Below, one piece after another: positions 1 through 64,000 of a DNA stretch of 64,000 nt (its first letter is position 1; each line of letters opens with the position of its first letter). The notes under the pieces are model-generated. The model saw only the letters and a list, made by a program, of their open reading frames with translations, did no database searches and was not told the origin of the DNA. The position numbers were made by a program, and so were the translations under genes. The stretch lies in assembly GCA_019187105.1 (NCBI GenBank), contig JABAQM010000001.1, positions 2,944,734 to 3,008,733 of the forward strand, in the 5' to 3' direction. Source of the stretch: Fimbriimonadaceae bacterium (GTDB lineage Bacteria; Armatimonadota; Fimbriimonadia; Fimbriimonadales; Fimbriimonadaceae).

Positions 1-1083
1 CCCGCAGGAATGGGCGCGATCGGCCAGCGCCACATTGGCAAGATAGCAGTGGAGCTGGCTGGGTGCCTGGTCTCGGAGCCTTGCCAGGCGCTCGAGGATC
101 GACGACGATGGCGGTTCAAGCAAGAGGCGGCTGAGCTCGGTCTGGAACAGCAGAGTTGGATCGCGGCGGGTCGCATATTCCTCGACCTGGTCAAGCAGGC
201 CCAGAGCCAATTCCAGCTCGCCGGAATAGGTCGCTGCTCGGATGACGTTTAACATGGCGACCGAATACCCTTCGTCGTGAGGAAGAGACCGTGCCAGACT
301 CCGCAGTCGGCCATAATCGACAACCTGTCCCTGCCGAGCCCGGACGATCGCGAGCGATGTCACCGCCCGAACCAAGTTTGGCTCGACTTGGAAGGATCTG
401 GGAAAGGATGGTCGCAAGGTGGACCAGTTCTCGGAAAGCCCTTCGTGGTCCCCCATAAGCATAAGACCGTGAACGATGCTTCCCGCCGCTTTCGGGTCGG
501 GGCCTCCTTGTCTGGCCAGCCTATCCAGGGCGAGGTAGGTTGCGACGGGCCCGCGGCCGGTCTCGTCCAGGAAGAGAGGCACCAGATCCTGGCAGTCCTG
601 AGGGTCATCCAGCTGCTCCGGAGCGGTCGACAACGCGGCGACTTCAACCTGTGTGACCCGTAGGGCGGCCGCAACCAGGCTGAGCTCAACCGCTGAGGGC
701 AGCCGGGCGCCGGTCTCATACCGATGTAGTGAGGCCGTGCTGATTCCCGTGGTAAGGGCCAGTTCGGCCAAGGTCAATCCGAGGCGCCTCCGCCTCGCCC
801 GCAAGAGCCGCAGTGCCGCCCTGCCCTGCCTCCGCGCAGTTTCTTCCCGGCTTCCCGTTGGGACACGCCCTTCCAAGATCAGGGCGCGGTACGGCGAATC
901 CATTGGCTCGTAGTAAGCATCCAGGATGGCAAGAAGCTCCGACCGGTGGGGAAGACCTCGGCCGGCTTCCCATCGCTTGAGCGTCGCCGGGGAAATGCCG
1001 ATGAGTTTGGCGGAGCGAGCTACCGAGAGCCGTTGTGCCTTCCGAGCCGCGCGGAGGGCCAAGCCGTAGTCGGCCGTATCCAC
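1..1083 (-). CDS. Tandem XRE-type HTH regulator, 3' part outside window
   Basis: An open frame of 361 codons enters from the left edge on the minus strand and has no stop inside the window, so the C-terminus is missing. Two separate Cro/C1-type helix-turn-helix domains are visible, at about residues 8-60 (SVARSAKLIGISPATLKRWE) and 92-145 (LTLAELALTTGISTASLHRY). After them comes a helical region rich in Leu and Ala that resembles TPR-like repeats. Two DNA-binding domains in one chain are less common than one and suggest recognition of a composite or extended operator. The start is taken as GTG at 1083, because a perfect TATAAT box lies six bases upstream and no SD is present. It is divergent from the PEP-CTERM gene at 1207, which is a plausible target. 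Family assignment comes from motif reading only; the ligand or signal is unknown. Confidence 0.75.
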   Translation of the reverse strand, partial: MDTADYGLALRAARKAQRLSVARSAKLIGISPATLKRWEAGRGLPHRSELLAILDAYYEPMDSPYRALILEGRVPTGSREETARRQGRAALRLLRARRRRLGLTLAELALTTGISTASLHRYETGARLPSAVELSLVAAALRVTQVEVAALSTAPEQLDDPQDCQDLVPLFLDETGRGPVATYLALDRLARQGGPDPKAAGSIVHGLMLMGDHEGLSENWSTLRPSFPRSFQVEPNLVRAVTSLAIVRARQGQVVDYGRLRSLARSLPHDEGYSVAMLNVIRAATYSGELELALGLLDQVEEYATRRDPTLLFQTELSRLLLEPPSSSILERLARLRDQAPSQLHCYLANVALADRAHSCG

Positions 1084-1089
1084 CCACCC

Positions 1090-1095
1090 ATTATA
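1090..1095 (-). promoter_or_regulatory. -10 box of the tandem-HTH gene (leaderless)
   Basis: TATAAT on the minus strand, followed by six bases and then GTG at 1083. The expected transcription start coincides with the start codon. I see no convincing -35 at 17 bases. Confidence 0.6.
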
Positions 1096-1206
1096 GGGTC
1101 GCAAATTTGGTGTTTCCGCAAAGTGAGCCAATTTCCGGGCAAATCCGCCGCCTGCCAATCCACTCAGCCATCACGGCTCGCACAGAGCCAACGAATGGAG
1201 AAAACA

Positions 1207-1926
1207 ATGTCAAACACAATCAACACCAGTCTTCGCACGGCCCTCGTGGCTCTCATCGCCACCGTCACCATTTCGGCGAACGCCCAAGTGCTTAACGGCA
1301 GCTTCGAAACCGGCGGCGACCCCTATGGCGGCAATCTCAACGTGTTCGTGGCGGGAACACCCTCGCCGTGGTACGCCACGGCCTACACGCCCGACCTCTA
1401 TGACAATTCGGGCTCGCTGGGCGGATGGGGCCTTGGGGGCATTCCGACTTATAACAACATGTTCGCCGGTATGGTTGCCGCCGACGGCAGTCGTTTCATC
1501 GGCTTTGCTGCCGGCGTCTTTAACGGGTCGCCGATTTCGGAGTCGTTCAAGCAGACGATGGGCCCCTTGGTCGGTGGACAATCCTACACGCTCAACGTGC
1601 AGATGGCGGTCGATGATCTCGGCAAGGCGGCCGGCTTCGGCGGGCCTTACACTGGCCGCGGCATTATCGACGTACTTATAAACGGCTCCTATGTTGGGAG
1701 CCTTGCGGCGAATACTGCGAGCCTGACCTGGGAGTCGCGCAGTGTCTCGTTCGTCGCGCCCACTGCCTCGAGTTGGGACATTGAATTCGTAGCCTCGATG
1801 GGCCAAGTTCCCGGCTCGCCGAGCTACATGGCCCTCGACGACATCTCGATCGTCCCCGAACCCGCATCGCTCCTTGCCGTTGGAGCAGGTTTGGCATGCC
1901 TGGGAGGTCGCCGCCGTAAGCGCTGA
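1207..1926 (+). CDS. PEP-CTERM sorted exported protein
   Basis: A 239-residue exported protein with an N-terminal signal peptide (hydrophobic stretch about residues 9-24, cleavage near SANA-Q). Its C-terminus has the full PEP-CTERM sorting signal: VPEPASLL, a short hydrophobic helix, then GRRRKR. In characterised systems such tails are recognised by an exosortase (EpsH/XrtA type) that cleaves and anchors the protein at the surface, often with exopolysaccharide. The body (VLNGSFETGG near the mature N-terminus, a beta-rich middle) resembles the DUF642/carbohydrate-binding-like domains common in PEP-CTERM proteins. The start is the ATG after GGAG with six-base spacing; an in-frame extension upstream to 946 lacks coding character. 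No exosortase is in the window. The neighbouring tandem-HTH gene is divergent and may regulate it. Confidence 0.85.
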   Translation: MSNTINTSLRTALVALIATVTISANAQVLNGSFETGGDPYGGNLNVFVAGTPSPWYATAYTPDLYDNSGSLGGWGLGGIPTYNNMFAGMVAADGSRFIGFAAGVFNGSPISESFKQTMGPLVGGQSYTLNVQMAVDDLGKAAGFGGPYTGRGIIDVLINGSYVGSLAANTASLTWESRSVSFVAPTASSWDIEFVASMGQVPGSPSYMALDDISIVPEPASLLAVGAGLACLGGRRRKR

Positions 1927-1946
1927 AGCACGGCTCGAGTCGAATG

Positions 1947-1978
1947 GCCCCCTGTTCCGGCATCGCCGGAGCGGGGGC
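1947..1978 (+). terminator. Hairpin after the PEP-CTERM gene
   Basis: A strong stem: GCCCCC pairs with GGGGGC, and inside it TCCGGC pairs with GCCGGA around an ATC loop. It lies 20 bases after the stop codon but has no T-tract, so it may act as a 3' end stabiliser or weak terminator. A second perfect hairpin, GGTTCCGG-TTTA-CCGGAACC, follows at 1994-2013. Confidence 0.5.
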
Positions 1979-2084
1979 ACAACTCGTCGGGTAGGTTCCG
2001 GTTTACCGGAACCGCTGTCGTTAACGTCTGGCCTGCGCCTGCGATAGGGGCTCCAAGCCTGGAGCTCGAAGATCCCCGCGGCAG

Positions 2085-2090
2085 TACAAT
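2085..2090 (+). promoter_or_regulatory. -10 box of the 2098 gene (leaderless)
   Basis: TACAAT, seven bases, then ATG at 2098. No SD-like sequence lies between the box and the start. Confidence 0.6.
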
Positions 2091-2097
2091 CGCCCGC

Positions 2098-2685
2098 ATG
2101 ACGGTCTACCGCATCACGGCAACGAACAGCGACAACCAGCACCTCATGCCGGCGATCGATAAGATGCCGCTTGGACTGAAGGACCCGCGACTGGTGGTCG
2201 GACCCAACATGCCTGAGGACTGGACGCCTCCACCGCTGGTTCACATGCTCGGCAAGAAGAAGATCGATGCCGACTTTTGGGACTATGACCAGGGCGTCGC
2301 TTTTACCGTCTCGCGCCGTGTCGCCGAAGCCCTCGCCGGCGAGGAGTGGTGTCGCCTCGTTCCGTTCGTGGCCGAAGCCTACGACGCCAAATTGAAACCA
2401 TCCGGGGAGATTTCAGGGCTGTTGCTCGCCGTCACCCGACTCGTAGATGCGGTCGACCGAGACCGAACCCGCTTCAAGCCGTATGGCAACGAGGTCCTGG
2501 ACTTCGACACCCCCGGGGCGACGGCCTTCCTCCCCGAACGGCTGCCCCACGAGGGCATGTTTTTGCACCGGTCAGGGGCCTCGACGGTCGTACTCGCTGC
2601 CGAGGCTCCCGGCGACGGCTCCGGCTCATTCCGGGCCTTCGCTGAACGCGCCTCCTGGTCGGGGTTGCGCTTCTTGCCGGTGTAG
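2098..2685 (+). CDS. Hypothetical protein, weakly Imm11/DUF1629-like
   Basis: A 195-residue soluble protein with no signal peptide or membrane segment. I do not recognise it with confidence. It begins MTVYRITATNSD, and the layout (aromatic-rich N-terminus, a DYDQGVAFTVSRRVAEAL segment, an FLPERLPHEGMFLHRSG segment near the C-terminus) faintly recalls the DUF1629/Imm11 group, many of which are immunity proteins to contact-dependent toxins. No toxin gene is adjacent, so that role is not supported by context. Codon use matches neighbouring genes. The start is fixed by the leaderless -10 box; there is no alternative upstream Met. Gene flanks are a palindromic hairpin region upstream and a decayed DUF5076 gene downstream on the other strand. 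Confidence 0.65.
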   Translation: MTVYRITATNSDNQHLMPAIDKMPLGLKDPRLVVGPNMPEDWTPPPLVHMLGKKKIDADFWDYDQGVAFTVSRRVAEALAGEEWCRLVPFVAEAYDAKLKPSGEISGLLLAVTRLVDAVDRDRTRFKPYGNEVLDFDTPGATAFLPERLPHEGMFLHRSGASTVVLAAEAPGDGSGSFRAFAERASWSGLRFLPV

Positions 2686-2824
2686 CCCCTTGTTTCCTTC
2701 GCCCTCGTGGCTACCGCACGAAGCGGGGTGAATCGACGCATCAACCATGGCCGGTAAGCGACCTTGCCATGGATTTGCTCACCCTGGCCGGTTGGGTTGT
2801 CGGAATGTCGCGGCCGCCTGCGAC

Positions 2825-3072
2825 CTAGTTGTGATCGGTGATGGCCGTTGCGGGAACTGGTGGGATATGCCCGCTCGGCATCGAAGAGTGCAGTGATCCG
2901 TTCCAGCACTGCCGCCGCGTCGCGGCCCTCACGTGCATAAACTTGGGATACGTGCCTTGCCAAGTCGACCATCAGATTGCCCCAAGCACCGGGGTCATCC
3001 CCAAGGGTGCGGATTGAAAAATCCTGGCCCCCGTTGGGACAACCCAGACCCTCAGCACGGGTCCTCGGCCAT
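2825..3072 (-). pseudogene. Decayed DUF5076 gene with two or three indels
   Basis: Reading the minus strand gives a recognisable DUF5076 protein only if frames are switched. MAEDP (ATG at 3072) continues in a second frame as VLRVWVVP, then a third as NGGQDFSIRTLGDDPGAWGN and on through LMVDLARHVSQVYA to ITALFDAERAYP. Each switch is explained by one missing base (CCG-GTG read as CCGTG, and one C lost before AACGGGG). A possible third shift at the C-terminus would lead to a TAG at 2827-2825. DUF5076 proteins are short (about 80-110 residues) and of unknown function, so the reconstructed length fits. Either the gene is dead or the assembly has several single-base errors here. The rest of the window is free of such damage, which favours true decay. 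It lies convergent to the 2098 gene. Confidence 0.6.
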
Positions 3073-3400
3073 GCCTAGTTTGCGCTTTCGAAACATCGTG
3101 TTTCCCGGTAGACGGATGAACGGATGGTATCTGACCAGGCCAAGCCTCGATCCCATTCCGTCAGTCCGGGTTCCTCACCCGATCACTTGGTTTTCAAGGT
3201 TGGGCAAACGCGCGAGCATGCTCGCGCAAGCCCCAGGGCATCCTGTCCTACAGGCTTGCATAGATCCTGGGTGAGATTTTCCGTCACAGTACGACCTTCG
3301 ATCTCAATCCGGTCAACCCAGCGATAGAACTTGCTTCGTTGCACCCACAGGCTTCTGGTCGCCAACAGGCGAACCAGGAGCCTAACTGGTACCGTGAGCT
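3073..3400. other. Non-coding stretch, perhaps with a gene remnant
   Basis: No convincing gene lies between the DUF5076 remnant and the protease. A 60-codon minus-strand frame (3365-3183, TTG start) has no recognised family and weak coding character. The stretch contains an 18-bp perfect palindrome (3210-3227). TAACTG at 3383 and TACCGT at 3390 are the only -10-like sequences before the ATG at 3401. Confidence 0.4.
3210..3227. repeat. 18-bp perfect palindrome
   Basis: GCGCGAGCATGCTCGCGC is its own reverse complement without a spacer. Perfect palindromes of this length are typical of dimeric operator sites. As RNA it would form only a tight hairpin. No regulator is adjacent. Confidence 0.5.
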
Positions 3401-5356
3401 ATGCTTGCTCACCTACTGGCGGGCGTGCTGTTTTCGGCAAACCTGCAGAACCAACAGCAAGTGGTTGAGGAGATTGTACGCGCCCACGGTCAGGCCGCCC
3501 GTTCCCGTGCAAATCGAGGCGTTGCTCAGGTCTTCGCTCGGTGGCGCAAAGGCGATGGCAGTTTCGACGAGTTCGCGTCCTTCTGCAAGACAAACTTCGT
3601 CGCCGAACCAAAGGGTCTCGATCGCCTTTTCCATCGTTTTCAAACTGTTATGGAGCAGATCGACGGACACTCCTACGAGCTACGCACCTCGTTGGCCGTG
3701 CCCTACGACCTCGACCATCCTATCGTTGGACCGGTCGACGATGCCATCTCCCAAGTCGATCTCGGAGCAAAGGTCGAAGAGGAGCTCTTTCGCACCAAGG
3801 CAGGCTTCGTCGCGTTGCTTAACTTCCCCGTCCACACCCTCCGCGATCGGCTTCGCCAGGGGCAAACCTGGAGCCGAAAGGACTGGGCCAAGTCGAGACT
3901 GGCCGATCGATTCCGCCAGCGTCCTGACGCGGTTGCTCTTCAGCTACAATCCGATGCCTACCTTCATGCAGGAAGCTATGTCGCTGGCGTTAACCTCCAC
4001 ACTGGTTCGCTGGTCGACCCGAGCGGCAAGCCGCTCTTCAGCAACAGCAAGCGACTCGCTGTCCACTGGGGCGTGCGCGATCAAATCACTGCGCTCTACG
4101 CCGAACGAAATCCCCTTCCGCGGCAGCGAGCGCTCACCGCCGCCCTCGAGCGCGTGGTCGAAGGGAAGGTGCCCCAGTCGGTGGTCGATAACCCTAAAGC
4201 ACGGTGGTCGCCAGAGAGCAGTCGTGTCTTCCCATCGAGCGTATCGCCGGCGTACGATTGCGACGCCCGTTATGTCGCGCTGTTAAAGGTCTTTCATGCG
4301 GAATTAGCACTCGACCGCAATGGTGCTGCCGAGCCCAACTTCATCGCCCGCTGCTTTGACATATACCGTCAAATACCGGAGTCCGAGGTGGAGGCAATGA
4401 TCGTCGCGATCCTGACTTCTGACCTCGCAAGGACGGCGGCGGCCCATCTTCGCTCGAAGCTTGGCCGTCGGCTCGAACCTTTCGACATTTGGTACGCCGC
4501 CTTTGGCGCACCACCGCCCGCGGAGGACGAACTCGACAAAACCGTCTCGTCGAAGTATCCAAACGTGAAGGCGTTCTCCTCAGATCTTCCGCGAATTCTG
4601 GGCAAGCTCGGCTTCTCGCGTAGACGTTCTCACTGGCTCGCAGACCAGATCGTGGTCGAGCCTTCTCGTGGAGCTGGCCATGCACTTCGTCCGGTGCGGA
4701 AGGGGGACAGGGCCCGCCTGCGAACCCGCTTTACCGCCAAGGGCATGGACTACAAGTCGTTCAACATCGCCATCCATGAACTCGGACATTGCGTGGAGGG
4801 GTTGTTCTCGCTTTACGAGATTGATCACTGGTTCCTCCGGAGCGTGCCCAATGACGCGTATACGGAGGCGCTTGCCTTTCTCTTTCAGTTCCGCGACTTA
4901 GAGCTTCTGGGCCAGCGCCAGCCGCCGGATGAGTTGCGGCAGTTCTGGGCGACATACGCGATCTGCGGCAGCGCACTGGTGGACTTGAAGGTTTGGCGAT
5001 GGCTCTATGCCAATCCCACCGCAGACGCCACGCAATTGCGGGAAGCCGTGGTACGGATTTCTCGCGAGGTCTGGAATGCCTACTACGTTCCAGTGCTCAA
5101 GGTAAAGGGCAGCACGATCCTGGGCTGTTACTCGCATCTGATTGCGAACGGCCTGTACCTCCCTGACTACGTGCTTGGCCGCGTCGCGGCCTTCCAGCTT
5201 TCGCAGGTCGTAAAGGGTAGGGCATTTGGCCAGGAGTTCGAGCGGGTCAGCAAGATCGGCAATCTTACACCCCATGCATGGATGCGGCAAGCGGTTGGAT
5301 CGCCACTCTCCATTCAACCGATGCTGAGGGCGGCGAGGCGGCAATTAGGTCGATGA
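3401..5356 (+). CDS. Secreted gluzincin-type zinc metallopeptidase
   Basis: A 651-residue protein with a short hydrophobic N-terminus (MLAHLLAGVLFSAN) that could act as a signal peptide. The active site HELGH lies at residues 459-463, within NIAIHELGHCVEGLF. A TEALAFLFQ segment about 25-30 residues later can supply the third zinc ligand Glu, which is the gluzincin pattern. The long helical N-terminal part and the all-helical C-terminal part suit the M2/M3 oligopeptidase fold, but overall similarity to named members is not obvious, so the substrate is not predicted. It is a single-gene unit: upstream is non-coding and downstream is a convergent PEP-CTERM gene. No SD is visible before the ATG. 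Confidence 0.7.
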   Translation: MLAHLLAGVLFSANLQNQQQVVEEIVRAHGQAARSRANRGVAQVFARWRKGDGSFDEFASFCKTNFVAEPKGLDRLFHRFQTVMEQIDGHSYELRTSLAVPYDLDHPIVGPVDDAISQVDLGAKVEEELFRTKAGFVALLNFPVHTLRDRLRQGQTWSRKDWAKSRLADRFRQRPDAVALQLQSDAYLHAGSYVAGVNLHTGSLVDPSGKPLFSNSKRLAVHWGVRDQITALYAERNPLPRQRALTAALERVVEGKVPQSVVDNPKARWSPESSRVFPSSVSPAYDCDARYVALLKVFHAELALDRNGAAEPNFIARCFDIYRQIPESEVEAMIVAILTSDLARTAAAHLRSKLGRRLEPFDIWYAAFGAPPPAEDELDKTVSSKYPNVKAFSSDLPRILGKLGFSRRRSHWLADQIVVEPSRGAGHALRPVRKGDRARLRTRFTAKGMDYKSFNIAIHELGHCVEGLFSLYEIDHWFLRSVPNDAYTEALAFLFQFRDLELLGQRQPPDELRQFWATYAICGSALVDLKVWRWLYANPTADATQLREAVVRISREVWNAYYVPVLKVKGSTILGCYSHLIANGLYLPDYVLGRVAAFQLSQVVKGRAFGQEFERVSKIGNLTPHAWMRQAVGSPLSIQPMLRAARRQLGR

Positions 5357-5422
5357 GGAGCAAAATGCCAGATTGATTCAGAGGGCGGGGGTACCTGCCA
5401 AATGGTGTTCGTGACGCCCCGG

Positions 5423-6376
5423 CTAACGTGCCACGCGCCGCCGCCGCAGCAGGGTGGCAATCCCCATCAGCACGGCAGCGATGCTGCTGGGTTCGGGGAC
5501 GATCCAGGCAAAGTTGGAGGCGTGAATCATCCCACCAGATCCCGGCGGGACGAACAGCGATGCCGTTCCACCGGTTGCCGCCGAGACGCGGACGATCGCC
5601 GAGCCGGCGCTGTAGTAAAAGTAGTCGCCCCGAAAGCCCATTCCCCACGTGGAAACGGGCATACCCACATCGCTGAACACGCCGAGATATGCCCCGCTGG
5701 CTCCGTCGAACCTGAGGATGCCACCTGCCGGAACGCCATCGATGAGCGGGTTTGACACATACAGGTCGTCGTCCGGACCCCACAAGATGTCGTTGGTGAT
5801 CGCCATGTGCTCGGACAGGGTGAAGAACCCTTCTTCGATGCCTGTCGTACCATCGAAGTGCTTGACCCCCCAGGGGCCGTTAAGGTAGCCCTGATAGAGG
5901 TCGCCATCGGCAGCCCGCCACGACATGCCGTGGGTGTGGGCATGGCCGCCGCCGAGGCCGTGCATGCCGAGAAAGTCGCCGGTTACACCGTCGAACTTCC
6001 AGACAGAATCGTCCACCAGCGTGATGTGGGACATGACGTAGAGGTTGCCGTCGGGGCCGAACTCAAGGTCTTGCTCGCCCATCAAGCCGCCTTCGCCGGG
6101 GCTAACGAACTCGCCGAGGAAGGCGCCAGAAGGGCTCCACTTGGTCACGTTCGCAGAGTATTCAGAAGCGACGTAGACGTTGCCATCCGGCCCGACCGCA
6201 ATCCCTTGGGGACCGTCGATCAGCGGACCAGAGGCAAAGATGCCGAGGAATCCGCCCGTGTCGGCGTCATACCGGAGGATCTGGTCACCCAGAAGGTCAT
6301 TGACGAGTAGCTCTTCGGCCTGGGCAGCGACGGATAAGGCGATTGCTGCAAGGGTGGTGGATATGGATAGTTTCAT
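5423..6376 (-). CDS. PEP-CTERM protein with NHL-like beta-propeller
   Basis: A 317-residue exported protein. The signal peptide (MKLSISTTLAAIALSVAAQA) is followed by repeated propeller blades of the type GPQGIAVGPDGNVYVAS, DLEFGPDGNLYVMS and WGPDDDLYVSN, which match NHL/SMP-30-like six-bladed propellers. The C-terminus carries IVPEPSSIAAV, a hydrophobic helix and RRRRVAR, the PEP-CTERM signal. The role is probably a surface or biofilm-matrix protein; no catalytic residues stand out. The start ATG at 6376 has GGAGG five bases upstream; the in-frame extension to 6523 has no coding character. It is transcribed away from the membrane protein at 6578, with about 200 bases of shared control region. 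Confidence 0.85.
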   Translation of the reverse strand: MKLSISTTLAAIALSVAAQAEELLVNDLLGDQILRYDADTGGFLGIFASGPLIDGPQGIAVGPDGNVYVASEYSANVTKWSPSGAFLGEFVSPGEGGLMGEQDLEFGPDGNLYVMSHITLVDDSVWKFDGVTGDFLGMHGLGGGHAHTHGMSWRAADGDLYQGYLNGPWGVKHFDGTTGIEEGFFTLSEHMAITNDILWGPDDDLYVSNPLIDGVPAGGILRFDGASGAYLGVFSDVGMPVSTWGMGFRGDYFYYSAGSAIVRVSAATGGTASLFVPPGSGGMIHASNFAWIVPEPSSIAAVLMGIATLLRRRRVAR

Positions 6377-6577
6377 AATGCCTCCGCTTTCTGCGGGACC
6401 AGTCGTTTCGCGGGCGAGACTCCCCTCGACGTGCGTCCTGCTCTCATCGTGCGAGAGGCGCCAGGAGGGTCTTGCGTTGCATCGATGGCAACTCCTGGTG
6501 GGTTTGCCTGGGGGCTGCCGCATTAAATGCCGTCATGTGCCCGGCTTGGTTAAACTGGTCGGCACGGGGGCAATGGG

Positions 6578-7663
6578 TTGAGGGCGAGAAACAAAGTCTT
6601 GGGCTACGCCGCGTTTCTCGGTGTTACGGTTGCGGCCCTGACCCTGGTACGGCCAAAGCCCGATATCTTCACCATTAGCCATTCGGCTCTGGCAAGCTCC
6701 ACCAGCGGTTTGCTGACCGCCTTGGGTGGGTTTTCCATCACGGTCTTGGCGGTTCTCCTCGGCCTGGAGGCGCTCGATTTCGATAAGGATCACGGAGAGC
6801 CTGCTGCGCACGGCGTCGCCGTACGCCATGTCGCGCTGTCCCTTGCGGTCGCTTGCATGACCTGCTTTGTCGGAGCGAACCTCATGGCTGAGGTTTCGGC
6901 GCAAGGCACGGCAATCGATAGCCGGCGAGGGGAAGCCCTGGAAAGCGTACGGCTGGGTCTCGAATCGTCAGGGGTTGCCGCCTCCGAGGTTTCCAGGATC
7001 CAGGCCGTTCTGGTCGCTCGCCAAAGGCCTTTGGCCTTCGATTCCGATATCCCAGCCGAACGCGAGGTGGCGAAGGTCGCGCCCAAGCTGGTCGTTCCGA
7101 ACCTCGACCAGGTGGTCAACGCATCCCCGCGCCGCCTGTTCATCGTCGCGAGCCTGAGTGCTTATCTGGCCTCCCTCGTTATCCTTCAGGCGCTCTCGTT
7201 CTTGCTTCGCATCCGCTTCCCGCGGGCCGAGGGCTTCACCGGGCTGCAAAACTTCGCGGTTCTGGGCATTGGGGCCATCCTGCTGGTCAAAGTCGCACAC
7301 ACCGCGAGCTACGGGATCGAGGGGCAGGCGTTCGTCGTGTCGCGGGTGGCACTCTTTGCGTTGATGGCGGGTGCGGCGTGGGCCTACGCGATCGCCACCA
7401 AGCGAACCCTCGCCCGGACGGGCCGGGTGCCAACCGCGCTCGAGGGATACACGCCGCTGGCGCCCTACACAGCCGTCCTTACTTGCACGATACTGAGCGC
7501 GGCATGGCTCGCGGCGACCTTTGCGAACGCAGGTCCGCCGACGTGGGTGGATCGTTGCCTGGTGATGGGCGGCGCTGGCTTATGCACCGCTCTGCTCCTT
7601 GTTATTCAGCTTGAGCAGCCAACGATCGATCTGTTGACTTCGCAGACCATTTCTCGCGCTTAA
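6578..7663 (+). CDS. Multi-pass membrane protein of unknown function
   Basis: A 361-residue integral membrane protein. Hydrophobic segments are visible near residues 9-24, 44-62, 90-105, 190-212, 225-245, 252-272, 302-322 and 330-345, so about eight helices. Between helices 3 and 4 lies a soluble segment of about 85 residues. I do not recognise a family and see no transporter signature. The start is uncertain: an in-frame TAA lies at 6551 and the first usable codon is TTG at 6578, with no clear SD. It converges with the 7660 protease gene; the two stop regions overlap by four bases. Confidence 0.6.
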   Translation: MRARNKVLGYAAFLGVTVAALTLVRPKPDIFTISHSALASSTSGLLTALGGFSITVLAVLLGLEALDFDKDHGEPAAHGVAVRHVALSLAVACMTCFVGANLMAEVSAQGTAIDSRRGEALESVRLGLESSGVAASEVSRIQAVLVARQRPLAFDSDIPAEREVAKVAPKLVVPNLDQVVNASPRRLFIVASLSAYLASLVILQALSFLLRIRFPRAEGFTGLQNFAVLGIGAILLVKVAHTASYGIEGQAFVVSRVALFALMAGAAWAYAIATKRTLARTGRVPTALEGYTPLAPYTAVLTCTILSAAWLAATFANAGPPTWVDRCLVMGGAGLCTALLLVIQLEQPTIDLLTSQTISRA

Positions 7664-8943
7664 GGCGTTACTTCCCAAACCGCCTGGTCCAAATACGCGG
7701 ACCAGACCCCGGCTTGTATGGGGGTGGTGCTCTTAAACTTGATTCTCGCTTGGATCTGTCTTGTGCCCGGTGCGACGAATCGCGCGGGGTTCGTAACCGC
7801 CGCGATCGTGCTGGTATATCCTAGGCCGACCACTCGATAGTCGACCACCTCATAAATGCCGGCGGAGTAGTCGTATAGCTCCACCGTCTGGCCAATGTTA
7901 GCAGCCGTAACCTTGGACGTCAGGCAGATCCTCAGCTTGCCGGGGACTGCGAAGCGAGAGGTTCCGTCGAGTACGAGCCTGACCGGAAAGTCGCTTTGAA
8001 ACGGGATGAGTCCCATCTTCACAACCAGCGGGTCACTATCCGCATTGAAAAGGCTCTCCAGGTTGCCGGAAACTTGCGTGCCACGCAGAATGGTGTAACT
8101 CTGCGGACGGGAAGTCGAGCGGTCGTACCCGATTACATCGAGGAGCCGGAACTCCGGTTCTCCCGGCTCGATCTTGATGCCGCTAAGGATCACCCAGTCC
8201 TGCGTCATCGAAGGGTTGTGGGGAGCCCAATCGCCATACGGGCCCTGGGTGCGTTGGTACTGGTTGTACTCCACGATGCGGTTTGTTCCGTTTATCGAAA
8301 AGTACGTGTGGACGTTGGTGTCGCCCGAGAAGAACCGGTTGCCGTTGCCGTCGTACCGGTACAGGTCGGTGGTGAACGCCAGCCAGTTGCCGACGCCTGA
8401 ACCGGTGCCAAGCACTTCGTCAAGTTCGTGGCAGATCATCGAGAAGAAATCAAACTTGCCAGGGATCGGACTGTTATGGTCAAAGAACGCGACGTCCGGG
8501 TTCACGTTGACGGCGCCGTCGAACCCGCCCTCACCGTTAAAGGTCATGAAGCCGGGAGTATTGAGTCCCAGCGCACGGCCATTGATGCTGTTGTAGGCAA
8601 TGCTGCCGAAGAAGTTGTTGTGGAGATGGCTCGTGGCCTCGGCATCATCGGCCGAGGTCGAGTCGCCGTACAGCTGGTTAATGGCGAGCCAGGCGTCGTT
8701 CCAGTAATAACCCCACTCGCTAATACCAAAGGCGTCGGTCTTTCGGAAGAGGACCTTTGCGGTTATCGGATCGGTGAACTTCCACTCGTAGTGGTCGATG
8801 ACGGCTTGGATGCTGGCAAGGATTTCCGCTGCATTCGGGTGGGAGGTCAGGCTGGAGTCGATAACGGCCTGTATCTTGAAACCCCACGCGGTGCTAGCTC
8901 CGCAGAGGGCAGCCAGGGCAACCCACGACCGGGCTCGCTTCAT
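7660..8943 (-). CDS. Secreted NF038122-like zinc protease
   Basis: A 427-residue exported protein with an N-terminal signal peptide (ending near STAWG). The zinc-binding signature CHELDEVLGTGSG starts at residue 171. This HExxExxG form, in which the second His of HExxH is replaced by Glu, resembles the HEI(D/S)EV(L/M)G motif of the NF038122 family of putative metalloproteases. The preceding segment (HNSPIPGKFDFFSM) and the following FRLLDVIGYD are also typical of metzincin-like domains, where the last Asp-Val-Ile-Gly-Tyr marks the Met-turn region. Residues from about 280 onward form a separate beta-sandwich-like tail. No PEP-CTERM tail is present. It is preceded by a leaderless promoter (TACAAT, seven bases, ATG). 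The substrate is unknown. Confidence 0.75.
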   Translation of the reverse strand: MKRARSWVALAALCGASTAWGFKIQAVIDSSLTSHPNAAEILASIQAVIDHYEWKFTDPITAKVLFRKTDAFGISEWGYYWNDAWLAINQLYGDSTSADDAEATSHLHNNFFGSIAYNSINGRALGLNTPGFMTFNGEGGFDGAVNVNPDVAFFDHNSPIPGKFDFFSMICHELDEVLGTGSGVGNWLAFTTDLYRYDGNGNRFFSGDTNVHTYFSINGTNRIVEYNQYQRTQGPYGDWAPHNPSMTQDWVILSGIKIEPGEPEFRLLDVIGYDRSTSRPQSYTILRGTQVSGNLESLFNADSDPLVVKMGLIPFQSDFPVRLVLDGTSRFAVPGKLRICLTSKVTAANIGQTVELYDYSAGIYEVVDYRVVGLGYTSTIAAVTNPARFVAPGTRQIQARIKFKSTTPIQAGVWSAYLDQAVWEVTP

Positions 8944-8950
8944 AGGCCGG

Positions 8951-8956
8951 ATTGTA
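8951..8956 (-). promoter_or_regulatory. -10 box of the 8943 protease gene (leaderless)
   Basis: TACAAT on the minus strand, seven bases, then ATG at 8943. Confidence 0.6.
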
Positions 8957-9081
8957 CCGGCGGGCTTGGCCCGATCCTAGCTGTCGGCAATACGAGGTTC
9001 TGGTACCGGGTTGGGCTATGTCAGCGTTCAAATGGTTAGCACAGTGACGCCGGGAGCGTTCTCTTGTGGAGTTGCCGTGGC

Positions 9082-10764
9082 TTAGCGGATGTTGAAATAC
9101 TTGGCTTCGGGGTGGTGAACGATGATTGCGCTCGTGGACTGCTCTGGATCGAGCATGAACTCCTCGGTCAAGTGGATGCCGATATCCTGGGGTTGCAAGA
9201 GCTCCATCAGCAACGCCTGGTCCTCAAGATTAGGGCAGGCAGGATAGCCGAAGGAATACCGCGCGCCATGGTAACGGGCGGAGAAGAGAAGGCGCATCTC
9301 GTCCGGCTCCTGGTCGTCGATCCCCATCTCCTGGCGAATCTGGCGGTGCCAGTACTCGGCGAGGGCCTCTGCGGTCTCCACCCCCATGCCGTGCACGTAC
9401 AGATAGTTCTGATAGTCGCCCTTGGAGAACAGCTCACGTTCCAGAATGGACACGTCGGGCCCAACCGTCACGATGTGAAATCCGGCCACGTCCATCCGGC
9501 CGGACTCGACGGAGGCGAAGAAGTCCGATAGACATAGCCGCCGCCCATCCCGCTGACGGGGAAACCTGAATCGTCCTCGCTCCACGCGGGCGGATTCATC
9601 AAAAACAATGAGGTCGTTGCCCTGGCTCTGGACCCAGAAGTAGCCCCACTTGACCTGGGGCTTCAGGACCTTGGCCAGCTCTCGCTGCACCCGCTCCTGA
9701 ACAGGACGCGCCTCGCCCTCGAGCCATGCCGCGAACTCCGGATTGCCCATGCCCTCCGGCTTCTTGTATTGCCACTGGCCGCGCCAGAGGGCAACCGGAT
9801 TGATGTACTTGTAGATTTCGAAAATGTCGAACTTGGTCCACTTGCGCGCGCCGTAGAAGGGAAGCTTGGGGACTGGCACGTCCCTGCCAACGTCCGACGT
9901 CACGCCATCGAAGACAAAGAGCTGCGGATCGATATGGCCCACGCGGTGGCTGGCGACTCGTGTGGCCACCTCCTCTTCTTCCGTCGCAACCGCGACCGCT
10001 GGTGGTGCGTCTTTGCCGAGTTCTTCCATGAGCCGAAGGCCCTCGAACGCATCCTGCGCGTAAAAGACGTTGCCGTGATAGATGGACCTCAAATCCTGCT
10101 CGACATATCCCCGCGTGAGGGCCGCCCCCCCGAGAATGACGGGATACCGTTCCAACCCACGATCGTTCATCTCCAGCAGGTTGTCCTTCATGATGAGCGT
10201 GCTCTTGACGAGGAGACCGCTCATGCCGATGACCTGGCACTTGGTGGCGGCGGCCTGGTCGAGAATGTTGTTGATCGGCTGCTTGATGCCGATGTTCACG
10301 ACGCGATAGCCGTTGTTGCTGAGGATGATGTCGACGAGGTTCTTTCCGATGTCGTGGACGTCGCCGGCTACCGTCGCAAGGAGGATGGAGCCCTTCTCGG
10401 CGCCTTCCACCTTTTCCATCATCGGCTCAAGGTAGCGGACGGCCGACTTCATGACCTCGGCAGATTGGAGCACAAAGGGAAGCTGCATCTTTCCGGCGCC
10501 AAACAACTCGCCGACCGTCTTCATTCCATCGAGCAGGATGTCGTTGATGATGGCGAGCGGCGCATAGGCGGTGAGGGCATCGTCGAGGTGCCGCTCAAGG
10601 TTCTTCTTGATCCCATCGACGATATGCTTCTTGAGGGTGTCCTCCGGTCCAAGTCCCTCGAACGGATCGGCGCCGGAATCGACGGCCTTGACATTCTCAA
10701 ATCGCGCCATCAATTCGATGAGCGGATCGTACGAACAGGTCAGTTCTTCGGACTCTGGAGCCAT
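9082..10764 (-). CDS. metH: Cobalamin-binding and activation half of methionine synthase
   Basis: A 560-residue protein that matches only the C-terminal half of MetH. Residues about 15-120 form the helical cap, and the B12-binding Rossmann domain carries GDVHDIGK with the axial His at residue 137. Further on are the SGLLVKST and GGAALT segments that cradle the corrin. From about residue 250 it is the reactivation domain (FFGVQ-type core; RYSFGYPACPNLEDQ near the C-terminus) that binds AdoMet and accepts the reductive methylation. The homocysteine- and folate-binding halves, about 650 residues in Escherichia coli MetH, are absent and not encoded elsewhere in this window. The upstream region is non-coding, so this is not a truncation within the window. 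It must work with a separately encoded methyltransferase half. It has its own promoter region (TATTAT near 10824). Confidence 0.85.
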   Translation of the reverse strand: MAPESEELTCSYDPLIELMARFENVKAVDSGADPFEGLGPEDTLKKHIVDGIKKNLERHLDDALTAYAPLAIINDILLDGMKTVGELFGAGKMQLPFVLQSAEVMKSAVRYLEPMMEKVEGAEKGSILLATVAGDVHDIGKNLVDIILSNNGYRVVNIGIKQPINNILDQAAATKCQVIGMSGLLVKSTLIMKDNLLEMNDRGLERYPVILGGAALTRGYVEQDLRSIYHGNVFYAQDAFEGLRLMEELGKDAPPAVAVATEEEEVATRVASHRVGHIDPQLFVFDGVTSDVGRDVPVPKLPFYGARKWTKFDIFEIYKYINPVALWRGQWQYKKPEGMGNPEFAAWLEGEARPVQERVQRELAKVLKPQVKWGYFWVQSQGNDLIVFDESARVERGRFRFPRQRDGRRLCLSDFFASVESGRMDVAGFHIVTVGPDVSILERELFSKGDYQNYLYVHGMGVETAEALAEYWHRQIRQEMGIDDQEPDEMRLLFSARYHGARYSFGYPACPNLEDQALLMELLQPQDIGIHLTEEFMLDPEQSTSAIIVHHPEAKYFNIR

Positions 10765-10897
10765 ATCGTTAAAGCTTCAATATTGTGCATCTGGGACTCT
10801 GCTTGTCATCCAAAAAAAGGACATAATAGGGGTTGGAGGCGTCCCGCCGCGTTTGCTCTCCCCTTAGCGGCTGGCGGCGCTTCCTTATCCACCTCCG

Positions 10898-11788
10898 CTA
10901 TGGCAGCCGCTCCATCAGGGCGGGGATCACGTCATAGAGATCGGCCACGATTCCGATATCGGCTACCTCGAAAATTGGGGCGTCGGGGTCCTTGTTGATT
11001 GCCACGATAACCTTGCTGTCTTTGATGCCCGCCATGTGCTGGGTCGACCCGCTGATTCCGGCCGCAATGTAAAGGTCGGGGGCAACGATTTTTCCGGTTT
11101 GGCCCACCTGGCATTCGTTGGGAGCGATGCCGCTGTCGACGGCGGCTCGCGTCGCGCCGACCGCGCCACCCAGGCGGTCAGCCAGCCCACCGATAAGCTT
11201 TTCAAATGTCTCCGCGTCCTTTAACGGCCGCCCGCCTGAAACGACAACTTTCGCCTGGGTGAGATCGGGTCGGCCACCGGACTTTCCGGATGCGGAAAGC
11301 CGTCGTGCTTTGCCCGAGCCATTCAGAGAGAGCAGCTCTGGTGTAACGGCAGGACCAGCCTCCACCTTTGGAAAGCCTGCCGGACGAACCGTGAGGACGA
11401 TGGGCGAGCCGCCAACTTCCACCGAGGCGATTGCGGAACCGGCGACCACCGGTCTCCGAAACTGGGACGGGGTGTCCATGGCCGTTGCGTCGGTGACCAT
11501 TACGCCATCGATGAGAGCAGTCAGCCGGGGAAGTACATCCTTGGCTTGCATGCTGCTGGCGGCGGCGATGTGGCTGTAACCACCGGCTATGCCAGCTAGC
11601 GACTTTGCCAAGGCATCGGCCGGCGGTATCTCGGTGAGGTTGGCGGCGGAAACCTTCTCGGCTCCAAACGAGCCTACGGTACTGCCGGATAACACGACGA
11701 GATCCCACGGGCAGCCAAGCTGCTTGGCAAATCCGGCGGCCGATTCCACCTCGTGGCCGTCGAAGGCAATCACCAGCAAGCGGCTCAC
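10898..11788 (-). CDS. etfA: Electron transfer flavoprotein alpha subunit
   Basis: A 296-residue EtfA. The C-terminal FAD-binding domain is clear: VVSGGRPLKD, then GATRAAVDSG, GQTGKIVAPDLYIAAGISG and the final IVAINKDPDAPIF segment. With EtfB it carries electrons from acyl-CoA dehydrogenases to the quinone pool through ETF-quinone oxidoreductase. It overlaps etfB by four bases (stop/start ATGA type) and is the last gene of the fadN-etfB-etfA operon. Length fits the family (about 310). The acyl-CoA dehydrogenase at 16183 is the natural electron donor. Confidence 0.95.
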   Translation of the reverse strand: MSRLLVIAFDGHEVESAAGFAKQLGCPWDLVVLSGSTVGSFGAEKVSAANLTEIPPADALAKSLAGIAGGYSHIAAASSMQAKDVLPRLTALIDGVMVTDATAMDTPSQFRRPVVAGSAIASVEVGGSPIVLTVRPAGFPKVEAGPAVTPELLSLNGSGKARRLSASGKSGGRPDLTQAKVVVSGGRPLKDAETFEKLIGGLADRLGGAVGATRAAVDSGIAPNECQVGQTGKIVAPDLYIAAGISGSTQHMAGIKDSKVIVAINKDPDAPIFEVADIGIVADLYDVIPALMERLP

Positions 11789-12525
11789 GAAAGCACCCCC
11801 TTGCTCTTGATCGCAGCGACCAACTCGTCGACGCTGGCGACTTTGGCGCCGGCGGAACGACCGGGAGGAGCCACAACCTTTACCGTCCGAGATTTGACGG
11901 TCGAGCTCGTGTAACGGCCGCGTCGGTCGAGGGGTTTGCTGCGGGCCTTGATGATGCCCGGCAGGGCGACATACCGAGGTTCGTTAAGCCGCAGGTCGGT
12001 GGTGACAACGGCAGGAAGTGGTAACTCCAAAACTTCTTCGCCGATATCGGTTTCCCTTGTCACGGTGGCTTTCCCACCGCCCAAGACGAGTTTTGCCGCA
12101 AACGTAGCCTGCGGCCAATCGAGCAGCGCGGCCAGCATTTGTCCAGCCTGGTTGCCGTCGTCGTCGGTGGTCTGCTTGCCCATCAGGATGAGGTCGGGCT
12201 GCAACTCGCGGGCGACGGCGGCCAGCTCGTTGGCGACGACCCATGCATCGAGTTGCTCGTCGGTTTCGATCAGTAGGGCGCGGTCGGCGGCCAGTGCGAG
12301 AGCCTTTCGCAGCTGCTCCTCGCACTCGGCCTTGCCAATCGAGACAGCGATCACCTCGGTCGAGGGGTCGGCATCCTTGATCCGGGCAGCTTCTTCCAGG
12401 GCGATCTCGTCGAAGGGATTGATCTCGAACTTGACCGCAGAGACATCCATGCCTGAGCCATCGGGGAGTGGCTTGACTTTGGCGTAGGGATCGATGACCC
12501 GTTTGACTGGGACGAGAATCTTCAT
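11785..12525 (-). CDS. etfB: Electron transfer flavoprotein beta subunit
   Basis: A 246-residue EtfB. It begins MKILVPVKRVIDPYAKVK and has the conserved INPFDEIALEEAARIKD and the KQTTDDDGNQAGQMLA loop that binds AMP and interacts with dehydrogenases. Residues about 185-200 (LRLNEPRYVALPGIIKARSK) are the family signature near the recognition loop. It forms the heterodimer with EtfA encoded immediately downstream. It starts two bases after the fadN stop, so translation is probably coupled. Confidence 0.95.
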   Translation of the reverse strand: MKILVPVKRVIDPYAKVKPLPDGSGMDVSAVKFEINPFDEIALEEAARIKDADPSTEVIAVSIGKAECEEQLRKALALAADRALLIETDEQLDAWVVANELAAVARELQPDLILMGKQTTDDDGNQAGQMLAALLDWPQATFAAKLVLGGGKATVTRETDIGEEVLELPLPAVVTTDLRLNEPRYVALPGIIKARSKPLDRRGRYTSSTVKSRTVKVVAPPGRSAGAKVASVDELVAAIKSKGVLS

Positions 12526-12527
12526 GG

Positions 12528-14729
12528 CTAGTTCTTAAGCGGCTTTCCGGTCTCGAGCATATGCTTGATGCGGGCATGGGTCAGAGGTTGCCGACAGAGC
12601 TCTTCGAATTCCTGCCGCTCCAGCCCCAACGCTTGTTCATAGCTCTGCGCTTTGCCACAGACCATCTTCAGTTTGTCGCCGATGATTTCATCGAACTCGG
12701 ACAACTCGCCGCGCGCTTTAAGTTCTTCTTGCGCTCGATCAACCATTCCGACCAGAGGCCCTTCTGGATTGATCCAAGCAACCTGAGGAAGGGGCTCGAC
12801 CGTCTCGGCAAGAAGCTTCGCGTCGAACAGCATGCGGTCGGGGTGGTACTGCGTCACGTCGCCGACCCGAAGATAGCCCAGCTTTCGGGCCTCGTCGGCA
12901 TTGCCCGCAACGGTGCCAAGGGTTAGCCGGATGATGGCTTCGGCAAGCTCTTTTGCCGAGCCCTGATGGCGCAGGTGCATGCGTGCACAGCCCGATCCGG
13001 ATGGGATCAGTCCAACCCGTGCTTCGGGAAGACCGATCTGCGTCTCGGCCGCAGCAATGATCTGCGGACATCCAAGAGCGACTTCCAGCCCTGCGCCCAA
13101 ACAGTGGCCGAAAACGGCTGCAACCACCCGCTTCTCCGAAAGGAGCTGGGAAAGCATCTGCAGGTCGTAAAGGGCGTTATCGAGGGTCTGCCAATCGTCG
13201 GCCTCTGCTTGGGTCAGCACAAAAGTTAGATCGAAACCCGCTGAAAAGGATCGAGCCTCGGAAGTAAGAACGGCGCGGCCGTCGAACGTGTCGAAAAAGG
13301 ATGTCAGCTCCTGGATCGCCCTTGGCGACAACACGCCCATCTTCGTGGTGAGGGCGACGGCGGTGACTCCGTCCCCAAGGTCGCGCAAGTTGAATGTTTC
13401 GTGCTGATCGAGCAGGTAGTGCTCGGCAATGTTGGCGAACTGTGGCTCTTTCGCTCGCTCAACATAATCTCCGTTCCAACTGCGCTGGGTTCCACCCTCG
13501 TAGAAAGCCGTCTCAAGCATCCCGAGGTTTTGAGCACCAATCGCATCGATCATTTCGAAGGGGCCGGCTTCCCAACCAAATCCCCACTTCATGACCCGGT
13601 CGAAGTCCTCCACGGAGTGGGAAATCTCTTCCTTGATGGCATTGGCGTACTTGAGGGACGGTACCAGCTGCTCCCGGAGAAACTCGCCGACCGGATCCTT
13701 GCGTTCTAGAGCCGTTCGGATTCTCTCGCCGAGTGGAACTTTCGCCAACTCAGTCAAGGTGGGGAGCTCGGGTTCGCGCCTTTGCCGATACGCGAATGTT
13801 TGGAGGTCGATTGCCATTAGCTCCTTGCCCTCCCGCCGGTAGTAGCCTTGGCCGGTTTTGTCACCCAGCCAACCTCTCTCCAGCAAGACCTCCATTGACT
13901 GCGGCATCTTCAAGTCGCCGCGGCGTGGATCGTGGCTGCATCGCTCGTACAGGTTGTCGGCGATGTTCTTCATGATGTCGATGCCGACAAGGTCATTCAG
14001 TCGGAAGCTGCCTGTCCGCGGCCGTCCCAAGAAGGAGCCTGTGATCGCATCGACTTCTTCGCACGTCAGCTGGAGTTTCTCGGCGACATGCACGGTGTGG
14101 ATCATCGACCACATGCCATAGCGGTTGGCGATAAAGCCTGGCGTATCCTTCGCCACCACCACACGGCGGGCAACGGGTCCTTCCAAAAACTCCACCATCT
14201 GCTGGATCACGGCAGGATCGGTCTCCGGCGTCGGAATCAGCTCCAGGAGCTTCAAGTAGCGTGGAGGATTGAAGAAGTGGGTTCCATGAAAGCGCCTTCG
14301 GAACGAGTCCGTCCGGCCCTCGGCGAGCAGAGAGATCTCCAAGCCGCTGGTGTTGGTGCTGATCATGGCGTCGGGAGCCAACTGGTCCTCGATGAGCGCG
14401 TAAAGCTCCTTTTTCGCGCGCATGTCCTCAAAGATCGCTTCGCACACCCAGTGGGCGTTCTTTATCCAGTGAAGATCATGTTCGATGCTGCCGAGGCGCA
14501 CCTGTCCCGCCGTCTCGGGAACCATAAAGTGAGGCGGCTTGGCTTTCTTCGCGCGATCGAATGCCTCTTGGGCGGCTCCCGCAGAGCGATCGAGCAACGA
14601 AACCTGGAACCCGATGTTGGCGAGATGAGCGGCTATCCCGCTACCCATGGTTCCCGCGCCGATTACGCAAACATGAATATCTTTGACCCTGCTGAAAGGG
14701 CCATGAGCAAGAGACTGGGCGACGCTCAC
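12528..14729 (-). CDS. fadN: 3-hydroxyacyl-CoA dehydrogenase / enoyl-CoA hydratase, FadN type
   Basis: A 733-residue bifunctional beta-oxidation enzyme. The N-terminal half is 3-hydroxyacyl-CoA dehydrogenase: NAD-binding GAGTMGSG at residues 24-31, the catalytic His in GTHFFNPPRYLKLLELI, and GFIANRYG of the helical domain. The C-terminal half (from about 455) is a crotonase-fold hydratase with SFSAGFDL and HCLGAGLEVAL, which form the oxyanion hole. This dehydrogenase-first order matches Bacillus FadN rather than enteric FadB, in which the hydratase comes first. No thiolase is in the operon. Translation begins at GTG 14729; a TATTCT box lies nine bases upstream. The gene heads the fadN-etfB-etfA operon and is divergent from infC. 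Confidence 0.9.
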   Translation of the reverse strand: MSVAQSLAHGPFSRVKDIHVCVIGAGTMGSGIAAHLANIGFQVSLLDRSAGAAQEAFDRAKKAKPPHFMVPETAGQVRLGSIEHDLHWIKNAHWVCEAIFEDMRAKKELYALIEDQLAPDAMISTNTSGLEISLLAEGRTDSFRRRFHGTHFFNPPRYLKLLELIPTPETDPAVIQQMVEFLEGPVARRVVVAKDTPGFIANRYGMWSMIHTVHVAEKLQLTCEEVDAITGSFLGRPRTGSFRLNDLVGIDIMKNIADNLYERCSHDPRRGDLKMPQSMEVLLERGWLGDKTGQGYYRREGKELMAIDLQTFAYRQRREPELPTLTELAKVPLGERIRTALERKDPVGEFLREQLVPSLKYANAIKEEISHSVEDFDRVMKWGFGWEAGPFEMIDAIGAQNLGMLETAFYEGGTQRSWNGDYVERAKEPQFANIAEHYLLDQHETFNLRDLGDGVTAVALTTKMGVLSPRAIQELTSFFDTFDGRAVLTSEARSFSAGFDLTFVLTQAEADDWQTLDNALYDLQMLSQLLSEKRVVAAVFGHCLGAGLEVALGCPQIIAAAETQIGLPEARVGLIPSGSGCARMHLRHQGSAKELAEAIIRLTLGTVAGNADEARKLGYLRVGDVTQYHPDRMLFDAKLLAETVEPLPQVAWINPEGPLVGMVDRAQEELKARGELSEFDEIIGDKLKMVCGKAQSYEQALGLERQEFEELCRQPLTHARIKHMLETGKPLKN

Positions 14730-14738
14730 CGAGGGGAG

Positions 14739-14744
14739 AGAATA
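14739..14744 (-). promoter_or_regulatory. -10 box of fadN operon (near-leaderless)
   Basis: TATTCT on the minus strand, nine bases, then GTG at 14729; no SD between them. Confidence 0.45.
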
Positions 14745-14807
14745 CCCTCGCTCCAGGTTCCCGGGCGGTTCATGCCAATAGTGGGCTTAATTGGGGATAT
14801 GCCGAGA

Positions 14808-14813
14808 TATACT
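14808..14813 (+). promoter_or_regulatory. -10 box of the infC operon
   Basis: TATACT, giving a predicted start near 14820 and a leader of about 45 bases before the infC ATG. No good -35 is visible. Confidence 0.45.
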
Positions 14814-14865
14814 GGTAGGGTGCAGAAATATTGGTTTCGATTCGAGGTGACGCAACATTAACCGA

Positions 14866-15552
14866 ATGCGACGCCCTCCCGTCCGAGAGGAGGGTCCTCC
14901 AGTCAACGAGCGAGTTCTCCGCTACCGCGATGTCCGAGTCATCGGCTCTGAAGGCGAGCAGTTAGGAATACTCCAAAGCCGCCAAGCCCTTCAAATCGCT
15001 CGAGATCAAGGCCTCGATCTTGTCATGGTCGCGCCGACGGCGCAGCCCCCGGTTTGCAAGATCATCGACCACGGCAAGTATAAGTATCAGCAGGAAAAGC
15101 TTAACAAAGAAAACAAAAAGGTCAAGCAGGATGTCAAGGGCATCAAGCTGCGGCCCGGTACCGCCGAACACGATCTCAAGGTTCTCATGCGAAACGCCAT
15201 GAAGTTCCTGGAGGAAGGCCACAAGGTTAAGGTGACCTGTCAGTTTCGCGCTCGCGAAGTGACCCACCCGGAGTTCGGCTACCAGAAGATGAACAAGCTG
15301 GCGGAAGAGCTATCCCCGTACAGCATCGTGGAAAAGGCACCCTCACTGGAGGGTAAACTCATGACAATGATCTTGCTTCCCAAAGCGGGATCGCCAAAGA
15401 AGAAAGATGCCAAAGATCAAGACCAACAAAACGGCAGCGAAAAGGTTCAAGGTCACGGGAAGCGGGAAGATCACGCGCCGGAAGTCGAACAACAATCACA
15501 TGTTCTTCCACAAGAGCGCGAGCCAGAAGCGTCGACTGGAACAGGAACCTGA
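14866..15552 (+). CDS. infC: Translation initiation factor IF-3 with tail overprinted on rpmI
   Basis: IF-3 N-domain ([35 protein letters not shown]) and C-domain ([34 protein letters not shown]) are complete. IF-3 binds the 30S subunit, keeps it apart from 50S and checks the initiator tRNA. Typical IF-3 is about 170-180 residues and ends just after the segment equivalent to ILLPK. Here no stop follows. The frame continues for 47 more residues, rich in Gln, Glu, Lys and Pro, all encoded within the rpmI gene in another frame (15407-15552). The ATG start at 14866 is not the rare AUU/AUC start that autoregulates infC in enterobacteria, and no SD is close to it. It is the first gene of infC-rpmI-rplT. 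Confidence 0.93.
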
Positions 15553-15601
15553 GCTGTTTAAAGGCGAGAAGAAGCGCGTTCGGCGCATGCTCGTCATCTA
15601 G
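15407..15601 (+). CDS. rpmI: 50S ribosomal protein L35
   Basis: L35 of 64 residues, the normal length, beginning [20 protein letters not shown] and ending in the basic KRVRRMLVI. Its start lies inside infC, after a purine-rich AAAGAAGAAAG that can act as SD. The first 146 of its 195 bases also encode the infC tail in a different frame. Its own frame is the conserved one, so the constraint on L35 shapes the tail of IF-3. Confidence 0.95.
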
Positions 15602-15693
15602 TTTCGTTCTCGTCCTCTGCCACTACCGTCGCCTACCGGCGACTGGGACCCGGCCAACGTGAACGATCGACCAAACAAAAACGAGGAGAAAAT

Positions 15694-16041
15694 ATGGCAA
15701 GAATCAAACGTGGCTTGATGCGCCACAAGCGGCACAAGAAGACAGTCGAACGTGCCTCCGGTTATTTCGGCCGCAAGAAGAACGTCTTCAAGCGCGCCCA
15801 CGAGCAGGTCATGAAGTCGGGGCAATATGCCTTTCGTGACCGCCGGGCCAAGAAACGAGAGTTTCGCCGACAGTGGATCGTTCGAATTACTGCGGCTTGT
15901 GAAGCCTGCGGCATCAAGTACAACCAGCTCATCCACGGCATGACCGAGAAGGGCATGCAGGTTAACCGAAAGATGCTGAGCGAGCTCGCGATCCATGATA
16001 TGGATGCGTTCAAGGATCTCGCCAAGCAAGCCACGGCCTAA
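15694..16041 (+). CDS. rplT: 50S ribosomal protein L20
   Basis: L20 of 115 residues: MARIKRGLMRHKRHKKTVER, GYFGRKKNVFKRA, FRRQWIVRITAAC and a helical C-terminus. L20 binds 23S rRNA early in 50S assembly and in several bacteria also represses its own operon by binding the mRNA leader. A strong SD (GAGGAG, five bases before ATG) precedes it. The 92 bases between rpmI and rplT contain a small hairpin (GTCGCC-TACC-GGCGAC, 15628-15643), which is too simple to call an L20 site. Confidence 0.97.
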   Translation: MARIKRGLMRHKRHKKTVERASGYFGRKKNVFKRAHEQVMKSGQYAFRDRRAKKREFRRQWIVRITAACEACGIKYNQLIHGMTEKGMQVNRKMLSELAIHDMDAFKDLAKQATA

Positions 16042-16057
16042 GACGGTTTCACCAAGG

Positions 16058-16097
16058 AGCGGCCGCGCGCTAGTTCAGCGTGCGGCCGCTTCTTATT
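16058..16097 (+). terminator. Rho-independent terminator of the infC operon
   Basis: AGCGGCCGC (16058-16066) pairs with GCGGCCGCT (16082-16090) and is followed by TCTTATT. It lies 17 bases after the rplT stop. Confidence 0.85.
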
Positions 16098-16182
16098 GAA
16101 GTGCGTCGAACAATTGGCGTGTGCGCAAAGTAGAATTGAACGAGTCGCAAGCCGCGATCTCAACGAGGAGATTCAAGATTTC

Positions 16183-17301
16183 ATGACCTTCGAGCTCTGC
16201 CCGCAAGAGGCCAGTTTCATCCAGCGCGTCAGAGATTTTGTGACGCAGGAAGTCCTTCCGGTCACCCGAAAGTGGGAGGAGGACAAGGGTTTCGATCCCG
16301 CGATTTGGAAGCGTCTCGGCGAACTCGGCTTGCTAAGCATGACGGTCGAGGATTCCGCTTACGGCGGCGGCGTCTCATGTGCCGCTTACTGCGAGGCGAT
16401 TCGCGAACTGGCCCACGGTGATCCCGCCCTGGCCATGAACGTTGCCGCGATCAACGCGCTCTGCGTATCCCACATCGAGAAGTTCGGTTCCGATGAACAG
16501 AAGGCAAAGTACATGCTCGGCTCCACCACGGGCGACATCAAGCTGGCGTGGGGCCTGACCGAGCCGGATGCTGGATCTGACGCGCGGCGCGTAAAGACGT
16601 TTGCCGAGCCGATCAGCGACAAGCCGGGTTACTGGAAGATCAACGGCGAGAAGATGTTCATCACGAACGGAGGCAACGCCAATCTCATCATCCTGATCGC
16701 GAGGACGTCCGAAAAGGAGCTTTCCGCCTTTCTCCTCGAGACGGACCAGCCCGGCTTTACCCTAACCGAGCGTATTCACACGATCGGGGTGTCGGCATCG
16801 AACACCGTTCGCTTCAAGCTCACCGATGCAGTCGGTTGGCACACCCCTTGCACTTTTGAAGAAGCGATCAGTTTCCTTTATCGTGGCCGTCTCGGTATCG
16901 CCGGAATGGCGGTTGGCATTGCGGAGAAGGCTCTGGAACTGACGATTGAATACAGCAAGCAGCGCGAGCAGTTCAACCGCCGACTCTGCGACATGCAGAG
17001 TGTCCAAAACATGCTGGCCGACTCCGCCATGGAAGTAGAAGCCGCCCGGCTCCTTCTGCGAAAGGGATCGACGATGTACGACCGGGGGGAGAACATCGTC
17101 ACGATTTCTTCGATGGCGAAGCTGTACGCAAGCGAAACTGCCAATCGCGTCACCAACCGGGGCATCCAGATTCACGGCGGACGAGGAATGACGTTCGACT
17201 ACCTTGTCGAAAAGCTGTGGCGGGATGCAAAACTTACGGAAATCGGCGAAGGGTGCAGCGAGATCCAGCGTATGGTGATTAGCAAGCAGATCACCCGATG
17301 A
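16183..17301 (+). CDS. Acyl-CoA dehydrogenase
   Basis: A 372-residue FAD-dependent acyl-CoA dehydrogenase. Visible family features are LAWGLTEPDAGSD (FAD contact), GEKMFITNGGNA, YRGRLGIAGMAVGIAEKALE, YSKQREQFNRRLCDMQSVQ and the C-terminal IHGGRGMTFDYLVEKLWRDAK-type helix ending in GEGCSEIQR. The Glu of the last segment sits where the catalytic base of short/medium-chain enzymes lies. It introduces the trans-2 double bond into acyl-CoA and passes electrons to the EtfAB encoded at 10898-12525. Start: ATG 16183 with GAGGAG 12 bases upstream; the frame opens further back but inside the terminator region. A TAGAAT box lies at 16131. The gene overlaps the next one by four bases. Confidence 0.93.
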   Translation: MTFELCPQEASFIQRVRDFVTQEVLPVTRKWEEDKGFDPAIWKRLGELGLLSMTVEDSAYGGGVSCAAYCEAIRELAHGDPALAMNVAAINALCVSHIEKFGSDEQKAKYMLGSTTGDIKLAWGLTEPDAGSDARRVKTFAEPISDKPGYWKINGEKMFITNGGNANLIILIARTSEKELSAFLLETDQPGFTLTERIHTIGVSASNTVRFKLTDAVGWHTPCTFEEAISFLYRGRLGIAGMAVGIAEKALELTIEYSKQREQFNRRLCDMQSVQNMLADSAMEVEAARLLLRKGSTMYDRGENIVTISSMAKLYASETANRVTNRGIQIHGGRGMTFDYLVEKLWRDAKLTEIGEGCSEIQRMVISKQITR

Positions 17302-18224
17302 TTACCGCCGCCTTACTAACCTTTACCGTCGCAGTTCAGGAGCCCGTTCAACTTCAGCGGGTCTTTTCCCTCGGCGAAAAGTCCTCATATGCTGTACGGA
17401 GCACGCTCCAGGTTCAAACGAAGTCATTCCAGATGACGGAGTTCATCCCCTTCGACATTGGACTCGAATACGATTTCTCGACCGAAGTTACGAAGATGAA
17501 GGCTGATGGGATTGCGGAGCTACGCTACAAGCGCCCAACGATGACGCAGGTGGATGGCGAGACCTTCGACCGGCCGGAACGACGCCACGTCGAGAAAGTT
17601 AATCTCGACAGCCTGATGACCGTGTCGCCGATCAACGAAATCCTCTCTTCCAAAGACCAAACCAAGAAAGACGGGAAATGGATGACGGTATCTGGCCCCC
17701 CGCGACAGGACATTCTTGGCTCGTTCACGCAGGAAATCTATCGACTCGCCCTGTTCGTCGGTTCAATCGATTCGAGCCTGGACTTCAATCCGAAGCTGCC
17801 TTTTGAGCCGGTAAAGCCGGGAGATACTTGGAAGCGCACTGCTGGCTTCAGCCCACAGCAGGTCAAAGGCACGGAAGGAAAGAGCGCCGTTCAGCGCTTG
17901 GACTACACGTACGAGTACAAAGGCACCATGGAGGCAGCTGGACGGAAGATCCACCGGGTCAGCGCCACCCTGGCCCTCGATACCGATGCCGGCGCTTACA
18001 TCAATCAGCTCCTCAGAAGACCGGCGTCTGAGACCGGACTGAAGGAGGCCAAGCTCCAATTGCGGGCTACGATCGACTACGATCTTGATCTGAAGACCTG
18101 TAAGACCCTTAAGGCGGTGGCGAACTCTGAGGGATCGGTGGCAATCTCCGTAACCAGCGTTCCCCAAGGGCCAGTGGTCGAGGAGCGGCTTAAGGGCACG
18201 ACGACCCTCACGCCAAAAAAGTAA
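17298..18224 (+). CDS. Exported protein of unknown function
   Basis: A 308-residue protein with a short hydrophobic N-terminus (MITAALLTFTVAVQ) that looks like a signal peptide. The rest is beta-rich and Lys/Thr-rich without cysteines; segments such as PFEPVKPGDTWKRTAGF recall proteins that measure or bind at the cell surface (DUF6263-like layout), but I make no firm family call. It overlaps the acyl-CoA dehydrogenase stop by four bases (ATGA), so it is co-translated with it despite the different compartment. No hairpin is obvious after its stop. Confidence 0.75.
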   Translation: MITAALLTFTVAVQEPVQLQRVFSLGEKSSYAVRSTLQVQTKSFQMTEFIPFDIGLEYDFSTEVTKMKADGIAELRYKRPTMTQVDGETFDRPERRHVEKVNLDSLMTVSPINEILSSKDQTKKDGKWMTVSGPPRQDILGSFTQEIYRLALFVGSIDSSLDFNPKLPFEPVKPGDTWKRTAGFSPQQVKGTEGKSAVQRLDYTYEYKGTMEAAGRKIHRVSATLALDTDAGAYINQLLRRPASETGLKEAKLQLRATIDYDLDLKTCKTLKAVANSEGSVAISVTSVPQGPVVEERLKGTTTLTPKK

Positions 18225-18356
18225 GGACGAAAAGCAAGGCATTTACCCGCTCTGATGGGTTGCTAATTGTCGCACAAAGTCGACTTTTCCAGTCGTTTTC
18301 CCCAAAGACCCTGATAGAATTCTCTGTACGTCGCTTGGCCCTGGGGGGGACGGGCG

Positions 18357-18461
18357 ATGACAGAGAGGGGTGAAAAAGGGGAAGTGGGAATATCCTTTTT
18401 ACGTAATAAGCTCAGCCTATGGCCGGTTGAGTGGCCAGATGATCATCCAGTCGTAAAGTAA
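18357..18461 (+). CDS. Possible 34-residue leader ORF
   Basis: A 35-codon frame, MTERGEKGEVG... to TAA at 18461, starts 42 bases after a TAGAAT box (18315-18320) and ends six bases before the HD-GYP start. A G-run (GGGGGGACGGGCG) lies just before its ATG. It has no homology that I recognise and could be chance. Confidence 0.25.
   Translation: MTERGEKGEVGISFLRNKLSLWPVEWPDDHPVVK
18438..18459 (+). promoter_or_regulatory. Operator-like palindrome and -10 box before the HD-GYP gene
   Basis: The palindrome GATGATCATC (18438-18447) sits just upstream of TAAAGT (18454-18459), which is eight bases before the ATG at 18468. The palindrome overlaps the place where a -35 would be, so a bound repressor could block transcription. 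Confidence 0.4.
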
Positions 18462-18467
18462 CTCCGG

Positions 18468-19751
18468 ATGAGTCCGCGCGACGGGTTTTTCCGGTCTGGG
18501 CCGATCCGATGGCTTTACATTGGCGCCGTGGGCCTGTCGGCGACAATCTTGCTACTTAGCCGCGGCGACGAGATCCATCTCTTGCCAGTGGTGTTTTTGG
18601 CGGTCATGGCTCTGGTTGCCGAGCTGCTTCCGGTGCCGATCTCGCGATACAGTCTCCGGATCACGCTGACGCTCCCTTTCCTCACCGGAATGGCGGTAGC
18701 GGTGGGTCCTGGCGGCGCTCTCGTTACGGATATGGCGGTAACCATCGTCGCGAGCTGGCTGCTGGCCACACGTGCAAAGTCAAAGATTGACTGGACGTGG
18801 CTGTCCGTCAACGTTAGCATCAGCGCGATATCCTGCTCGGTGGCAGCGGTGGTGGGTGAACTGGCATGGCTTCTGGATAGCGATCTCAGGTTCGCGATGG
18901 TCTGGAGTGCCGTGGCATTCACGGTTGGCTATTCGATAACGAATTTCCTCTTGGTGTCCTATTTCCGCATCTTGGCCACGGGCCGAAAGATTGGCGAAAA
19001 CCTGGTGCAGTCGCTCCAGATCGGTATTTCTGGCTTGGCTGTTTACACGCTCTTCGCGGTGGCGATCAGCGTGTTGGTCTTCGAACGGCAGTATTGGTAT
19101 CTGCCGGTAACCATGCTTCCTGTCTTGGCGCTTCGAACTGGACTCCAGATGAAGGCCCGCATGTACGAACAGTATTACGAGACCATCGTGGCGCTAAGCC
19201 TGATGCTGCAGCGCGCTCACCCCTATAGCCACGGACACCTGGAGCGCGTCGCAAAGATCGCCGAAAAGGTCGGTCTCCGACTGGGACTCTCAAGTTCCCG
19301 GGCACGCCTGGTGCGTCAGGCGGCCGTTCTCCACGACATCGGCAAGATCGCGATCGACGAGGAAATCCTCCAGAAGCCCGGCAAGCTGGATGCGGACGAG
19401 ATGCGGCACGTGCGGCTTCACGCGGAGTACGGAGCCAGGATTCTCCGCCAATCGCCCGCTTTCGAGCTCCTGGTGCCGTGGGTGGAGTGCCACCACGAGC
19501 GGCCGGACGGCACCGGCTATCCGCACCGGCTGTTGGATCACGAGATTCCTCTGGAGAGCAAAATTATCGCGGTGGTCGATGCCTACGACGCGATGGTCGG
19601 CGGTGACAACCCCAACGATAAGCGCAACTACCGCCCACCGATGAGCTCTGAGGAAGCTTTGATCGAACTCCAGCGATGCGCAGGTTCTCAGTTTGACCCC
19701 CGAGTCGTCAGGGCGTTTCGCGAAGTTCTGGGCCACGAGGTGGCAGCCTAG
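18468..19751 (+). CDS. Membrane-anchored HD-GYP c-di-GMP phosphodiesterase
   Basis: A 427-residue protein. The N-terminal half has about six or seven membrane helices (residues 15-225) resembling MASE-type sensory domains. The C-terminal half is an HD-GYP domain: AVLHDIGKIAIDEEIL with His289-Asp290, the HAEYG His, and HHERPDGTGYP at residues 342-352. HD-GYP enzymes hydrolyse cyclic di-GMP to pGpG or GMP with a bi- or trinuclear metal site, and all key residues are present, so activity is expected. Signal perceived by the membrane part is unknown. It is the first gene of a packed run; its stop overlaps the next start by one base. Cyclic di-GMP would be relevant to the flagella, pili and surface polymers encoded nearby. 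Confidence 0.9.
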   Translation: MSPRDGFFRSGPIRWLYIGAVGLSATILLLSRGDEIHLLPVVFLAVMALVAELLPVPISRYSLRITLTLPFLTGMAVAVGPGGALVTDMAVTIVASWLLATRAKSKIDWTWLSVNVSISAISCSVAAVVGELAWLLDSDLRFAMVWSAVAFTVGYSITNFLLVSYFRILATGRKIGENLVQSLQIGISGLAVYTLFAVAISVLVFERQYWYLPVTMLPVLALRTGLQMKARMYEQYYETIVALSLMLQRAHPYSHGHLERVAKIAEKVGLRLGLSSSRARLVRQAAVLHDIGKIAIDEEILQKPGKLDADEMRHVRLHAEYGARILRQSPAFELLVPWVECHHERPDGTGYPHRLLDHEIPLESKIIAVVDAYDAMVGGDNPNDKRNYRPPMSSEEALIELQRCAGSQFDPRVVRAFREVLGHEVAA

Positions 19752-20428
19752 TGCATCCCGTCGCCATGGCCGTTTTGGTAGGGGCAGGCTTGGCGGCCGC
19801 ATGGCTTGCGGTGTACGTGTTCCTGATACTGCCGCGCCGGATGTCGCAGAGGCTTCAGGCCACGGTGCGTGTTTTCGGCACCGCGATCGAATTGCGGATA
19901 CCGCACCAGCAGGGCCTCACTGAAAAGGTCTCCGTGAATTGCCGTAGGGTCGGCGAGCGGCTTGGACTGGGCAGGACGACCCTGGAACGGATGGAAATGG
20001 CTGTGCGGCTCCGCGACATCGGGCTCGTCGCCATCCCCTACAAGCTCCTGAATTCCAAGCCGCCCGAATACTGGTCTCCGGCCGAGCAAGCGGTCTGGGA
20101 CCGCCACCCGGAAGTCAGCGGGGCGATGCTCGAATTGGTTCCTTCCTTGCGGCATCTGGCTCCCATCGTTCGATGGCACCATGGCGACTACCAGCCACTC
20201 GCAAGTGAGTTCGCGCCGACGCGGGATCAGCTCCCCATCGAATCCAGGATCATCAACATCTGCTCTGCCTACTCGTGGTTGGAGCGGCACCACGGCACAG
20301 CCCATGCGAGGGATATCGTGCTGAAGGCTTCTGGCAAGGCCTTTGATCCGGCTGTTGTCGACGCCTTTATGAACGTGATAACATCCTCGCGTGACGCCGA
20401 GCGCCTCCCAAAAGTCGTGGTGGGATGA
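19751..20428 (+). CDS. Degenerate HD-GYP paralogue, probably inactive
   Basis: A 225-residue protein: one N-terminal membrane helix (residues 5-28) followed by an HD-GYP-like domain. It aligns with the neighbouring active enzyme, but the metal-binding HD is changed: RLRDIGLVAIPYKLL replaces LHDIGKIAI-type sequence, so His becomes Arg88, and the Lys after Gly is Val. The second motif keeps WHHGD but lacks the GYP loop. It is thus expected to be catalytically dead and may regulate or heterodimerise with the preceding enzyme, or act as a c-di-GMP receptor. It begins at GTG 19751, sharing a base with the upstream TAG, and overlaps the glycosyltransferase gene by 38 bases. Confidence 0.8.
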   Translation: MHPVAMAVLVGAGLAAAWLAVYVFLILPRRMSQRLQATVRVFGTAIELRIPHQQGLTEKVSVNCRRVGERLGLGRTTLERMEMAVRLRDIGLVAIPYKLLNSKPPEYWSPAEQAVWDRHPEVSGAMLELVPSLRHLAPIVRWHHGDYQPLASEFAPTRDQLPIESRIINICSAYSWLERHHGTAHARDIVLKASGKAFDPAVVDAFMNVITSSRDAERLPKVVVG

Positions 20429-22109
20429 GCGCTGGAAGGCCGTTGCGTGGGGCATCTTGCTCCTGGCACTCGCTATTAGGTTGGTCGGCATTGGTTGGGG
20501 CCTCAGCACCGAGCTAAGTGCCTACGGATTTCACCCTGACGAATGGGTTATCTGGGCGATGGCCCAGCGCTTGGACCCCTTGGGCCTTGATTTCGATCCG
20601 AATTTCTATAACTACGGCACGCTCTATCTGGTCTGGGTCAAGCTCCTGACCGCCGCTGGGGTTTCGACGGTCCAGGATCCCGCGCAGGCTGCCGCGATGA
20701 TCACGTCGTCCTTTCTCGGCCCTCGGCTCGTGTCAGCGGTCGCCGGTGCCTCGATACCCGCGCTTGCCTGGGTGGCGCTGCGAGAGCGAGTTGGATTGTG
20801 GGGGGCGGGAGCAGCGGCCGTCGCGTTGGCCGTCGCGCCGGGTCTCGTCGTCCACTCGCGCTTCATGACAGTTGACATGTCGGCAGCAGCCTTGCTTTTT
20901 GCGGGACTGACGGTGGGTATGTCGATTCCGACAGCGCCAAAACCCGCTCAGCGAGCCATTGCCTGTGGGCTACTGATCGGTCTCGGCGCCGGTACCAAGT
21001 TCGCTGGAATCCTTGGGGTTCTGGCGATACCGTTCTTGGCCTGGCCGTTGGCTCCCGAATTTCGGTGGAAGGTCATCGGCATGGGCCTGGGCGCGACGTT
21101 CGTCGGTTTTGTTCTCGGTACGCCGGGAATGCTCCTGAACCCTGAGGCATTTTGGCGCGACTTTCAGTACGAAATGGCCCACACCAGCACGGGCCACGGC
21201 CTGGTCTTCTATGGAACATCGCCTGGCTTCATCTACCACGCCGCCAACCTGTTTGAAGGCCTGGGCACGGTTATCACGCTCTTTGGGCTAGTCGGACTTG
21301 TTTGGGCAGCGCGCAATCGGTCGCCCTGGGCGGTCGGCCTGCTCGTCTTTGCATTCGCTTATTTCGTGCTGATCGGCAGGGCCGAGGTGAAGTTCCTTCG
21401 ATACACCTTTCCGCTGATGCCCTGCCTGGCGCTGGGATTCGGAGTCGTCGTTCAAAAGGCGCGCGAGACCCCTCACTGGTCAGGCAAGCTGACCATGGCG
21501 ATCTGCATCCTCGGGCTCGGCGGGTTCTTCGGCGGGGGCGCGGCGGGAGCCGCTCGACGAACGCTAGAGATGAATTCGGAGGATCCCCGAGATGTTGCAG
21601 GCCGCTTTCTGATTGGCAAGACCGGCCAATCGGTCGGATTCGTGGCCGATCCGTGGTTCTACTCTCCCTCCGTTTACCGATTGGTTCAGGCGCCGCGCAT
21701 GGTCCCGTTTGAGGTGCGAGAAACCTGGCGGGAGGCTGCCCAACCTCCTGTGCTTCGGTTCCTTCCCGCCGATCCCAATCAGCGTTACGACTGGGATGTG
21801 CGCCTGATCGACGAGCTTCGACCGGATCGGATCGCGTTCAGCACGTTTGAGTCGGACGACCTCGCAAGAATCTCCCAGCTCAACGGTCTCCCGGGCGAGT
21901 ATCAGGTTCAGGTCGATCGCTACCTCGCGTTCTGGAAGCGACTGCAAGCCGAATACGACCTAGAAATCACCTTCGGCGGAGGTTCACAGGTTCACGACAT
22001 GATGTACATCCGTCCCAAGATATGGATTTGGAAGCTCAAGACGACCTCCGCGAACCCATCGAGCGGTTCCTCGACTACCTCCGCTACGAGCGGGGGAGCT
22101 CCCCGCTAA
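20391..22109 (+). CDS. GT39/ArnT-like membrane glycosyltransferase
   Basis: A 572-residue protein with about 10-12 membrane helices and an N-terminal loop FHPDEWVIWAMAQRL. The acidic pair in HPDE matches the catalytic Asp-Glu that follows the first helix in GT-C glycosyltransferases of the PMT/ArnT type. These use lipid-linked sugars and add them to proteins, lipid A or polymers on the outer face. The last about 180 residues (from 400) are soluble and face outward. The start GTG at 20391 lies inside the previous gene by 38 bases. The last 88 bases overlap the Xer gene, so the final about 29 residues (Ser/Thr-rich) are dictated by the overlap. Acceptor unknown; surface glycosylation is the likely theme. 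Confidence 0.8.
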   Translation: MTPSASQKSWWDERWKAVAWGILLLALAIRLVGIGWGLSTELSAYGFHPDEWVIWAMAQRLDPLGLDFDPNFYNYGTLYLVWVKLLTAAGVSTVQDPAQAAAMITSSFLGPRLVSAVAGASIPALAWVALRERVGLWGAGAAAVALAVAPGLVVHSRFMTVDMSAAALLFAGLTVGMSIPTAPKPAQRAIACGLLIGLGAGTKFAGILGVLAIPFLAWPLAPEFRWKVIGMGLGATFVGFVLGTPGMLLNPEAFWRDFQYEMAHTSTGHGLVFYGTSPGFIYHAANLFEGLGTVITLFGLVGLVWAARNRSPWAVGLLVFAFAYFVLIGRAEVKFLRYTFPLMPCLALGFGVVVQKARETPHWSGKLTMAICILGLGGFFGGGAAGAARRTLEMNSEDPRDVAGRFLIGKTGQSVGFVADPWFYSPSVYRLVQAPRMVPFEVRETWREAAQPPVLRFLPADPNQRYDWDVRLIDELRPDRIAFSTFESDDLARISQLNGLPGEYQVQVDRYLAFWKRLQAEYDLEITFGGGSQVHDMMYIRPKIWIWKLKTTSANPSSGSSTTSATSGGAPR

Positions 22110-22915
22110 CCGTCGAAGCCTACACTCGAGACCTGGAAGCGGCGGCTACTATGGTCCAGAGGGAGAGGTGGAGTGACTTGACGATCGCAGACCTCCTCAC
22201 GCTCCAATCGGGGCTTTCGCAAAAGGCAGCTCCGACGACCGGCAACCGACGTTGGAGCGCGTTTCGTTCCTTTTGGCGCTATCTAAAACGGGTAGAGCGA
22301 GCAGAGCTTGCTGATCTTCCCGATGCGGTTACCGGTCGAACGCCGAAACGCTTGCCCAAAGCGCTCCCAACCGATCAAACCCGGCAGCTTGCCGAATGTG
22401 CGGAAACCGATCCCAAGGGAGTCCGCGATCGGCTTATCGTCGAATTGCTGTACGGGGCAGGACTGCGGGTCTCGGAACTGGTGGGACTTCGCACCGAGCA
22501 TTATCGTCGGGATGAGGCCGTTCTCGAGGTTCACGGCAAAGGCGGGAAGGTGCGCTTCGTACCGCTACCTAGGGAAACCACTGCCTTTCTCGAGGGTTAC
22601 CTCGCCAGTGCCAGACCCCATTTGGCGAAGTCTCCGAGTGCCTTTCTTCTCCTCGGCGACCGTGGCCAGCCCCTGAGCCGCCAGGGAGTGTTCAATCGGA
22701 TCCGAAAGTGGTCGGTAGAGGCGGGAATCGAGCGAAAGGCGAGCCCGCACACCCTCCGACACTCCTACGCCGTCGACCTGCTGAAGGGCGGAGCTGATTT
22801 ACGGGCGGTGCAGGAGCTGCTGGGCCATGCCAGCATTGCGACCACCCAGATTTACACGCAGCTCGACCTGAGCGAAGTGCGAAGCCGGTATGCCAAGGCG
22901 CATCCGAGAAAGTAG
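22022..22915 (+). CDS. xerD: Tyrosine recombinase of the XerC/XerD type
   Basis: A 297-residue tyrosine recombinase. The catalytic set is complete: Arg149 (GAGLRVSEL), Lys173 (HGKGGK), His243 and Arg246 (HTLRH), His269 (LLGHAS) and the nucleophile Tyr278 (TTQIYTQ). The N-terminal SAM-like domain (FLDYLRYERGSS) is also present. Length and the absence of phage features suggest a housekeeping Xer that resolves chromosome dimers at dif; a choice between XerC and XerD is not safe from sequence alone. It overlaps the glycosyltransferase gene by 88 bases. A tRNA-Leu lies five bases downstream on the other strand, but no att repeat or integrated element is seen. Confidence 0.92.
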   Translation: MDLEAQDDLREPIERFLDYLRYERGSSPLTVEAYTRDLEAAATMVQRERWSDLTIADLLTLQSGLSQKAAPTTGNRRWSAFRSFWRYLKRVERAELADLPDAVTGRTPKRLPKALPTDQTRQLAECAETDPKGVRDRLIVELLYGAGLRVSELVGLRTEHYRRDEAVLEVHGKGGKVRFVPLPRETTAFLEGYLASARPHLAKSPSAFLLLGDRGQPLSRQGVFNRIRKWSVEAGIERKASPHTLRHSYAVDLLKGGADLRAVQELLGHASIATTQIYTQLDLSEVRSRYAKAHPRK

Positions 22916-22920
22916 GGAAC

Positions 22921-23007
22921 TGGTGCCTTCGAGAGGACTCGAACCTCCAAGCCCTTGCGAGCACTAGTACCTGAAACTAGCGTGTTTACCAATTTCACCA
23001 CGAAGGC
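22921..23007 (-). tRNA. tRNA-Leu(CAG)
   Basis: An 87-nt class II tRNA on the minus strand with encoded CCA (22921-22923). Acceptor GCCTTCG pairs with CGAAGGC, the discriminator is A, the D-loop holds TTGGTAAAC, and the anticodon loop is TTCAGGT (anticodon CAG) in a CTAGT/ACTAG stem. A long variable arm (TGCTCGCAAGGGC) and TTCGAGT T-loop confirm a leucine tRNA. It lies directly after the Xer gene in the opposite orientation. Confidence 0.95.
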
Positions 23008-23022
23008 ACGGGCGAGCCGATA

Positions 23023-23286
23023 TTATACCGAAGGCCGGATCGGCGGTTCCGGTATTTCGCGGATGAGGCGCTGCCGGTTGTCGGCTTCCAAAAGCTGGTG
23101 GTTGAGCCGGTCGCGGAGCTGGGCAACCTCCCTGCGCAACGCCTCGGTTTCCGCCTGCAGTTGCTCTGAGTGAGCCCGCGAGTGAATGATTTCTGCCATC
23201 TTGCGCTGATGGTACGTTAGAATGGCGATTATGGGAATCAGAAGGGTTACGAAGCCCAAGAACATGCCGAAGATGCCTTCATCCAT
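23023..23286 (-). CDS. Small membrane protein with coiled coil, PspB-like layout
   Basis: An 87-residue protein: one hydrophobic segment (FLGFVTLLIPIIAILTYHQ, residues 9-27) followed by a charged coiled coil (about 30-75, with LQAETEALRREVAQLRDRL). The layout is that of PspB-like or similar single-span scaffolds, but I cannot confirm the family. No psp partners are next to it. It has a leaderless promoter: TAAACT, seven bases, ATG at 23286. Confidence 0.65.
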   Translation of the reverse strand: MDEGIFGMFLGFVTLLIPIIAILTYHQRKMAEIIHSRAHSEQLQAETEALRREVAQLRDRLNHQLLEADNRQRLIREIPEPPIRPSV

Positions 23287-23293
23287 CGCACTT

Positions 23294-23299
23294 AGTTTA
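23294..23299 (-). promoter_or_regulatory. -10 box of the 23286 gene (leaderless)
   Basis: TAAACT on the minus strand, seven bases, ATG at 23286. No SD is present. Confidence 0.55.
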
Positions 23300-23403
23300 C
23301 GTTGGACCTGACACTTCGTTGCGTCGAGGCACGGGAAACGCGGTGATAATGATAATAAGTCGCCTTACCGCAGCGGCCAGCGGCGACACCGACGGAGTAG
23401 ACG

Positions 23404-24762
23404 ATGCTAACTGCAATCTCGGTTATTGTCTCGGTATGGGCGACCAGCCTGTCTGGAAGTATCCAAACACCGGTAGTTTCGCATGAGGAACCCTATCAAG
23501 CACTCCATCCCAGGAGAGATTTCTTTGTCCATGGTGACGACTGTTGGGCGTTTCTACCGCCGAACTGCGTAGCAGCAGGTTCAGTGGTTTACGTATCTTG
23601 GTCGCCAACCGGTAAGCGGTTGGTTGCCCATGTGACTGAAGTTCCGAGCAGGGACTACCAGACCGTTCTGCGGGGCGAGGACCTCTTACGTAACAACGCG
23701 ATGAACTGCCTGGTGTGGTACGACCTCGGAAAGCCGAGTGGCAAAGTCGTCATTCGCACGACGAACGTCGCTACCCGTTTCAGCAACCTGAAGTGGCGAG
23801 GCGACGGACAAATGGCTTTTGCCCTTGAGCACTCACGTACTGCGAACGGCACCCGAACCCAATTGCGGAGCGTTACGGCTGATGGCGTCGTGCACTCATG
23901 GGACTTGCAGGGCTCGTCGCACCAAATCGACATAGACAGGCTATCCAACTTGGTTGTTGTTAGTGCGGTAGCGACGGCAGGTGGGTCCCAATCTACGACC
24001 CTTCTCGCGATTGACCGGAACATGCATTTGGTGCCGGTGGCCGCCCCTGACGGTTACACCATTCCTCATAACTACCTCCCTCAGCGCGGAGACGGGCTGT
24101 ACGTCTTGCTCCATGATTCTCAGGGCAGACCCAATAACGCTCAAGGAACATATGTCGGCCGGATCAATCCGGAGACCCTCACCATCGATCGGGTGAGCAA
24201 CACTGATGATCTCATTTTCGCACCGGGCGACGATTCACAGATCGCTTTCGCTCCTCGACCTGCGATGGACGGAACCCAGAACCTGATCGCCTTTCGCAAC
24301 CAGCCGTCCGGAGCCACCAACCGAAAGGACCCTTGGTCAGGAACCGTGATGCAGGTGGCGGGTGAGGCCGAGCTCTTCTGGGAGTCGCCCAGCGACAGCG
24401 CGATCGCCTACTCCAGCCAGGGTCTCCTCATGGTTCGCGAGATCGTCAAGTGCGACAAGCGCATCTACGAAGCCGCCTTGGACGCCCTGGTCCGGCGGGA
24501 GCAAATGGTCCAAGCGAAGTCAATTGGAGCCGCATTCCACATGTTCGCCGCCGACAACGAGGACGCCCTCCCCGGTTCCCTCGACGACCTCATGCCTTAC
24601 CTCAAGAACAAGCAGGTTCTTGAAGGCTTCGTCTTTACCGCCATCCACACCAAGATCGGCGACAAGCCGCCCTCGACAACAGAGATAGGCTACATCGCCG
24701 GCAACGGGGGAAGGGTCGTTCTCTACGGCGACGGCCATGTGAAGTGGCAGCCAGACAAGTGA
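23404..24762 (+). CDS. Exported propeller-like protein with pseudopilin-like C-terminus
   Basis: A 452-residue protein with an N-terminal hydrophobic segment (MLTAISVIVSVWATSLSG) suiting export. Residues about 50-350 carry weak beta-propeller repeats (VYVSWSPTGKRLVAHV, LKWRGDGQMAFALE, LIFAPGDDSQIAFAP). Residues about 365-452 differ: a helix then AAFHMFAADNEDALPGSLDD, and the end GGRVVLYGDGHVKW. That segment is the body of the short prepilin-type (DUF1559-like) proteins seen elsewhere in this window, but without their N-terminal methylation helix. The combination may be a fusion of an assembly-tip or sensor propeller to a minor pseudopilin head. A GATAAT box at 23345 is about 50 bases upstream; no clear SD. 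Confidence 0.65.
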   Translation: MLTAISVIVSVWATSLSGSIQTPVVSHEEPYQALHPRRDFFVHGDDCWAFLPPNCVAAGSVVYVSWSPTGKRLVAHVTEVPSRDYQTVLRGEDLLRNNAMNCLVWYDLGKPSGKVVIRTTNVATRFSNLKWRGDGQMAFALEHSRTANGTRTQLRSVTADGVVHSWDLQGSSHQIDIDRLSNLVVVSAVATAGGSQSTTLLAIDRNMHLVPVAAPDGYTIPHNYLPQRGDGLYVLLHDSQGRPNNAQGTYVGRINPETLTIDRVSNTDDLIFAPGDDSQIAFAPRPAMDGTQNLIAFRNQPSGATNRKDPWSGTVMQVAGEAELFWESPSDSAIAYSSQGLLMVREIVKCDKRIYEAALDALVRREQMVQAKSIGAAFHMFAADNEDALPGSLDDLMPYLKNKQVLEGFVFTAIHTKIGDKPPSTTEIGYIAGNGGRVVLYGDGHVKWQPDK

Positions 24763-24771
24763 CCCGCCTGG

Positions 24772-25257
24772 CTACATCCAGTGCATCTGGTCGTCGCCGT
24801 GATAGCTCTGGATCAGGTTGAGCTGACCGTCGTGATACAGGATGTGATTCGCGGCGATCGTCGCCATCTGGAACGCCGACATGGTCCCACCCCAAGGCGG
24901 CGAAATCGGTTCGCTGAGCCGGTCCGGGTTCGAGGTGAGGGCGATGGCCAGAGCCTCGGCGCTGGAGCGCACCTCCTCGGCCGCCTTATCCGCGGAGTCG
25001 ATTATCGCCGTGTAGGCCTGGATGGCTTCCTGGCTGGGCGATTCGTAGGTCTGGCCGTTGAGCCGCGCCGCCATCATCTTGCAGAAGCCGGCTACTTCGC
25101 AGGTGAAGTCCTGCGGCGTGCGGCACTTGCCGCCGATCGGCTGGGTGAAGGCGCCCTCGGGCAGGGCCTTCAGGTCCTTAACGTACATGTCGGCCACTTG
25201 GCGGGTCCAGGCCGCGAGCTCGGCGGCGGCATCGATTTGGGTAGCGGTTTGGGACAT
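24772..25257 (-). CDS. DinB-family protein
   Basis: A 161-residue four-helix-bundle protein of the DinB/YfiT type. A putative metal-binding His lies in the last helix (AANHILYHDGQLNLIQ), and others are near TPQDFTCEV. Members use Ni or Zn and many are bacillithiol- or mycothiol-dependent transferases; substrate unknown here. A good SD (AAGGAG, eight bases) precedes the ATG at 25257. The gene is single, convergent with the propeller gene (stops nine bases apart). Confidence 0.8.
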   Translation of the reverse strand: MSQTATQIDAAAELAAWTRQVADMYVKDLKALPEGAFTQPIGGKCRTPQDFTCEVAGFCKMMAARLNGQTYESPSQEAIQAYTAIIDSADKAAEEVRSSAEALAIALTSNPDRLSEPISPPWGGTMSAFQMATIAANHILYHDGQLNLIQSYHGDDQMHWM

Positions 25258-25329
25258 CGTGATTCTCCTTCCAGGAGATGATACTGCGGGCGGGTCGCAG
25301 AGCCCCGCATGACGAACACCCTACGGCCT

Positions 25330-25416
25330 GTAGCCGTCATTCCGAACGCCGTCCGCGGCGGAGGAATCTGACCGCAGACGCTAAGTGTGTGGAGTTCGAC
25401 GCCCTTCGGAATGGCA
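25330..25416. repeat. Two facing copies of a CATTCCGAA-type dispersed repeat
   Basis: GTCATTCCGAACGCC at 25336-25350, followed by a GC-rich core and GGAGGAATCTGACCGC, has the form of the GTCATTCCGA...GGAATCT palindromic repeats found between genes in several phyla. On the other strand TGCCATTCCGAAGGGC (25416-25401) is a second copy facing it. CATTCCGAA and TTCGGAATG form an inverted pair over 67 bases. It sits between convergent-oriented neighbours' promoter and stop (DinB start, phhA stop). Confidence 0.45.
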
Positions 25417-25448
25417 CGAGCGGAGGGTTCGGGACGCCTGCGCTCCGG

Positions 25449-26366
25449 TTACGCGGCGTCGTAGAAGCTCTGCAGGTCTTCCTCGCTGACTTCGGGTTCG
25501 CCGGGGGCGAGGTTGTTCAGCTTGCCTTCCTTCATCCACCGCTCCAGCACCCCGACCTGCTCGAACACGTGCTCGAACGAGTCCGCCACGAAGAGCAGCG
25601 GCTGGTAGTGGTCGATCTCGAAGTACTGGTTCACGATCCATTCCAACTGGAGCGGGAATCGCTGGACGTCGGGCGACTCGATCGAATGCTGCAGCTCGCC
25701 ATAGGAGCTGAGCAGTCCGCTGCCATAGGCGCGGGTCCCGTCCTTCGACCGCATGAGGCCGAACTCGATGGTGAACCAGAAGAAACGCGCCATGCCCTTG
25801 ATGATGCTGGCGACGCGGCGGTTGCGCTCGTGGCGGTCGGCGATGCCCCGGGCGATCTCGGCGGCGGTATGCGCGCATTCGCCGAACCGAACGAGGGTGT
25901 CGGCGAAGGCGTTATCCGTGTGCATCGGCACATGCCCGGCGATGTCGTGGAAGATGTCGGGCTCGGGCAGGTAGTCGAGCTTGTCGCTACGCCGAATGGT
26001 GATCGTCGTCGGGAACTCGCGGTTGCGCAGGCAATCGAAGAACTCGAACGCGGGAACGTAGCCGGAGACCGCCTTGGCCTTGAATCCGGTCAGCGGACAC
26101 AGAAATTGGTTCACGTCCTCCAATTTAGGGACGTGATCGGGGTCGAGGCACAGGTTGGCGATCCCCTTGAGGAAGTGGTCGTTGGCGTACCGCTCCCAGT
26201 GGCCGCTCGCCATCCGGGCAAAGAGCCGTCGCCACGCCTCGTGGTTTTCCTCGGAATACAGCTCGTACGGCTGTTCTATGTAGCGCTGGCCCTTGGCGCG
26301 AGCCTGCTCGATGAAGGGCGCTTCTGTCGTTGTTAGTCCTGCTGCGGTGCTGTGCGCGATCGCCAC
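25449..26366 (-). CDS. phhA: Phenylalanine 4-monooxygenase
   Basis: A 305-residue aromatic amino acid hydroxylase. Iron ligands are visible: His140 and His145 (FHDIAGHVPMH) and Glu201 (FWFTIEFGL). It uses tetrahydrobiopterin and O2 to convert phenylalanine to tyrosine. The spacing between His145 and Glu201 is larger than in the well-known bacterial enzymes and includes RHERNRR. The N-terminus aligns without an ACT regulatory domain, as usual for bacterial PhhA. Start is GTG 26366, with AGGAG about nine bases upstream. No pterin recycling gene (phhB) is adjacent. It is divergent from ubiX. Confidence 0.93.
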   Translation of the reverse strand: MAIAHSTAAGLTTTEAPFIEQARAKGQRYIEQPYELYSEENHEAWRRLFARMASGHWERYANDHFLKGIANLCLDPDHVPKLEDVNQFLCPLTGFKAKAVSGYVPAFEFFDCLRNREFPTTITIRRSDKLDYLPEPDIFHDIAGHVPMHTDNAFADTLVRFGECAHTAAEIARGIADRHERNRRVASIIKGMARFFWFTIEFGLMRSKDGTRAYGSGLLSSYGELQHSIESPDVQRFPLQLEWIVNQYFEIDHYQPLLFVADSFEHVFEQVGVLERWMKEGKLNNLAPGEPEVSEEDLQSFYDAA

Positions 26367-26438
26367 GTTGCGAGTCTCCTTGTACTAATTACGGTTATAG
26401 ACCATCGGACAGTGCGGTGCGTAGACTTAAGCGAAGCG

Positions 26439-27038
26439 ATGAGCACAGGCAAATTGGTAGTCGGGGTAACCGGGGCGAGCGGCGCAATCTACGCCCAGCG
26501 CTTTTTGCAGCGGGTGACCGAGCGGTTTGAAGACGTGTATCTGATCATGAGCGACCAAGCGGTTCAGGTGGCGGCGACCGAGCTTGGGGTTCGCATCAGC
26601 AAGGAGGATTTCGATCCCGGCGCCTGGCTCGGCAAGCCGGTGCGCAACCTGCACCTTCTCGACGACCGCGACTATTTCACCCCGCCCGCCAGCGGCTCGT
26701 TCCGGCACGACGGCATGGTGATCATCCCCTGTTCGATGGGCACGGCCGGCCGGGTGGCGAATGGCATCAGCAACGACCTCCTGACCCGGTGCGCGGACGT
26801 GTGCCTCAAAGAACGAAGGCCGTTGGTGGTCGTCCCCCGCGAAATGCCATGGAACCTGATCATGCTCCGCAACTTGACTGCGCTGGCCGAAGCCGGAGCG
26901 ACGATCCTTCCTGCCTGCCCATCCTGGTACGACAAGCCTGGCTCGCTTGAGGACCTTGCCGATACCGTGGTCGGGCGGGTGTTGCGGATGATCGGGGCCG
27001 ATCGTGGCGACGTCCATGAGTGGATGACCGAAGCTTGA
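26439..27038 (+). CDS. ubiX: Flavin prenyltransferase UbiX
   Basis: A 199-residue UbiX/Pad1 protein: KLVVGVTGASGAIYAQRFL (FMN binding), GSFRHDGMVIIPCSMGTAGRVANG and CLKERRPLVVVPREMPWN. It joins dimethylallyl phosphate to FMN to make prenylated FMN, the cofactor of UbiD-type decarboxylases. No ubiD lies in this window. Start ATG 26439 follows TAGACT (26422-26427) by 11 bases. The next gene starts within its last codons. Confidence 0.93.
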   Translation: MSTGKLVVGVTGASGAIYAQRFLQRVTERFEDVYLIMSDQAVQVAATELGVRISKEDFDPGAWLGKPVRNLHLLDDRDYFTPPASGSFRHDGMVIIPCSMGTAGRVANGISNDLLTRCADVCLKERRPLVVVPREMPWNLIMLRNLTALAEAGATILPACPSWYDKPGSLEDLADTVVGRVLRMIGADRGDVHEWMTEA

Positions 27039-27952
27039 GCCGCGTCGTGATCGCCGGGGGAACCGGGATGATCGGCTCGGCGCTAGCGGACGCTCTGGCG
27101 GAGCGTGGCGACGAGGTGGTCGTGCTGACGCGATCGGCTCGCCACGCCAAGGGAACGATCCGGTATCGGCAATGGGACGGCAAGAGCCCGGGTGCTTGGG
27201 TGGACGATCTTCGCGGGGCTCGCGCGGTGGTCAACCTTTCCGGCGAGGTGGTGATGCAGTCATGGTACGGGTCCGGCTTCAAGCGTGTCCGTGATTCCCG
27301 TCTGGATCCCACCCGGGCTATCGGCGAAGCGGTCGCGGCTTGTGGGGACGAACCGCCGGGCTACTGGCTCAATAGCAGCGCCATCGGCTTTTACGGAGAC
27401 CGAGGCGACGAGGTCCTGACCGAAGCATCGGGTCCAGGGGATTGGTCGGACCCGCTCGTTCATCTGGTGATGGACTGGGAAGCTGCGGCAACAAGTGCTG
27501 CCGACGTTCCTGTCGGCAAGTGCCGCACGGCCGTTGTGCTTTCGGCAAAGGGAGGAGCGCTGAAGGCACTCGCCATCGCCGGACGTTCCTGGATCGGTGG
27601 CGGGCAGCTCGGATCCGGCCGCCAATTCATGTCATGGATTCACCTCGATGACCTTGTCGCAATGATGGTAAGGGCTATCGACGAGCGGTGGGAGGGGCCA
27701 ATCAACGCCTCCGCGCCCGAACCGGTCCGCAATCGAGACTTTATGTCGACGTTGCGACGGGTGGTCCATCGTCCGTGGGCGCCGCCAGTTCCCGCGTTTC
27801 TGGTGACCGCAATTGCGAAGGTGACGGGGGTACCGCTCCACCAGGTTCTCACCAGTGCGAGGGTCGAGCCGACCGTTGCGGTTCAGGCTGGATTTGACTT
27901 CAAATATCCCACGTTAGAAGGCGCCTTAGTTGCCGAATTAAGCCGCCGGTGA
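27020..27952 (+). CDS. NAD(P)-dependent sugar-epimerase-like protein, YfcH/TIGR01777 type
   Basis: A 310-residue Rossmann-fold protein of the TIGR01777 (YfcH) family: AGGTGMIGSALADAL at the N-terminus, NLSGEVV, NSSAIGFYGDRGDEVLTE, SWIHLDDLVAMM and C-terminal INASAPEPVRN. The family is conserved in bacteria but its substrate is not known; it is not an active-site Tyr-x-x-x-Lys enzyme in the classic sense. Start GTG 27020 overlaps ubiX by 19 bases; TTG 27035, overlapping the ubiX stop as TTGA and giving a start right at SRVVIAGGTG, is an equally good choice. Confidence 0.85.
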   Translation: MDDRSLSRVVIAGGTGMIGSALADALAERGDEVVVLTRSARHAKGTIRYRQWDGKSPGAWVDDLRGARAVVNLSGEVVMQSWYGSGFKRVRDSRLDPTRAIGEAVAACGDEPPGYWLNSSAIGFYGDRGDEVLTEASGPGDWSDPLVHLVMDWEAAATSAADVPVGKCRTAVVLSAKGGALKALAIAGRSWIGGGQLGSGRQFMSWIHLDDLVAMMVRAIDERWEGPINASAPEPVRNRDFMSTLRRVVHRPWAPPVPAFLVTAIAKVTGVPLHQVLTSARVEPTVAVQAGFDFKYPTLEGALVAELSRR

Positions 27953-28057
27953 CGTTTTTGTGTGGATTTGACGTTTTTGGTCGACCCTAATCCGTCGTTT
28001 TATTCGTCAAACACACAGGCTGCCCAAGTCAGCCTACGAACTTCTTATTAGTATAAT
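27951..28057 (+). promoter_or_regulatory. Promoter and repeat region before the large SBBP gene
   Basis: A TATAAT box at 28052-28057 predicts a start near 28064 and a leader of about 118 bases to the ATG at 28182. Upstream lies a direct repeat GACGTTTTTG at 27951 and 27970 (period 19) and a loose inverted repeat, TGTGTGGATTTGACG against CGTCAAACACACA. Both could be regulator sites. No recognisable -35. Confidence 0.45.
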
Positions 28058-28181
28058 GAGGACGAGGTGTGTCAGCATGCGGGGTGATTTCGCGTCAGTT
28101 CCCGAGTCGTCGCCATTGAAGCGGCGAGATAATACCGCGCCTCCAATCGGCCATCGCCCGTCGCGGCGCAATCGAATATCC

Positions 28182-31100
28182 ATGAATTATCGATCCATAC
28201 TTTCTGGGCTGAGCGTGGCCTCGGTCATCGTACTTGCGGGAGGCATTCCGGCAGGCGCACAGTCCTCGCGACCGGCGCTGGACGCCGGCAAGCTGAAATC
28301 CATTCTTGGATACCGGGAGAACAAGGGCCAATGGCATCAGGATGCCAAGTTCCTTGGTCAGATCCCTGGTATCGATTTTTGGGTGACCGATCGCGGTTTC
28401 GTGATCGACAGCTATGAATTTGTGGGTTCGGGGGAAGAAACCCATCGACAGGGCCAGGTCATCCGTTTCGACCTGAAGGGTGCATCGGGAACCGCACGGC
28501 CGCAGGGCCTGAGCGCCCACCGCGCGACCACCGACTTCATGTTGGAAACCGGTATCACCCGCGGCGTCAAAACCTTCAACGAAGGCTGGGTTCGAGGAAT
28601 GCGCGACGGCCTCGATATGCGAGTCTACTTTGACGGTACGAAGCCCCGATACGACCTCATCGTCAATCCGGGCGGCAGCGCACAGAACATCGAGTTCGAC
28701 ATCACGGGCGCCAAATCCGTCCACGTCGACGATCGAGGCGATTTAGTGCTCGAAACCGAGCTCGGCGAGATTCGCCAAGCTGGTCTCGTCGCATTCCAAC
28801 CGGTTGGCAACGCGCGAAAGACGATTCCGGCCCGGTTTGTCCAAACCAGCCCGACGAGCGTCGGCATCCAAGTTGCTCCGCATGATCCACGGCTTCCGCT
28901 CGTGATCGACCCGCTCGTTTACGGCACTCACTTTGGTGGAGATCCGGTCGGTAACCAGGCCAGCTTCGACGCTGTCAGCGGCGTGGCAACCGACCTTGAG
29001 AACAACCTGTATCTCACCGGCCACACGCAATGCCCGAGCTTCCCCATCAATGCTGGGTTCTATAACCAATTTAACATCCGCGGCACCGAAGACGGCTTTG
29101 TAACCGTGCTCGGCGGCGACACCTACTCGATTCTGTACTCGGTCTTCGTTGGCGGTACCGCCAACGACCGCGGTCTGAAGATTGCCACGACCACCGATGG
29201 CGAGAAGATCTGGATGCTTGGCACGACAAAGTCGGCTGACCTACCCGGGATCGATGGCAATTCGTTTGACAACTCGCGAGGTGGCACGGATGATCTTTTC
29301 CTCGTCCGGTTCCGCCGTGGCGACGTGAACGAGACGTTCCTCGTGCCCGAGTACGTCACGTACTACGGAGGTACGGCGGTCGAACTCCTCGGATCCTTCT
29401 CGGTCGGACCCCTCACCGGCAACCCGATCATTTCCGGTCGCTCGCCGAACGGCACGCTCCCGAACACGGTCAACGCGTTCGGAGGCGGTACCCGTGATGG
29501 CTTCGTGACCGTCTTCAATGCGACCGGCACCGCCATCGTGCATAGCCGCTACATTGGAGGAGCCGGTGCGGACGAGGCGTTTGGCCATGCCACCGACGAT
29601 GCCGAGAATATCTACATCACGGGTTTGGTTGAGTTTTCTGGCGTCCAAGACACGTCGACGACCAATCCGCCGGCGTTCGAAACCACTGCAGGCGTGTTTA
29701 CCAACGGCCGGATGCTTCGCAACAACGACGGCTGGATCGTCAAGCTCGACAAGGACGGAAACCGGCTTTGGGCCGCCCTTCTCGGCGGTTCGGGAGCTGA
29801 CACGGCCCTGAAGGTTGGTGCCGACAAGAACGGCGACATTTACGTCACGGGAATCCAGGCCAGTTTCGACTATCCGCGGACTCCAGGCGTTTTCCAGGAA
29901 ACCTTTACGGGAGCCTCGGTCGTGTTCGCTACGAAGATTCGCGGTAACGGAACTCAGATCGTGTACAGCACGGGCATGAGGACAACGGGACCGGTTACCC
30001 CTTCGGCTATTCACGTTGACCAAAAGGGACAGGCCCATGTCGTGGGAACCGTCGCCTATATCATTGTTTTCCCCGGCCTTCCAACGATTCCGGGATCGAT
30101 CGTTACGACCCCAGATGCGCTGGACGGCGCCTACAATGCTGGTGACCGGGTGTTCCCGCCACCGCTTGGACAACCGCAGTCCACCGTTGAAGGCTATATC
30201 ACCGTTCTCAACGCGAACGCCTCGGCCCAGGTCTACAGCAGCTACATCGGAGAGAATGGCGACGACTTCGTTCTTGGCGGCTTCGTCGATGCCGGCGGCG
30301 GTTCTTGGGTCGCGGGTTCGACCCAACCCTCGGCTGGCGAAACCGGCCCGATTGGCTTGCCACAGGCGTACCTAAGCGGCAACGCGCTGAAGAGTTCGCC
30401 CGATGGCGCCGGCGACGGCTGGCTCGTGAAGCTCAAGGTCGGTCTTCCGATCATCAACTCGATCTCGGTCGCTCCGAACAACATCGCGGGCGGTCTAGGC
30501 GCAACATCCACCGGTACGGTCACCTTGCGCGATCCGGCGCCTTCCACGGGCGTCAACGTGATCGTCTCGGTCGACAAGCCGGAGATTGCGTCGTTTGACG
30601 CCAACAGCGAACTAGGACAAGTCGTTGTGAACATTCCTGGTGGCGCAACCACCGGCCAGTTCACGCTCTTCTCGAAGCCTGTCACGACCCAGCAACAGGT
30701 CTTGGTCAAGGCGACGTTGGAAGGCGACTTCAAGGCCACAAACCTGACCGTCACGCCGTGGCTCGACAGCTTCGCCGTAACGCCTAATCAGGTCGTGGGT
30801 GGCAATGAGGTCACGGGTCGCGTTCGACTTTCCCAGGTTGCACCGGCTGGTGGCGTGACCGTTACGCTTTCCACGAGCAAGCCGGCGACGATCACGCTTC
30901 CCCCGACGATTACGGTTCCGGAAGGGGCGATCGAAGCCACTTTCCAGATCGGAACCAAGGGCGTCTTTGGCAAGGTCGTCGGTACGATCAGCACGAACCT
31001 TCTCGGTGTTACCAAGTCGGCTTCGCTGGCCGTTGTCCAAGCCAAACTGCGGCCCACGATTACCTTTGAACCGGCATCCGTCAATGGCGGTAACCCGACC

Positions 31101-32789
31101 ACCGGTACCGTCTCGCTCGATGGCGAGGCCGGCGTGGACTTCATCGTCAACCTTGCACAGACGGGCGGCCTTCCCGGTACCACGTTCCCGGCAACGGTAA
31201 CGATCCTGAAGGGCAACCGGTCCGTGAACTTCACGGCAACCCCGGCCTACACCGACAGTCCTGATTTCGTCACGATCCAGGGCACCTTCGGCGTCCAGAC
31301 CGCGGTCGGCACCTTCACCGTCCTGAACACCGAGATCCAGGCCGTGGAAGTCGACAGCGCCAATATTCTTGGCGGCGAATCCGTGAAGGGTCGCGTGCGC
31401 CTTTCTGCTCCAGCAGGAGCGGGTGGCGTGACGATCAGCATCGCCCTCAACAACGGCGCCCACGGAACCTTGGATAAAACCACGGTTACCGTCCCTGCCG
31501 GAGAGACAGGTAGCGATGACTTTACGCTAACGACCCAACTGCTGTCGGCTCAGGAAATCATCCAGATTTCCGCCACAAAGCAGGGCTATCCGTCGCCACC
31601 TCCAGGAGAAGTCACCGTTCGGGCGCTCGGCCTTACGTTCACGATCAATCCAAACGTCGTGATCGGTGGTTCGCAATTCTCGACCGGCACCTTAACCTTA
31701 AGTGAGGGCGCCCCGACGCCTGGCGTGGTCATTACCCTGAGCAGCAGCGATACCAGCGCGGCGACGATGCCTCCAACCGTGTCGTTCGCCAAGGGTGAGA
31801 CAGAAAAGTTCTTTGTCATCACTTCTCATGCCGTCACCGTTGACAAGAACGTCACGCTCTCGGCTTCGATGCCGACCGTGCCGGATGTCACGGTGAAGAC
31901 GCAGAACCTCCAGGTCGTCTCTCTCACTGCTAGCGTGAAGCTGACGCCGACGTCCGTGCTCGGTGGAAGTGCGCTCGTAACGGGTGAGGTCACCCTTTCG
32001 AGTCCGGCCGGTCCGGATGGCGTGCTCGTAACGCTGTCGTCCAGCAACACGTCTGTCGCCTCGGTGCCGCCGAACGTGTTCGTCCCGAGCGGGCAAACGA
32101 AGGCGACATTCTCGGTGACTAGCTTTGCCGTCGCCAACGATACGGTAGTGGCAATAGGCGTTACGTTGCCCTCGGGCTTCACCGCGACGGCCGACCTCAC
32201 CGTGACGGCACCGCGTGTCGTCAGCTTGGTGGTGAATCCGAGCACGATCGTTGGAGGCGAAACCTCGACGGCCACTCTGACGATCTCTGGCGCCGCGCCT
32301 TCCGGAGGCTTGGTCGTTAATCTGACGAGCAACAACGGAACGGTCGTGGTCTTGCCACCGACGGTTACCGTTCCGGCCGGCCAGACGATTGTCAGCTTCG
32401 GCGTGGATACCAATCCGGTGTCGCAGGACACGCTCGTCGAGGTTAAGGCTCTCTACTTGAACAGCCAGGCGTCGGCGACGCTCAACGTCATCGTGCCGGC
32501 GTTCGTTGGATTCACCCTGAATCCGAGCACCGTGAAGGGCGGAAACGTCAGCCAGGGCACCGTTACGATCGACCAAGCCGCTCCGCCGGAGGGACTGACG
32601 CTCGAGATCAGTTCGTCCAATGACTCGCTCGTCACGTACCAGAAGACAATCGTGATTCCGGGTGGTCAAAAGTCGGTCACGTTCCCAATCCAGACGACGA
32701 CAGTCTCAAGAACCTTCTCAGTGGAGATGGTCGCCAAGATTCCGTCAAGGAACCAACAGGTGTCCGCCTTCCTGACCATCGTCAGGTAG
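28182..32789 (+). CDS. Giant secreted SBBP protein with eight Ig-like repeats
   Basis: A 1,535-residue exported protein. The signal peptide (LSVASVIVLAGGIPAGAQS) is followed by a DUF7948-type N-domain (GYRENKGQWHQDAKFLGQIP). Residues about 270-750 form SBBP beta-propeller repeats (e.g. NLYLTGHTQCPSFPI, NIYITGLVEFSG). From about residue 757 to the end there are eight repeats of about 95 residues, each built on xVxPxxVxGGxxxTGxVxLxxxAPxxGVxVxLSS...VxVPxGxTxxxF. No enzymatic residues, sortase or PEP-CTERM tail is seen. Likely role: extracellular adhesion or matrix. Start: ATG 28182 suits the signal peptide; ATG at 28077 is possible. It is followed by a strong terminator. Confidence 0.9.
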   Translation: MNYRSILSGLSVASVIVLAGGIPAGAQSSRPALDAGKLKSILGYRENKGQWHQDAKFLGQIPGIDFWVTDRGFVIDSYEFVGSGEETHRQGQVIRFDLKGASGTARPQGLSAHRATTDFMLETGITRGVKTFNEGWVRGMRDGLDMRVYFDGTKPRYDLIVNPGGSAQNIEFDITGAKSVHVDDRGDLVLETELGEIRQAGLVAFQPVGNARKTIPARFVQTSPTSVGIQVAPHDPRLPLVIDPLVYGTHFGGDPVGNQASFDAVSGVATDLENNLYLTGHTQCPSFPINAGFYNQFNIRGTEDGFVTVLGGDTYSILYSVFVGGTANDRGLKIATTTDGEKIWMLGTTKSADLPGIDGNSFDNSRGGTDDLFLVRFRRGDVNETFLVPEYVTYYGGTAVELLGSFSVGPLTGNPIISGRSPNGTLPNTVNAFGGGTRDGFVTVFNATGTAIVHSRYIGGAGADEAFGHATDDAENIYITGLVEFSGVQDTSTTNPPAFETTAGVFTNGRMLRNNDGWIVKLDKDGNRLWAALLGGSGADTALKVGADKNGDIYVTGIQASFDYPRTPGVFQETFTGASVVFATKIRGNGTQIVYSTGMRTTGPVTPSAIHVDQKGQAHVVGTVAYIIVFPGLPTIPGSIVTTPDALDGAYNAGDRVFPPPLGQPQSTVEGYITVLNANASAQVYSSYIGENGDDFVLGGFVDAGGGSWVAGSTQPSAGETGPIGLPQAYLSGNALKSSPDGAGDGWLVKLKVGLPIINSISVAPNNIAGGLGATSTGTVTLRDPAPSTGVNVIVSVDKPEIASFDANSELGQVVVNIPGGATTGQFTLFSKPVTTQQQVLVKATLEGDFKATNLTVTPWLDSFAVTPNQVVGGNEVTGRVRLSQVAPAGGVTVTLSTSKPATITLPPTITVPEGAIEATFQIGTKGVFGKVVGTISTNLLGVTKSASLAVVQAKLRPTITFEPASVNGGNPTTGTVSLDGEAGVDFIVNLAQTGGLPGTTFPATVTILKGNRSVNFTATPAYTDSPDFVTIQGTFGVQTAVGTFTVLNTEIQAVEVDSANILGGESVKGRVRLSAPAGAGGVTISIALNNGAHGTLDKTTVTVPAGETGSDDFTLTTQLLSAQEIIQISATKQGYPSPPPGEVTVRALGLTFTINPNVVIGGSQFSTGTLTLSEGAPTPGVVITLSSSDTSAATMPPTVSFAKGETEKFFVITSHAVTVDKNVTLSASMPTVPDVTVKTQNLQVVSLTASVKLTPTSVLGGSALVTGEVTLSSPAGPDGVLVTLSSSNTSVASVPPNVFVPSGQTKATFSVTSFAVANDTVVAIGVTLPSGFTATADLTVTAPRVVSLVVNPSTIVGGETSTATLTISGAAPSGGLVVNLTSNNGTVVVLPPTVTVPAGQTIVSFGVDTNPVSQDTLVEVKALYLNSQASATLNVIVPAFVGFTLNPSTVKGGNVSQGTVTIDQAAPPEGLTLEISSSNDSLVTYQKTIVIPGGQKSVTFPIQTTTVSRTFSVEMVAKIPSRNQQVSAFLTIVR

Positions 32790-32804
32790 CGGTACGATCA
32801 AGCT

Positions 32805-32843
32805 GTGAACCCACTCGCTTCGCGGGTGGGTTCACTTGTTTTT
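32805..32843 (+). terminator. Rho-independent terminator of the SBBP gene
   Basis: GTGAACCCAC (32805-32814) pairs with GTGGGTTCAC (32826-32835), with extra pairs in the loop arm, followed by TTGTTTTT. Confidence 0.9.
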
Positions 32844-32853
32844 GGCTTGCCGG

Positions 32854-32859
32854 TAGAAT
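32854..32859 (+). promoter_or_regulatory. -10 box of the 32867 gene (leaderless)
   Basis: TAGAAT, seven bases, ATG at 32867. A TTCACT 17 bases upstream is a poor -35. Confidence 0.55.
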
Positions 32860-32866
32860 TCACTCC

Positions 32867-33034
32867 ATGGGTGGTCGCTTCACCAGCTTTTTAATAGGGC
32901 TCGCGATAGGAGTTGTCGCGACGCTTCTCGTTCAAGGCGCCCAGCATCGGTTAGCCGAAGATCCGGAACGCCTGGAGTCCTCAATTGACGAGAGGCTCTC
33001 AGTCCTTGAATCGCAGGTTGGCGCCTTGAATTGA
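32867..33034 (+). CDS. 55-residue single-span protein with coiled-coil tail
   Basis: ATG GGT GGT CGC TTC onward gives 55 residues: a hydrophobic segment (FLIGLAIGVVATLLV, residues 7-21) and a charged helix (PERLESSIDERLSVLESQVGAL). No homology recognised. It has its own leaderless promoter and its TGA overlaps the TTG start of the next gene (TTGA), so the two are co-expressed; both products are probably in the envelope. Confidence 0.6.
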   Translation: MGGRFTSFLIGLAIGVVATLLVQGAQHRLAEDPERLESSIDERLSVLESQVGALN

Positions 33035-33612
33035 AGGCCATCTTCGTTCTCGTTTGCTTTCTGCCACTCGTTGTGAGTGCACAGTCATGGACGGGAGCAT
33101 CCCGCCCACACGTCGCCATCGACGTCGAGGGCCGCGGCACGATGATCGTCGAACTGTATCCAGTGGACGCACCCAAGACCGTCGCCCAGATGCTTAGGCT
33201 TGCCGGCGAGGGCTTCTTCGACGGATTGCTGTTCCATCGGGTAGTACCGAGGTGGGTCATCCAATCGGGTGATCCGGACTCTCGCAAATGGACGCCCGAG
33301 GATGCTCGAGCCAAGCCTGACGGCCGCGGCGGTACAACCGGTTTGGGTGAATCAGTGTCGGGAAAGACGATCCCCTTCGAACGAAACTCCGTGCGGCATC
33401 GCTTTGGGACCATGGGCATGGCCCTTGAAGCACCTAAAAGCGATACAGGCGACAGCCAGTGGTTTATCAACCTGGAGGATAATTTCCGGCTGGACGGCAA
33501 GTATGTCGTCTTCGGAAACGTGGTCGGCGGGAGGGACGTCATCAAGCGCGTACAGCGCGGTGACCGTATCCGGTCGATTCGGCGCGCGGCTATCGACCCG
33601 ACCTGGTTCTAG
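33031..33612 (+). CDS. Exported cyclophilin-type peptidyl-prolyl isomerase
   Basis: A 193-residue protein with signal peptide ([19 protein letters not shown]). The cyclophilin fold is recognised by [40 protein letters not shown] (the active-site FHR), [18 protein letters not shown] (F/W/FI core) and [14 protein letters not shown]. The catalytic Arg in FHRVV is present. It helps fold exported proteins in the periplasm. Start is TTG 33031; no better codon lies in frame after the preceding stop. It is convergent with gpmA, overlapping by four bases (CTAG). Confidence 0.92.
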
Positions 33613-34214
33613 GCCAAAATCTTCTTGCTGAGCACGGCGCCGGATTCTTCCAGCTCATAGACGAGCGGCACCCCGGTTTCGAGGTTTAGAGCGAGCACCT
33701 CTTCGTTGGATAGCTTGTCGAGGGCCATCACGATCGAACGGTTGGAGTTACCATGGGCAACAACCAGCACATCTTTTCCTTGACGGATATCCCCCATAAT
33801 GCAGCGTTCAAAGAAGGGCAGTGTTCGGGCGGCTGTGTCTTTCAGTGCCTCCCCATTGGGTGGCGGCACGTCGTAGCTGCGGCGCCAGATATGCACCTGT
33901 TCTTCACCATATTGACGTCGAAGCTCGTCCTTGTTTAGTCCCTGCAGATCGCCATAGTGGCGTTCATTGAGGGCCTGGTCGCGAATCACCGGCAGCTTGA
34001 CACCCATTGTTTGAAGGATGATGGTCAGGGTGTCTTGGGCCCGGCGGAGAGCGCTGGTGTAGGCGACGTCAAAAGACATTCCATCCATTCGCTTGGCAGC
34101 GCTCCGTGCCTCCTCCTCGCCCTGCGGCGTAAGCGGCACATCAACCCAGCCCGTAAACCGGTTCTCAAGATTCCAAAGGGACTGGCCGTGGCGAATCAGG
34201 GTCAGTATCGGCAT
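33609..34214 (-). CDS. gpmA: 2,3-bisphosphoglycerate-dependent phosphoglycerate mutase
   Basis: A 201-residue histidine phosphatase-fold mutase. [22 protein letters not shown] contains the phospho-acceptor His9, [10 protein letters not shown] the acid Glu, and [10 protein letters not shown] the second active His. It interconverts 3- and 2-phosphoglycerate in glycolysis. It is a little shorter than E. coli GpmA (250) because it lacks the C-terminal extension. A TAGACT box lies five bases before its ATG at 34214. Confidence 0.9.
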
Positions 34215-34219
34215 AGGGA

Positions 34220-34225
34220 AGTCTA
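34220..34225 (-). promoter_or_regulatory. -10 box of gpmA (leaderless)
   Basis: TAGACT on the minus strand, five bases, ATG at 34214; no SD. Confidence 0.55.
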
Positions 34226-34238
34226 AGGATACCGGCGG

Positions 34239-34874
34239 CTATAGCAGCCGATCTCGGGTTAGCCGAAGCTCCCGGGTTAGTTCCTGCTGAACTTGCGTGG
34301 TGATGAGATCGCTACGAGTGCGTTCGATAACCGCCCGAAGGGCATCGCAGGACCGGCGCAATCCGCCAGTCATGCTGTCGGAGTAGTCGAACGTGATAAG
34401 TTCCTCGTAAATTCTCTCCATGTGATCGAGCATTTGGCTCGACTCATCCATCTTCCCCTCGCGCATGAGGTCGAGCACGTAGCGTCTGCACTCGCTGCTG
34501 GCCTCAGCCATGCCATTCAAATAGGCCGAAATGTCGACGCCCAGTCCTATAGGTGTGGGATAAGCGCCGCCGGTAACGATGGCAAATACCGCGGCTGCTT
34601 CCACCAGCTCCTTCTCGGCATCCTGCAGGTATCCGGCAAAGAGGAGTTGAGGGAATCCGTCGAGAACCGACCGCGCTTCCTTGGAGAGCTTCTTTGCTTC
34701 TTCGATGAGTGCCGATGCTTCCTCTAGTTGCTTCCGGTGGATATGCCGAATGCTGCGAGCCGATGTCTGAGTCAGCTTCCTGCACAGCGCCAAGCCCCGT
34801 TCACGGCTTTCATGCATCGCCTCGAGACGGGGACGAATCTGGGCGACGATTTCGCCCCAGCCACTCTGGCTCAC
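34239..34874 (-). CDS. Translin-family protein
   Basis: A 211-residue all-helical protein that resembles the translin/TRAX fold of archaeal and bacterial members. Recognisable parts are IRHIHRKQLEEASALIEEAKKL, FPQLLFAGYLQDAEKELVEAAAVFA, and YLNGMAEASSECRRYVLDLMREGKM followed by MERIYEELITFDYSDSMTGGLRRSCDALRAVIER. Eukaryotic translin/TRAX binds single-stranded nucleic acid and acts as an RNase; bacterial versions are uncharacterised, so nucleic acid binding is inferred. The GTG start overlaps the radC stop by four bases (GTGA), so it is in the rluD-radC operon; gpmA follows with its own promoter. Confidence 0.8.
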   Translation of the reverse strand: MSQSGWGEIVAQIRPRLEAMHESRERGLALCRKLTQTSARSIRHIHRKQLEEASALIEEAKKLSKEARSVLDGFPQLLFAGYLQDAEKELVEAAAVFAIVTGGAYPTPIGLGVDISAYLNGMAEASSECRRYVLDLMREGKMDESSQMLDHMERIYEELITFDYSDSMTGGLRRSCDALRAVIERTRSDLITTQVQQELTRELRLTRDRLL

Positions 34875-35524
34875 ATCAAGCCCCGCTCTCGCAAGCTGAC
34901 GTCCTTCTCTCGCCCAATGACCACATGATCTAAGACGTCGATGTCGAGTAGTTTGCCTGCTTCGACAAGCGTCTGAGTCACCGATATGTCCTGCGGGCTT
35001 GGAGTTGAATCTCCGCTGGGATGATTGTGGGCGACGACAATAGCGGCAGCTCCTTCGCGGACGGCATCCCTAAATATCTCGCGAGCCCCTACAAGGCTCG
35101 TATCAAGCGTGCCGACGTGCATGACCTTCACCGATAACACCTCATTCTTCGTGTTGAGAAAGGCCACACAGAAGTGCTCCCGAGTCTCGGTACGAATGTG
35201 CTCGAAGAGACTGATCACGTCCCCTGGAGTCTGGATGCTCGATCGCGGTCCTCGCTCGGCAATTGCGGCCCTCCGGCCCAGTTCGATCGCCGCCAAAATT
35301 CGGTGGCTCTCGAACGTCGTCAGGCCGGCGAGAGCTTCGAAGTCGGCCGGCGAGAGGTCCAGCATACGCGGCAAGCCCCGGCCCGCCAGTGTTGCCGCCG
35401 GATTGAAGAGCGATTCGACGTCTTCTGGCCTTCTGGCTGCGATTACGGCGATCAGATCGGCCACATGAGCGGCAGGGAAGCCGTGATCCTGCAAGCGGCG
35501 GTAAGGGTCCTTGGTTGCGGTCAT
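34871..35524 (-). CDS. radC: RadC-like JAB/MPN protein
   Basis: A 217-residue protein with N-terminal HhH-like helices (residues 5-90) and the JAB metalloprotease-like domain: FCVAFLNTKNEVL, GTLDTSLVGAREIFRDAVREGA and HNHPSGDSTPSPQD (His-x-His...Ser...Asp zinc site). RadC was once called a DNA repair protein, but its role is unsettled. The start at ATG 35524 (MTATKDP) follows the rluD stop by two bases; in-frame extension to 35599 lies within rluD and is less likely. It is in the rluD-radC-translin operon. Confidence 0.88.
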   Translation of the reverse strand: MTATKDPYRRLQDHGFPAAHVADLIAVIAARRPEDVESLFNPAATLAGRGLPRMLDLSPADFEALAGLTTFESHRILAAIELGRRAAIAERGPRSSIQTPGDVISLFEHIRTETREHFCVAFLNTKNEVLSVKVMHVGTLDTSLVGAREIFRDAVREGAAAIVVAHNHPSGDSTPSPQDISVTQTLVEAGKLLDIDVLDHVVIGREKDVSLRERGLM

Positions 35525-35526
35525 CG

Positions 35527-36444
35527 TCACCAGTTCTCGAGCGCGGCGAGATCTTTGAAGTTTTGCATGAGAAAGTCCGGCGGTGGGGATGTCTGGCACT
35601 TGATTCGTTCGCCGGTGCGGGGTTGGTCCACGTGCAGCAGGGCGCCGTGAAGCTGAAGCGGCTCCTCACCAGAAACCGCCGGGCCATAGAGACGGTCGCC
35701 AACGACAAACATGCCAATTGCGGCAAGGTGGACCCGAATTTGGTGAGTCCTTCCTGTCGAGAGCCGACAGGCAAGCAGGTTCCAGCTACCTTGCCGTTCG
35801 AGAACTCTGAAATGGGTCAGGGAAGGTTTCCCGTCGTGCCGAACGGCCCTGAGGGAACGATTGGCGGGATTGGAAGCCAATGGCGCGTCTACATCCCAGC
35901 GATCGCGGGGCGGTTCCCCTTCGGCGACCGCCAGGTAAACCCGCAACGCAGATTTGGTACGGATTTGCTCGGACAAACGCGTGTGGGCAAAGTCGTTTTT
36001 CGCGACAACCAGCAGGCCCGTGGTGTCTTTGTCCAGCCGGTGGACAATTCCCGGCCGAAATGCGCCGCCGACCTGGCTCAGTGAGCCACCTCTTGCCAAG
36101 AGAGCGTGAACGAGCGAGACGGCGTCTGAGTTTGGCGCCGGATGGGAAAGTACCCCCCGCGGTTTGTCGACGATCATCAGGTCGTCGTCCTCATACGGAA
36201 CCTGCAACGGAATGGAAACGGGTTCGACCGGCTTTGGGCGCTCAACGGTCGCTTCCAAGACGGCGATTTCCATGTCGCTGTCGACCAGGAAAGAGGGCTT
36301 TCGAACGCGCCCGTCAACGGTAACCGAACCAGCTTCAATCCACGCCACGAGCTTTGTGCGGCTATGCTCTGGCATAACGCTCGCCAGGAACTTGTCGAGG
36401 CGGTCGGGGCGATCAGGATAAAAGTGCAGGGCCTCGGTCGTCAT
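35527..36444 (-). CDS. rluD: RluA/RluD-family pseudouridine synthase
   Basis: A 305-residue enzyme with an N-terminal S4 RNA-binding domain (RLDKFLASVMPEHSRTKLVAWI, residues 15-60) and the RluA catalytic domain. The catalytic Asp138 lies in VHRLDKDTTGLLVVAK; STGRTHQIRVHLAAIG is the second signature. It converts U to pseudouridine in rRNA (RluD acts on 23S helix 69), though family members cannot be told apart surely by sequence. It heads the rluD-radC-translin operon and is divergent from the STN protein gene at 36498. Confidence 0.92.
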   Translation of the reverse strand: MTTEALHFYPDRPDRLDKFLASVMPEHSRTKLVAWIEAGSVTVDGRVRKPSFLVDSDMEIAVLEATVERPKPVEPVSIPLQVPYEDDDLMIVDKPRGVLSHPAPNSDAVSLVHALLARGGSLSQVGGAFRPGIVHRLDKDTTGLLVVAKNDFAHTRLSEQIRTKSALRVYLAVAEGEPPRDRWDVDAPLASNPANRSLRAVRHDGKPSLTHFRVLERQGSWNLLACRLSTGRTHQIRVHLAAIGMFVVGDRLYGPAVSGEEPLQLHGALLHVDQPRTGERIKCQTSPPPDFLMQNFKDLAALENW

Positions 36445-36497
36445 ATTCTTCGGAAAGGGAACTGGACCGATCTACGAAAAGTATCGTCAATAGGATT

Positions 36498-38768
36498 ATG
36501 AGAACAATTGCTGTGTTCGCCTTCAGTCTAGCCTGTGCCGGCCTGCTTTCGGGAAGAGCCACTGCACAGGATAGTTCCAAGGCGGTCACGTACCGAACGC
36601 CGGCAGTCACACTGTCCAAGGCCCTCGAGGACTTGAGCGCGAAAACGGGCATGAATCTTCGGCCTGCGGCCAACATCGCCGACGAGCTGATTTTGATTCG
36701 TGTAAAGGACGCCAAGGCGTCAGATGTGATGAAGAAGGTCGCTGAGGCGATTGGCGCGGAATGGGTCATGGAGGGCGATGTCTATCGCCTAGCTCGGCCG
36801 TCGAGCCTGAATGAGGCGGAGCGCAGGGCCGAACTGGCAGAAAAAATAAAGAAGCTGCAGGCTGCGGTTGACAAGCACACGGCTGATGTTCGCCAGACGC
36901 CGAACTGGACCATCGAGGACGCCAAGAAGGCCCAGCAGTCGAACAAGAAGCGGGGTGATGGCGAATTCGCAGTGGCGATCGCCCAGGATGACGGCAGCGG
37001 CGGACCTGCACGTACCTTCAGTTTCGGAGGTCCCGGTGAAGTATCGCCTGCCAGTAGAGCAATGGCTAGGCTGGTGCCTTTGCTGAATATCGCTGACCTA
37101 GCCTCACTTGAGCCAGGCGAGCGAATTGTCTACTCAACGCAGCCGACTCGAATGCAGAAATCGCTGCCAAACAAGACGTTCGAGATCTTTCAGACCCTGA
37201 CGAAAGAACAAGCGCTTTGGGATCAATTGCAGGAATCAAGTCGATCCAGTCGATCCGTTCCGCGCCCGGGTGGGGGACCGGAGCCGCAGACCGGACCTCC
37301 GGCCAAGGCGTTGGTCATCGCCAGCAAGATGGGCATGGGCGACGCCATCAATCTGACCATGCTGGTCGCCGATGCAAACGGCAACGTGATCACCACCCAG
37401 ATGAGCTTCCTTGGCGACATTTTCTTCGGTTCCGGAGAGTCGGGCCAGCCAACTAAACCGCAGGGCGGTCCCGTAAAGGTTTCACCGGAGTCCTTGGAAC
37501 TGGCCAAGATGCTGTCGTCAGGCGGCGGCATGATGGGCCAGTCCGTCAGCATTTCGATTCAAAGCGATGGCGAGGCTGACAATGTGGCATTTGTAGGACC
37601 AGCCACTGGTCCGACCAAGCGTGCCAAGCTCACTCCGGAATGGCGTTCGAGGGTGACGTCTCCCAACTCCTGGGAGCCGCTGGCGTCGATTCCGTCCGAT
37701 CTCGTTCTCGGGTACGCCGATGCGACTGAGGCCAACCTGGTCGCTTCGATTCCCGACGATGCGTTGATGAAAGCAGCCCGCTTGGCTCAGACAGAGAACC
37801 TTAGCTCTTCGGCGATCGAAAGCAACCTCAAAGGCTCTTGGGGTCTATCGGTCAAGTCGGCCGAGGGTTTTGTGGTGGTTAGGCCCAATCGACCGTATAC
37901 CGCGCGACGCCAAAAGGTTGATCGCGCGAAGCTGGAGCGAATGCTCAAGTATCTCGACCGCAATGGCCGAATTAGCCTGGATGAGCTGGCCGCTTACGCC
38001 TACGCACACCCGGTCGCACCCGCGTTCGATTCGCTCGACACGGCGATGATCCGACTACTCGATCCGGCAACTGCCGACCAGGAGTTCATGCGCAGCATGA
38101 CGGGCCAGCGGGACATGCTCCGACTCTGGGGCGCGATGAGCTCGGCCCAGCGGCAATCTCTCCTGAACGGCATTCCGGTTCCGATTACCAACATGAATAA
38201 CGAGCAACAAGGAATCGTGGCTCGGCTGACCTTCCAATCGCAGGATGGACCCAGGCTGTTGCAGGGCGGCGGCGGGCGTGGCAGGGAATTTGGCGGCGGG
38301 CCGTTCGGCTTCATGTCGAATCTCCGCAACGAACGAACGGAGTTCCTCCCTTACGGGCTGCCAAACGACTTGGTCCTGAACCTTCGGACTCAGGTTCGCG
38401 AGGCGGTTATCGCAACCAACAGCGAATCTGGCAACGGGATGATCTTCTCACCCCAGACTCTGGCCATGACGAGGAACATGAAGATGAACATCCAGGGTCT
38501 TCATGGCGAAACGATGGAAACGGCGACCTACGACACCTATCAGATGGCAGATCAGAACACGCTGGACTTCACCTTCCAGTATGGTCGTATCGCTCAACTG
38601 CTACGCCAGCTCACGGATACGGTTGCCCAGCGCGGATCCAAGGCCGGAAACTACGACTCGCTGCCTGAAGCCTTCCGCAAGCAGGTCGACGAGGCCGCAG
38701 CCCGCATCCAGAATCGCTCCCAACGCGTGCGCCAGAGTGATGGAGGCGGCGGTCCGCCGCCCCGGTAA
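36498..38768 (+). CDS. Exported STN-domain protein of unknown function
   Basis: A 756-residue protein with signal peptide (IAVFAFSLACAGLLSG, cleavage near ATAQ-D). Residues about 28-98 match an STN (secretin/TonB short N-terminal) domain: VTLSKALEDLSAKTGMNLRP...LIRVKDAKASDVMKKVAEAIG...WVMEGDVYRL. Nothing else resembles a secretin barrel or TonB receptor. The rest is low in recognised motifs, Gly/Pro-rich at 275-300 and near residue 600, and ends in a GGGGPPPR tail. An EF-hand-like KYLDRNGRISLDELA occurs near residue 485. It may be a partner in a secretion or transport complex, or a periplasmic protein; no function is assigned. ATG at 36498. Confidence 0.7.
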   Translation: MRTIAVFAFSLACAGLLSGRATAQDSSKAVTYRTPAVTLSKALEDLSAKTGMNLRPAANIADELILIRVKDAKASDVMKKVAEAIGAEWVMEGDVYRLARPSSLNEAERRAELAEKIKKLQAAVDKHTADVRQTPNWTIEDAKKAQQSNKKRGDGEFAVAIAQDDGSGGPARTFSFGGPGEVSPASRAMARLVPLLNIADLASLEPGERIVYSTQPTRMQKSLPNKTFEIFQTLTKEQALWDQLQESSRSSRSVPRPGGGPEPQTGPPAKALVIASKMGMGDAINLTMLVADANGNVITTQMSFLGDIFFGSGESGQPTKPQGGPVKVSPESLELAKMLSSGGGMMGQSVSISIQSDGEADNVAFVGPATGPTKRAKLTPEWRSRVTSPNSWEPLASIPSDLVLGYADATEANLVASIPDDALMKAARLAQTENLSSSAIESNLKGSWGLSVKSAEGFVVVRPNRPYTARRQKVDRAKLERMLKYLDRNGRISLDELAAYAYAHPVAPAFDSLDTAMIRLLDPATADQEFMRSMTGQRDMLRLWGAMSSAQRQSLLNGIPVPITNMNNEQQGIVARLTFQSQDGPRLLQGGGGRGREFGGGPFGFMSNLRNERTEFLPYGLPNDLVLNLRTQVREAVIATNSESGNGMIFSPQTLAMTRNMKMNIQGLHGETMETATYDTYQMADQNTLDFTFQYGRIAQLLRQLTDTVAQRGSKAGNYDSLPEAFRKQVDEAAARIQNRSQRVRQSDGGGGPPPR

Positions 38769-38784
38769 CCCTTTGGTCCGCCGG

Positions 38785-38790
38785 TAAACT
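38785..38790 (+). promoter_or_regulatory. -10 box of the ferredoxin-NADP reductase gene (leaderless)
   Basis: TAAACT, seven bases, GTG at 38798. No SD. Confidence 0.6.
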
Positions 38791-38797
38791 TCATCCG

Positions 38798-39784
38798 GTG
38801 GATCACGTCCGGGTCGATGTGACGATTATCGGCGGAGGGCCAGTTGGGCTCTTCGCCGCTTTCTATGCCGGGCTGCGCGGGATGTCGGTCCGGATCATCG
38901 ACAGTCTTACCGAGCTCGGCGGCCAACTTACCGCTCTCTACCCAGAGAAGTTCGTCTACGACATGCCGGGGTTCCCAAAGGTTCTCGCGCGCGATCTTGC
39001 CGCCGGGATGGCTGCTCAGGGAACCCAGTTCAGCCCGGAGCTCTGCCTTGGCGAGACCGCAGACACGTTGAAACAGGATGCCGAAGGCTATGTGATTCGC
39101 ACTGCCAGAGGGCAACTCCTCCCAACCCGGACGATTATCATTTCGGCTGGAGCCGGTGCCTTCTCGCCGACGCGAATCGGTGTGGAAAGAGAGGAGGAGT
39201 TTGAGGGTAATGGCCTGTATTACGGGGTCAAGTCAACCTCGATGTTCCACGGCAAGCGTTTGGCGATCGTCGGTGGTGGAGACAGCGCCTTCGACTGGGC
39301 CCTGCACCTCTGGCCAGTGGCTACGAGCGTCCAGCTCATTCACCGCAGAGATCAATTCCGAGCCCATGAAGATACCGTCGAGAAGGTGCGAGCCTTACCC
39401 GTAGGGTTTAAGCTTTGGTCGGTGGTTAAGGAGCTACACGGCAACGGCCAGCTTTGCGGCGTGACGCTGGAGAACACTCAAACCAAGGAAACCGAGCGGA
39501 TCGACCTCGATGCCTTGATCGTAAATGTCGGCTACAAGAGCTCCCTCGGCCCCCTAAAAGAATGGGGACTGACGATCGAAAAGAACCAGATCGTCGTGGA
39601 TTCCCTGTTTCTGACCAATTTTGATCGAGTGTTTGCCGTCGGCGACGTATGCACCTATCCCAACAAAATCAAGCTGATTGCGACGGGGGTTGGCGAGGCA
39701 GCAACCGCAGTCTGCATCGCCAAGACCATGCTGGACCCTGAAGCCAAGCTGTTCCCCGGGCACAGCAGCGACCGGGATCTCTAG
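38798..39784 (+). CDS. Ferredoxin/flavodoxin-NADP reductase, TrxR-like type
   Basis: A 328-residue flavoprotein with FAD site IIGGGPVGLFAAFYAG, the conserved TELGGQLTALYPEKFVYDMPGFP (the pyrimidine-side FAD loop), NADPH site AIVGGGDSAFDWAL and C-terminal VFAVGDVCTYPNKIKLIATGVGEA. It lacks the redox-active CxxC of thioredoxin reductase, as expected for the YumC/Fnr type. It passes electrons from NADPH to ferredoxin, or the reverse. GTG start from the leaderless promoter; it is convergent with the 39781 gene (CTAG overlap). Confidence 0.92.
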   Translation: MDHVRVDVTIIGGGPVGLFAAFYAGLRGMSVRIIDSLTELGGQLTALYPEKFVYDMPGFPKVLARDLAAGMAAQGTQFSPELCLGETADTLKQDAEGYVIRTARGQLLPTRTIIISAGAGAFSPTRIGVEREEEFEGNGLYYGVKSTSMFHGKRLAIVGGGDSAFDWALHLWPVATSVQLIHRRDQFRAHEDTVEKVRALPVGFKLWSVVKELHGNGQLCGVTLENTQTKETERIDLDALIVNVGYKSSLGPLKEWGLTIEKNQIVVDSLFLTNFDRVFAVGDVCTYPNKIKLIATGVGEAATAVCIAKTMLDPEAKLFPGHSSDRDL

Positions 39785-40716
39785 CCCAGCTTTCGAGCTT
39801 TCGCTTCATCCAGCGTCGGAACCCCCATCGCTTTTCGCTGGGCATCGCCGATTCCACGAGTGTCAACGGGCTGTAAGGTGACGGGCATTCCGATGACGCC
39901 TCCATATTGGGTTCCGAACCGTTGCGGATGTCCAGCGGATCGCAGCATACGATCGTAGGTTGCGGATGCCAACCACGAGGCTCTCTTGTTCCCCAGCAGT
40001 ACGCTGCATATAGCCAGTTCGTGGGCTACCGCGAAATCCGCCCAAACCCCGCCATGCTGCAGCACGAGGGAAGCCCGATCGAAGTCCTCGCTCGTTACCA
40101 CTTTGCCGTCACTGAGCAGCTTGTAGATTCTGAGCAATCGCTTGCGGTCCCCTTCCTGAAGTTCCTGGTGCTGCTTCAGAGTCATATGCGAGAAATCCAT
40201 CGTGCGCACGGCCTGATCCGCATCGATGATCTTCGTGATTTCCGCATTGCTCGGCGTCAACCGTGCCCGCTGGATTGCGTTACCAGGGTTCTCAAGCACA
40301 GCCTTTACTGACTTGGCTGCTGGCACCGTGTGGAAGCGCTGTCCGAACTTGTCGTAGCCAGGCGCCTTGATCGTGCCAAAGCGTTGTCCCCGTCCGGCGG
40401 CAATCTGCAGCGCGTCCCACGTCGTGCGCAGTAACCCGTGAACGTCCGCCTTGCCTAGGGCGCTAGCTGCGAGGGCAAGTTCGTGCCGAACGCGAGACAC
40501 CTCGAGATCCAGCTGAGGATCCGCGATCAGGTTTGCGGCCCGGTAAAAGTCATCGGCGTTGCTTAGCCGATCCTGTTCAAGCAGCTTGAAAACCTCGGCG
40601 TTGATGTCGAAATGCGCCTTAAAGTCCTTCGCCGCTGCCGCCGCCTCATAGCGGGTTTGAAGATGGTCCAGCGGGGACTGCTGGATTAACACAAAAGCCA
40701 AAAGTGAGGCGAACAC
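39781..40716 (-). CDS. Exported protein with internal duplication, DUF6624-like
   Basis: A 311-residue protein with a weak hydrophobic N-terminus (MFASLLAFVLIQQ). Two similar halves are present: DDFYRAANLIADPQLD...HELALAASALGKADVHGLLRTTWDAL...GRGQRFGT at about 54-119, and EDFDRASLVLQHGG...HELAICSVLLGNKRASWLASATYDRML...GHPQRFGTQY at about 215-280. The 'HELA...QRFGTQ' core resembles DUF6624. The His-Glu pair could be functional, but no zinc site is evident. A CATAAT box five bases before GTG 40716 suggests a leaderless transcript. Confidence 0.7.
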   Translation of the reverse strand: MFASLLAFVLIQQSPLDHLQTRYEAAAAAKDFKAHFDINAEVFKLLEQDRLSNADDFYRAANLIADPQLDLEVSRVRHELALAASALGKADVHGLLRTTWDALQIAAGRGQRFGTIKAPGYDKFGQRFHTVPAAKSVKAVLENPGNAIQRARLTPSNAEITKIIDADQAVRTMDFSHMTLKQHQELQEGDRKRLLRIYKLLSDGKVVTSEDFDRASLVLQHGGVWADFAVAHELAICSVLLGNKRASWLASATYDRMLRSAGHPQRFGTQYGGVIGMPVTLQPVDTRGIGDAQRKAMGVPTLDEAKARKLG

Positions 40717-40721
40717 CCCCC

Positions 40722-40727
40722 ATTATG
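40722..40727 (-). promoter_or_regulatory. -10 box of the DUF6624-like gene (leaderless)
   Basis: CATAAT on the minus strand, five bases (GGGGG), GTG at 40716. Confidence 0.5.
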
Positions 40728-40745
40728 GTGCTCTTGGGTGGCAGC

Positions 40746-41168
40746 TTAGCTATCGGTTTCGTCTATAAGATTGTCGCTATGGCGGATCGTTAGCCTGACG
40801 AAATTCAGCCGCTCTTCTTCGTAAATGACGTCGAAGCGATAGACCCCAGGCTCGTCCACCTGGTTCTGGGGCTGAAATCGATCCATGACGAAGCAGTAGT
40901 TCGGGTTGTGGTCGGGACGCGACGCGAATTCGATTACGATGCGACGCCCGGCAACGACGCGGTTGTCCTGGTTCACGAACAACACATCCAGCTCGTGCTG
41001 CCGCCCAACATCGTCCGGATCGGCTTCGATTTCCATGGCGATCATCATCGGTGGCAGCGTTGCCGGAAACTCGTCCAGCGGCAACTCTCGAAAGATGCCA
41101 AACAGCACTGGGGAACCGTTGCGCAATTGGGCTGCGGTTTCGCACAGAACGATGTAGTTAACGCGCAC
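40746..41168 (-). CDS. DUF6941-like protein at end of flagellar operon
   Basis: A 140-residue soluble protein of unknown function with the layout of DUF6941: NYIVLCETAAQLRNGSPVLFGIF at the N-terminus, PMMIAMEIEADPDDVGRQHELDVLFVNQDN, then a beta-rich C-terminal half. It follows csrA by nine bases in the same direction and is the last gene of the operon. Whether it belongs to CsrA/FliW control or is a passenger is unknown. Confidence 0.65.
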   Translation of the reverse strand: MRVNYIVLCETAAQLRNGSPVLFGIFRELPLDEFPATLPPMMIAMEIEADPDDVGRQHELDVLFVNQDNRVVAGRRIVIEFASRPDHNPNYCFVMDRFQPQNQVDEPGVYRFDVIYEEERLNFVRLTIRHSDNLIDETDS

Positions 41169-41176
41169 GGTGGCTC

Positions 41177-41383
41177 CTAGTCGGGAACGTCAGAGGGATC
41201 GATATCGCTGGCAGCGCGGTTTTCTTCCTGAATCTGCTCGTAAATCTCTTTACGATGCACCGTGACATTTTTTGGCGCCCGAATGCCTAAACGAACCTGC
41301 TCGCCTCGCACTTCGAGCACGACGATCTCAATCTCGTCGCCGATTACTATGCTTTGGTTGAGCTTTCTTGTTAGAACCAGCAT
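41177..41383 (-). CDS. csrA: Carbon storage regulator CsrA
   Basis: A 68-residue Csr[51 protein letters not shown] and a short acidic tail. CsrA dimers bind GGA motifs in mRNA leaders and repress or activate translation. Here it is in the flagellar operon next to fliW, its known protein antagonist, which is the arrangement that regulates flagellin synthesis in Bacillus and many other bacteria. A good SD (AGGGAGG, about 11 bases) precedes ATG. Confidence 0.95.
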
Positions 41384-41432
41384 GTTCGCGCGCCCTCCCT
41401 GGCAGTCGCGAGGTAACCGGTGATTCGCTTAA

Positions 41433-41885
41433 CTAGGCAGCGACGGTCTCCGGTGACTCAGTCTTGGGCACCGGATGCTTGGTGCCATATCCTTCGTCGG
41501 TAAGAACAATCTGTTTGGCGTATCTAGTGTCGGCGTTAATCACAATCGGACCCGCTAAGTTAACGGTCATCGACCCAGGTAATCCTTTCGGTATCGTGAC
41601 CATAGTATAGACCAGCCGAGGGGAATCCTCCGAAAGCTGCAGGAAGGCTGCGTCGGTGCCCTCCATCTCGGGAGCATATTCGGGAAAAAAAGTTGCGGGA
41701 TCGACCACGAGAAAGGCCAGGCTCCCATTATCAGCCGATTGCAGCCATCGAAACGGACTGTCTTCTTTGTGGGCGACGAGGACGAATCGGCGGCAGTCCG
41801 GAAAGCCGAGAATGCCGGTTGGAAAGGTCACGACGTCGAGGTCGTCGAACTCAATGGACCCAAATCGTGTGGTTGAAATCGTCAT
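41433..41885 (-). CDS. fliW: Flagellar assembly factor FliW
   Basis: A 150-residue FliW: FGSIEFDDLDVVTFPTGILGFP, FRWLQSADNGSLAFLVVDP and the SMTVNLAGPIVINADTRYAKQIVL segment. FliW binds either flagellin or CsrA; free FliW sequesters CsrA and so links flagellin amount to its own translation. It starts six bases after the flgL stop, with csrA following. Flagellin itself is not in this window. Confidence 0.95.
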   Translation of the reverse strand: MTISTTRFGSIEFDDLDVVTFPTGILGFPDCRRFVLVAHKEDSPFRWLQSADNGSLAFLVVDPATFFPEYAPEMEGTDAAFLQLSEDSPRLVYTMVTIPKGLPGSMTVNLAGPIVINADTRYAKQIVLTDEGYGTKHPVPKTESPETVAA

Positions 41886-41891
41886 GGGTAA

Positions 41892-42782
41892 TTACCGGAG
41901 AAAGTCCATCAGACTGAGCTGGTAGGCCTGACTGGTGACCTGCAGAGCAGCCGTGTAGGCAGTCTCAGCCGCCTGGTATTTCACAATCGCCTCAGAGATG
42001 TCGATCTCTTCAATGTCGGAGATCTGAACGGTGAATTCATCGATCCGACGCGAATGCAGGTCATTCCGAGCTTCAAGCATCGTAAGGCGCGAACCTGCTT
42101 CTGCCCGGGCTAGGCCGACCGCCGTGCTCGAATCCTGGAGGAGCTGGATGTCAACGCCGCTAATCGCCGAAATGTTGCCGCCGATGAGGTTGATGCGAAG
42201 CCCTTCCAGCGCCGTATAGGCATCTTGCACCAAAGAGCCGGCCATGGTGGAAATAGGCACGGTCTCGGCGACTTCCACCTCCACGACCCGCAGATTGTTG
42301 TCGCCGTTGTAATTGAGGGTCGAGCCCGCAACGGTGAAGGGTTTGGTGTCGACCATTTGGCCCGCAAAAATATAATCGCCGTTACCGGACTTGGTGTTTC
42401 CGAGGTCAATGAGACGCTGTTGCAGCGTGACGATTTCCTGGGCAATCGCCTCGCGCCCCTCTTGCGACGTGGATGTATTGGCGGCGAACACCGCTCGTTC
42501 ATAGGCTCGTCGCATGATGCCGTCGATGTCGCCAAGAGCGCTCTCGCTGAATTTAAGGGAGGCGATACCGACGTCGGTGTTCTTCTGAAATCGTTCAGCC
42601 GCGCCCTTGAGCGCCTTTGTGCTAAGGATGGATCGGGCGCCGATCGCATCGTCGCTCATCGACTCAATGCGCTTGCCGCTCATGACCTGACGCTGGATAG
42701 CGGCGTATCGCGCTTGAGCCGAGCGGATTTGGCTCGCGTAGGTTTCGGTTTGGTGAAGGAATCCGATGCGATCCATGGTCAT
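41892..42782 (-). CDS. flgL: Flagellar hook-filament junction protein FlgL
   Basis: A 296-residue FlgL with flagellin-like termini: MTMDRIGFLHQTETYASQIR at the N-end and a C-terminal helix AVVKYQ-type (EAIVKYQAAETAYTAALQVT) ending in LMDFLR. It sits between hook and filament together with FlgK. It follows flgK by eight bases and precedes fliW. Confidence 0.93.
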   Translation of the reverse strand: MTMDRIGFLHQTETYASQIRSAQARYAAIQRQVMSGKRIESMSDDAIGARSILSTKALKGAAERFQKNTDVGIASLKFSESALGDIDGIMRRAYERAVFAANTSTSQEGREAIAQEIVTLQQRLIDLGNTKSGNGDYIFAGQMVDTKPFTVAGSTLNYNGDNNLRVVEVEVAETVPISTMAGSLVQDAYTALEGLRINLIGGNISAISGVDIQLLQDSSTAVGLARAEAGSRLTMLEARNDLHSRRIDEFTVQISDIEEIDISEAIVKYQAAETAYTAALQVTSQAYQLSLMDFLR

Positions 42783-42790
42783 TCAGCGGG

Positions 42791-44167
42791 CTAGTTCAGG
42801 AGATTTACTAAATCTTCGGTAACTTGGTCGAGAACCGATAGGACTCGGGCTGCAGCTTGGTAGCTACGCTGAAAACGCAGCATGTTCGCCATTTCATCGT
42901 CAATCGAGACTCCGCTGATCGATGCCCGCTGGGCTTCGATCTGTTGCACGATGACGTTTTGCGTGTCTCGGCTGCTTTCAGCGTGTTCCGCGTCCTGTCC
43001 GAGCCTGCCGAGGGCATCGCCGTAATAATCCTGGAACGTCTTCGTGCCAAGTGCGCCGAGCCCCTGAGAGCGTAGGTCGCTAAGGCTGAGGGCGAGTCCG
43101 CCGTCTCCTGCGTTGCCGGACGTGCCGCTGCTGATGTTGTTGATGTCGGCGAGAACCTGAGCACTGAGGCTGAAGTCGATGGCGCCGGTTTGAACCGCTG
43201 CATCGGCAAAGAACTGGATGCCGGTCGTTCCATTTGGGTTGATACCTGTCGTGTGGAGCAGATTGAATTCGGTCTTGAGCGTATTGGCAAGCAAGTCGAG
43301 CTGGCTCTGCTGGCTCGTGATGGCGTTCAGCCCGCTCATCAAACCGTAGAGCGTGCCGGAACGGACGTCGTAGGTGTTGACCCCGTCCGTTACCGAGTAC
43401 GTTCCTGCATTGAACGTCGAGGGATAGCTGTGGGCGACATTCGACTCGACCAGTGTGAATTGGCTGGCATAGACCGCAACCGTGCCGTCGTCGAATTCAG
43501 AGGTATGGACCTGGACATAGGTAGAGAGCTCGCCAATTAGGCGGTCGCGCTGATCCATCAGGTCATTTGGTGAGCCGCCACCCGCCTTCCCAAATCGAAT
43601 CTTCGCGTTGAGCTCAGCGATTTCCTTCGAAATCTGGTTGATTTGGTCTATCGTGCCTGAAACTTCTCCCGTGAGCTGGGCGGCCAGGTCATTGAGCTGT
43701 TGGTAGGTTGAACGGACGCGTTGCGTCAGCGCTTCGCCGGCATTCCGGACCTCGATCCTCGCTCCGGCGTCATTAGGGTTGCTGGCAAGGCCCGACCACG
43801 CATCGAACATCCGGTTGAGTGCCGATGCGATGCCGGCATCACCGGGCTCATTGAACAGCTTCTCGATTCGCTTCAGCGTGCTCGCCTGGGTTGAAAACTT
43901 CGACAGATCCGCTCCCGCGCCTTGCATTCGGGCCTCAAGGAAGAGATCGCGAATCCGATTGATCGAGGAGATCGTGACGCCCGAACCGAGAGCCTGGCGG
44001 CCATTCGAATAGAGTGTGGCGGCTTCGGTAGACGAGAAGTCGACGACCTGCCGGGAATAGCCCGCGGTGTTGACGTTAGCGATGTTGTGCCCGGCGGTCT
44101 CCAGCGCCCGCTGGAGACTGCGCATGGCCCGTGAGGCCGTATCGATTCCGTGAAATGATCCGGGCAT
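42791..44167 (-). CDS. flgK: Flagellar hook-filament junction protein FlgK
   Basis: A 458-residue FlgK. The N-terminal rod-type signature LETAGHNIANVNTAGYSRQ is followed by SGVTISSINRIRDLFLEARMQ; the C-terminus has SGVSIDDEMANMLRFQRSYQAAARVL. It connects the hook to FlgL and the filament. Lies between the flgN-like gene and flgL in the flagellar operon. Confidence 0.95.
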   Translation of the reverse strand: MPGSFHGIDTASRAMRSLQRALETAGHNIANVNTAGYSRQVVDFSSTEAATLYSNGRQALGSGVTISSINRIRDLFLEARMQGAGADLSKFSTQASTLKRIEKLFNEPGDAGIASALNRMFDAWSGLASNPNDAGARIEVRNAGEALTQRVRSTYQQLNDLAAQLTGEVSGTIDQINQISKEIAELNAKIRFGKAGGGSPNDLMDQRDRLIGELSTYVQVHTSEFDDGTVAVYASQFTLVESNVAHSYPSTFNAGTYSVTDGVNTYDVRSGTLYGLMSGLNAITSQQSQLDLLANTLKTEFNLLHTTGINPNGTTGIQFFADAAVQTGAIDFSLSAQVLADINNISSGTSGNAGDGGLALSLSDLRSQGLGALGTKTFQDYYGDALGRLGQDAEHAESSRDTQNVIVQQIEAQRASISGVSIDDEMANMLRFQRSYQAAARVLSVLDQVTEDLVNLLN

Positions 44168-44176
44168 GGCGGTTGC

Positions 44177-44650
44177 TTAAGCCACCCGATCCAGGACTAC
44201 GGGTCCCGGTTCAACCGTGGCAAACCTCCCTTGCTGTTCGGTGGCGGTCTTGGCGATCAAGGCCACCGTACCGGTGATGTACTGGAGCTCGTTCTCGATA
44301 AGCTTTCGATTGCGGCCGATAACCTCCTCAACATGTTGGGCAGCGACCTTCACTCGGTTCGCAAGCGCCTGAAGCTGCCTTCCTTCCGTCTTCTCGAGTC
44401 CTTGCACCACGCTTCGGAGGTCGGGCGTGACGCCCAAGGCTCCGGCCAGACGTTTGGCACAGTCGACGGCCTTGTCATCAATCTCGCGCAATCGCTCCAG
44501 AAGCTTCTCCAGCTCCGGCTGAATGCGTTCCACACGGGCAACATCCCGCAACGTCAGAGCGGCGGTTTGCTCATAGAGCGAACGCAGCATCTGCTCCGAC
44601 GTCGCCAGGTAGTCCCACCAAAGAGTTTGTAATTCTCGGGACTGGGTCAT
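44177..44650 (-). CDS. flgN: FlgN-like flagellar export chaperone
   Basis: A 157-residue all-helical protein with the FlgN architecture: an N-terminal helix pair (YLATSEQMLRSLYEQTAALT) and a C-terminal helix GRNRKLIENELQYITGTV that in FlgN binds FlgK and FlgL. The assignment depends largely on position immediately before flgK and on this last helix. It keeps hook-junction proteins unfolded for export. Confidence 0.75.
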   Translation of the reverse strand: MTQSRELQTLWWDYLATSEQMLRSLYEQTAALTLRDVARVERIQPELEKLLERLREIDDKAVDCAKRLAGALGVTPDLRSVVQGLEKTEGRQLQALANRVKVAAQHVEEVIGRNRKLIENELQYITGTVALIAKTATEQQGRFATVEPGPVVLDRVA

Positions 44651-44652
44651 CT

Positions 44653-45498
44653 TTATCCTTGAATGTCAACGTGTCCTTGCATCAGCTGAGCCGTGAGATC
44701 GGCATTCAGAATCTGCTTGGACAATCGGTTGTAGATCATGCTTCCGATGCCGACCCGACCGGTTTCGCTTACGGAGGCCGAGATTTGCTGGTCGAACATT
44801 TCCATCGCCATGCCTTTCATCGGATCACTGCTTTCGGAGCCGCCGATACCTGCTCGCATCTTGCCCACCAGGTCCTTCAGGAGGAGCGCCTCCAGGTCTT
44901 GGGTGGCCTTACGCAGCTTGCTTAACTTCGCCTGGGTTGCCGATGGCACCTCAGAGAGATCGCCCGATTCCACGTGCTCAAGAATCTTCTTGGCCTGTTC
45001 CAGAGACGGCAGGGGCCGATCTGCGTGGGGTTTCGGGGCGACCGTCGTCGGATCCGGGAGGTTGTTTGACCCATTCCAGAACGGAATCGGCAGCTCCTCT
45101 CCAGGAAGGTCGTCGCTCCGAATCGGTGCAGTGAAGACGGGCCGGTCCCCAAGGCTCGGCTCCGGCAACACGGACGTCATGCGGGGTCCCAGGGTCGTCG
45201 GGTCAGGCAAGTCGTTCTCGGCATCCCAGAAGGGAACCGGGACCTCTTCGCCTGGCAACTGGTTATGGGTCCGAATCGGTGCGGTTGGTTCCGGCCGTTC
45301 GGTTGAACCCGAGCTGAAGATCGGTCGCTTCTCACTTGGGGCCGGCAAATCGGCCCTCGGCTTGGTCAAGAGGACCGGGGTACGAGTCGAGTCCGAACTT
45401 GGCTTGGGAATGCCCTCACCGGGGTTCGGGGGTTGATTACGATCCGGTCTGACCCCGGTTGTCCACCGGGGCAGTCCCGCTGTCGTGCGAATGTCCAT
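44653..45498 (-). CDS. flgJ: FlgJ-type rod-binding protein with repeat-bearing N-terminal extension
   Basis: A 281-residue protein. Residues about 195-275 match the N-terminal rod-binding domain of FlgJ: LEALLLKDLVGKMRAG, KGMAMEMFDQQIS, ADLTAQLM. The muramidase domain that follows it in enterobacterial FlgJ is absent. In its place at the N-terminus is a Pro-rich, probably disordered extension of about 165 residues with two imperfect copies of a 50-residue unit (about residues 52-111 and 111-160), sharing APIR, LPGEE, P[VI]PFW and NLPDPTT. It is unclear what the extension binds; the peptidoglycan or the MS ring are candidates. Between flgI and flgN. Confidence 0.8.
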   Translation of the reverse strand: MDIRTTAGLPRWTTGVRPDRNQPPNPGEGIPKPSSDSTRTPVLLTKPRADLPAPSEKRPIFSSGSTERPEPTAPIRTHNQLPGEEVPVPFWDAENDLPDPTTLGPRMTSVLPEPSLGDRPVFTAPIRSDDLPGEELPIPFWNGSNNLPDPTTVAPKPHADRPLPSLEQAKKILEHVESGDLSEVPSATQAKLSKLRKATQDLEALLLKDLVGKMRAGIGGSESSDPMKGMAMEMFDQQISASVSETGRVGIGSMIYNRLSKQILNADLTAQLMQGHVDIQG

Positions 45499-45500
45499 AG

Positions 45501-46670
45501 TTATTGCACCTTGATTCTCGCTTTGAGCGAGCCTTGATCACGTAGAGCCTGCAGGATCGAAATGACGTCCCTAGGGCTCAATTGCAGGGTTTGAAAAATC
45601 CTCGCGAGGTCGGATACGGTTGCGTTCGGACCAAGAAGGCCCACCTGCGCGGTTTCCTCCTCGGCGCTCACCGTCGTGTTCGTGCCGGCCACGGTGGTTC
45701 CGTTCGAGAACGAGTTGGGCTGGCTAACGAACGATTCCCGCGTGATCGTGACCTGCAGGCTGCCGTGGGCGACCACGGCTGGCCCCAGTCGAACGTTGCC
45801 ACCGATCACGATCGTTCCCGTCCGCTCATTCACCACGACCAGTGCCGGGATGTCTGCAAAGACGGTTGCCGACTCGATCTTCGACATCGCCTCCACCGGG
45901 CTCATCCCGATCGGCAGGCGAAGCTCGATCGTGCCACCATCGACCGGATTCGGATCGAACTCCGGGAACCGTTTCTGAAGCGTTTCGCTCAGCCGGTGGG
46001 CGGTGGTGATATCGGCATCGTCGATCTCGAGGAATAACTTGCCGTCGAAAACGATCTGAGTTGGGACGCCTTGCTCGACGATGCCCCCACCCGGGATCCG
46101 TCCGACGTTGACGTGGTTCTTTTGGACCGAATTGCCGCTCGCGCTTACGTTAAAGCCGCCGATGCTGACCGGCCCCATCGCCACAACATAGGCGTTTTCC
46201 TTGTCCCCGGCGCCGAACATGGGCGTTTGGAGCAGGGTGCCGCCCTGAAGACTGGTGGCGTCGCCGATCGAATGGACGATCACGTCGATGCGGTTGCCGG
46301 GCGAGGCGAACGGGGGCAGCTCGGCGGTTATCATGACCGCCGCCACGTTTTTCGCCTTCAATTTGGCGGCATCCACTTGGTTGCCGAAGTCCCGCAGGAT
46401 GTTTGCAAGGGCGGTCTGGGTGAAGGGAATGCTCTTGTCGCCAGTTCCTTCAAGACCGATCACTAGACCGTAACCGACGAGCTGGTTGGCGCGGACACCC
46501 CGAAAGCGGGCGATATCCTTGATGCGAACCTCGATGCCGGATTGCTCGACGCGATTTGCCTCTTGTATGGCACGATCCGGCTTGGGTGGATCCTGCTTGG
46601 TTTGAGCAAGGCCGAGCGACACGGAGGCGATGAGCAGGGTGGAAAGTAGGGTCTTCATCAGAACAACCAA
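45501..46670 (-). CDS. flgI: Flagellar P-ring protein FlgI
   Basis: A 389-residue FlgI with signal peptide (LLSTLLIASVSLGLAQ). Typical segments: VRIKDIARFRGVRANQLVGYGLV, GTGDKSIPFTQTALANIL, KNVAAVMITAELPPFASPG and VVVNERTGTIVIGGNVRLGPAVVAHG. It builds the P ring in the peptidoglycan layer and so implies an outer membrane. Its start overlaps flgH's end by 13 bases. Confidence 0.96.
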   Translation of the reverse strand: MVVLMKTLLSTLLIASVSLGLAQTKQDPPKPDRAIQEANRVEQSGIEVRIKDIARFRGVRANQLVGYGLVIGLEGTGDKSIPFTQTALANILRDFGNQVDAAKLKAKNVAAVMITAELPPFASPGNRIDVIVHSIGDATSLQGGTLLQTPMFGAGDKENAYVVAMGPVSIGGFNVSASGNSVQKNHVNVGRIPGGGIVEQGVPTQIVFDGKLFLEIDDADITTAHRLSETLQKRFPEFDPNPVDGGTIELRLPIGMSPVEAMSKIESATVFADIPALVVVNERTGTIVIGGNVRLGPAVVAHGSLQVTITRESFVSQPNSFSNGTTVAGTNTTVSAEEETAQVGLLGPNATVSDLARIFQTLQLSPRDVISILQALRDQGSLKARIKVQ

Positions 46671-47260
46671 TCCAGTAGTCGAGTAATGAGGCCGCGGCGC
46701 TGGCGGTCGTTGATGGTGCCTTTGCCGTCCAGCTTGATATGCGCATCGGCGATCGCCTCGCTCATTACCGTGTTATCGGGCCTGATATCTTCGCGGCGAA
46801 TGACGCCGGTGATCTTGAAGAGCTGCGTCTCCTTGTTGACAACCACCGAACGGGCGCCTTCGATCGTCAGCGTGCCATTCGGCTGCACACTCGTTACGAT
46901 CGCACTCATCTTCGCGGTCAGTTTGGAGCTTTGACCCGTCGTTCCAGAGCCACTGTTGCTGGACTTCGCACCGATTGCCCAGTTCGGAATCAGGTTCTTT
47001 AGGATCGGCCCAAGACCCTCGGTGATGTCGGTGGAGTCGTTCTTGCTCGACGACGTATTGGCCGAGTAGGTTGCCACTGAAGACTCGCTGATGATGATGG
47101 TCAGGAGGTCGCCTTCGCTCCGTGCCACCCGATCCCGGAGGGGATTCGTACCTCGAACCCACAGCGTCCCTGGGTTGACGTTCTTTGTGATCAGGTTCGA
47201 ATCTTGGGCCGCGAGACTCGTCGAGGCGAGCAACAACGTGGGGAGGAACAAGATTTTCAT
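46658..47260 (-). CDS. flgH: Flagellar L-ring protein FlgH, no lipobox
   Basis: A 200-residue FlgH: SLWxxxxNPLRDRVARSEGDLLTI-type start (TLWVRGTNPLRDRVARSEGD), TSSSKNDSTD and C-terminal GVIRREDIRPDNTVMSEAIADAHI. It forms the L ring in the outer membrane. FlgH in proteobacteria is a lipoprotein with Leu-x-Gly-Cys after a signal peptide; here the N-terminus (MKILFLPTLLLASTSLAAQ) has no Cys, so the ring would be anchored without a lipid. Between flgA (overlap four bases) and flgI (overlap 13 bases). Confidence 0.93.
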   Translation of the reverse strand: MKILFLPTLLLASTSLAAQDSNLITKNVNPGTLWVRGTNPLRDRVARSEGDLLTIIISESSVATYSANTSSSKNDSTDITEGLGPILKNLIPNWAIGAKSSNSGSGTTGQSSKLTAKMSAIVTSVQPNGTLTIEGARSVVVNKETQLFKITGVIRREDIRPDNTVMSEAIADAHIKLDGKGTINDRQRRGLITRLLDWLF

Positions 47261-48378
47261 GGATTCACCTCGACAACACCTGGCTCGACAACCTTTCCGG
47301 TTAGTTCGACGCCAGTTTCGGACTTGACTGGAACCCGGTCGCCGACGAAGGCGGATGAGACGGCTTTGCCGCGCGATTCGACGATGGCGTCGCCACTCCG
47401 AACGCGGATTCGAACAATCTCCCCGGCTTTCACGCCAGGAATCGCCGGAGGCTTGCTGAACGAAATTGTTCGCGAGTTGATTCGCTTGCCGTCGACATGC
47501 ACGGCGACGATCACGCGGACTTTGTCGCGGGTTGCTGCGACCGATTCCGCCGTCAATTCAACAACTCCCGGAGGTACTTGGATGTCAATGGACTTGCCGT
47601 CTTCGACGAGTTCGATATCACGGCCGACTTCCAAGCGAGCCACCTTCAGCGCGGTTTCGGCGAACTGCTTATGGCTCACAACCTGAGATTTGCGAACGAC
47701 GGCGGCTCCAGCTGGAACCGTGACCTCGTAATGCTCAGGCGCTAGCTTGGCCATGCGGAGGCGCCCCAAAATCGCGACGCGGTCAAGACCGCGTTCCACG
47801 CCCATGCCAGGCGATTCACCAATTTCGACCTCGCTCAAACGCTGGCGAAGGGCTTCGGGAGCCTCAATCTCGGCGATGTGACCCAGTGTGAAGGGTGTGG
47901 TTGCAACCTCCGACCGGGCTCGTACTTTTATCCGAACAAGGTCCCGAGAGTCGCTGGAAGTCTGCGTCGGAGTCGCGCGGGTGTTGCCGGCGGTCCGAAT
48001 CGTGCCAAAGCCGTGGTCGCCGGGAAACCCAAGCTGGCCGCGGGAGCGGGCAATATGGAAGGCTCCCGACGGTTGAGGTGTCTCGGCTGCGCTGAACTTT
48101 GCCAAGCGAATCCTGCCCGCTTTAAACTCGGCTTGAGCGGTCGTGATCGTAAGGAGTCCGGCACTATCCACATCGATTTTCGTGGGAATGCCCGATACGG
48201 CCATCGCAGGAAGTAGGCGCTCGCCCGAGGAGGCGGCGACAAAGCCGTTCCTTACCTCTAGCGTGGCGGAACGGGCGTACACGGTGCGTCCTTCGGCGGT
48301 GAAGCGCAGGTAGCCTTCGCCCTCGATCTCGACCTTGAGCGTTGCGGAAGCGGCAATTAGGAGCAGGACAGAATTCAT
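47257..48378 (-). CDS. flgA: P-ring assembly chaperone FlgA
   Basis: A 373-residue protein whose C-terminal about 150 residues have the SAF/FlgA layout: VVRKSQVVSHKQFAETALKVARLEVGRDI, GVKAGEIVRIRVRSGDAIVESRGKAVSSAFVGDRVPVKSE and VELTGKVVEPGVVEV. The N-terminal part has a signal peptide and a long poorly conserved region, making it longer than usual (about 220-250). FlgA helps FlgI assemble in the periplasm. It overlaps flgH by four bases. Confidence 0.88.
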   Translation of the reverse strand: MNSVLLLIAASATLKVEIEGEGYLRFTAEGRTVYARSATLEVRNGFVAASSGERLLPAMAVSGIPTKIDVDSAGLLTITTAQAEFKAGRIRLAKFSAAETPQPSGAFHIARSRGQLGFPGDHGFGTIRTAGNTRATPTQTSSDSRDLVRIKVRARSEVATTPFTLGHIAEIEAPEALRQRLSEVEIGESPGMGVERGLDRVAILGRLRMAKLAPEHYEVTVPAGAAVVRKSQVVSHKQFAETALKVARLEVGRDIELVEDGKSIDIQVPPGVVELTAESVAATRDKVRVIVAVHVDGKRINSRTISFSKPPAIPGVKAGEIVRIRVRSGDAIVESRGKAVSSAFVGDRVPVKSETGVELTGKVVEPGVVEVNP

Positions 48379-48382
48379 GGCC

Positions 48383-49171
48383 TTACCTCTTGAGGTTGTT
48401 CAGGATCTGGAGCATGTCATCCGAGGTCTGGACAGCCTTTGAGTTGATCTCGTAGGCCCGTTGGGCAAGGATCATCCGGACCATTTCCTCCACGATCGCC
48501 ACGTTCGAACCTTCGAGAAATCCGGCCGTAAGCGATCCCGAACCGCCCTCGCCGGGAGTTTGCTCCGTAGCGTCTCCGCTGCCGCCGCCGGCAACGAAGA
48601 GGTTCTGGCCGACGCGGGTCAGACCGGCCGGGTTTTGGAACATGTAAAGCTTGATGTCGCCAAGCGGCTGCGGGTCGTTCTGACCTGCAAGAATGGCGCT
48701 TACCGCACCATTGGGACTGATGGTCAGGGCCGTCGCGTCAGCAGGAATCGTGATGTTCGGTGAAATCGGAAAGCCGTCGGACGTGGTCAGAAGCCCGTTG
48801 GCATCCCGCTGAAAGCTGCCGTCCCGTGTGTAGGCGAACGTGCCGTCAGGACGCTCCACCTGGAAGAAACCACCTCCCGAAACCGCGATGTCAGTGTCCT
48901 TGCCGGTGGCGATGGGTACCCCAACCGTGAAGTTTGAAGAGGTTCCAACGAACATGGAGCCTAAACCCACTTGGTTGGCCATGGGCGACTTTCTTTCGCC
49001 GCCCGTAGTAGCACCCGAAGCGCGAATGGTCTGATAGACCATATCTTGAAACTGTGCGCGCTGGCCTTTGAAGCCAGTGGTATTGACGTTCGCCAGGTTG
49101 TTGGCGATGACGTCGAGGTTGTATTGCTGGGCGACCATGCCGGCCCCGGCGGTGTTTAACGATCGGATCAT
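48383..49171 (-). CDS. flgG: Flagellar distal rod protein FlgG
   Basis: A 262-residue FlgG with the rod motif NLDVIANNLANVNTTGFKGQRAQF and the FlgG-specific QTSDDMLQILNNLKR at the C-terminus; LGSMFVGTSSNFTVG and FQRDANGLLTT are in the core. It forms the outer rod. It follows flgF by 19 bases in the same operon. Confidence 0.95.
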   Translation of the reverse strand: MIRSLNTAGAGMVAQQYNLDVIANNLANVNTTGFKGQRAQFQDMVYQTIRASGATTGGERKSPMANQVGLGSMFVGTSSNFTVGVPIATGKDTDIAVSGGGFFQVERPDGTFAYTRDGSFQRDANGLLTTSDGFPISPNITIPADATALTISPNGAVSAILAGQNDPQPLGDIKLYMFQNPAGLTRVGQNLFVAGGGSGDATEQTPGEGGSGSLTAGFLEGSNVAIVEEMVRMILAQRAYEINSKAVQTSDDMLQILNNLKR

Positions 49172-49190
49172 GGTGGTGGTTCTGGTCTCC

Positions 49191-49934
49191 TTAGTGGTCC
49201 AAGGCCTGCGTCAGGCGCTGCATAAGCTCGTCCTGCTGCTGGGTCTGGCGTTGCGCCATTTCAAACGAGCGGTTGAGCTTGATCAGGTGGATCATTGACT
49301 CGACGGGATTAACGTTCGAGGTCTCTAGGGAGCCCGAAACCAACTCAAACTCGGCCAAGGGTTCAGCTTGGTCCGTGTTGTAGAGTCCGTTCGGCTGTCT
49401 TACCCACGTTCCCCTAAAGAGGCCAATCTTGGCGACTTCGGTCCCAACGGAACCCTCAAACGACTGAATGGTGCCGTCAGCCTGAATCTCGACGCGACCG
49501 GCCGGAATGTCGATCGTCCGGCCGTCTTCGTCGAGTACGGGCTGTCCGTCAGGCGTGGTAAGCCGCCCGTCCTTCGACAGCGTGAAGCTGCCATTACGGG
49601 TGTAACGTACGCCTTGATCAGTCTGAATGGCGAACATCCCGATCTCCCCGTCGCTATCCAGGATGGCGACGTCGAGAGGGTTGCCGGTCGTTTGGAGGTT
49701 GCCGGATCGTAGGTCGAGGAATCCAACCTGTTCGGTCGGACCCGCACCCAACGTTCCGATGGATTGGCCCTCGCCTCCGTTGGCGTAAAGCGTGGTGAGC
49801 AGCGCCTCGTCAAAGGCGATGTTCTCCTGCTTGTAGCCGACCGTATTGGCGTTGGCCAGATTGTGGGTAATGACGTCCAACTGCCTCTGCAATCCCGTCA
49901 TCCCCGTGGCCGTTGCATAAATGCCTCGGTTCAT
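49191..49934 (-). CDS. flgF: Flagellar proximal rod protein FlgF
   Basis: A 247-residue FlgF/FlgG-family rod protein. The start is set at ATG 49934, which gives the normal N-terminus MNRGIYATATGMTGLQRQLD and NLANANTVGYKQ; the extended frame upstream has no coding character. Its C-terminus lacks the FlgG end and is FlgF-like. As the first gene of the flagellar operon it fixes its direction. No clean sigma-28 type (TAAA-N15-GCCGATAA) promoter is visible upstream; TATGTG is four bases before the ATG. Confidence 0.9.
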   Translation of the reverse strand: MNRGIYATATGMTGLQRQLDVITHNLANANTVGYKQENIAFDEALLTTLYANGGEGQSIGTLGAGPTEQVGFLDLRSGNLQTTGNPLDVAILDSDGEIGMFAIQTDQGVRYTRNGSFTLSKDGRLTTPDGQPVLDEDGRTIDIPAGRVEIQADGTIQSFEGSVGTEVAKIGLFRGTWVRQPNGLYNTDQAEPLAEFELVSGSLETSNVNPVESMIHLIKLNRSFEMAQRQTQQQDELMQRLTQALDH

Positions 49935-49994
49935 CCCACATAGTTGTCGGCAGACGGCCTTCCGGGGAAAAGGCCCGCAAGTTGGCAATCTTTT

Positions 49995-51173
49995 CTAGGT
50001 TTGGGAAATTACGGGCAAAGTGACGTCCGACGGCATGGAATAAAGCAAGGTTTCGAAGGTCGGATCGCGTTGGCGAAGCTGGATTGCGATAAGTGGCGTG
50101 GAAAGGTCTTCGTCGATCTTCCAATCCTGAATTCCCAGTGAAAGGGCGCCGCCGGTCGTCGCCATATCCCAAATGATTCCTGCGGGGATCGGCTCGACGA
50201 GGGCCATCGACGCGTCGCGGGCAGCTTGCATTTCCGAAAGCATGTCGATCGGTCCGCTGCTCGCTGGGGAATCCAGCCCGATGCCGACGCGGATTCCGCG
50301 GTCAAGCATCCGTAGCACAGGGGCGTGTGGGCAAGCGAGCTCGCGGTTTGAGCGCGGACAGTGCGCGACACTAACCGCCTGTTCGGCAATCCGATCCAGC
50401 TCCCGGTCGGTCACGTCGCAGACGTGCACAAACTGGGCGCCAGGCGCGAGTAATCCAAGTTCGTCCAAGTACTCGATCCAAGGCTTCCGCTCAAAAGGGA
50501 TTTCGACGCCGAACGTCCGATACAGGTCGGCAATCGGTCCCGAGTGGCTCTCAAAAAAAACACGCTCGTGAGTGGATTCGCCGATGTGGATGCTGAAAGC
50601 CGGGAAGGGGTCAGCATGGTGGTGTTGGTTTCCCCAATGTTTGAGAGTCTTGGGATCGACCGTGTACGAAGCGTGAGGAGAGGTGCGAACCGCCCCTGAG
50701 AAATAGCGACGCTGCTCCTCCGCGCGGTCTTCCACTGCGGCCAACTTGCGGGACGGATTCTGGTGCTCGGCAAAGGTGATGACCTCCTGGTAGATGATTC
50801 CTTCCAAACCAGCAGCGGTGAGGGCCTCGCCGGCGAATGGACGATCGCTGTGCTCGGCGATCAGAGCCACACCCGAACGGCGGTTCTCGCCAGCCGCAAT
50901 CATGCAGTCACAGCGAACATCCTCAGGATCCTGTTCGGCCTTTTGACGGGTCAGCTCGCGAATCCACGGCCAGTACTCCATCGAATGCAGCCGACCCAGC
51001 ATCCCTCTGTATTCCAAATGGGAATGAGCGTTCACGAAGGCCGGCGACAGTACGTAGTCGTCGGGTTTGCCTGACCCCGCCCGGATCTTCACCACTTGGT
51101 TGCCTTCGACTTCGACTTCGTAGCCAGTCTCTAGCCGGCCATCCAGAACTACGGCTCTCGGCCGTAGGATCAC
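49995..51173 (-). CDS. Amidohydrolase-family metal-dependent deaminase
   Basis: A 392-residue enzyme with the amidohydrolase metal motifs: AFVNAHSHLEYRG (HxH), SIHIGES, VAHCPRSN and GIGLDSPASSGP (metal Asp). The set and the HC...N spacing match the TRZ/ATZ and aminodeoxyfutalosine-deaminase-like group, which hydrolyse amino or chloro groups on heterocycles. The substrate cannot be told. Starts with GTG that overlaps the prepilin stop (GTGA), so it is co-transcribed with the prepilin gene, although no functional link is obvious. Confidence 0.85.
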   Translation of the reverse strand: MILRPRAVVLDGRLETGYEVEVEGNQVVKIRAGSGKPDDYVLSPAFVNAHSHLEYRGMLGRLHSMEYWPWIRELTRQKAEQDPEDVRCDCMIAAGENRRSGVALIAEHSDRPFAGEALTAAGLEGIIYQEVITFAEHQNPSRKLAAVEDRAEEQRRYFSGAVRTSPHASYTVDPKTLKHWGNQHHHADPFPAFSIHIGESTHERVFFESHSGPIADLYRTFGVEIPFERKPWIEYLDELGLLAPGAQFVHVCDVTDRELDRIAEQAVSVAHCPRSNRELACPHAPVLRMLDRGIRVGIGLDSPASSGPIDMLSEMQAARDASMALVEPIPAGIIWDMATTGGALSLGIQDWKIDEDLSTPLIAIQLRQRDPTFETLLYSMPSDVTLPVISQT

Positions 51174-51838
51174 AGCTCGGTGTCCCAGGCCTGTTTGAGC
51201 TTGTCGTACGTGATCGCCTTGGCGTGCAGATCGCCAAAGAGGGTCGAGTATCGAAACTCCTTGACGACATCTCGGAAGTTCTGCCCGCCATCCCCCAGCT
51301 TCAATCTTCGCGAACGCGCGTGCCAGTGCCCCGCGGTATCGAAGAGGACGTTGACGTCCGTAGGAAGTTGGAACGTGGTTTGCGAGAAGAACTTGAAGGC
51401 GATTTCAGTCCGGAACGAGTAGCTCGTGCCATAGACCTTGTGGCAGCTCGGACTGGTTTTGAACTCAATCCAAGGGAAGTTGTCGAGGACGTCCGTACCA
51501 TCGTCGGCTGGACAGTGAAACACTCCGTAACTCTTTGCATAGGGCTGCAGGGCGTCGTGAAGCAGAGGCATATAGGGAATGCGCTGCTGAAATTCAGGGT
51601 GAGGATCCCAAATCTCCGGTCGATTCTTGTCGATCGGGTCCACGGCATGCGGAAAAATGTCGTCGTAGTCCGACATGTACATCCCGATTGCGCCGCCGAT
51701 CTGCTTCATATTCGAAACGCAGGTGGTCTGCTTGGCCTGGTGCTTGGCGCGAGCGAAAACGGGGAACAGGATCGCCGCCAGCACCGCGATAATCGCGATC
51801 ACGACAAGCAGCTCGATAAGTGTAAATCCCTTGCGCAT
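51170..51838 (-). CDS. Prepilin-type (DUF1559-like) protein
   Basis: A 222-residue pilin-like protein. The N-terminal MRKGFTLIELLVVIAIIAV is a class III prepilin leader for cleavage by PilD at Gly-Phe, with the conserved Glu5. The body carries KQTTCVSNMKQIGGAIGMYMSDYDDIFPH, typical for short type II/DUF1559 pseudopilins of Armatimonadetes and Planctomycetes, and a TLFGDLHAKAITYDKL segment near the C-terminus. Start ATG 51838, preceded by TATACT 15 bases upstream; no clear SD. No secretion ATPase or platform gene is in the window. Confidence 0.88.
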   Translation of the reverse strand: MRKGFTLIELLVVIAIIAVLAAILFPVFARAKHQAKQTTCVSNMKQIGGAIGMYMSDYDDIFPHAVDPIDKNRPEIWDPHPEFQQRIPYMPLLHDALQPYAKSYGVFHCPADDGTDVLDNFPWIEFKTSPSCHKVYGTSYSFRTEIAFKFFSQTTFQLPTDVNVLFDTAGHWHARSRRLKLGDGGQNFRDVVKEFRYSTLFGDLHAKAITYDKLKQAWDTEL

Positions 51839-51884
51839 CCTGGAGCCTAATCCAGTATACGAAGGATTCGATGACCAGATGTCC

Positions 51885-52589
51885 CTAATTCGGCGGGTTC
51901 TCGACTTCAAGCACTTCATCGACCGGCGGGACGATCCCATCTGCTTCGTGGAGACGAACTCGAACAGCACCGGCCGAATTGGCGGTGAGGAGGCCGTCGG
52001 AAGTCAAGGTGGCGTCACCGCTCACCAGTTCCCACCTGAGAGCCGACACCGGAAGCAGCAGCGTTCGACCGACTCGATCGAGCGCGAAGCCATCGAGCTG
52101 CACCCGGTCGCCCGTTTCCAGATGGCGTGGCGCCTCTATCGTCAGTCGGCTCATGTTGAGATTCAGATTCGGCGCAACCAGCAAGTCGCGTGTGTAGCGA
52201 AAGCTGTCGAATCGGACATAGAAGGTCGTATAGGCAAGCAATTCCCCGTGACCGTCTGGTCCTGCATAAGCTCCGACGTCGACTCGATATTCCTGAAACT
52301 CATGGTCGTCGTATTCATCCTCTCGCTTCAGGTCGGTAAAGAAGATGCGGGCGAGACCTCCGCCTCCTGGGCGGTTGATGACTTGGGTCTCGTCGTGACG
52401 GTAAAGCGGTCGCAGCGTTGCCACCACGCTTTCCGAATAGGAAGGCAGCGATCGTGAGGACTGTGGCCATTCGATCGACAGTTGGATCTTGCCACGAACG
52501 GGAATGCCCAGTACCTCTGCCGTCGACGCGCAACCAACGAGCGAGAACGCGCTACCGACCAGGACGCTGCCTAGTGCGAAAGATCTCAT
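51885..52589 (-). CDS. Lipoprotein of unknown function
   Basis: A 234-residue lipoprotein: a lipobox LVGC with Cys at residue 20. The mature protein begins with a beta-rich 170-residue region, then a C-terminal segment resembling a Ca-binding or Ig-like 'bacterial Ig-like 2' (SALRWELVSGDATLTSDGLLTANSAGAVRVR). No family is certain. GAGGAAAGG lies about five bases before the ATG and TAGGAT is further upstream. Confidence 0.75.
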   Translation of the reverse strand: MRSFALGSVLVGSAFSLVGCASTAEVLGIPVRGKIQLSIEWPQSSRSLPSYSESVVATLRPLYRHDETQVINRPGGGGLARIFFTDLKREDEYDDHEFQEYRVDVGAYAGPDGHGELLAYTTFYVRFDSFRYTRDLLVAPNLNLNMSRLTIEAPRHLETGDRVQLDGFALDRVGRTLLLPVSALRWELVSGDATLTSDGLLTANSAGAVRVRLHEADGIVPPVDEVLEVENPPN

Positions 52590-52681
52590 AATCGCCTTTC
52601 CTCAGTATCCTACCGTTCGAGTGGTGCCCAGGACGGGCCAGAAGAAGTACTGGGTTTGATTTCTCACGAACTCGCGCCCTG

Positions 52682-55288
52682 CTACCCTGCAGGGATTGGC
52701 TTCGTGTCGAAAACGAACTGGCCATCTCGGTAATCGACGCGCAGGTGGCTGCCTTCCTTGATGTCGCCGCGCAGGAGCGCCGAGGCGAGCGGATTCAGGA
52801 TCTGCGTCTGGATGGCGCGCTTGAGCGGTCGGGCACCGTAGGTCGGGTCGTAGCCGACCGTCGCGATTTCCAGGGCCGCCGCCTCCGTCATTTCCAGCGA
52901 GATGCGCCTCTCGGCGAGTCGCTGGCTGAGATGGTGCAGCTGGATTCGAACGATCTCCTTGATTTCATTGACTCCCAGGGAGCGGAAGATCACGATATCG
53001 TCGAGGCGATTGATGAATTCCGGACGGAAGAAGTGTCGCACTTCTTCCAAGACCAGCCGCTTGACGTCGTCGAACGTCTCGCTTGCCGCCACCGGGTCCG
53101 CATAGAAGTGGGAGCCGAGGTTGCTGGTGAGGATGACCACGACATTGCGGAAGTCGACCGTTCGGCCCTGACCGTCGGTCATTCTCCCATCGTCGAGCAG
53201 CTGTAAGAGGACGTTGAAGACCTCGGGATGTGCTTTTTCGATCTCGTCGAGCAGCAGCACGCTATAGGGTCGCCGCCGCACCGCTTCAGTAAGCTGGCCG
53301 CCCTCGTCGTAACCGACGTATCCCGGCGGGGCGCCGATGAGGCGAGCAACCGAATGCTTTTCCTGGTACTCGCTCATATCGATGCGCACCAGCGCCTTTT
53401 CATCGTTGAATAGGAATTCGGCGAGCGCGCGGGCGGTTTCCGTCTTTCCAACGCCGGTCGGGCCGAGAAACAAGAAGGATCCGATCGGCCGGTTGGGATC
53501 GGCGATGCCACTCCTCGCCCGACGAACGGCGTCGCTCAGTAGCCTTAACGCTTCATCCTGTCCGACGACCCGGTCACGGAGGAAGTCCTCCATCCGCAAG
53601 AGCTTCTGCATTTCGCCTTCCATGAGGCGGCTGACCGGAATTCCCGTCCATTTGCTCACGACTTCGGCGACGTCCTCGCTGTCGACCTCTTCCTTGAGCA
53701 TCCGGCCGTGCTCGGTCACCTTCGCCAGCTCATCCATCTCTTCGTCGAGTCGCTTCTGCAGCTCCGGCAATTTCCCATGCTGTATCTCCGCCGCTTTCGC
53801 CCAGTCGAGATCGCGTTCGGCCTGAGCAAGCTGGGTGCGGAGCTCTTCGATCTCCTGCTTGATCTGGCGCGACCGCTCGATCTTGTCTTTCTCGGCTTGC
53901 CAAATGGCTCTAAGCGAAGAAGCCTGTTCGTTCAGTTCGGCAAGGCGTTTTTCAGTGTTCGCAAGCCGCTCTTTGCTCGCCTCGTCAGACTCGACCTTGA
54001 GCGCCTCGCGATCGATTTCGAACTGCATAATCTGGCGTTCGACCGTATCGATTTCCGCCGGGACACTGTCGATCTCGATCTTCAGGCGCGAAGCAGCCTC
54101 ATCGATCAGGTCGATTGCCTTGTCGGGCATGAACCGGTCGGCAATGTAGCGGTGACTGAGCGTTGCTGCAGCAACGATCGCTGAGTCGGTGATGCGAACG
54201 CCGTGGTGGATTTCGTAACGCTCCTTCAAACCGCGAAGGATGGAAATCGTCTCCTCGACGCTGGGCTCGTCGACGAGAACGGGTTGGAACCGCCGTTCAA
54301 GAGCGGCATCCTTCTCGACATGCTTGCGGTACTCGTCCAAGGTTGTCGCGCCGATGCACCGGAGCTCGCCGCGAGCGAGCATCGGCTTGAGCATGTTGGC
54401 GGCATCCAGGCTCCCCTCCGCCTTGCCGGCACCAACCAGCGTGTGCATCTCATCGATGAACAGAATGATCTGGCCGTCGGATTTCTTGATTTCATCGAGG
54501 ACGGCCTTCAAACGATCCTCGAACTCTCCCCGATACTTGGCGCCGGCAATCAACGCGCCCATATCGAGCGCGATCACGGATTTCGTTCGGAGGCCCTCAG
54601 GCACATCGCCGGCAACGATTCTCTGCGCCAAGCCTTCGACCACTGCCGTCTTGCCTACTCCCGGCTCGCCAATCAGGACGGGATTGTTCTTGGTCCTACG
54701 TGAAAGGACCTGGATGACCCGACGAATCTCGTCGTCGCGACCAATCACCGGGTCGAGCTTGCCTTGACGCGCCCGACTGGTCAAATCGACGCCGTACTTC
54801 TCGAGAGCCTGGAACCGATCCTCGGCGTTTTGGTCGGAAACCTTGCTGCCTGAGCGGATGTCGTTGATTGCCGATTCCAAGAGCTCCTTTGTCACGCCGT
54901 GAGACTTGAGGATTCTGCCCGCTGCACCCTTATCCTCGACAAGGGCCAGGAGCATGTGCTCAGTGGAAACGTAATCGTCGTCCATCTTCGCAGCGAGCGA
55001 GAACGCTTGATTGAGCAGCGACTGCAGTCGGCCGGAGATCGAGCCGCCCAGGCTGGCATCCCCGGAAACTTGGGGAAGTCGGTCCAGCTCGGCCTGGAGT
55101 TCCTTTCTCAACGTCCCCGTGGATATCGACAGCTTGTCCATCAGTGGTTTGACCACGCCGCCCTCTTGACCGAGAAGAGCAGCCAGCAGATGTTCGGCAT
55201 CAATGGAGGACTGCCGCCTTTCAGTCGCAATCTGCTGGGCCTCTTGAAAGGCCTCTTGGGCTTTAATGGTAAGTTTGTCGAATCGCAT
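52682..55288 (-). CDS. clpB: ATP-dependent disaggregase ClpB
   Basis: A complete 868-residue ClpB. N-domain ([19 protein letters not shown]), first AAA with Walker A GEPGVGKT, coiled-coil M domain (about 405-530) and second AAA with [17 protein letters not shown] and [24 protein letters not shown]. With DnaK it rescues aggregated proteins. A possible -10 TAATAG is five bases before the ATG; another box, TATACT, is at 55328-55323. No CIRCE-like or sigma-32 site seen. Confidence 0.97.
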
Positions 55289-55293
55289 TTAGT

Positions 55294-55299
55294 CTATTA
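55294..55299 (-). promoter_or_regulatory. Possible leaderless -10 box of clpB
   Basis: TAATAG on the minus strand, five bases, ATG at 55288. A second candidate, TATACT, lies at 55323-55328. Confidence 0.4.
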
Positions 55300-55352
55300 C
55301 GCTCAAATGATTTGCAGCATTTAGTATAACGGCTTCGCCATTGGCTGCGTTC

Positions 55353-56657
55353 CTATTTGCCAATGCAGAAGCGGGAAAAGATCTCATCCAGGATGTCCGG
55401 CGATGCCGTCTCACCAGTGACGCGCCCCAGGGAATCCACGGCTTCGGATAGGTGGACGACGACAAGATCGAGCGGCAGGTCCTGTCGTAGCACGGCTCCG
55501 GCATGATCGATCGCGCCGGCTGTCGTTTTGAGCTCGTTCAGCTGCCTGGGGTTCACGAATAAAGTATCGGGTTCAAGCTGATCGAATAGCTTGACGATCC
55601 CAGACTGCAGCTGCCCCAAGCCTTGGCCCGTCAACGCCGACACGCCGATCGTGAGGTAGGGAGGCGGGGCCAAGTCGGTCTTGTTGGCTATGAGCAAGCT
55701 CCGTCGGTAGGCTTGCGACTTCTCCCGGTCGGTTTCGGAAAGGCCGGCGGAGGCATCGAATACGTAAAGCACCAGGTCTGCAGATTGGGCCTGTTCATGG
55801 CTGCGAGCGATGCCTTCGACTTCGATATCGTCCTGAGAGGTTCGGAGCCCAGCAGTGTCGATGAAGACCACCGGCCAACCGCTAATCTCGACCGTCACCT
55901 CTAGGAAGTCCCTCGTTGTGCCTGGTCTTGGGTTAACGATCGCACGGCTGGAACCCGCCAATGCGTTGAGGAGCGAAGACTTTCCGGCATTCGGCGGGCC
56001 GACGATAGCTACACGAATGCCGTTTCTAAGCAGTCGTCCTGCGGACGAGTTCACGATCAACTCTTCGACGGCCTGGCCGCTCGCCGCCAACCGCCGGGCG
56101 AGGGCAAATCGGTCCATGTCACCGACCTCCTCAGAAAAGTCAACTTGAGCTTCTACTTCGGCTATCGCCGCCAGCAGCTCCTCCCGGATTTGTCGGATGC
56201 GGGACTTCATTGCGCCTGCCCGCAACAGGTTGGCTTGACGAAGCTGCCGTTCGGTGGCGGCAGCGACCGTGTCGGCGATCGCCTCCGCCTGTGTCAAGTC
56301 GACTTTCCCGTTCAGAAAGGCTCGCAACGAATACTCTCCGGGTTCCGCGAGCCTTGCCCCAAAGTCGACGCACGCTTCGACCAATCGTTGAACCGAGATC
56401 GTGGCGCCGTGAAGGCTCAGCTCGACCGAAGTCTCGCCCGTGAACGAATGATCGTCGAAGGGAAGGGCAATCCCATCGTCTCCCGTGAGGTAACGCCCGT
56501 ATGTCGCCATTCGAGGGATGACCGGTTGCGGCCAAGGCGAGAAGACGCTGGAGCCGATGAACCAGGCATCGGGGCCGCTGAGACGGACAATCGCAACCGG
56601 TGCGGCATGCGGACCGGTGATAGGAGCGACGATCGTGTCGAACGGCGATCCACTCAC
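55353..56657 (-). CDS. mnmE: tRNA modification GTPase MnmE
   Basis: A 434-residue MnmE. N-terminal tetrahydrofolate-binding domain (IVAPITGPHAAPVAIVRLSGPDA), GTPase G1 GPPNAGKSSLLNALAG, G3 DTAG, G4 NKTD, and C-terminal FCIGK with the invariant Cys. With MnmG it makes the cmnm5 group on wobble uridine of tRNAs. mnmG is not in the window. A leaderless TACAAT box precedes GTG 56657. It shares its promoter region with the divergent MFS gene. Confidence 0.96.
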   Translation of the reverse strand: MSGSPFDTIVAPITGPHAAPVAIVRLSGPDAWFIGSSVFSPWPQPVIPRMATYGRYLTGDDGIALPFDDHSFTGETSVELSLHGATISVQRLVEACVDFGARLAEPGEYSLRAFLNGKVDLTQAEAIADTVAAATERQLRQANLLRAGAMKSRIRQIREELLAAIAEVEAQVDFSEEVGDMDRFALARRLAASGQAVEELIVNSSAGRLLRNGIRVAIVGPPNAGKSSLLNALAGSSRAIVNPRPGTTRDFLEVTVEISGWPVVFIDTAGLRTSQDDIEVEGIARSHEQAQSADLVLYVFDASAGLSETDREKSQAYRRSLLIANKTDLAPPPYLTIGVSALTGQGLGQLQSGIVKLFDQLEPDTLFVNPRQLNELKTTAGAIDHAGAVLRQDLPLDLVVVHLSEAVDSLGRVTGETASPDILDEIFSRFCIGK

Positions 56658-56663
56658 CCTTGA

Positions 56664-56669
56664 ATTGTA
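56664..56669 (-). promoter_or_regulatory. -10 box of mnmE (leaderless)
   Basis: TACAAT on the minus strand, six bases, GTG at 56657. Confidence 0.6.
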
Positions 56670-56711
56670 TCGAATGCCCGCAAGGATGATGGGCTAAACT
56701 CGCTGCGCGCC

Positions 56712-57965
56712 ATGTCTGCGTTCCGTAACTCGGCTGCCTGGTACCTCGGACTCTCGGCCTATTGGTTCGCCACGAGCGCCAAGTGGTTCATCCTGCTGCT
56801 GGTCGTCATTCCTGGCCAAGTAAAGGACATCGTCCCCGGAGGCGAGAAAAACACCCAGTGGGGCATGGTCTTCGCCATCGGCGCGACATGGGCGATCGTG
56901 GGACCGTCGATTTTTGGCTACATCAGCGATCGGCTGATGCCGTCGTTGCGAAGCCGCGGTCCGTTCATCGCTATTGGCTGCGCGCTGACATGCATCGCTT
57001 TCTTGGCGCTGTCCGGTGCGGACATGATGTGGAAGATCGTCGTCGGCTATCTGCTGCTGCAATTGGCCGATGACGTGGGCACAGGACCGTATTCCGCCTT
57101 GATTCCGGAACTCGTGCCCGAAGAGTACAGGGGCCGGGCAAGCGGCTTTATGGGGCTCCAAACTCTGCTTGCCCAGCTCTTCATCGGAGTTGCCGCTTTG
57201 CTGCTCGGCGACATCACCAAAATCTACATTCTTCTGGCCGCCCTTCAGATCATCGCGGCAATCTGGGTGATCCACACGATTCGAGGAGCAGAACCCATAC
57301 GCGGCTACCAGGGCTCTAATCTGGCCGGAGTTTCCGGCTTCCTAAAGGGCTGGATGGAGCCTTGGAAGATTCCAGATTTCTTCTGGGTCTGGTTCACACG
57401 TTTTCTGAATGCCTTTGGCTTCTATTTCGTGGTGACCTACCTGCAGTACTACCTGGGCGACATTGTCAAGACCTTTAGCTTGGGGAGCATCTCCTTCAAG
57501 GATGCCGGTGAGGCAGCAAAGGTTCTGGCGCTAATCATCGCTCTTCTCGGAGCTTTTGGCGCGACCTGGGCTGCGAGGCACACCGACAAGCTAGGACGGA
57601 AGAAGGTCATCTACATTGGGGGCACGATCATGAGCCTTACCCTTTTCCCGTTCGCCCTGGTCCCGAATTTCACGATGATCGTCGTCCTGGCGATCGTGTT
57701 CGGTGTCGGCTATGGAATGTACCTTTCGGCGGACTGGGCACTCGTGTCGGACATTCTCCCGAAGGAAGGCAATATTGCCAAGGACATGGGCGTTTGGCAG
57801 ATGAGCAACTCGGCCGTCCAAATCGTCACCGGCGCCGCAGGCTCGATGATTGACGCCCTCAACCGGCAGAAGTTTGGCGCGGGCTATTCGACCGCCTTTC
57901 TCATTGCGGGGGTGCTCTTTATTCTAAGCACCGTCTTGGTTCGTCAGGTCAAAGGATCGACTTGA
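56712..57965 (+). CDS. MFS-type sugar or metabolite transporter
   Basis: A 417-residue integral membrane protein with about 12 helices, and the MFS loop motifs GYISDRLMPSLRSRGPF (helix 2-3 loop) and ARHTDKLGRKKVIYIGG (helix 8-9). The GPH/MFS-like character and its position suggest uptake of a carbohydrate. A TAAACT box lies at 56695-56700. Downstream it overlaps the end of the convergent GH4-like gene by 22 bases. Substrate not determined. Confidence 0.85.
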   Translation: MSAFRNSAAWYLGLSAYWFATSAKWFILLLVVIPGQVKDIVPGGEKNTQWGMVFAIGATWAIVGPSIFGYISDRLMPSLRSRGPFIAIGCALTCIAFLALSGADMMWKIVVGYLLLQLADDVGTGPYSALIPELVPEEYRGRASGFMGLQTLLAQLFIGVAALLLGDITKIYILLAALQIIAAIWVIHTIRGAEPIRGYQGSNLAGVSGFLKGWMEPWKIPDFFWVWFTRFLNAFGFYFVVTYLQYYLGDIVKTFSLGSISFKDAGEAAKVLALIIALLGAFGATWAARHTDKLGRKKVIYIGGTIMSLTLFPFALVPNFTMIVVLAIVFGVGYGMYLSADWALVSDILPKEGNIAKDMGVWQMSNSAVQIVTGAAGSMIDALNRQKFGAGYSTAFLIAGVLFILSTVLVRQVKGST

Positions 57966-58636
57966 CGCCGCAGCCATTCGACAACGGGCGAATTTGCCAT
58001 CGAGTCAATAAAAGGCTCCACCCTATCCTCGCCTCTGATCCAGCGCAGGATTTGATGTGGCACGGCGCTCTTCTGCTCCACCAATGGCGGAACTGGCCAG
58101 TCGAGGACGTGATCCGCATCGATGTCGGCGAGCTCGGGGGAGAGATTGAGGACTCGCGCAGTTCCCAGCAACCTGCGACCGAATTCGGACCAGAGCGTCC
58201 GGATCCGTGCTTCACGCTCGATAGGGTCGCCTTCCCGCGCCGGTGCGAGAACCCGTCCCTCTTGCGGCTGCGACTGGAACCAGACCTCCAAGGAGACGGG
58301 AGTGGCGGAAGGAAGGGAAGTTCCCGAAGTGCGGTCGATACGAGGGGCAGGGTTCCAATAGCGATAGGCCGTATTGCCGCCAATTGATACGATAGCAAGC
58401 TGAACCTGTTGGGTGGCGTCATCGATCTCGTCGGTAGACACGATCCTTGGTCCGATCTCGTCGGCAATCAGAAGAAGCCTCGCGAGGCGGTCCATCAGGT
58501 CTAGCCGCTCCAGATCGGTATCAAACAGCCTTAACGTCCAGTTGGGACCGGGATTCAGGTGGGGAAGCGAGGCAAGGATCGAGGGCCCGAAACGCAAGCT
58601 GCCAACGCCGATCAGCGCCAGTTCAACGTGACCCAC
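57944..58636 (-). CDS. Short GH4-like NAD-binding protein
   Basis: A 230-residue protein. The N-terminus LALIGVGSLRFGPSILASLPHL and the segment RLFDTDLERLDLMDRLARLL match the start of family 4 glycosidases (NAD- and Mn-dependent alpha-galactosidases and phospho-glycosidases). Typical GH4 proteins are about 430 residues with a large C-terminal catalytic part; here only the first half remains and the catalytic Cys-His-Asp(Gly) pattern is not seen. So the role may be regulatory or the protein may use another partner. A TAGACT box lies six bases before GTG 58636. Divergent from the DUF5695-like gene. Confidence 0.6.
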   Translation of the reverse strand: MGHVELALIGVGSLRFGPSILASLPHLNPGPNWTLRLFDTDLERLDLMDRLARLLLIADEIGPRIVSTDEIDDATQQVQLAIVSIGGNTAYRYWNPAPRIDRTSGTSLPSATPVSLEVWFQSQPQEGRVLAPAREGDPIEREARIRTLWSEFGRRLLGTARVLNLSPELADIDADHVLDWPVPPLVEQKSAVPHQILRWIRGEDRVEPFIDSMANSPVVEWLRRQVDPLT

Positions 58637-58642
58637 AATGTT

Positions 58643-58648
58643 AGTCTA
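58643..58648 (-). promoter_or_regulatory. -10 box of the GH4-like gene (leaderless)
   Basis: TAGACT on the minus strand, six bases, GTG at 58636. Confidence 0.55.
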
Positions 58649-58678
58649 CGTCGCAAGGGGTAACCTCCACCGACCGCA

Positions 58679-61264
58679 ATGGATCCCTTTGGCGAAGAAC
58701 GGCCGGAGTTCACCGGCAGTTTGATATCCATCGAGTTCGGCCCAGGGGGAAGGATGACCCAGCTTTGGGCGGTCGATCCGATGCTTCCTGAGGAGGGCGA
58801 GGAGTTTCAGTTTATCGTTCCCCCGCTTGGCTTCGGCGAGGAGGCAGCGGAGGATTACTACCCCGGGACGATACTCCTTGGCGCCCGTCTGGATCCAGAA
58901 AGCCCATGGGTGCTGAGTCGGAATAATCACGCTCAGCTCCTGTTTCCCATGGCTGAAGAGTCGCTCGAAGCCCAAGGCATCGAGTTCGAATACGACTTTG
59001 CGTTGTTGCCGGAACTTAGGGTGACCGGCAAGTTCTACGAGATTCCGGGCCTTGTGCCCCAGATTGCATGGGACATCGACGTGCGAAACCGCGGCAAGGT
59101 GAGCATTGAGATCGGCGAGCTTGCCTTTCCCCTGGCCTTCAACAACTTTTATGATGGATTTGGATGGAGCGACGAGCAGCTTCGGCGGCTTTGGACGAGC
59201 CGACTCTACATCCACAAGTTTATTGGAGGTGCGGCCAGCTGGGTCTTTGCGCAGAGGATGACGGCAGAGCCACCCGGCATCCTCGTGTTTCCCGGTGAAG
59301 ATACGTCATGGGAGTTCTATAGCACGGTTCCAGCCTCTCTGAACACGCCCCACCAGTGGGAAGGTATTCCAGTCGTCTACATCTACAGCCGCGCCGCTGC
59401 TGAGCGAGAAGGTTGGAATCGCTGGGTCAATGACCATTCCTCGCTCATCCTGGAGGCCGGGGACTTCAGGCGCTTCCACATGCGTTTCGCCACTGTCGAC
59501 CGGGACAAGCAGGATGGCGTTCACCAAGCCTTGGTTGCCTGCGGCAGGCCGAGTTTCCGCCTTCTCCCGGGAGCCGTCGGTCCGACCGACGTCGGAGTGG
59601 CTGTCGAAGTCGGGGGGTGCGTGCCGGCCAGATTCTTCTCCAGCCGCGATGCCCTCGTCGAGACGGAATCCGACGAGGAAGGAGGGTTTTGCTTTGTCAA
59701 GCCAACGGATACGGGGCCCTTCCGATTGACCGTCGAGGACACTCTGGGACGACTCAGTCATGCCCATCTGATGTTCATCGAGCCGATCGAGACTCTCATC
59801 AAAAAGCGGGCAGCGTACATCGCGGGGACCCAGGTCCACCCAGACGATGGATCTGCGCTCTCCGACGGCATTCTGCTAACCAACGTTCAGTCGGCCGAGC
59901 AGGTCGTCGATCCCGAGGAGTACTCGGGAGCCTCTGGTATCGAGTGCAGCCTCGCCGATGCATTGTTCCTTGCCGAAAAGAACGCGATCTATCCCGATCG
60001 CCAAGAAATTGAGATCCTTGATCGTTATCTATCCCACTTTCTGCTCGATGACATTCAGAATCCTGGCGACATGTCGGTTGGCTCGGTGCTGGCGGAAGGA
60101 AACGGAGTCGGGATGTATTCGGGACGGCCGATCACCTACCCGCATGTTTTCAACCTGTACCATTCGATGTTTGCGGTCGCGGAAAGCTACGGGGGGACTT
60201 CGGAGCAGCCGAAGACCTACCTCAGTCGCGCTGCTCAGACCGCACTCTCGATGTTCAAGTTCGGTTGGAGGCACTACGTTCGCACGGTGGGCCTACTCGG
60301 CTACGCCAGAATCTACGATTTGCTGAGCGACCTGCAAGCCCAGGGGCTGCACGAGGAGTACGCGGCGCTTTACCCTCAGGTGTTGGCCAAGGCCAACGAC
60401 ATGGTGAGGCAGAGCTATCCCTATGCCGGAGAGTCGGTGCTTGACACCAGCGGCTTCGAGGAAGTCTATTCAGCGGCAAGGTTCCTGCAAAACGATGAGC
60501 ATCTGGAGCGAACTCTCCGGTGCGCCTTCGCGGCAAGGTCGCTATCGCCAAGTTGGTGGTGGTACGGCAGCGATAAGCGCAGTTGGGACGGCGCCGACTC
60601 GACGCCGCTTCGAGCCCTGATCGATAGGGGGGAGGTTTGTTTGGCCCACACGACGATCAGCAACTCGCTCATCTTCTTCGAGTCGATCGATCGAGATTAT
60701 CTCGCCGTTCCCGAGGCGTACATGCGATTGGCCTGCGGTGGCATGATCGGTCCGTGGGCATTGATCCGTAAGGACGGTGCAGCCTCAATGTGCTTCTGCC
60801 CCGACCTAAGCAGCAAGCACGCCGGTTACAACCCGTACACGGGGGCTTCAGGACTGGGATACTTCCACTACTTGCGAACAGCCGCCTCTTACGTGCTCCC
60901 CAACCGTTCGCTGGGCACGTTCAGCTTTGGCTGCCACTTCGAATCGGATGGCAACTCGTATGTGGTGCGACCATGGGAAGGTGTTGGAAGACGTATCTAT
61001 CTACGGCAGATCGGTGCAGAGTTCGAGTTGAGCTTTGGGAAGTTTGATGAAGTGAAAATGGACAGTAGAAAGCGTAAAGTGGAGGCGCGGATTTCAAATC
61101 CCTGCGACAAGGATGTGACGGCGAATTTGGTGCTCCGAGGACTCTGGGGCTCACGCCTCAGCATCGATGGAAAGCTCATTGACGCCGTCAATGGAGAGAT
61201 GAGAGCCGCGATTGCCTTGCCGGGTAAGAAATCCATCGTGGTTACGGGGACGGTGGTGCAATGA
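58679..61264 (+). CDS. DUF5695-like large soluble protein, probable carbohydrate enzyme
   Basis: An 861-residue protein without signal peptide. It starts with a beta-rich region (residues 1-400) and continues with an all-helical region (420-730) typical of (alpha/alpha)6 barrels, including HVFNLYHSMFAVAESYGG, YPYAGESVLDTSGFEEVYSA and GYNPYTGASGLGYFHYLR. A final beta domain follows. The layout resembles DUF5695 and glycoside hydrolase/phosphorylase families with helical barrels. Catalytic residues cannot be named from sequence alone. Transcribed next to a transporter and a GH4-like gene, so intracellular oligosaccharide metabolism is a fair guess. Start ATG 58679; the next gene overlaps by ATGA. 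Confidence 0.7.
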   Translation: MDPFGEERPEFTGSLISIEFGPGGRMTQLWAVDPMLPEEGEEFQFIVPPLGFGEEAAEDYYPGTILLGARLDPESPWVLSRNNHAQLLFPMAEESLEAQGIEFEYDFALLPELRVTGKFYEIPGLVPQIAWDIDVRNRGKVSIEIGELAFPLAFNNFYDGFGWSDEQLRRLWTSRLYIHKFIGGAASWVFAQRMTAEPPGILVFPGEDTSWEFYSTVPASLNTPHQWEGIPVVYIYSRAAAEREGWNRWVNDHSSLILEAGDFRRFHMRFATVDRDKQDGVHQALVACGRPSFRLLPGAVGPTDVGVAVEVGGCVPARFFSSRDALVETESDEEGGFCFVKPTDTGPFRLTVEDTLGRLSHAHLMFIEPIETLIKKRAAYIAGTQVHPDDGSALSDGILLTNVQSAEQVVDPEEYSGASGIECSLADALFLAEKNAIYPDRQEIEILDRYLSHFLLDDIQNPGDMSVGSVLAEGNGVGMYSGRPITYPHVFNLYHSMFAVAESYGGTSEQPKTYLSRAAQTALSMFKFGWRHYVRTVGLLGYARIYDLLSDLQAQGLHEEYAALYPQVLAKANDMVRQSYPYAGESVLDTSGFEEVYSAARFLQNDEHLERTLRCAFAARSLSPSWWWYGSDKRSWDGADSTPLRALIDRGEVCLAHTTISNSLIFFESIDRDYLAVPEAYMRLACGGMIGPWALIRKDGAASMCFCPDLSSKHAGYNPYTGASGLGYFHYLRTAASYVLPNRSLGTFSFGCHFESDGNSYVVRPWEGVGRRIYLRQIGAEFELSFGKFDEVKMDSRKRKVEARISNPCDKDVTANLVLRGLWGSRLSIDGKLIDAVNGEMRAAIALPGKKSIVVTGTVVQ

Positions 61265-61638
61265 ACCTTCCCGGTTGGTGGTTGTTCTTCTCCGGGCTGT
61301 TTTTCGCCTTAGGAAGCTTGGTTCTGATCGGCCTTACCTTCGTGGCCCTGCAGATGATTGCCTCTCTACGGGAACTGAACAAGACGGTAAAAGAGCTACA
61401 AACGAGGGTCGATCTGCTTTCAAATCGGGTTGGCGACCTGGTATCGGAGGCTCGAGCCGTAACAAGCAACGTTGGCGGCCAAGCCTCGGGTCTGCTTTCG
61501 AACGTGAACTCGATAGTGTCCGGTGCGAGTTCGCGCCTCGAAACTTTCTCCGTTCTCCTCCTCGTCATTGGGATGGTGAGGAAGTTTCTAGGGTTAAAAC
61601 GGCGTCAGAAGGGTCTGCCTGGTCCCTCCGGAGATTGA
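61261..61638 (+). CDS. Small membrane protein, DUF948-like
   Basis: A 125-residue protein: an N-terminal membrane segment (WWLFFSGLFFALGSLVLIGLT), then an amphipathic coiled coil (LRELNKTVKELQTRVDLLSNRVGDL) and a C-terminal GMVRKFLGLKRRQK tail. The layout resembles DUF948. It overlaps the previous gene by four bases and its last bases include the -35 of the downstream tRNA. Confidence 0.75.
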   Translation: MNLPGWWLFFSGLFFALGSLVLIGLTFVALQMIASLRELNKTVKELQTRVDLLSNRVGDLVSEARAVTSNVGGQASGLLSNVNSIVSGASSRLETFSVLLLVIGMVRKFLGLKRRQKGLPGPSGD

Positions 61639-61663
61639 CAGGAGCTCACCGAAATGCTAAACT
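61635..61663 (+). promoter_or_regulatory. Consensus promoter of the initiator tRNA gene
   Basis: TTGACA (61635-61640), 17 bases, TAAACT (61658-61663), giving a start near 61670. The -35 overlaps the last codons of the upstream gene, ending at its TGA. Confidence 0.85.
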
Positions 61664-61674
61664 GTATCTCGCTT

Positions 61675-61751
<77 letters not shown>

Positions 61752-61760
61752 GTTTCTTCG

Positions 61761-61795
61761 ATTCGCTCCAGGAGTTCCTGGAGCGAATTCTCTTT
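61761..61795 (+). terminator. Rho-independent terminator after tRNA-fMet
   Basis: ATTCGCTCCAGG pairs with CCTGGAGCGAAT around an AGTT loop, followed by TCTCTTT. Confidence 0.9.
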
Positions 61796-62948
61796 AAAGC
61801 GGCCCGTTCTCCCAGGGCCCTGAAATGGCAACGAGGATTCCGGGACCATCGAGGTTGGCGACCAGAGTCGAACCATCCAGGGAGAAATCCAGTCCCGTGA
61901 CGACCGTTTTGGGAGATGACGTGCGGGCAAGGTCGAACGGCTTTTGGCCGATTTGGAAGCCAATAACTCGGTTTCCGGCTGCAACCACAATTCCACCACC
62001 AGGGGTAGCGCAGGCTTGCGTGATAGAGGCTGGCTCAAGGGCGATGGTCTGGAGCCTGCGGAGGTTCGACGCCATTCGCTGGGGCGCAGCAAGTTGCCAC
62101 AGGTCTGTGGTTCCGGTTTTGCTTCCGCTCGTCAGAAGCAGCAAAGCCCCATCGTGCGGCATGATTGCCCTGATAGTGTGCTGGCTCGCGACCGAGCCTT
62201 CGCCCGTCGGAACCCACTTCCCGGTGCAACCAGCGGACTGCCACGCTGCCAAAGAAAGTTCCTGAGCGATGCCACCTGCGGCAAGATCTGGGATGCTCTT
62301 CGGAACCCATCGGAGCAACCGAGCACCTTTGACGTCGACGGCGAACAAGCAATGGGATTGACCGTCGTAGGCCATCTGGCTGAGGGCAACACCCGCAAAT
62401 GGTCTCAGTGCAGTCGGTGCCTTCAACTCGCGCTGCTGGATCCTACTCTCGAAGATACTGCCTTCCTCATCGGCGGCGAGCCAAGTTCCCCAAGGAGTGG
62501 CCGTTCCGGCTACAGGTAAAGCAATCCCGGAAATCAGGCACCAGTCCCGGACCAGTTCGTTAGTTCCGTTCTCCAGGATCATGCAGACGACACCGCCGGG
62601 AGTGGCGGGTCGATAAGAGTTCGCCTCCGGTCCAATGGTGGCATCGCCATGTCCGACATGGTTCCGTGCGACATAGGTCTGCCCATTCAGGCGAAGGCAT
62701 CCTAGTTGGCGAGGTCCGGCGGGGTTTGCAAAGCCATCCCGCATCTTGTCACCTGCGGCGGCCAGCGCGACATACCGGAAGTCCTTGGGCAAGTCCAGGA
62801 TGGTTTCATTCCTAACCCGGTCCGGGACCGGCGAGAGGGCGCCGTAACCTTCCTTGTTCGGCCTGCCTCCAAGGGCGCCAAGGCTGGGCGGGCAGGCGGC
62901 CAGCGCAGCAAGTGCGGCCGTGCCATGAAGGAATTCGCGTCGGTTCAT
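61794..62948 (-). CDS. PhoX-like Tat-exported protein
   Basis: A 384-residue protein with a twin-arginine signal, NRREFLHGTAALAALAACP. The body matches the PhoX/DUF839 family: GYGALSPVPDRVRNETILDLP, YVALAAAGDKMRDGFANP and TATPWGTWLAADEEG. PhoX is a calcium- and iron-dependent alkaline phosphatase with a folded cofactor-bearing domain that explains Tat export. Here the typical HDGMA and later iron/calcium ligand runs are partly replaced, so phosphatase activity is not certain. TATAAA lies four bases before the ATG at 62948. The gene ends just beside the tRNA-fMet terminator. Confidence 0.8.
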   Translation of the reverse strand: MNRREFLHGTAALAALAACPPSLGALGGRPNKEGYGALSPVPDRVRNETILDLPKDFRYVALAAAGDKMRDGFANPAGPRQLGCLRLNGQTYVARNHVGHGDATIGPEANSYRPATPGGVVCMILENGTNELVRDWCLISGIALPVAGTATPWGTWLAADEEGSIFESRIQQRELKAPTALRPFAGVALSQMAYDGQSHCLFAVDVKGARLLRWVPKSIPDLAAGGIAQELSLAAWQSAGCTGKWVPTGEGSVASQHTIRAIMPHDGALLLLTSGSKTGTTDLWQLAAPQRMASNLRRLQTIALEPASITQACATPGGGIVVAAGNRVIGFQIGQKPFDLARTSSPKTVVTGLDFSLDGSTLVANLDGPGILVAISGPWENGPL

Positions 62949-62952
62949 CGGT

Positions 62953-62958
62953 TTTATA
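62953..62958 (-). promoter_or_regulatory. -10 box of the PhoX-like gene (leaderless)
   Basis: TATAAA on the minus strand, four bases, ATG at 62948. It lies just downstream of a terminator for the upstream lipoprotein gene. Confidence 0.45.
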
Positions 62959-62970
62959 GGTTGAGTCTAT

Positions 62971-63010
62971 CAAAGAAAAAGGGCCGAGCGACACACATCG
63001 CTCGGCCCTT
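62971..63010 (-). terminator. Rho-independent terminator of the lipoprotein gene
   Basis: On the minus strand, AAGGGCCGAGCGA pairs with TCGCTCGGCCCTT, followed by TTTCTTT. Confidence 0.9.
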
Positions 63011-63021
63011 GATAACGAATG

Positions 63022-63189
63022 TTACTTCGGTCCTTCCAGCTTGGCGCCACCACCGCTGGTTTCAACGCCCGGGGGTGTGACCGCCTTGCCTTCCGGCGCC
63101 TTGGTGGGGTCGGTGTCTGCCGTTCCGCTGCCGCATCCTGCAAGCACGACGCCCATGATTGCAATAACGATCCAAAGTGATTTCTTCAT
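63022..63189 (-). CDS. Small lipoprotein
   Basis: A 55-residue lipoprotein: MKKSLWIVIAIMGVVLAGC with lipobox Cys19, then a Gly/Pro/Thr/Lys-rich short tail (TADTDPTKAPEGKAVTPPG). A perfect SD (AGGAGG) is about six bases before the ATG at 63189; the in-frame extension upstream is not coding. TTGCAG-N18-TATATT (63240-63211) is a good promoter. It lies between two pilin-like/exported genes. Confidence 0.85.
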   Translation of the reverse strand: MKKSLWIVIAIMGVVLAGCGSGTADTDPTKAPEGKAVTPPGVETSGGGAKLEGPK

Positions 63190-63270
63190 GAAAACCTCCT
63201 GTTCGAACCCAATATACATCGGTAAACCTTGATCCTGCAAGGTAGGGTACCGATGCATTGCCCTGGAATG

Positions 63271-63312
63271 CAAAAAAGAGGACGCACCTCATAACGGGTA
63301 CGTCCTCTTTGG
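63271..63312 (-). terminator. Rho-independent terminator of the right-edge gene
   Basis: On the minus strand, AAAGAGGACG pairs with CGTCCTCTTT across a 16-base loop, followed by a run of T. Confidence 0.85.
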
Positions 63313-63324
63313 CCTGTCAAGATC

Positions 63325-64000
63325 TTAGTTGAACTCGTAGTCCGGTCGGAAGATCCAAGCGTATCCAACGCTGTCAACCCAGAAGGAAGCCGGAATACCG
63401 ACTGCATTGTACTGAGTGAACGGGTCGGTCTTGTAGTCCGTGTTGCCCGGTGCGATGGTTCGTCCCACGCCACGCCACTTAGCCGAGGAGTCGGCGAAGG
63501 TCATGTGGATACCCTTTGAGTATGCCCACATCGACGTGTTGCTGAACAGGAACATGCTGCTGGCGTTGCCGCTGGCGCCCTTCTGAGCAGGTCCACCAGG
63601 AGTGTATCGGCAAGGGCCGGCGGCGGTGATCGTTCCTGGGCAGTTCAGGTACGGATTGACATAGGTCAAGCCGATAACGTTCAGTTTGCCAATACCCATC
63701 CAAAGCATCGGGAAGTTGGCCGGAGCGGCGATACCCGAGTAAGGATAGTTGTGCACGAGGCCATTCATCGTGAAGCCAGCGAGCGAGGGCTCTTTGCGCT
63801 TCTTGATACCGGCGCCCATCGGGTTGGTCTCGGGCATGCCCGAGGCATCCAACGTTGCGTGGCTCTTCATGTAAGGCTGAAGGTTATTGGCCCACTGAGT
63901 TCGTGCGACCTGGACAGACTCGGCCTTGCCGTAGGTGTTGCCCGGATCGACCCAGTCCGGCGGAACGCAGATTCGGGTGTTACCCGGAACCCACTTATCG
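63325..64000 (-). CDS. Prepilin-type protein, 5' part outside window
   Basis: An open frame enters from the right edge on the minus strand and ends at 63325; at least 224 codons are visible and the first ATG in view (63870) is probably internal. Visible residues include DKWVPGNTRICVPPDWVDPG, a PMGAGIKKRKEPSLAGF loop, GIHMTFADSSAKWRG and an end ASFWVDSVGYAWIFRPDYEFN. The 'HxxFADxSAKW' pattern and position suit the C-terminal part of prepilin-type (DUF1559-like) proteins. A strong terminator follows. The N-terminal leader cannot be checked here. Confidence 0.7.
   Translation of the reverse strand, partial: DKWVPGNTRICVPPDWVDPGNTYGKAESVQVARTQWANNLQPYMKSHATLDASGMPETNPMGAGIKKRKEPSLAGFTMNGLVHNYPYSGIAAPANFPMLWMGIGKLNVIGLTYVNPYLNCPGTITAAGPCRYTPGGPAQKGASGNASSMFLFSNTSMWAYSKGIHMTFADSSAKWRGVGRTIAPGNTDYKTDPFTQYNAVGIPASFWVDSVGYAWIFRPDYEFN

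Follow-up and report, generated by a model that had tools for sequence, protein, structure and literature searches.

The window, a 64,000-nucleotide stretch of the genome of a Fimbriimonadaceae bacterium, carries on its minus strand an open reading frame of 560 amino acids at positions 9082-10764 (genome coordinates G000:C1:2953818-2955497), whose domains, in Pfam order, are the Cap, cobalamin-binding (Cob) and activation (Act) domains of the C-terminal half (C-half) of methionine synthase, MetH. The features of this gene are listed below, together with the gene for the N-terminal half (N-half), which holds the homocysteine (Hcy) and folate (Fol) domains.

9082..10764, minus strand: C-half of metH, Cap-Cob-Act (cobalamin carrier and reactivation half), 560 aa (Pfam, TIGR02082, alignment and fold match)
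10777..10779, minus strand: in-frame stop upstream of the C-half start (sequence)
10732..10764, minus strand: Linker II remnant, residues 1-11, ahead of the conserved YDPL motif, with low pLDDT at residues 1-31 (alignment and model)
10426..10641, minus strand: Cap domain PF02607 (B12-binding_2), residues 42-113 (Pfam)
10036..10389, minus strand: cobalamin-binding domain PF02310 (B12-binding), residues 126-243 (Pfam)
10354..10356, minus strand: codon of the His in GDVHDIGKN (residue 137), aligned with the cobalamin-ligating His region and invariant in 30/30 split and 19/19 fused rows (alignment)
9088..9711, minus strand: activation domain PF02965 (Met_synt_B12; SAM/reductive reactivation), residues 352-559 (Pfam)
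9232..9261, minus strand: RYSFGYPACP motif of the activation domain, residues 502-511 (alignment)
G000:C1:1092259-1094280, plus strand: N-half of metH, Hcy-Fol (locus L002), 674 aa (Pfam and TIGR02082)

Cap and cobalamin domains are recognized in the C-half by PF02607 and PF02310, and the SAM-binding activation domain by PF02965 (E = 1.8e-37). A Pfam search of the 560-residue protein found neither S-methyl_trans nor Pterin_bind, and its match to the MetH model TIGR02082 covers model positions 612-1182 of 1182 (E = 2.5e-160). Within the RYSFGYPACP motif, to which we assign a presumed SAM-binding role in the activation domain, R, G, Y507, C and P511 are invariant in 30/30 split and 19/19 fused rows, and the role of the cobalamin-ligating His is treated in PMC10567725 (partial text). 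The frame stays open for only 4 codons beyond the ATG before an in-frame stop is reached, so that no N-terminal domains are hidden in it. The original prediction, made from this DNA alone, that only the cobalamin/activation half of MetH is encoded here and that the homocysteine and folate domains are absent, is thus borne out. Its description of the upstream DNA as non-coding holds for the 133-bp intergenic gap and fails beyond it, where etfA, etfB and a 3-hydroxyacyl-CoA dehydrogenase/enoyl-CoA hydratase gene lie on the same strand. These ETF genes were considered as the source of the C-half's electron donor and dropped, since among the 36 loci L008-L043 this neighbourhood occurs at only one (L010). 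At window positions 7660-8943 a 427-aa protein without a Pfam match contains an ICHELDEVLG stretch, which we take to be suggestive of a metalloprotease.

The window genome (3.31 Mb, 2 contigs, 99.55% complete) encodes the missing half on the same chromosome, 1.86 Mb away, where a search for an N-terminal MetH, as had been proposed, finds a homocysteine barrel (S-methyl_trans, E = 2.7e-78) joined to a methyl-tetrahydrofolate barrel (Pterin_bind, E = 2.3e-37). The expectation of a partner elsewhere was therefore right, and the other methyl donor offered in its place is not needed. The two proteins tile TIGR02082 exactly, the N-half matching positions 2-612 and the C-half 612-1182 (model length 1182), and align with residues 4-597 and 599-1149 of Thermus MetH (8ssc), respectively. 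The first ~24 residues of the 674-aa frame are missing from most relatives' alignments, so the true N-half start may lie further in. With 639.6 bits for the N-half and 535.5 for the C-half, both fall below the single-chain cut-off of TIGR02082 (1010.85), which marks the split and lowers the case for a single-chain MetH, not that for a two-chain MetH; automatic naming with this model would consequently miss both halves, and these bacteria can be miscalled as methionine auxotrophs from their genomes.

Genome-wide profile searches found one Met_synt_B12 domain (PF02965), that of the window protein, and two S-methyl_trans domains (PF02574), one in the 674-aa Hcy-Fol protein and one in a 708-aa homocysteine methyltransferase-MTHFR fusion of the YitJ type, which is the genome's only MTHFR. 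The situations that the original prediction had itself named as damaging, a full-length MetH elsewhere or an N-terminal half adjoining the gene outside the window, did not materialize: neither kind of domain sits in a full-length MetH, none being found in the window genome by the PF02965 and PF02574 searches, and the partner lies at a distant site. Further B12-binding matches fall in a radical SAM protein, a MerR-type regulator and a sub-cut-off chance match that, judging from its sequence, is presumably IMP dehydrogenase-like. The window protein is the sole MetH-type carrier found in this genome. The halves are dispersed, with no neighbours in common. A SufS-like gene follows the N-half in the window genome and was rejected as a conserved neighbour; it occurs at 3 of 96 N-type loci, each of which is the window genome's own site again, and adjoins the N-half in no other genome's locus.

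Across the family a D[RK]RE[FY]-like motif lies within a few residues of the N-half's end and YDPL comes soon after the C-half's start, while fused relatives of the sister family read ...LIFDERREGYDPL..., with ~3 residues between. The breakpoint is consistent in the loci read, and the alignments place the cut at Linker II (Fol:Cap), which flexibly connects the catalytic N-half to the cobalamin C-half. This linker is disordered and mobile in the structure of full-length Thermus MetH (PMC10567725, partial text), and in human MTR a flexible joint separates the catalytic N-half from the cobalamin C-half, the halves appearing independent in cryo-EM (PMC13376404, partial text). An AlphaFold2 single-chain model of the C-half, used for fold identity only, has a mean pLDDT of 72 and a pTM of 0.49, with pLDDT below 50 at residues 1-31 and 252-279. 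The PDB structures that match the model best are C-terminal fragments of Thermus MetH and the full-length Thermus enzyme; next come the C-terminal half of E. coli MetH, its 649-1227 fragment and the human C-half. Over the whole length, the best of these reach TM-scores of 0.47-0.49, because the domain arrangement in the model is uncertain.

Laid end to end, the two halves contain the same five domains in the same order as fused MetH of E. coli, Thermus thermophilus (8SSC) and human (MTR), and they meet at the very boundary that structural biologists have used to divide the enzyme (E. coli fragment 649-1227; human N-half and C-half). They differ from fused MetH in being two chains from two distant genes, with Linker II cut and the halves untethered. 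Fragment studies of E. coli MetH by Goulding et al. in 1997 are likewise said to have used the Linker II boundary. MetH biochemistry leans on such artificial cuts and on the assumption that flexible linkers organize the domain exchanges. The same cut seems to have arisen once in evolution and to have persisted throughout a bacterial family, a natural experiment on whether a tether between the halves is needed.

Other natural divisions of methionine synthase fall elsewhere in the chain. In Thermotoga maritima (TM0268/TM0269) only the Act domain is separate. The MetH parts of Bacteroides thetaiotaomicron (BT0180/BT0249) also lie in separate genes, with Act alone detached (PMC7311316, partial text), whereas here Act stays joined to Cap-Cob and is not alone in one protein. 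Burkholderia phytofirmans resembles the window genome in that two genes (BPHYT_RS02310/RS02305) jointly encode all five domains, but its division is Hcy | Fol-Cap-Cob-Act (PMC7311316, partial text) and ours lies between Fol and Cap, so that Pterin_bind sits on the N-half and not on the cobalamin chain. In Phaeobacter inhibens, separate Hcy, pterin and corrinoid proteins (PGA1_c13370, c16040, c13350) act in trans and are all required for growth without methionine; this type lacks PF02965 and uses RamA-like reactivation (PMC5764234, partial text), whereas here Act is kept and the Hcy and pterin barrels are fused. The Phaeobacter type, also treated in part of PMC12366255, has been argued to have evolved separately and not simply by separation from classical MetH (PMC12478193, partial text), in contrast to the window enzyme, which a fission of classical MetH would have produced. 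For the MetH of Sphingomonas koreensis, which is in two parts, mild fitness effects are seen for each part (PMC7857596, partial text); together with the Phaeobacter data, this provides a precedent for methionine synthase modules acting in trans. Archaeal split MetE also forms methionine synthase from a catalytic and a folate-binding protein and belongs to an unrelated, cobalamin-independent family. That split MetH is known but uncommon, as the original prediction put it, is correct in its first part and too strong in its second: part of the GapMind paper (PMC7311316) counts, among 35 bacteria for which genetic data exist, 11 split cases, 9 of them MetH, at other breakpoints. Known divisions (Hcy | rest; rest | Act; three-part) do not, in the partial texts of these sources, include a Fol | Cap breakpoint, and a search of the open-licence literature, itself weak evidence of absence, found no paper on this breakpoint or on Armatimonadota MetH. 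The sequences point to an enzyme of ordinary activity whose form, two chains throughout the family, is unusual.

Among 85 genomes of the window's family (Armatimonadota, Fimbriimonadaceae-like), 74 encode both halves as separate genes. A C-half of the window type, whole or partial, occurs in 76 and an N-half in 78; fused MetH of the window type was found in none, and the N-half never lies in the C-half's frame (0/76). Six genomes hold one half only (G151, G159, G168, G181, G183 and G184), five of them less than 90% complete, and three hold neither (G189, 72% complete, and the 1.5-Mb genomes G199 and G200). Outside the family, 56 of 131 genomes of the phylum have a match across most of the C-half, 51 of them in frames of at least 1145 aa (fused) and 5 in shorter frames that reach a contig end; in the others the matches are partial, fall in short corrinoid proteins or are absent. 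With 74/85 split inside the family against 51/56 fused and 5 cut by contig ends outside it, the two-gene state is a family trait. Relatives at least 68% identical fall in 31 loci, of which 30 are titled with Armatimonadota-type names and the remaining one as Methanoregulaceae. G199 and G200 (97% complete) lack MTHFR as well as both MetH halves, and their gene content makes methionine auxotrophy possible.

Trees were built from 30 of the 74 split pairs and 19 fused rows (LG+G4); they are quick trees with long outgroup branches. A single branch, with an SH-aLRT of 100, sets the split rows apart from the rest in each of three trees (concatenated, N-only, C-only). The concatenated tree pairs the split clade with an Armatimonadota family whose MetH is fused (support 88), a sister relation not recovered in the N-only tree, the base of which is without resolution. 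Because all sampled split enzymes lie in one clade, the simplest reading is one ancient fission, in which an inherited, ordinary MetH would have been split once at Linker II in the stem of the family, giving birth to the C-half gene; the root itself would follow from the fused state of the other families. N- and C-half distances correlate weakly (r = 0.69 over 435 split pairs, compared with 0.95 among fused rows, whose range is wider), and this correlation was not counted as support. DVHDIGK of the GDVHDIGKN motif is present in 30/30 split rows, and the zinc Cys residues of the N-half (C of GxNC, CC of GGCCG) are invariant in the same 30/30. In four genome pairs (8 comparisons), dN is 0.12-0.20 and dS, where computable, 1.3-2.7, with saturation in 3/8; dN/dS is ~0.05-0.15 in the 5/8 comparisons giving a value. 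Both halves are under purifying selection.

Some relatives keep the two genes together. In 10 genomes of 5 genera (G153; G172; G173-G176; G185, G186; G192, G193), the N-half is divergent from metF followed by the C-half, an arrangement read directly in 8 genomes and by coordinates in G173 and G186. The gap between the halves in G172, G185, G176 and G192 holds metF and little else, with 33-63 nt ahead of the C-half match and 55-172 nt ahead of the N-half match. The trio protein at L139 is an MTHFR, scoring above the TIGR00676 cut-off, so that metF in the trio is the supplier of methyl-tetrahydrofolate; a methyltransferase-MTHFR fusion was found in none of the 10 trio genomes. Elsewhere metF lies directly upstream of the C-half close to a contig end (G187) or downstream of it (G163, G166), and it was not found in the flanks examined of the fused metH genes at L146-L152. 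Linked and dispersed halves require a minimum of 3 changes on the tree when G085 and G170, whose divergent halves are 12 and 7 kb apart, are counted as linked; the metF trio may be the ancestral arrangement. Flanks of up to 1.5 kb at 20 C-half and 20 N-half loci contain no cobalamin (B12) or SAM riboswitch, only unrelated rRNA and TPP matches. By frame length, 35 of the 85 family genomes carry a stand-alone metF only, 43 the fusion only, 2 both and 5 none; the two MTHFR forms are near-exclusive.

We read the window protein, with a probability of roughly 0.93, as one subunit of a MetH that naturally consists of two chains working in trans, the subunit that carries cobalamin and serves for its reactivation. 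Domain content, exact tiling, retained motifs, the lack of a second MetH or MetH-type carrier in searches of the window genome, fixation in the family and the single clade are the observations behind this reading. The low dN/dS values, metF between divergent halves in 10 genomes and the match of the predicted fold to MetH C-terminal structures also speak for it. By analogy with established MetH biochemistry, the two chains of this candidate complex would meet in the cell, with the 674-aa Hcy-Fol subunit making both catalytic contacts. The C-half would hold cobalamin between Cob and Cap, present cob(I)alamin to the Fol domain and take the methyl group from methyl-tetrahydrofolate, after which its methylcobalamin would be presented to zinc-bound homocysteine in the Hcy domain. 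Once oxidized to cob(II)alamin, the C-half would fold onto its own Act domain, where SAM and an electron donor would serve to re-methylate it. Against such a pairing stand the distance of 1.86 Mb between the halves and their lack of common neighbours in the window genome, along with the N/C correlation of 0.69, the lack of a riboswitch at the 40 loci searched and the 6 genomes with a single half.

A doubtful extension of the two-chain enzyme is that the cobalamin half of this untethered MetH diffuses freely as a shuttle shared by the Hcy-Fol subunit and the YitJ-type fusion. Without Linker II, the folate-sensitive gating that has been proposed for MetH of thermophiles would then be gone, and subunit stoichiometry, not linker conformation, would set the balance between methylation and reactivation. 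It is a good deal less probable still that the C-half is a general corrinoid carrier for other methyltransferases, such as the 708-aa YitJ-type fusion, besides or in place of the Hcy-Fol protein. Corrinoid proteins of anaerobic methyltransferase systems visit several partners, a free carrier could in principle do so as well, and the window genome encodes the fusion as its only MTHFR; however, 35 family genomes have a stand-alone MTHFR only (by frame length) and, where checked, as in the trio genomes, hold both halves, the N-half keeps both catalytic barrels and their motifs, and the C-half's companions in the clusters are metF and the N-half rather than the fusion.

That one or both halves are relics, with methionine supplied by another enzyme, is very improbable. 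A candidate for that enzyme is a 402-aa protein of the window genome (L104:1426-2634; G000:C1:2179370-2180443), whose only MetE part is the catalytic domain (Meth_synt_2, E = 2.4e-33) and which, from its sequence, is possibly a core methionine synthase or an unrelated enzyme. It lacks the MetE folate-binding half and scores far under every NCBIfam methionine synthase cut-off that it matched, whereas the two MetH halves are under purifying selection, keep all checked motifs and remain about 60-79% identical to those of the window genome across the family. An assembly or frameshift artefact is barely credible, for although frameshifted metH occurs in the phylum (Cap-Cob and Act in adjacent frames in G044; G212 in the family), the halves lie in different places in 74 independent genomes, some of them single-contig, with the same breakpoint in the loci read.

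A few variants and other records accompany the two-chain enzyme. Viral carriage of the gene was not found, and 140 plasmid records have a match of any length, most of the 20 listed being annotated metH. In one genus of the family, the MetH present is not the split enzyme but a distant one (29-38% identity); it is fused in G190, only part of it is seen in G191, and it may reflect replacement or misplacement. A lone Hcy-Fol N-half with the same end joint occurs in another family (L123, G080:C11:10900-12762) in a genome that also has a fused MetH; it lies on a 13-kb contig, the genome's contamination is 5%, and its tree placement is unsettled. At L149 (G044:C2:1142922-1146369), in a genus otherwise mostly fused, adjacent frames encode Hcy-Fol-Cap-Cob (846 aa) and Act (361 aa), which may represent a frameshift or a recent split. 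Finally, in the C-half at L124:2414-4786 (G193, also the genome of L037), Linker IV, between Cob and Act, is interrupted in frame by an insertion that leaves an 853-aa open frame and has a match to a REP-associated tyrosine transposase (Y1_Tnp, E = 8.3e-11; NF047646, 76 bits against a cut-off of 80).

Follow-up and report, generated by a model that had tools for sequence, protein, structure and literature searches.

The gene for IF3 (infC) was found to end inside the following gene, rpmI, which encodes ribosomal protein L35, in nearly all Fimbriimonadia, a class of Armatimonadota, and the codons used within the overlap point to a C-terminal IF3 tail that is probably translated and selected for its composition. 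In the window, that is, the whole stretch of 64,000 nucleotides analyzed here, the infC frame is open on the forward strand from 14851 to a TGA at 15550-15552. This stop lies 146 nt inside rpmI, confirming the original prediction of two open frames over the same 146 bases, and 47-48 IF3 residues come from rpmI DNA read out of frame. The features of the locus are as follows, with their evidence in parentheses.

14844..14849, forward strand: Shine-Dalgarno sequence GAGGTG of infC (sequence; the motif precedes the start of infC in almost every class member)
14857..15552, forward strand: infC, IF3 of 231 aa, probable AUU start at 14857, TGA at 15550-15552 (sequence, Pfam, start comparison)
15382..15549, forward strand: IF3 C-terminal tail, 56 aa after the last beta strand, predicted disordered (alignment, AlphaFold2)
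15407..15601, forward strand: rpmI, ribosomal protein L35, 64 aa, in the infC frame +1 (Ribosomal_L35p, E = 3.5e-21)
15407..15552, forward strand: two-frame region of 146 nt, encoding IF3 tail and the N-terminal three quarters of L35 (frames, relatives, codon shuffling)
15407..15441, forward strand: minimal overlap, open in all 44 overlapping genera; the earliest stop in the class ends at +35 (class comparison)
15446..15448, forward strand: L35 Phe14 codon, TTC here; TTT would end the overlap (class comparison)
15694..16041, forward strand: rplT, ribosomal protein L20, the next gene of the operon (Pfam, frames)

The infC product contains IF3_N (PF05198, E = 1.2e-27) and IF3_C (PF00707, E = 1.7e-29) in Pfam, and PF00707 matched only once in the 3.3-Mb genome, indicating that infC is the sole IF3 gene. 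The operon order infC-rpmI-rplT is present, as usual for IF3 genes. Just 3' of rplT, a GC-rich inverted repeat and then a T-rich stretch at 16050-16095 are likely the operon terminator. The segment 15387-15406 holds almost no rpmI Shine-Dalgarno sequence in the family of the window, and a full GGAGG in family f3. The start of infC is probably the ATT (AUU) at 14857 and not the AUG at 14866, because relatives show ATA, ATT or ATC at the corresponding place with the same Shine-Dalgarno sequence, here lying 7 nt upstream. The product would then have 231 aa; the 228-residue IF-3 proposed earlier keeps its end at the TGA and loses its AUG start to the likelier AUU. Among 98 genomes of the class, ATA (63), ATT (21) and ATC (7) starts were observed behind GAGGTG-like Shine-Dalgarno sequences, where the scan takes the best-scoring start and a few may be misplaced. 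An AUU start with autoregulation is noted for E. coli infC (Sacerdot et al. 1996, listed in PMC2268962), and S. aureus infC starts with AUA (PMC13009471). By analogy with E. coli, the conserved Shine-Dalgarno sequence and AUA, AUU or AUC start suggest self-regulation of IF3 through start-codon discrimination. The non-AUG start is thus a new instance of an already known rule.

Here, the IF3 frame does not end at the C-terminal domain (about 180 aa). AlphaFold2, run with a 44-sequence alignment, predicted a normal IF3 fold, and pLDDT stayed below 50 across almost the whole of residues 182-231. When the class was pooled, the part of the tail upstream of rpmI was basic (35% Lys/Arg), and the part overlapping rpmI was acidic (25% Asp/Glu, 9% Lys/Arg). 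The infC frame past its stop was basic, with 136 aromatic or Cys residues among 3571. The earlier description of the tail as Gln/Glu/Lys-rich therefore holds in part; the overlapping portion is rich in Gln, Glu and Asp, and Lys is abundant only just before the overlap. Tail length after the last conserved Pro ranged from 17 to 86 residues (median 37). IF3 tails were also found in other members of the phylum, so that having a tail or not varies among IF3 proteins and does not define them. The tail sequence shows little conservation and thus gives no sign of a specific contact. We take a flexible tail, under weak constraint on sequence and strong constraint on composition, as the best reading.

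Loci from family, order and phylum searches were all measured by one script. Comparing infC length in relatives, as the original prediction had proposed, placed the infC stop inside rpmI in 96 of the 98 Fimbriimonadia genomes with both genes, always in one phase, with both frames conserved at a similar place. The overlap extended over 35-176 nt, with 35 nt in 3 genomes, 44 nt in 29, 86 or 89 nt in 19, 134 nt in 16 and other lengths in the rest, and it exceeded 60 nt in 61 of the 96. None of 35 Armatimonadota from outside the class that carry both genes at this locus had the overlap, the gaps being 14-334 nt. A single origin of the overlap, in the ancestor of Fimbriimonadia, is therefore most likely. 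The tail is accordingly not a novelty of this genome, as had been supposed, and is class-wide and ancestral; its overprinting on the older L35 frame was borne out. The two class members that lack the overlap, L080 and L090, stop infC 32 and 51 nt before rpmI. Their L35 genes contain stop-making codons, at codon 4 (CTT AAG) and codon 6 (ACT AGC), indicating that the constraint lapses once the overlap is gone. The tails of these two are still acidic, 55 and 29 aa long and encoded before rpmI, and these two cases favour a need at the protein level.

Each infC-frame codon takes its first base from the third position of one L35 codon and its other two bases from the start of the next. Thus, TTT at Phe14 before AAG gives TAA in the infC frame and usually ends the overlap at 44 nt, whereas TTC gives CAA and the frame continues. 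Phe14 was TTT in 31 of 96 genomes, the expected rate (25-27), and synonymous codon shuffling of the window genome gave an infC opening of at least 146 nt with P = 0.13. Therefore, the exact overlap length carries no signal, and any excess over about 44 nt appears due to chance. A particular meaning of the 146 nt was not upheld, as the stop position wanders across the class.

The beginning of the overlap behaved differently under the same shuffling. No stop occurred in the first 32 nt of rpmI (before +35) in any of 44 genera, compared to 17.8 expected. At L35 codons 2, 4, 6 and 7, a third-place T before AA or AG would stop infC; such a T was seen 0 times in the class against about 49 expected, and 23 times in non-overlapping relatives against about 16 expected. 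By parsimony, third-base changes to T made up 2 of 112 in L35 codons 2-13, both at codon 11 and both creating the observed +35 stop, compared to 46 of 152 in L20 codons 2-13. That T is generally disfavoured close to the start of genes was rejected as an explanation, since T was observed 147 times in L20 codons 2-13 (126 expected) and 40 times in non-overlapping relatives (43 expected). Stop avoidance as the sole cause was rejected as well, because L35 codons 9, 10 and 13 also lack T, though T there would give Cys or Phe and create no stop.

The absence of T at these three codons led us to test the residues one by one. Synonymous codons were shuffled within each genome, for all genomes and for one per genus; shuffling within genomes addresses confounding by GC content and codon usage between open and closed genomes, and sampling one per genus, together with parsimony, lessens the effect of kinship among related genomes without removing it. 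With one genome per genus, Tyr, Trp, Phe and Cys together occurred 0 times in the open infC frame against 36.7 expected, the minimum in 2000 null shufflings being 20. In the same sample, Asp/Glu was raised (283 vs 219 expected) and Arg lowered (39 vs 78 expected); Leu/Ile/Met was also low (27 vs 64 expected). The controls showed no such depletion of Tyr, Trp, Phe and Cys, with 35 vs 34.8 expected in the third frame, 59 vs 64.6 expected past the infC stop, and none in non-overlapping relatives. At L35 codons 15-26, Tyr and Trp were 0 vs 34 and 0 vs 16 expected where the infC frame was open, compared to 11 vs 17 and 15 vs 11 expected where infC had already ended. A T yielding Ser in the open frame was tolerated (14 vs 21.3 expected), whereas a T yielding Cys, Phe, Tyr or Trp never occurred, indicating that the bias tracks the amino acid and not the base. 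Such a dependence on residue and open frame is as expected if the IF3 tail is made, and we infer from it that the tail is translated in the cell.

Selection thus acts in both frames of the shared DNA, L35 being conserved and the IF3-frame residues departing from the codon-shuffle null. The proposal that the two frames constrain each other was supported in that third-base choice in L35 follows the IF3 frame while it is open. Within L35 codons 2-13, purines are generally favoured and Ser-type control sites are almost absent; residue-level selection is less certain there, and a nucleotide-level cause near the rpmI start is possible for these codons only. L35 residue 7 (15425-15427) is Asn, Ser or His in the class, compared to mostly Arg in outside relatives, which may be a price that the L35 protein pays for the second frame.

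We consider it fairly probable, judging from these comparisons, that the stop was lost ancestrally and that the tail has since been translated, selected for composition and given a protein-level role on the 30S. In the class ancestor, loss of the infC stop codon would have caused read-through into rpmI in one fixed phase, and translation of the resulting C-terminal tail would have continued from then on. Selection would maintain the first part of the tail, which comprises about 17 residues past the IF3 fold and reaches L35 codon 11. Farther on, the stop would fall where a synonymous L35 codon makes one, most often TTT at Phe14, and any open stretch would be held disordered, acidic and without aromatics and cysteine by selection. 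As the most likely role, the flexible tail, basic and then acidic, may tune how the C-terminal domain of IF3 seats on and leaves the 30S.

The main rival to a protein-level role, which we regard as unlikely though not negligible, is ribosome traffic. If a ribosome stopped within about 32 nt of the rpmI start, it would cover the initiation site of that gene, so that infC must end either ahead of rpmI or no less than about one footprint beyond the start, and the tail would be a tolerated soluble by-product. The earliest stop, at +35, would place the P-site of the terminating ribosome about 29 nt beyond the rpmI AUG, corresponding to one footprint; L080, L090 and 35 other relatives end infC about 14 nt or more before rpmI, and infC/rpmI overlaps of 1-4 nt are absent from the sample. 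However, other bacterial operons often have short overlaps of a stop with the next start. Moreover, traffic alone explains neither the avoidance of Cys and Phe at L35 codons 9, 10 and 13 nor the amino-acid-dependent bias far beyond +35.

Translational coupling, put forward in the original prediction, is less probable again; in this reading, only ribosomes that translate infC make the start of rpmI accessible. Coupling accords with the weak rpmI Shine-Dalgarno sequence, at -3.6 kcal/mol in the window (-8.4 for rplT) and a median of -4.3 kcal/mol in the family of the window (-7.2 for rplT). However, family f3 has the overlap too, yet its rpmI Shine-Dalgarno sequence is strong (-11.6), and coupling would need neither a frame open for at least 35 nt nor selection on residues. 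Termination 146 nt downstream is also too far for ordinary re-initiation. RNAalifold on 30 genera gave no RNA structure conserved around the start of rpmI, and the locus had no Rfam match. Neutral read-on, meaning a single stop loss after which L35 sequence and codon usage happened to leave the frame open, appears very improbable. The length beyond about 44 nt does fit synonymous chance, and neutral processes can in general account for how phase-1 overlaps arise and how long they are (PMC3887535), but the missing early stops and missing aromatic and Cys residues, with clean controls, strongly disfavour it. Most long co-directional overlaps in genome annotations turn out to be errors (PMC2478687), yet a sequencing or annotation artefact (missed stop or wrong frame), including the single-base error near 15400 that the original prediction had allowed for, is excluded by the single phase in 96 separately assembled genomes. 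Inspection by eye revealed no conserved slip site for a programmed +1 frameshift from infC to rpmI, and rpmI has its own start codon in all genomes.

Text searches found no description of an infC/rpmI overlap of this kind among the papers covered. A survey of 338 genomes with 968 prokaryotic overlaps longer than 60 bp recognized no real co-directional one, the longest real case being holD/rimI of Enterobacteria at 32-56 bp (PMC2478687). Like holD/rimI, infC/rpmI is a real co-directional overlap of a 3' end into a 5' end with lineage-specific length; it differs in reaching 35-176 nt over a whole class, with selection measured on the overprinted residues. In Thermus rnpA/rpmH, as reported by Feltens et al. 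2003 (cited in PMC9841429), a small ribosomal-protein gene likewise overlaps another essential gene in a different frame of the same strand and extends its partner, but L34 is fully nested, the starts adjoin and share one Shine-Dalgarno sequence, and the N-terminus of RnpA is extended. In the window the starts lie apart, at 14857 for infC and 15407 for rpmI. Myxococcus Dsg has a C-terminal tail. Dsg is similar as an IF3-like protein (Cheng et al. 1994, listed in PMC2268962), as is mitochondrial IF3, an IF3 core with flexible terminal extensions, at least one of which is needed for function in yeast (PMC6321546). Unlike these extensions, the infC tail is coded by rpmI DNA, and the likeness comes without any sequence relation seen.

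In a single class, 61 genomes carry overlaps longer than 60 nt; both genes belong to the translation machinery, and there is direct evolutionary evidence of amino-acid-level selection on a second reading of shared DNA. Translation of such a tail, with selection keeping it harmless or useful, would be unusual among long overlaps of bacterial genes on the same strand. The naturally varying stop position supplies built-in controls, the same codons with the frame open or closed, making dual coding measurable. Annotation rules that trim long overlaps would remove a real IF3 tail. We propose, tentatively and at somewhat less than an even chance, that the overprinted tail is now a working part of translation initiation in the class, its length set by synonymous codons of L35. 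If this is true, codon choice in L35 tunes the IF3 protein.
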